Of a stretch of 12,666 nt of DNA, positions 1 through 12,666 are shown one piece after another. The notes beneath the pieces were generated by a model, which saw only the letters and a program-made list of their open reading frames with translations, searched no databases and was not told where the DNA came from. This stretch comes from an uncultured Victivallales bacterium. GTDB taxonomy: Bacteria; Verrucomicrobiota; Lentisphaeria; Oligosphaerales; JAFGRS01. The stretch covers positions 1 to 12,666 of the forward strand of contig CAILKC010000724.1 in NCBI GenBank assembly GCA_903834675.1. Direction: 5' to 3'. The first letter of the stretch is position 1; each line of letters begins with the position of its first letter. A program made the position numbers and the translations under genes.

Positions 1-48
1 GATCCAGATCGACCGCTTCCCTTCGGCGCCAAAATGGGCTACTGTGAC

Positions 49-1185
49 TCAGGCGCCAACCGGGGCGGCCCCGCAGCGTTGAGCCAGGCGGGTGACCCCC
101 GTGGTGTTAACGGCGCAAGCTAACGTGGGAATCCAGGCTAGGACGGCGGCGACTGCCCAGCGCGGGAAACGGGCCTGATGGCGGGCGATCTGGCTGGCCA
201 TCTCCGCGAGATGCTCTGCGGAGAGACCGCGCGGCGGGGCGGGCGCTGCCATCCGGGCTTGACGGAGGTCGGTTGCCGGGACTGTCTCTCCCCGACGGCG
301 CACGGCCTGAGGTGCGGTGGCCTGGCTCGCCGTTGGCCCCAGTATCTTGCCCCAGTCCGGCGTGCGTCCGAATCGGGCGCACTCGGCCAACTCGCCTGTT
401 GCCGTCCCGAGCGGCCCCATCGTCAGGTCCAGTACCAGCGCGCCGGGCGTGCGTCGGACTGCCTCGATGGGTTCCGCATCCTTGGCGGCGCAACAGCGCC
501 AGAGGCAAGTCGACTTCAGGGAAGCCCGTTGGAGGTACGTGTTGAACGTGACGTCCCAGCGCCGCGCCTCGGGCAGGAAAGCCAGGGCTTCGGCAATCAG
601 GCGAACCATGGCATCGGGGTCCGGCAGGTTGCGCGGCTCGAAAACGATGCATGCCGGCGCGCCATTACCGTCGAGGACATGCTGAGCCAGCGCGCCAGCC
701 CAGCCCGCGTCGCCTGCGAGGTCCTGCCAGGCGACTGCCGGGGCGATCTCTCCCTTGATGTCAGGAATTTGCGCCGGTTGCGGGATGGCATGCGGGGCAT
801 CGTTCCACTCACGGCAGAAAAGGCCTGCCGCCGCTGTCATCAGGGCTGCCGGCCCACCAGCAGACATGCGCTCGTCTTGTGGGTCGACCACCAGGTGGTG
901 CGCCAGGTAGTTTGACCGTCCCGAGTAGTCAGGGGCGTAGCAGGCGATTCTTGAGAGGACGGAAAGATCCTGGTCGCCAACGGTCACCCGGTAGTGCGAG
1001 TGGGCCGTGGGGTTTTTCGCGTAGAGCGGGTCGCTGACCCGGAAGCAGGCGTTGTAGAAGCTTAGCTCCTCGCACAACTCGACGTAGCTGGCAGACATGC
1101 CTTGCGTGTAGGCGACCGTGCTGTAACCTTGGCTTCCCCGCCGCAAACCCTTGGGAACCGAAGTATGAATCAGCTCAAACGCCAT
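49..1185 (-). CDS. GAP1-N2-like GTPase-associated protein
   Basis: This 378-residue protein opens with LIHTSVPKGLRRG and YSTVAYTQGM (residues 5-30), and has GRSNYLAHHLVV (89-100) and RWDVTFNTY (219-227). This pattern is characteristic of the N-terminal domain (type 2) of GTPase-associated protein 1, a family described in GTPase-centred conflict systems; its biochemical activity is unknown. Family members I know of are often longer, with middle and C-terminal GAP1 domains. This one ends soon after the N2 region with an Ala/Pro-rich linker and a hydrophobic segment (WAVAAVLAWIPTLACAV, about 352-368) that could anchor it in the membrane. I chose the ATG at 1185 rather than the one at 1209 because GGGGGAG lies 8 nt upstream and the family motif begins at once. 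It lies 120 bp downstream of the FHA-GTPase gene on the same strand, so co-transcription is likely. The gap holds a 6-bp GC stem (1214-1219/1224-1229). Confidence 0.8.
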   Translation of the reverse strand: MAFELIHTSVPKGLRRGSQGYSTVAYTQGMSASYVELCEELSFYNACFRVSDPLYAKNPTAHSHYRVTVGDQDLSVLSRIACYAPDYSGRSNYLAHHLVVDPQDERMSAGGPAALMTAAAGLFCREWNDAPHAIPQPAQIPDIKGEIAPAVAWQDLAGDAGWAGALAQHVLDGNGAPACIVFEPRNLPDPDAMVRLIAEALAFLPEARRWDVTFNTYLQRASLKSTCLWRCCAAKDAEPIEAVRRTPGALVLDLTMGPLGTATGELAECARFGRTPDWGKILGPTASQATAPQAVRRRGETVPATDLRQARMAAPAPPRGLSAEHLAEMASQIARHQARFPRWAVAAVLAWIPTLACAVNTTGVTRLAQRCGAAPVGA

Positions 1186-1305
1186 AGTTCGGTCTCCCCC
1201 GTCTCGCATGCCTGGGCGCGGGGGCGCCCACCCGTAGCCTCAGGCGCTTTGACAGTAGGCGTCAGACATCCATGCGAGGGCCGATCTTGCGTGGCGTCAC
1301 GTAGC

Positions 1306-3354
1306 TCAGAGCGGCTGCACTCCGTCGATTCTCGGCACCCGGAAGCGAACTCTGCTGATCGGCGCTTGGATCAGGTAGCCACCGTAGGCCGGCGGTACGT
1401 CGACAATCTCCTCAGTGCCCGGCACGGTGATCCTGAGATTCAGTCCTGCCTTCTGGTAATCCTGCGCTTCGGGGCAGGATTCGTCTTGGGTGTGGCTTGC
1501 CCCAATCAGGCCGAGGCAGCAGAGAAGGTACAGCAACGGCACCTCAACCCATTTGGTCTTGATGTCGCACGGACGGACGGCGGCATATGGGTTAGCCTCC
1601 CGTGTGCTACTCGCGTCGGCGGCTGGCAGAGTCGCGGGCTCGGCCGCGGGGCAGTGCCCCAACGCCGACACCGGCACGTAGATCACGCGGTCCGCCAGGG
1701 CCTCGAGAGTCCGGACGATCAGCGGCGCGTACTCCAGCAGGAGCGCACGCACATGGAACGACATGGCGACCAACCTGTCCATATCCAGCAGATGCACCCC
1801 GGCTTCCCGGTCCCAGCGCCACGGGTTCTCGCCGAAATCAACCATGGATCCAAGCAGGTCGGCTTTCGACACGCAGAGCACGAGCGGACGCTGCAGGCGC
1901 TCCGCGGCCCTCAGCCCCTCATGCCTACGGATGCGACTTATCATCTCGTAGAGTAGGACGTGCTGTTGCGATGTCGGGGTACCGGGCCCGATCGTGTAGC
2001 CGGCCGCGGTGACCGCACGGCGCAGCCCGGGGTCCAGCACCGGGTCAACCATGAAGATGATTCCTTCCGCGCGCACCAGGTGCTGGGTGCCGGGTTCTTT
2101 GAGTACGTCGGCGCCTGGAAGGAACTGCTCGCCGGCGTTGTCATAGAACACTACCAGCTTATGGTCGGACGGTTCCGTGGTCGCGAGAGACTGCGGCCTC
2201 AGGCTGAAGAGACACGGGCGCGGCAGATGCAGTTCGACGCCATTTACCCTGACAGATCGGTACATTTCGCCGCCCATGAGTGTCTTGTCGATCTTCTGGG
2301 GTTGGGCGGGATCAGCCTGGTCGAACAGCAGGTTCTCATACTCGTTCAGCCAGCTGTTGGTCGCGCCGTCAACATCCCCAAAGTAGTAGAAGAAAGACGA
2401 CGGCATCGTGTCTCTCAGCCGCCGACTCATGGCGGCTAGGAAGAAGGACTTGCCGCTGGCCGGGGCCCCCACGATGGAGACGAATAGCGGCGAAGCTGTC
2501 CTGAGTTCCTGAGGCAGGGCGAGATGGCACCTGGGACAGGCCAACTGGCCACAGGGATGGCCGTATGCGTCCATGCCGTCGCCGGTATGGGGGTCGTACT
2601 CCTCCGGAGAGAACCGGAGCTGTTCGTCGGGACCGGCAACCGGATCGCCACGCAACTCGGGTGCCTCGGAGACATAGAGGAAATCCCTGCTGTCAAAACG
2701 CCACCAGCAGTGTGGACAGATGATCCGACCCTCGCGGGACACAACCCATGGCCCGGTTCTTGGTCCGTCCGGTTCGGAGCCGGTGTCCGGGAACAGGTCA
2801 GGCACCACGGCCAGAGCCTCCCAGCGCTCCGCCGGGGTATCTCGCTGCCAGGCCAAGTCGTGCGGACCGATCTCCCCCCTCTCCGCTGCCTCGGTGAACT
2901 CCTGCTTCGTCATGGGACAGTCGGCAAGCCCCTCACGATGGACAATCCAGGTCCGGTCGTCCGACGGGCTCTCGCCGGTAGGGTGGGTCGCTTGGCTCAT
3001 CTCGCGCCCGTACTGTTCGGCTTCCGTGTCGCCACAGAAGCGGAGGAGAAACGTGAAGCCCATCCCGGCTGTGACAACGGCACCGTTCACCCGGCCAACC
3101 CAGGCACGTCTGGTCGGCTGGCCGTCGACTGTCGTCCCGGTCGCAGTACCCGAGTCCCTGACGGCCAGGGACTGGCCGACGGAACTGATCTGCAAGTGTT
3201 CATCTGCGAGCCTGGGATCATCGACCCGCACGTCGCAACCCATCCCCCGGCCCACGATCACGGGGAAAGCCGTCAAAGCCCTGATCGGTTCAGCACTGTC
3301 GACCGGGACGAAGTACCACTGCTTCTTGGGCTTCTTGGGACCAAACAGCGGCAT
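1306..3354 (-). CDS. FHA - GYF-like - zinc ribbon - P-loop GTPase - TM protein (double-GTPase 2-like)
   Basis: This 682-residue multidomain protein probably couples a recognition module to a GTPase switch. In order: a Lys-rich start (MPLFGPKKPKK); an FHA fold at about 12-107 with GRG at 35-37 but degenerate phospho-binding loops (A50 instead of Ser before H53; TGTT instead of NGT); a GYF_2-like domain at about 135-188 (TWIVHREG...W); paired Cys motifs CPHC (213-216) and CPRC (273-276) forming a likely zinc ribbon; then a GTPase domain with P-loop GAPASGKS (296-303), DNAGE at 405-409 (G3), SKAD at 496-499 (G4) and SAL at 563-565 (G5). A hydrophobic segment at about 603-619 (VEVPLLYLLCCLGLIGA) and a beta-rich tail follow. 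The GTPase part looks like the double-GTPase 2 group found with GAP1 proteins, and a GAP1-N2 gene is indeed next. An ATG at 3453 is also in frame, but the one at 3354 is preferred because AGAGGAAG lies just upstream and the FHA domain starts soon after. Confidence 0.8.
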   Translation of the reverse strand: MPLFGPKKPKKQWYFVPVDSAEPIRALTAFPVIVGRGMGCDVRVDDPRLADEHLQISSVGQSLAVRDSGTATGTTVDGQPTRRAWVGRVNGAVVTAGMGFTFLLRFCGDTEAEQYGREMSQATHPTGESPSDDRTWIVHREGLADCPMTKQEFTEAAERGEIGPHDLAWQRDTPAERWEALAVVPDLFPDTGSEPDGPRTGPWVVSREGRIICPHCWWRFDSRDFLYVSEAPELRGDPVAGPDEQLRFSPEEYDPHTGDGMDAYGHPCGQLACPRCHLALPQELRTASPLFVSIVGAPASGKSFFLAAMSRRLRDTMPSSFFYYFGDVDGATNSWLNEYENLLFDQADPAQPQKIDKTLMGGEMYRSVRVNGVELHLPRPCLFSLRPQSLATTEPSDHKLVVFYDNAGEQFLPGADVLKEPGTQHLVRAEGIIFMVDPVLDPGLRRAVTAAGYTIGPGTPTSQQHVLLYEMISRIRRHEGLRAAERLQRPLVLCVSKADLLGSMVDFGENPWRWDREAGVHLLDMDRLVAMSFHVRALLLEYAPLIVRTLEALADRVIYVPVSALGHCPAAEPATLPAADASSTREANPYAAVRPCDIKTKWVEVPLLYLLCCLGLIGASHTQDESCPEAQDYQKAGLNLRITVPGTEEIVDVPPAYGGYLIQAPISRVRFRVPRIDGVQPL

Positions 3355-3740
3355 ACCTGGGCTCTTCCTCTGCCTTAGCGGGACGCCATGCACAGGTCTC
3401 CCGACGTAACTGTGCCCGTGGGATCTCCCTCCCCAGGGTTCCGTCAGTTGCACAGGCTAGCCGTTCATGATCCTGAAGTCAAGGTACGTAGCTACGCGAT
3501 CGAGCGCGAGACACCAGGGCTGTTGATTAGCTAGGTTCGTAAGCCAAACATCAGTGCGACCACAGCGAATCTAAGAGCCGAGATGAACAGAGAACGTCCA
3601 GAGAACCAGGCCGAGCCACGCGATGGCCACCAACTGAAATGGTCCCAGGTCGCAAGGCACATGCACAGTTCGGGAGAGGATGAACACCGACTCGTCTGTG
3701 CTGGACGCGCTCGCTGGGTGCCAGATGCTGCGGAGCAGGT

Positions 3741-3762
3741 GAAATGGGGTGCTGGATGGGCG
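3741..3762 (+). repeat. Degenerate copy of the IS66 terminal repeat
   Basis: GAAATGGG...CTGGATGGG matches the left terminal inverted repeat of the IS66 element at 4109 in 17 of 22 ungapped positions and in the same orientation. It may be a decayed transposon end. G-richness makes a chance match possible. Confidence 0.3.
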
Positions 3763-3786
3763 GAGAAAGAGGCTCATTCGAGGCGA

Positions 3787-3856
3787 AAATGGCAGGTAAA
3801 ACCCAGGTGCCATTTGGTGCCACTTTCACCCCTGGAGGTGCCATTTTCTGCCATTT
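3787..3856. repeat. Phased GGTGCCATTT repeats bounded by an inverted repeat
   Basis: GGTGCCATTT (3806-3815), GGTGCCACTTT (3816-3826) and GGTGCCATTTT (3837-3847) are followed by a related CTGCCATTT (3848-3856). Their starts are 10, 21 and about 11 nt apart, so all face the same side of the helix. The block is bounded by the inverted pair AAATGGCAG (3787-3795) and CTGCCATTT (3848-3856). This is typical of a multi-site protein-binding region. Multi-copy end repeats of an IS21-type transposon relic are one candidate; an operator is another. No transposase is adjacent. Confidence 0.5.
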
Positions 3857-3961
3857 ACGGGGGGTTCTTTCCCGTGCGTAAGTTCAGCCAAATCCGCTAC
3901 TTTCGTAGCTAAATCTGGAAGAAATCGGGGGTTTTGAGGGAAAAAGGGAATAGGGTCAAGG

Positions 3962-4045
3962 TGCCGGAGGAGGGACTCGAACCCACACAACCTTTCGGTT
4001 ACCAGATTTTGAGTCTAGCGCGTCTGCCAATTCCGCCACTCCGGC
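3962..4045 (-). tRNA. tRNA-Leu (anticodon CAA)
   Basis: The reverse complement folds as a class II tRNA: acceptor arms GCCGGAG/CTCCGGC, D-arm with TGGCGGAATTGGCAGACGC, anticodon arm TAGA-CTCAAAA-TCTG giving CAA, a long variable arm (TAACCGAAAGGTTG) and a T-arm with GGTTCGAGTCC. It reads UUG leucine codons. The discriminator base is A (3962) and the next bases are CCT, so the complete CCA tail is not encoded and must be added enzymatically. It lies on the same strand as the leftward operon and 63 bp from the IS66 left end, with no other tRNA visible. Confidence 0.95.
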
Positions 4046-4060
4046 CAGAGTGTAGGGGGT

Positions 4061-4088
4061 AATTTAGGTCCCACAAGACCGAATGCAA
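4061..4088 (-). promoter_or_regulatory. Putative promoter of tRNA-Leu
   Basis: On the minus strand TTGCAT (4088-4083) and TAAATT (4066-4061) are 16 bp apart, and the second ends 15 nt before the tRNA 5' end. The match to sigma-70 consensus is only moderate; position is the main support. The IS66 left end is 20 bp further upstream, so the insertion left this promoter intact. Confidence 0.4.
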
Positions 4089-4108
4089 CCGCTCGGGCAA
4101 AGGCGGAC

Positions 4109-4130
4109 GTAATGGGTCACTGGATGGGGG
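4109..4130 (+). repeat. IS66 left terminal inverted repeat
   Basis: The 22 bp begin GTAATGGGTCAC and are the exact reverse complement of 5897-5918; the match stops at the 23rd base. This fixes the left boundary of the element. Confidence 0.92.
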
Positions 4131-4204
4131 ATAGGGGAGCCATTCGGCCGTTGTGGCCGGCGGCGTCGCCGACGGGTTTGGTCGCGAGCGCGGCGGCGCG
4201 GCGG

Positions 4205-5420
4205 TCAGCCGGTCGTGATGGCCGGTTCGTCGAAGAGGATAGTACCCATGTCGGGTGCCCGGTGAGGCTGGAGCGCGAGGGTGTCCAGGGTATTGGCGCC
4301 AGCCAGGGAATGGGAGCCGAAGCTGAGCTTGCGGGCAATCACCGAGGGGCGCAGGCCGCGTTCGGCGGTGTTGTTCTCGGCGGGTACCATGGGGTCTTCG
4401 ACCCAGTGGTAGAGTCTGTCGGCGTTCTCGCGGAAGATCTCCTGAAAGCTCTGTACGCCCGGATGCCTGGCGCTGCGCCCGACCGCCTCCAGTATCCTGT
4501 CCCTGAGGCGCCGTGCCTTGCGGCGGTAGTTGCGCAGGCGCCGCTCCCTGCGGCGCAGGGACCTCGAGCCCTTGAGGCGAGGAGCCAGCTGGTCGACGAA
4601 GGCCTTGACCTCCGGGTGGTCGGGGAAGTCCTTGAGCAGATCCTCCAGATCGCGCAGCAGATGGGCGTAGCAGTACTGGCGCCTGATGGGCAGGCCGTTG
4701 TAGCCGGCGTAGCGGTCGGTGACCGGCACCCCCAGCAGTCTCAGGGAGCCCAGCAGTTCCTGCGGCACGGTGCCGGCGCGGGTAGCACGGAAAGCATCAT
4801 GGACGACGGTGTCGAAGGATCGCAGCATCCAGGCGTAACCGCGGACCCGGTCGTTGCGCCAGGTGGTCTCGTCGCCGAAGATCACGGAGGCGGCCCTGAG
4901 CTGTTCGAGCCGTCGGGGCAGCGACGGGGGAGCCGGGAGCAGCAGATCGGGGAGGGCGCGCATCTGCGTGGCGGCGCGGCGGCCGGGTCCTTCGTGCCGC
5001 TTCTTCGCGCCGCCTTTGCGGGCCTGGTTCTCGGCGCTGGCACGGGCCTTGAACGGTTCTTTCGACGTAACTACTCAGGTTACAACTCAGGTGCATTCCC
5101 CTGCCCCAACGGGGCTGTGGCTCAGAGCCCAGGGTTGCGGCCATGGTGCCGCTACCCTGGGTCACATGGGGTCATGGCCTCCTACCCCAACGGGGTTGCG
5201 TCTTGGCACCCTGACCCAACCCTGTTGGGGCAGGATACGCAGGTGCACCTGAGTCGTCACCTTTCGACGACGAGGCCGATGAACCGAAGGGCTTCGCGTG
5301 GATATGGCGGTCCTGCCGCCCCAGGGTCTCTTTCAGACGCGCCACCTGGGCCCTGAGCTGAACGCGCTCGCGCTTCAGCCGGTCGATCTGCCGCATCATC
5401 TCCACGCAGCCGTTGCACAT
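4205..5420 (-). pseudogene. tnpC: IS66 DDE transposase (tnpC type), split by MITE insertion
   Basis: The N-terminal part starts at ATG 5420 (MCNGCVEMM) with a coiled coil (RQIDRLKRERVQLRAQVARL) and the family motif HAKPFGSSASSSK. It then runs into the MITE and stops at 5172. The rest resumes in another frame at EPFKARASAENQ (from about 5058) and reaches 4205. It holds the catalytic residues: Asp in FGDETTWR (codon at 4873), Asp in VTDRYAGY (4717) and Glu in NNTAERGLR (4363). Removing the MITE and one 8-bp duplicate (202 bp) rejoins SSSK and EPFK in one frame and gives a 337-residue protein. That is still shorter than usual IS66 transposases (around 500): the middle region with the Cys-rich zinc-binding part is not visible, so an older in-frame deletion probably preceded the MITE. 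Confidence 0.88.
5067..5260. mobile_element. 194-bp foldback MITE of IS66 type
   Basis: The element is flanked by perfect 8-bp direct repeats CTTTCGAC (5059-5066 and 5261-5268), the duplication length made by IS66 transposases. Its ends are imperfect inverted repeats: GTAACTACTCAGGT on the left against GTGACGACTCAGGT read in from the right. Inside are further inverted pairs: CTGCCCCAAC (5101-5110) with GTTGGGGCAG (5224-5233), and a central 15-bp hairpin with 13 matches (5127-5141/5148-5162). CCCCAACGGGG occurs twice (5104-5114, 5185-5195). It carries no gene and must be moved by a transposase supplied elsewhere. The ends differ from those of the host IS66, so it depends on a different family member. 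Confidence 0.88.
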
Positions 5421-5440
5421 TCGCAGATCCCGCAGAGCCC

Positions 5441-5731
5441 TCAGCGCTGCCCCCCTCGGCTGCGCACGAACTGGGCCCCTGCCTCGAACAGCAGCCGGTC
5501 GATACTGCGGCCGTTCTCCAGCCGTCGACGCAACTCCGGCACCAGATCCCGCGGCACGTGCAGGCAGCGCCGCCGCCCCTCGGCGTCGGCGTACACGTAG
5601 ATAAAGGAAGGGTGGCGCTCGCCCGCGGCGCACTTCGCACAGCCTTTGCGGGTGCAGGGCTTGCGCACCTCCGCGACGGTGCCACGTGCGGCGGGCAGAT
5701 GTTCAGCGATTTGTGCCGCCAGGTCTTTCAC
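5441..5731 (-). CDS. Small IS66-associated protein (DUF6788-like)
   Basis: This 96-residue protein has KPCTRKGCAKC (Cys 26, 31 and 34), a following RHPSFIYVYADAEGRRRCLHVP and a helical C-terminus. This is the look of the small DUF6788-type proteins coded just ahead of some IS66 transposases; the role is unknown, possibly nucleic-acid binding given the Cys cluster and basic character. The start is GTG at 5731, with GGGAGG 9 nt upstream. Its stop (5441) is 20 bp before the transposase ATG (5420), so the two are probably translationally linked. A frameshift fusing the two frames cannot be excluded. Confidence 0.62.
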   Translation of the reverse strand: MKDLAAQIAEHLPAARGTVAEVRKPCTRKGCAKCAAGERHPSFIYVYADAEGRRRCLHVPRDLVPELRRRLENGRSIDRLLFEAGAQFVRSRGGQR

Positions 5732-5772
5732 GGCACCGACCTCCCGGCCTGGAGCAGGCAGATATATACGCT

Positions 5773-5801
5773 ATGCTATACATGCTCTTTGGGAAAGTCA
5801 A
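5773..5801 (-). promoter_or_regulatory. Putative promoter of the IS66 genes
   Basis: On the minus strand TTGACT (5801-5796) is followed after 17 bp by TAGCAT (5778-5773), about 40 bp before the GTG start at 5731. The -35 box matches consensus in 5 of 6 positions. A second AT-rich stretch (TATAGC, TATATA) overlaps, so the exact -10 box is uncertain. Confidence 0.5.
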
Positions 5802-5896
5802 GAGGCTTCTGCGCGTTTCCATAAAATTCGTCACGGGTGGAATCGATGACCCGCGCGGTAGAACCCAGGGCGACCCCGGCCCCAAACCAGCAGGCC

Positions 5897-5918
5897 CCCC
5901 CATCCAGTGACCCATTAC
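5897..5918 (-). repeat. IS66 right terminal inverted repeat
   Basis: This is the exact reverse complement of 4109-4130 and marks the right boundary of the element. The adjoining host sequence GAAGAGCC does not duplicate the left flank. Confidence 0.92.
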
Positions 5919-5937
5919 GAAGAGCCTGGTATTCGAC

Positions 5938-5967
5938 TTGACTTCCAACCTTGGCATCCTGTACAGT
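5938..5967 (+). promoter_or_regulatory. Putative promoter of the rightward arm
   Basis: TTGACT (5938-5943), an 18-bp spacer and TACAGT (5962-5967) lie about 100 bp before the GTG start of the zinc-ribbon/FHA gene, giving a leader of roughly 95 nt. The site begins 20 bp outside the IS66 right end, so the insertion sits just upstream of it and may have removed upstream control sequence. Confidence 0.45.
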
Positions 5968-6069
5968 AATGTTTGTAACGAGAGAAGTTCCCGCTTCGTT
6001 CCTGGGTCCTGCCGATGGGGTGCGGGCTGGGTCGACGGGGGGTCCAGACGCTGGGAGAGTTAGATAACC

Positions 6070-7065
6070 GTGCCTACGACCAGTTGTCCGTTCTGTGGCG
6101 AGCCTGCGTCAGGTACCGGTTGCGCGCGCTGCGGTAGCCAGGGGGCGCGCTGGGTCGCTTTTGACCTACGGCAACTTCGCGTTCGCACTATCGCCATGAG
6201 TGAGGCGATGGCGGCGGAACCGCCCCGTCCCGCGGCAGGGTTGAAGCCAGATGGCGTGACGCTGCTGGGCTATGTGCTGGACTTGTCGAAAGCGACGGGT
6301 CGCGACCGGATCCCTATACGCAAGCAGCGGACCGTTATCGGCAAAGGGAAAAATTGTGACGTGATTGTGCAGGAACGCCCTCTCTGCGACTTCATCTCGA
6401 AGGAACACGCCACGCTCAAGTTTGAGGAGGGCAGATTCTACTTGGAGGACCTCGCCTCGAAAAATGGGACGAAACTCGCCAGCAAGTCGTTGCAGCCAGG
6501 CTCTCCCGCAGAGCTAACTGATGGCGCCACGTTCTCGCTGTATACGGTGCCCTTTCAGGTCGAGTACGCTGCGGTTCCCCCGGCAGCGCCGGGCGACACG
6601 GCTCCTGTGGCGATCCCGCGGCTAGAGGTCCCCGACGACCCGGTGGCGAAGGATCTGCACAGCATCCTCTGTGCGCTGCCAGTCACCCGACCGCTCGGCG
6701 GCGCGCAGGAGGCGATGCCTGACTACGTGAAGCTCAATCTTGCCACCGTCCTGGCAGATCGCGCCTTGAGCATGATCCTCCTGCGGCTGTTCCGCGCTGG
6801 CAAGCCAGTACGACCGCAGGGGCCCTGGCTTGCTGTGCAAGAAGGAGCCGTAGGCTTATTGGATGTGGTCAGAACCAACGAGTGTGAATTTTGGATTTCC
6901 GCTTTCGCCTTTGACCGCCTGGACGCCTTGCCGCTGGTCGAGATCCCTCTTGAGAGCGCGGAGGGCGAGAAAGTGCAGCAGAGCACCGCCAAAGAACGAC
7001 TTCCCTATGTTGTCGTGTTGTCAAGCAGCGGCTCGCCGCTGGGAGACGCGCACCCAGACCACTGA
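6070..7065 (+). CDS. Zinc-ribbon and FHA-domain protein
   Basis: This 331-residue protein is probably a phosphothreonine-reading adaptor. It starts with a compact zinc ribbon (C6-x2-C9 and C18-x2-C21). After a linker comes a canonical FHA domain (about 82-166) with IGKG (90-93), S110 and H113 in SKEH, and N132-G-T, the residues that normally hold phosphothreonine. Residues 180-331 are not recognised; they are mixed helix and strand with no transmembrane segment. The start is GTG, with GGAGAG 10 nt upstream; an internal start at M43 would lose the zinc ribbon, so GTG is preferred. It leads the rightward arm. FHA proteins occur both in GTPase-centred conflict loci and in type VI secretion clusters, and the following genes suit either setting. 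No kinase that could supply its ligand is in the window. Confidence 0.85.
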   Translation: MPTTSCPFCGEPASGTGCARCGSQGARWVAFDLRQLRVRTIAMSEAMAAEPPRPAAGLKPDGVTLLGYVLDLSKATGRDRIPIRKQRTVIGKGKNCDVIVQERPLCDFISKEHATLKFEEGRFYLEDLASKNGTKLASKSLQPGSPAELTDGATFSLYTVPFQVEYAAVPPAAPGDTAPVAIPRLEVPDDPVAKDLHSILCALPVTRPLGGAQEAMPDYVKLNLATVLADRALSMILLRLFRAGKPVRPQGPWLAVQEGAVGLLDVVRTNECEFWISAFAFDRLDALPLVEIPLESAEGEKVQQSTAKERLPYVVVLSSSGSPLGDAHPDH

Positions 7066-7114
7066 GGATCGCCGCCGAAGCAGTTTGTAAAGCAAATCGC
7101 AGAAGCCAGACAAC

Positions 7115-7129
7115 AAGGCGCTTCGCCTT
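7115..7129 (+). other. Intergenic hairpin AAGGCG-CTT-CGCCTT
   Basis: A perfect 6-bp stem with a 3-nt loop lies 50 bp after the FHA stop codon, inside a looser outer pairing GCAGA/TCTGC. The following TTCTGCTTTAG is not a clean U-run, so it is at best a weak terminator or attenuator. The roughly 200-bp gap up to 7272 holds no gene I can support. Confidence 0.35.
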
Positions 7130-7271
7130 TCTGCTTTAGTGTAAACAGTGGATTGGGTTCTCATTGCCCCGGCCCTGTTGGACGGTGGCCCGAGTAAAGG
7201 ATGGAGTGGTTTTGTCTCCGCGACTTGACCACGTCCGAGCCGGAGCCTAACAGAAGGGGGGTATAACGCAC

Positions 7272-8474
7272 GTGTTGGAACGGATCCACTTCAAAGACGG
7301 CGAGATTCTCGAGGCCATCCAACTGAACCGGAGCCTCGACCGGGTTCAGATGGAGACCGGGCTTCGTGGCCTGGCCTTTGGGGTGGCTGGGTTTGGAGAC
7401 GGCGCGCGGATTGAGCTGGCGCTCGACGCTGACCGGAAGGGCGCGGTGAACGCCAAGTTCCTGAATACGGCCTTCTTCTTTCGCAGCGGTCGCGTGGTTA
7501 CCGTGTCCGAGAGTTCCTTCATCAAAGTCGCACTGGTGGGGAACCCGTCCTATCTTTGCGCCACGGCGGCGACATCAGCCCGACCGGACGGCTATATGGA
7601 AGCTGCGCCGGGAGCCTTGGCGGTCAGTTCCGTGGCAGACCTTCTGGATATGGACGGAGTGCATTCTGTGCCCTTTGCCTGTGTCCAAGTGCATGATGGC
7701 GCCGTGATCCGCAGTGTCGACCTTGATTTCATGTTACCCGAGATCAACCCCCGCTTGCGCTCCCTAGTGATCAACGCACCGCAGTTGGTGAACGGGAACC
7801 GTGTGGCGGGAGCGGTCCGAGAGTGCAGTGCCTTGGCAGTGCGGCTGCGCTCGACGGTGGTCAGCGATCCTGCGCTCCGCCTGAGCCCTGTAGCGTTCGA
7901 ACTGGGCGGACTTTCCCTACTGTTCGAGATGCATGCGGATGATCCACTCGAGCTGGTGCGTTCCGTCGTGTTACGCCTTAACAGTTGCGACCCACATGTT
8001 GTGACGGTCGCCGGCCGAGAGCGGGCCGAACTCGCAGGGCACCAGGCGAACCTACGCTTCGATCCCGAGGGGATCATGTTCCACCTTTACAGCCATTTCG
8101 CTGACATCAGGAGGCGTTTGCACCAGTATATGGAGTGGCTGCACGTGGAAACGGAGACCATCGCTCTGACGGAGCGCAGATCGGTGCCCCGACGGGCTCA
8201 GCACGCGCTGTATGAGGTGGTCAATCTCCCTGAGGGTTGGGCACATCTGACCATTCGGTTTCCGGATGTCAAAGCCAGCCGGGCCAAGCCATTCGTCAAT
8301 CTGGCGGCACATATCCACGACTTCAGCGACCAGCCCGCGATCGAGTTTGAGCGAAGAGAGGGTACGATCACCTGTGCGTACGCCTATCGTGGCCAGCGGA
8401 AGGTCGACGAGTATACAGGCGATGTTCCGCTTGTCTGGAGTCAGACGGCTGAAGCAGAATTTGCCTGCGAGTAG
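7272..8474 (+). CDS. TssK/baseplate-like protein (divergent)
   Basis: This 400-residue soluble protein has no signal peptide or membrane segment. I do not recognise it with certainty, but its layout resembles TssK, the type VI secretion baseplate adaptor. IHFKDGEILEAIQLNR (5-20) resembles the TssK and phage baseplate start (W/F-x-DG-x-L-x-x-x-x-x). GLAFGVAGF (33-41) is followed by a strand-rich segment NTAFFFRSGRVVTV (65-78). A turn DGAVIRSVDLDFMLPEINP (142-160) resembles the G-x-W-x-x-D-x-x-F-x-PP region of TssK. Then come FELGGLSLLFEM (209-220), the FDPEG segment (263-267) with a helix, and a beta-rich C-terminal domain (about 294-395) of tail-domain size. The start is GTG, with AAGGGGGG 10 nt upstream. 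In TssK the C-terminal domain contacts the membrane complex; here the partner might be the large GTPase encoded next. This rests on remembered patterns, not a search; an unrelated beta-rich adaptor is the main alternative. Confidence 0.5.
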   Translation: MLERIHFKDGEILEAIQLNRSLDRVQMETGLRGLAFGVAGFGDGARIELALDADRKGAVNAKFLNTAFFFRSGRVVTVSESSFIKVALVGNPSYLCATAATSARPDGYMEAAPGALAVSSVADLLDMDGVHSVPFACVQVHDGAVIRSVDLDFMLPEINPRLRSLVINAPQLVNGNRVAGAVRECSALAVRLRSTVVSDPALRLSPVAFELGGLSLLFEMHADDPLELVRSVVLRLNSCDPHVVTVAGRERAELAGHQANLRFDPEGIMFHLYSHFADIRRRLHQYMEWLHVETETIALTERRSVPRRAQHALYEVVNLPEGWAHLTIRFPDVKASRAKPFVNLAAHIHDFSDQPAIEFERREGTITCAYAYRGQRKVDEYTGDVPLVWSQTAEAEFACE

Positions 8475-8691
8475 GCCGCCACCGATGCGGCACAGCGGGG
8501 GTTATGCCCAAACCGCGGCCAGGTGTGGGGCGCGATGGAACGGTGGAGAGGCTTGGGGGTGACAGGGGCTTGTGATCGGGCCTGACACACCCAGAGGCCT
8601 ACCTTCCCACAGTGGTCTGTACTCGGTTTGCCAGCACGACGTCGCGGGAGCATGGGTGGACCATACTTCCGGACAAGGGCACGGTAGAAAA

Positions 8692-11600
8692 ATGGTCAGC
8701 AAACTCAGCAGTACGGTCATCCGGATACTCCAAGGTGAGCTTCAGGCCGCGATCCCCGACGTCCTGAAGTCACTGCTCGCGAGCGACGCTCTGGAGTTGC
8801 AGCGCCTCTGGCAGGACTGCTCTCAGCAGATGACGCTTCTGCCGTCCCCGGACCGTGAGGTCGGTCTATTTCGCGATCTGGCAACCTACTACCTTTACCA
8901 GAAGTCGGCCGAGTTCGAACCCGCCTCGAACCGCCAAACCCGCGACTGGTACGAGACGCAGCACTATCCAGCCAGCGGCGACCCGGAACGCAGCATCGAG
9001 ACCACTCTTGAAGAGATCAAGTTCAGCAACCAGGATTTCTTTGTCCGCATTGTCGACGCGGCCAAGGATATTTTGCGCGTCAACCTGCGGGATCCTTACG
9101 AGCGTCTGATCACACGGGTGATTGCCAGCCCTGGCGTACCGCAGACGGAGATGCTGGTCAGGGCCATCAACTTCGTCTTCACTAGCGAGCAAGCTGACCG
9201 CAACAAACTGGCCGACTGTTTTGTGGCTCAGAGCGTGGCCCCGGAACAGGCCGTATTGGAGCTGCAGTTGTTCCTGCAGTTGGTCGTGTGCCTGTTGCAC
9301 AAGACAGAGGACTGCACTCCCGAGAACCGCAGCAAGATGAAACGGTGGGCAGACGAGTACCTGTACGACTCGCAGTTGCTGCCCATCGCTATCGATGCGA
9401 ACTCTTCAGAACGCGATCTGCTGTACGGGATCGCGCTGCGGATATTCCAGTCCAGGATCGACAGTACCCTGAAGCTTGCGCTGTTTGCGGCCTTGGCGAA
9501 GCTCATGCTGAGGTTCAACACGACCCTGCCGGAGCGCTCGCGGACGGTCTACCGAAATGCGCTGTTCCTCTACCGCTTGGTGCAGGTAGTCCCCTTTGAA
9601 GAGTTCGATTTCGAGCACGTTCTGGAGACCGCGAATGCCGACGAGAAGGAACAACTCGTCAACGATTTCAGCAAAGTGCTCCTAACCATCAAGGATCTGG
9701 TGGCCCGCTACGTATCCACCATCGACATGGAGGCCCTGGAAGCAGATTGCAGTCTCCTGGATCGCTCGATCGGGGGTGAGTACACTCATCTGTCATTCTG
9801 GTCTTACTTGGATCGTGACGCCGTGATGTCGCGCATCCTCAGCAGCCATATGCGCGGGCTTTCCGAACCCCTGCAGTTGCTGAAACAGGAGTACGAGACG
9901 CAGTCCAAGAGACTGCTTGAGTTGGCGCGGATCCAGATTAAGGCACGCGCCGACCGGGATCGTTTCCGACACTACCTTGACACCTGGGTGCAGGCCACCT
10001 TCAATCAGGCCGTTATGGATCGTTTCGATGCAGACTACCGAGACCAGAGCCAGGCCGACGAGACCTTTGTTCACGTGATGCTGGCGCTGCTGATCCGCCA
10101 GGAGCCGGTCGTGGCCCTCGACGAAGCGATGCTCATCAAGCACTGGGAGAGTACCTACGAGCGGATCTACGAAGAGAGGTTCTTCCAGACCTTTGCAGAC
10201 TCGCGCCCCTTCGACTATGCACTGGATGCGTCTGGGTCCCACGAAGAACAGGAGTTCCTGCCGTCGTGGGAGAAGTTCAGCAACATGCTGGTCTGCAACA
10301 AACGCGATGACGTGCGGCAGTTGACGGACCCCGCGCGAGTGGACTTCGGGGTCGCCTATGTGGGCTTGTCCGGGGTCGGAAAGACGTGCATGCGCGCCTC
10401 CACGCTCAGCGGTTTCGATGATCCTCTCGCCTTCCGCGAGTTTGGTTTCCGCCTGCTGCGGGACACGGTAACCACGGCCAATATCGACGAGTTTGCGCGC
10501 AACGACGTCCGCCCAACGCCGCGACGACAGACCCAAGTGCCGACGCTCTATGAACTGTTGTTCACTCAGGAGGTGAGCCCGGCAGCGCCGGGGGCGACGT
10601 CCCCGGCACCCGCCAAGTACATTCCCGTTCCCGCCATCGTCAGCCAGTTGCCGAACCAAGGCAGGCGACTCTACCTGCACTTCATCGATACGGCGGGGGA
10701 GGACTTCTCGGCTGCAGGCTTCAGCGGTGCCGACCAGCGTTCTCTGCAGGCCGTGCAGAAGGCCCCGATCATTGTGGTTGTGTTGGATGCTTCGGCGCTT
10801 GTTCGGCAGGGGTTAGTCATGCTCAACACGATCAGTCAACTGCTCCAGCGACGGCTGGGCACGGCGGCCGACCGAGATTTGGGTCAGATCGTGATTTTCG
10901 CACTGAACAAAGTGGATTTGCTGGAACGCGAGGATTGGCCTAGCTTGAATCAGGATATCCTTCCTGGCGGGATGCCGATCCTGAGTGAAGATGTCTCCGA
11001 AGATGACCTCCGTCGCATCATCTTCTCCAACCCCGCGAACAACGCCAAGATCACCATTCAGAAGGCACTCCTGGCGTTCATCAATCTTTTCGGTCTGTTG
11101 ATCGCCGGGAAGGGGGCCGACCGGCAGGACGATTTCAACGTACATCGAAACCGTCTAGTGAACGTTTTCTGGGCCTTCTCGAAGTCCAGCGGCACTGCGG
11201 CGGTCGTGGGTGCCAAGGTACTCCCGAAGAACATGTTCGCCTGGGTCTATCAGTACTTGCGCAAGGCCTCCGACTACTACTTTGTCCTGAAGGAGGCGGA
11301 GGCTGAGAAGCGGGCGCTCCTCTGGGACCACTACAGTCGTGAGATCGCGAGGCTGAACGAGGTTTTTCTGAAGGTCAAATGGAACCTCGAGCACCAGCCC
11401 GACGACAACGCCCCGGCTGACGCCAAGCCCAAGCATGCACGGCGCGCCGACCTGAGAAGCAGCATTGACGGCTTCTGGCGGGAGATCCACGAGTCCTTGG
11501 GGCCGCTCAACCTCATCCTTCACCCTGACGTGGAAGACCCCTATGTGGCTTTGATGCAGGATATCCAAGCGCGCTGTCGGGAGATCAATGAGCGCCAGTT

Positions 11601-11736
11601 GAGCCTTTACGCGGATCGGGTGGACGTCGCGGTCCACCACGCCTTCGTTTCGGCCGACACCGAGGAACGCCTGAAGCGGATTGACGAGGATGCCAAGGCC
11701 AAGATCGCGGCGCTGGCGGCCGCGGCGACGGCGTGA
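8692..11736 (+). CDS. Large helical protein with embedded TRAFAC-like GTPase domain
   Basis: This 1014-residue protein has a GTPase core at about 550-830: P-loop GLSGVGKT (558-565), a possible switch I segment around RPTPRRQTQVPT, the G3 motif DTAGE (666-670) and the G4 motif NKVD (739-742). All guanine-binding motifs are intact, so it should bind and probably hydrolyse GTP. About 550 mostly helical residues precede it and about 180 helical, charged residues follow, ending in an Ala-rich tail; such arms suit a scaffold or oligomerising switch. The long P-loop to G3 spacing (about 100 residues) resembles the double-GTPase proteins of GAP1-type loci; a GASH-like helical domain is possible but not shown. 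No membrane segment is seen. An in-frame ATG at 8572 exists, but the first 40 residues look non-coding (Gly/His-rich), so the ATG at 8692 is preferred even though its SD is weak. It lies 217 bp after the TssK-like gene. Confidence 0.78.
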   Translation: MVSKLSSTVIRILQGELQAAIPDVLKSLLASDALELQRLWQDCSQQMTLLPSPDREVGLFRDLATYYLYQKSAEFEPASNRQTRDWYETQHYPASGDPERSIETTLEEIKFSNQDFFVRIVDAAKDILRVNLRDPYERLITRVIASPGVPQTEMLVRAINFVFTSEQADRNKLADCFVAQSVAPEQAVLELQLFLQLVVCLLHKTEDCTPENRSKMKRWADEYLYDSQLLPIAIDANSSERDLLYGIALRIFQSRIDSTLKLALFAALAKLMLRFNTTLPERSRTVYRNALFLYRLVQVVPFEEFDFEHVLETANADEKEQLVNDFSKVLLTIKDLVARYVSTIDMEALEADCSLLDRSIGGEYTHLSFWSYLDRDAVMSRILSSHMRGLSEPLQLLKQEYETQSKRLLELARIQIKARADRDRFRHYLDTWVQATFNQAVMDRFDADYRDQSQADETFVHVMLALLIRQEPVVALDEAMLIKHWESTYERIYEERFFQTFADSRPFDYALDASGSHEEQEFLPSWEKFSNMLVCNKRDDVRQLTDPARVDFGVAYVGLSGVGKTCMRASTLSGFDDPLAFREFGFRLLRDTVTTANIDEFARNDVRPTPRRQTQVPTLYELLFTQEVSPAAPGATSPAPAKYIPVPAIVSQLPNQGRRLYLHFIDTAGEDFSAAGFSGADQRSLQAVQKAPIIVVVLDASALVRQGLVMLNTISQLLQRRLGTAADRDLGQIVIFALNKVDLLEREDWPSLNQDILPGGMPILSEDVSEDDLRRIIFSNPANNAKITIQKALLAFINLFGLLIAGKGADRQDDFNVHRNRLVNVFWAFSKSSGTAAVVGAKVLPKNMFAWVYQYLRKASDYYFVLKEAEAEKRALLWDHYSREIARLNEVFLKVKWNLEHQPDDNAPADAKPKHARRADLRSSIDGFWREIHESLGPLNLILHPDVEDPYVALMQDIQARCREINERQLSLYADRVDVAVHHAFVSADTEERLKRIDEDAKAKIAALAAAATA

Positions 11737-12144
11737 CGTTTGCGCCTTGCGCAGCGGCATGGCCGCCTGCCCCGTCATGGACCAAGGAGCGCGCTGATGG
11801 GCAGGCTCGGCGGCCCGCCGCTGAGTGGGCCAGCGCCGGGGGCACCGCCGACCGACACAAGGTGAGCCACAGCTGTGGGCGCACAGTGGCGACGCTAACG
11901 CCACCCGGTCTCCCCGGGCGGCAGAGCCGGAAAGCCTCCCGCGCTACTCAGGGAAGCGCACGGCGGAACACTTTTTCGAGTGGTCGTTTTGAGCCCCGAA
12001 AGGGCGCTTGACGAATATCTGTAGTAGTACTAAGGTATTAGACCGTTGGTTGTACTTGGGGAGTGGTCGAGTCGGTGATCGTCGTGGCCAATCGTCGGGG
12101 TCGACGCGCAGCCTGCAGTCGGTCAGATTGGGAGGTCCATGGCA
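11737..12144. other. Intergenic region, GC-rich, no supported gene
   Basis: About 400 bp follow the GTPase gene. An open frame overlapping the stop as GTGA (11733-12011) encodes low-complexity Ala/Arg/Pro sequence and has no ribosome-binding site, so it is not called. The region contains a perfect 12-bp palindrome CCACAGCTGTGG (11867-11878), a small stem CCCGG/CCGGG (11904-11908/11914-11918) without a U-run, and near 12000-12060 an abrupt AT-richer patch that carries a promoter-like pair. Confidence 0.5.
12008..12036 (+). promoter_or_regulatory. Weak candidate promoter upstream of the exported-protein gene
   Basis: TTGACG (12008-12013), a 17-bp spacer and TAAGGT (12031-12036) lie about 110 bp before the start codon in an AT-richer patch. 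The -35 box is good (5 of 6) but the -10 box matches only 3 of 6 positions. An alternative TATTAG just downstream is spaced too far. Confidence 0.3.
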
Positions 12145-12618
12145 ATGCGGGTAGTCTATTGTTCTCGTTGGGTCCGTGGTTCTGTTTGCGCGCGCCTTTT
12201 CCGGGGGGCAGCCCTGCTACTGCTGGTGGGCGCGAGTGTCGTGAGGCCCGTCTGCGCCGCCATGTCAGCTCGCCAATTCGGGGCCTCTCGGCAGTTGCCT
12301 GCGTCGCGGCCATGGGAGACGATCGACATTCTGGTGACGATCTCCGACGAGGTCCCCAAGGGCTGGCAGTTCAAGGTCACGGAACTCGGCACCGTTGACA
12401 ACAAGGTTGTTCCCGGCAGCGAGACGCTGATCTCCGGTCCGGCCCTATGCGGCACCCTCATCGATGCTGGTACGTCCTATCCCTATGGCGAGCCCGCGGC
12501 AGCGGTGCTGGTGGGTGCAAGCGGCGTAACTACTCAGGTACCCCGGGCAACGCTGGCGGAGCTCAGGGCTGAGCGGGAAGGTAGCGTGCCGGAAAGGTTG
12601 GTCAAGGCGGGGTCTTGA
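12145..12618 (+). CDS. Exported protein of unknown function, 3' end replaced by transposon sequence
   Basis: The product is 157 residues. It has an Arg-containing N-terminus, a hydrophobic core GAALLLLVGASVV (21-33) and a plausible signal peptidase site near VCAA (36-39), so it is probably secreted. The mature part looks beta-rich (IDILVTISDEVPKGWQFKVTEL) and is not recognised. The ATG at 12145 is preferred over the in-frame ATG at 12139 because GGAGG (12131-12135) is 9 nt from the former but only 3 nt from the latter. From residue 128 (position 12526) the frame reads into a sequence identical to the MITE left end. The last 30 residues (VTTQVPRATL onward) are therefore probably transposon-derived and the native gene is truncated. 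It is 400 bp from the GTPase gene, so membership of that operon is doubtful. Confidence 0.6.
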   Translation: MRVVYCSRWVRGSVCARLFRGAALLLLVGASVVRPVCAAMSARQFGASRQLPASRPWETIDILVTISDEVPKGWQFKVTELGTVDNKVVPGSETLISGPALCGTLIDAGTSYPYGEPAAAVLVGASGVTTQVPRATLAELRAEREGSVPERLVKAGS

Positions 12619-12666
12619 GCGGCGGCTTAGGTCTGGCAGATCTGGGAGGGGGCGAACGGCGCGCCC
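12526..12666 (+). mobile_element. Probable left end of another IS66-type element, running off the window
   Basis: GTAACTACTCAGGT at 12526-12539 is identical over 14 bp to the left end of the MITE at 5067-5080 and starts with the GTAA typical of IS66 termini. The following sequence does not match the MITE interior, so this looks like a different, possibly autonomous element sharing its terminal repeat. The other end and any transposase are outside the window. Confidence 0.6.

Follow-up and report, generated by a model that had tools for sequence, protein, structure and literature searches.

A variant GAP1-N2/DO-GTPase gene pair in a Victivallales bacterium encodes a GAP1 protein with a predicted longin-DENN fold

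Introduction

A 2020 study named GAP1 as a partner that constantly accompanies DO-GTPases, predicted that it binds them, and proposed that the GAP1-N2 systems in which the two occur are conflict systems (PMC7159879). The accessible text of that study places such systems in planctomycetes and verrucomicrobia, mentions planctomycete GYF partners with a transmembrane (TM)-rich region, and reports two paralogous GTPases in 38% of systems, the second GTPase being multi-TM. It gives no biochemical activity for GAP1, and in the main text of the study the terms MotA, ExbB, TolQ, PilM and pilus do not occur, nor do longin, DENN and TagF.

TagF (PF09867) is a repressor of type VI secretion. In 2012 it was noted to resemble the longin domain of Sec22b (PMC3325213). 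According to the accessible text of PMC5995506, TagF binds the FHA protein Fha and represses independently of phosphorylation on threonine by the corresponding pathway; Fha binding is lost when S79, D81 and R85 (P. aeruginosa numbering) are changed together, and the molecular details were left to future work. For the DENN proteins, the accessible passages of PMC3521125 trace prokaryotic roots through MglB/Roadblock, and TagF is not mentioned in its main text. In the open-access literature, a scope outside which most subscription papers fall, no publication was found that connects GAP1 with longin/DENN or with TagF.

Here we describe a locus from an uncultured Victivallales bacterium whose left arm is a variant of the known GAP1-N2/DO-GTPase system. 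The new parts are the predicted fold of GAP1 and the pairing, in relatives, with genes for envelope machines.

Results

The window, the whole 12,666-nucleotide stretch analysed here (contig CAILKC010000724.1, assembly GCA_903834675.1), contains five long ORFs in the layout proposed by the first-pass annotation, with GC-rich third codon positions (0.71-0.78). Two are encoded leftward and three rightward, on either side of a tRNA gene and an IS66-like element. The tRNA-Leu (CAA) gene (3960..4045, minus strand) was found by both ARAGORN and Rfam (RF00005, 53.8 bits), as had been annotated; an island at the tRNA was considered and rejected, the tRNA 3' end having no second copy in the window. The IS66-like element (4108..5919) matches PF03050 within 4205-4963 (1.6e-30) and is bounded by perfect 23-bp terminal inverted repeats at 4108-4130 and 5897-5919. 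Its transposase reading frame is interrupted and split into pieces, and the element is not part of the GTPase system. The annotation had spoken of transposons in the plural; there is one such element, and otherwise only an extra repeat end beside the left arm (3743-3763), an imperfect third copy (81%) that is perhaps the relic of another insertion. Between the two transposase pieces, positions 5100-5234 hold repeats with CCCCAACGGGG-like cores in an inverted arrangement, possibly a small repeat insertion.

The left arm consists of a zinc-ribbon DO-GTPase gene (1306-3354) and, directly downstream on the same strand, a GAP1 gene (49-1185). The GTPase (1306..3354, minus strand) has 682 residues from the ATG at 3354, within an ORF that opens with GTG at 3453. 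Its FHA domain matches PF00498 at 1.1e-6 (29.5 bits, cut-off 20.7). The match to DO-GTPase2 (PF19993, 1e-4) lies under the family cut-off (22.5 bits against 27), and PF19993 is matched at E<=0.01 by all 26 members of the family formed by the window protein and 25 relatives, to which it is 25-39% identical. The first ten relatives come from Lentisphaerota, Verrucomicrobiota and Planctomycetota metagenome-assembled genomes, and the later ones from the same phyla. The 26 sequences show little or no variation at the zinc-ribbon, P-loop, DNAGE and KxD positions, and none at the zinc-ribbon cysteines, while FHA is detected at E<=0.01 in 14/26 and GYF in 6/26. The proposed order FHA-GYF-zinc ribbon-GTPase-TM thus stands for FHA, zinc ribbon and GTPase. 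For GYF the match of the window protein is weak (E 0.012, under cut-off), and that of the closest relative, L122, is clear (1.2e-8; 460 bits and 39% identity over the GTPase comparison). The TM segment is unsupported, with a best 19-residue hydropathy of 1.77 and charged residues in the aligned stretch of the relatives. An hhalign match of the G-domain to the TssM NTPase (92%) is limited to 17 P-loop columns, and because of this we make no claim of homology between them.

FHA domains bind phosphorylated ligands through three positions, among them the SxxH serine and the NG asparagine. In an alignment of the left FHA domain both of these, two of the three positions, are replaced, and the domain is therefore probably not a phospho-reader. 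Of the two FHA modules to which a phospho-reading role had been assigned, the left one is accordingly doubtful in that role, and the one in the right arm looks canonical by eye.

The second gene of the left arm (49..1185, minus strand) encodes 378 residues from the ATG at 1185, in an ORF that opens at 1209. The annotated GAP1-N2 domain is clear in ORF 49-1209 (PF20013, 2e-21, 76.9 bits) and is accompanied by GAP1-M (PF20014, 1e-13, 51.8 bits), each against a Pfam cut-off of 24. With both domains over their cut-offs and the zinc-ribbon DO-GTPase directly upstream, the left arm belongs to the GAP1-N2/DO-GTPase systems, as had been proposed, and it resembles the published systems in setting such a GTPase beside a GAP1-N2 plus GAP1-M protein (PMC7159879, accessible text). 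It differs from them in that the GTPase is fused to FHA, GAP1 has no detectable third domain, and relatives carry MotA/ExbB- or PilM-type partners. In a check for the GAP1-C domain of such systems, no Pfam domain beyond N2 and M was matched at E<=1. GAP1 ORFs of just 308-361 residues were also found in nine relatives, so that no frameshift is needed to account for the short protein; other frames offered no convincing extension, and a frameshift was rejected. Thirteen further relatives have ORFs of at least 639 residues; L002 and L006, in which the contig end cuts the ORF, are not counted.

An AF2 model of GAP1 has block means of pLDDT of 71-95 over residues 31-290. Fold comparison matched a two-domain longin plus DENN-like fold across model residues 6-301, with a predicted longin-like domain at about 10-150 and a DENN-like domain at about 155-290 (ORF numbering). 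The predicted arrangement, encoded beside a GTPase, is like that of DENN-type GTPase regulators (DENND1A/B, DENND10, FLCN-FNIP2, GATOR1 and C9orf72-SMCR8). Unlike these, GAP1 is bacterial, has a large multidomain DO-GTPase as its partner and shows no detectable sequence similarity to them: DENN families are absent among its Pfam matches at E<=1, and no PDB sequence was matched. A viral fold library searched with the model gave no match at E<=0.001.

GAP1 carries conserved Asp and Arg residues (D94/R98 in ORF numbering, D86/R90 of the 378-residue protein), which the model places in a turn between two predicted strands. Asp and Arg are spaced by four in 21 of the 22 GAP1 sequences counted, and the 22nd has Glu and Arg; a 23rd sequence, from L135, was dropped by the cutting rule. 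For comparison, TagF proteins were collected from 28 loci of the phylum of genome G009, of which 22 were used, since the ORF-picking rule selected none in L160, L162, L163, L167, L174 and L176; earlier TagF sets still contained wrong-frame ORFs, and the counts rest on the corrected set. All 22 keep Asp and Arg, with a spacing of four in 17 and of five in 5, and in the TagF of L151 the motif lies at residue 82. The Ser of the Fha-binding set is absent from the window GAP1. GAP1 and TagF have the predicted fold and the Asp...Arg motif in common, and they differ in that GAP1 does not match PF09867 (TagF) at E<=1 and has no type VI genes seen beside it; hhalign values of 0.1-0.4% are not significant. 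The gene order is also parallel. TagF directly follows TssM in 19 of 20 type VI clusters, as GAP1 follows the DO-GTPase; the clusters were picked for the proximity of TssK and TagF, so this is not an unbiased rate, and TssM was checked by Pfam in 3/20.

The surroundings of the left GTPase were compared over 28 loci, each with a relative above 100 bits; duplicates of longer loci and short loci that were never extended were left out. GAP1 is present in 24 of them, and the remaining four end within 300 bp past the GTPase. Wherever a locus extends 4.5 kb or more downstream (21 loci), GAP1 is accompanied by a protein of about 1000 residues, here g3 (for example L003:13993-17100 and L125:11979-15050), a count to be read with the fact that partner queries, including five for g3, were taken from the same loci and match themselves. 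The order GTPase-GAP1-g3 holds in 20/22 loci, with L001 and L005 as exceptions and a borderline g3 match in L120, and two g3 copies scanned gave no significant Pfam match. No match to FNIII, the repeat of a partner protein of GAP1-N2/DO-GTPase systems, was seen in the sample of relatives' proteins scanned. Seven loci (L003 at 18048-20648, L001, L005, L007, L039, L126 and L131) encode a MotA/TolQ/ExbB-type protein, with short one-TM neighbours in six. Another seven (L125 at 15257-18677, L119, L121, L124, L127, L129 and L133) encode a PilM-like protein, with genes in the PilN and PilO positions in five; the names PilN-like, PilO-like and ExbD-like derive solely from where the genes lie and from weak matches. 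The two partner types never occur together (0/28 loci), and neither is seen in 3 of the 15 loci with at least 7.5 kb downstream (L120, L122 and L130). The conserved partners of the relatives lie mostly downstream of the GTPase, where the window stops: it ends 48 bases past GAP1.

These partners bear on the reading of the left pair as a conflict system for immunity or suicide, with effectors downstream and the MotA/ExbB-type genes of relatives forming a Zorya-like anti-phage motor. In its favour, the published proposal for GAP1-N2 systems was a role in conflict (PMC7159879, accessible text), the MotA-like protein of L003 weakly matches ZorA (NCBIfam 5.3e-6; PADLOC 1.7e-5), and one of its one-TM neighbours weakly matches ZorB (9e-4; one set scanned). 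The NCBIfam Zor matches, however, lie far under their cut-offs, and unlike Zorya the core is a GTPase-GAP1 pair. Known effector families were absent from the sample of relatives' proteins scanned; PilM-type partners do not suggest immunity; and for the window proteins PADLOC gave nothing beyond weak matches to the P-loop of the left GTPase (best E 2.7e-4). We keep this reading as a minority possibility. The MotA/TolQ/ExbB-type gene in the GAP1-N2/DO-GTPase operons of PVC bacteria may encode a GTPase-controlled stator.

Other loci with DO-GTPase2 matches were also seen. L116 (G227:C171) has two such matches 3.5 kb apart and a nearby protein that by eye starts like HSP70, which recalls the HSP70 theme published for GAP1-N2 systems. 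L041 and L044-L046, from the phylum of G009, encode matching proteins of about 900-1200 residues with TM segments in differing neighbourhoods, and in L046 a small FHA-like protein lies nearby (by eye).

The right arm (plus strand) opens with a 331-residue zinc ribbon-FHA protein (6070..7065) whose annotated FHA domain is well supported (PF00498, 1.3e-14, 54.8 bits). It is followed by a 400-residue orphan (7272..8474) and by a 1014-residue protein (8692..11736, in an ORF that opens with GTG at 8572). The latter has a DO-GTPase2-like G-domain (PF19993, 28.4 bits, cut-off 27) whose hhalign value against the left family is 61.9% (178 columns) with both trimmed to the G-domain and 24.2% untrimmed, so the proposed second GTPase is present, as a distant DO-GTPase. 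Comparison of the right-arm proteins with the partners of the left operon (g3, PilM/N/O, MotA and ExbD-like) was negative (hhalign at most 0.4%).

Searches for relatives of the right arm began with a loose first look, by which distant relatives can be missed, and absence is weak evidence. In the protein database only the query itself was recovered among 7995, 7994 and 5451 candidates scored; viral contigs and phages gave no convincing match, plasmids gave one match at E 1, and 59 pattern stretches in genome contigs contained no relative. Against whole genomes, the 1014-residue GTPase gave 0/10, 0/337, 1/343 at E 0.0099, 2/23 at E<=1 and 8/240 at E<=0.1 (best 0.0038), and the 400-residue protein gave 0/2 at E<=10 and 9/230 at E<=0.1 (best 0.022). 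The zinc ribbon-FHA protein was searched in viral contigs and in the collected loci. Over 197 loci there were six right-arm matches at E<=0.1 (best 0.0013), with none in the 28 left-arm loci.

The first-pass annotation had joined the two arms into one functional system, split by the tRNA gene and the IS66 insertion, in which a pair of GTPases and a pair of FHA proteins would join GAP1 and the TssK-like (baseplate-like) protein in one assembly. Each arm does encode an FHA protein and a DO-GTPase2-like GTPase, paralogous GTPase pairs occur among published systems (PMC7159879, accessible text), and removal of the element would bring the two start codons to about 0.9 kb from each other. Codon usage of the left and the large right GTPase correlates (r 0.91), as does that of an IS66 piece (also 0.91). 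The neighbourhood check argues against the union: right-arm homologues (phmmer E<=0.1) were found upstream of the left GTPase in 0/21 relatives with at least 3.7 kb there, 15 of which have at least 7.9 kb. With phmmer --max, one 62-residue ORF reached E 0.098; it belongs to L121 and lies past the GTPase, not upstream of it. Gaps of about 200 bp separate the right-arm genes, and the second GTPase of published two-GTPase systems is multi-TM, unlike that of the window. A single split system is unlikely on this evidence, and the likeliest reading of the right trio of zinc ribbon-FHA protein, orphan and large GTPase is a lineage-restricted GTPase-FHA cluster distinct from the left arm.

The claim that the 400-residue protein is TssK-like was not confirmed at the level of sequence. 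Its likeness to TssK (PF05936) is confined to length and to a start, HFKDGEIL, that by eye loosely recalls the TssK N-terminus, whereas every sequence and profile test was negative. Pfam, NCBIfam, PHROGs, PADLOC and PDB sequences returned nothing significant, and the hhalign probability against 30 TssK proteins from the phylum of G009 was 0.2%. In a background of 75 ORFs and 300 shuffles its rank was 115/376 with hhalign and 66 among the 203 that hmmsearch listed, at the level of chance. A single-sequence structure model, with a mean pLDDT of 33.5, was uninformative. We consider it very improbable that the right arm represents a divergent sub-module of type VI secretion or of contractile injection, with a TagH-like FHA protein, a TssK-like adaptor and an NTPase replacing TssM: the FHA region does match TagH (TIGR03354, 2.7e-9, 37.3 bits, under the cut-off of 120.25), and the TssK-like start and the fold and motif that the left-arm GAP1 has in common with TagF fit as well, but the TssK tests are at chance, the large GTPase has no IcmF/TssM match in Pfam at E<=1 and reaches 1.8% against the TssM NTPase by hhalign, and FHA is the only type VI family among the eight ORFs scanned.

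Discussion

We read the left pair as the head of a GAP1-N2/DO-GTPase operon in which GAP1 is a longin-DENN regulator that gates an envelope machine, with the right trio separate, and we hold this reading with roughly even confidence. In this PVC-type operon the remaining genes would lie beyond the left end of the window, and we infer that they continue it as they do in the relatives. The left GTPase would act as a switch with an FHA and a zinc-ribbon module. GAP1 would be a bacterial longin-DENN-type regulator, the Asp...Arg loop of its longin-like half docking the FHA domain as in TagF, and its two-domain face would bind the G-domain and set the nucleotide state; regulation would then run from GAP1 to the switch. 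Through the protein of about 1000 residues encoded next, the switch would gate how an inner-membrane machine is energised or assembled; in the relatives this machine would be either a channel complex of the MotA/ExbB type or a platform of the PilM type. The left arm thus probably controls a machine in the cell envelope.

The role given to GAP1 is drawn by analogy. From the binding of TagF to Fha, the common Asp and Arg and the parallel gene order, we infer that GAP1 works as an FHA- and GTPase-docking regulator, in the manner of TagF and DENN proteins. A wider reading, which we put forward as a minority possibility, is that GAP1 and TagF are cousins, and that a longin-DENN protein, an FHA domain and a P-loop GTPase or NTPase form one widespread module controlling several envelope machines, as TagF-Fha-TssM for type VI secretion and as GAP1-FHA-DO-GTPase for the MotA/ExbB-type and PilM-type machines.

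If the longin-DENN fold is true, it suggests a biochemical activity for GAP1, predicts the residues that touch FHA and offers a mechanism for TagF. If the kinship of GAP1 and TagF is also true, TagF would regulate the nucleotide cycle of TssM, and bacteria would possess a counterpart of the eukaryotic DENN module that already stands beside a GTPase. The repeated pairing with MotA/ExbB- or PilM-type genes would move the view of GAP1 systems away from generic conflict and towards regulated machines of the envelope.
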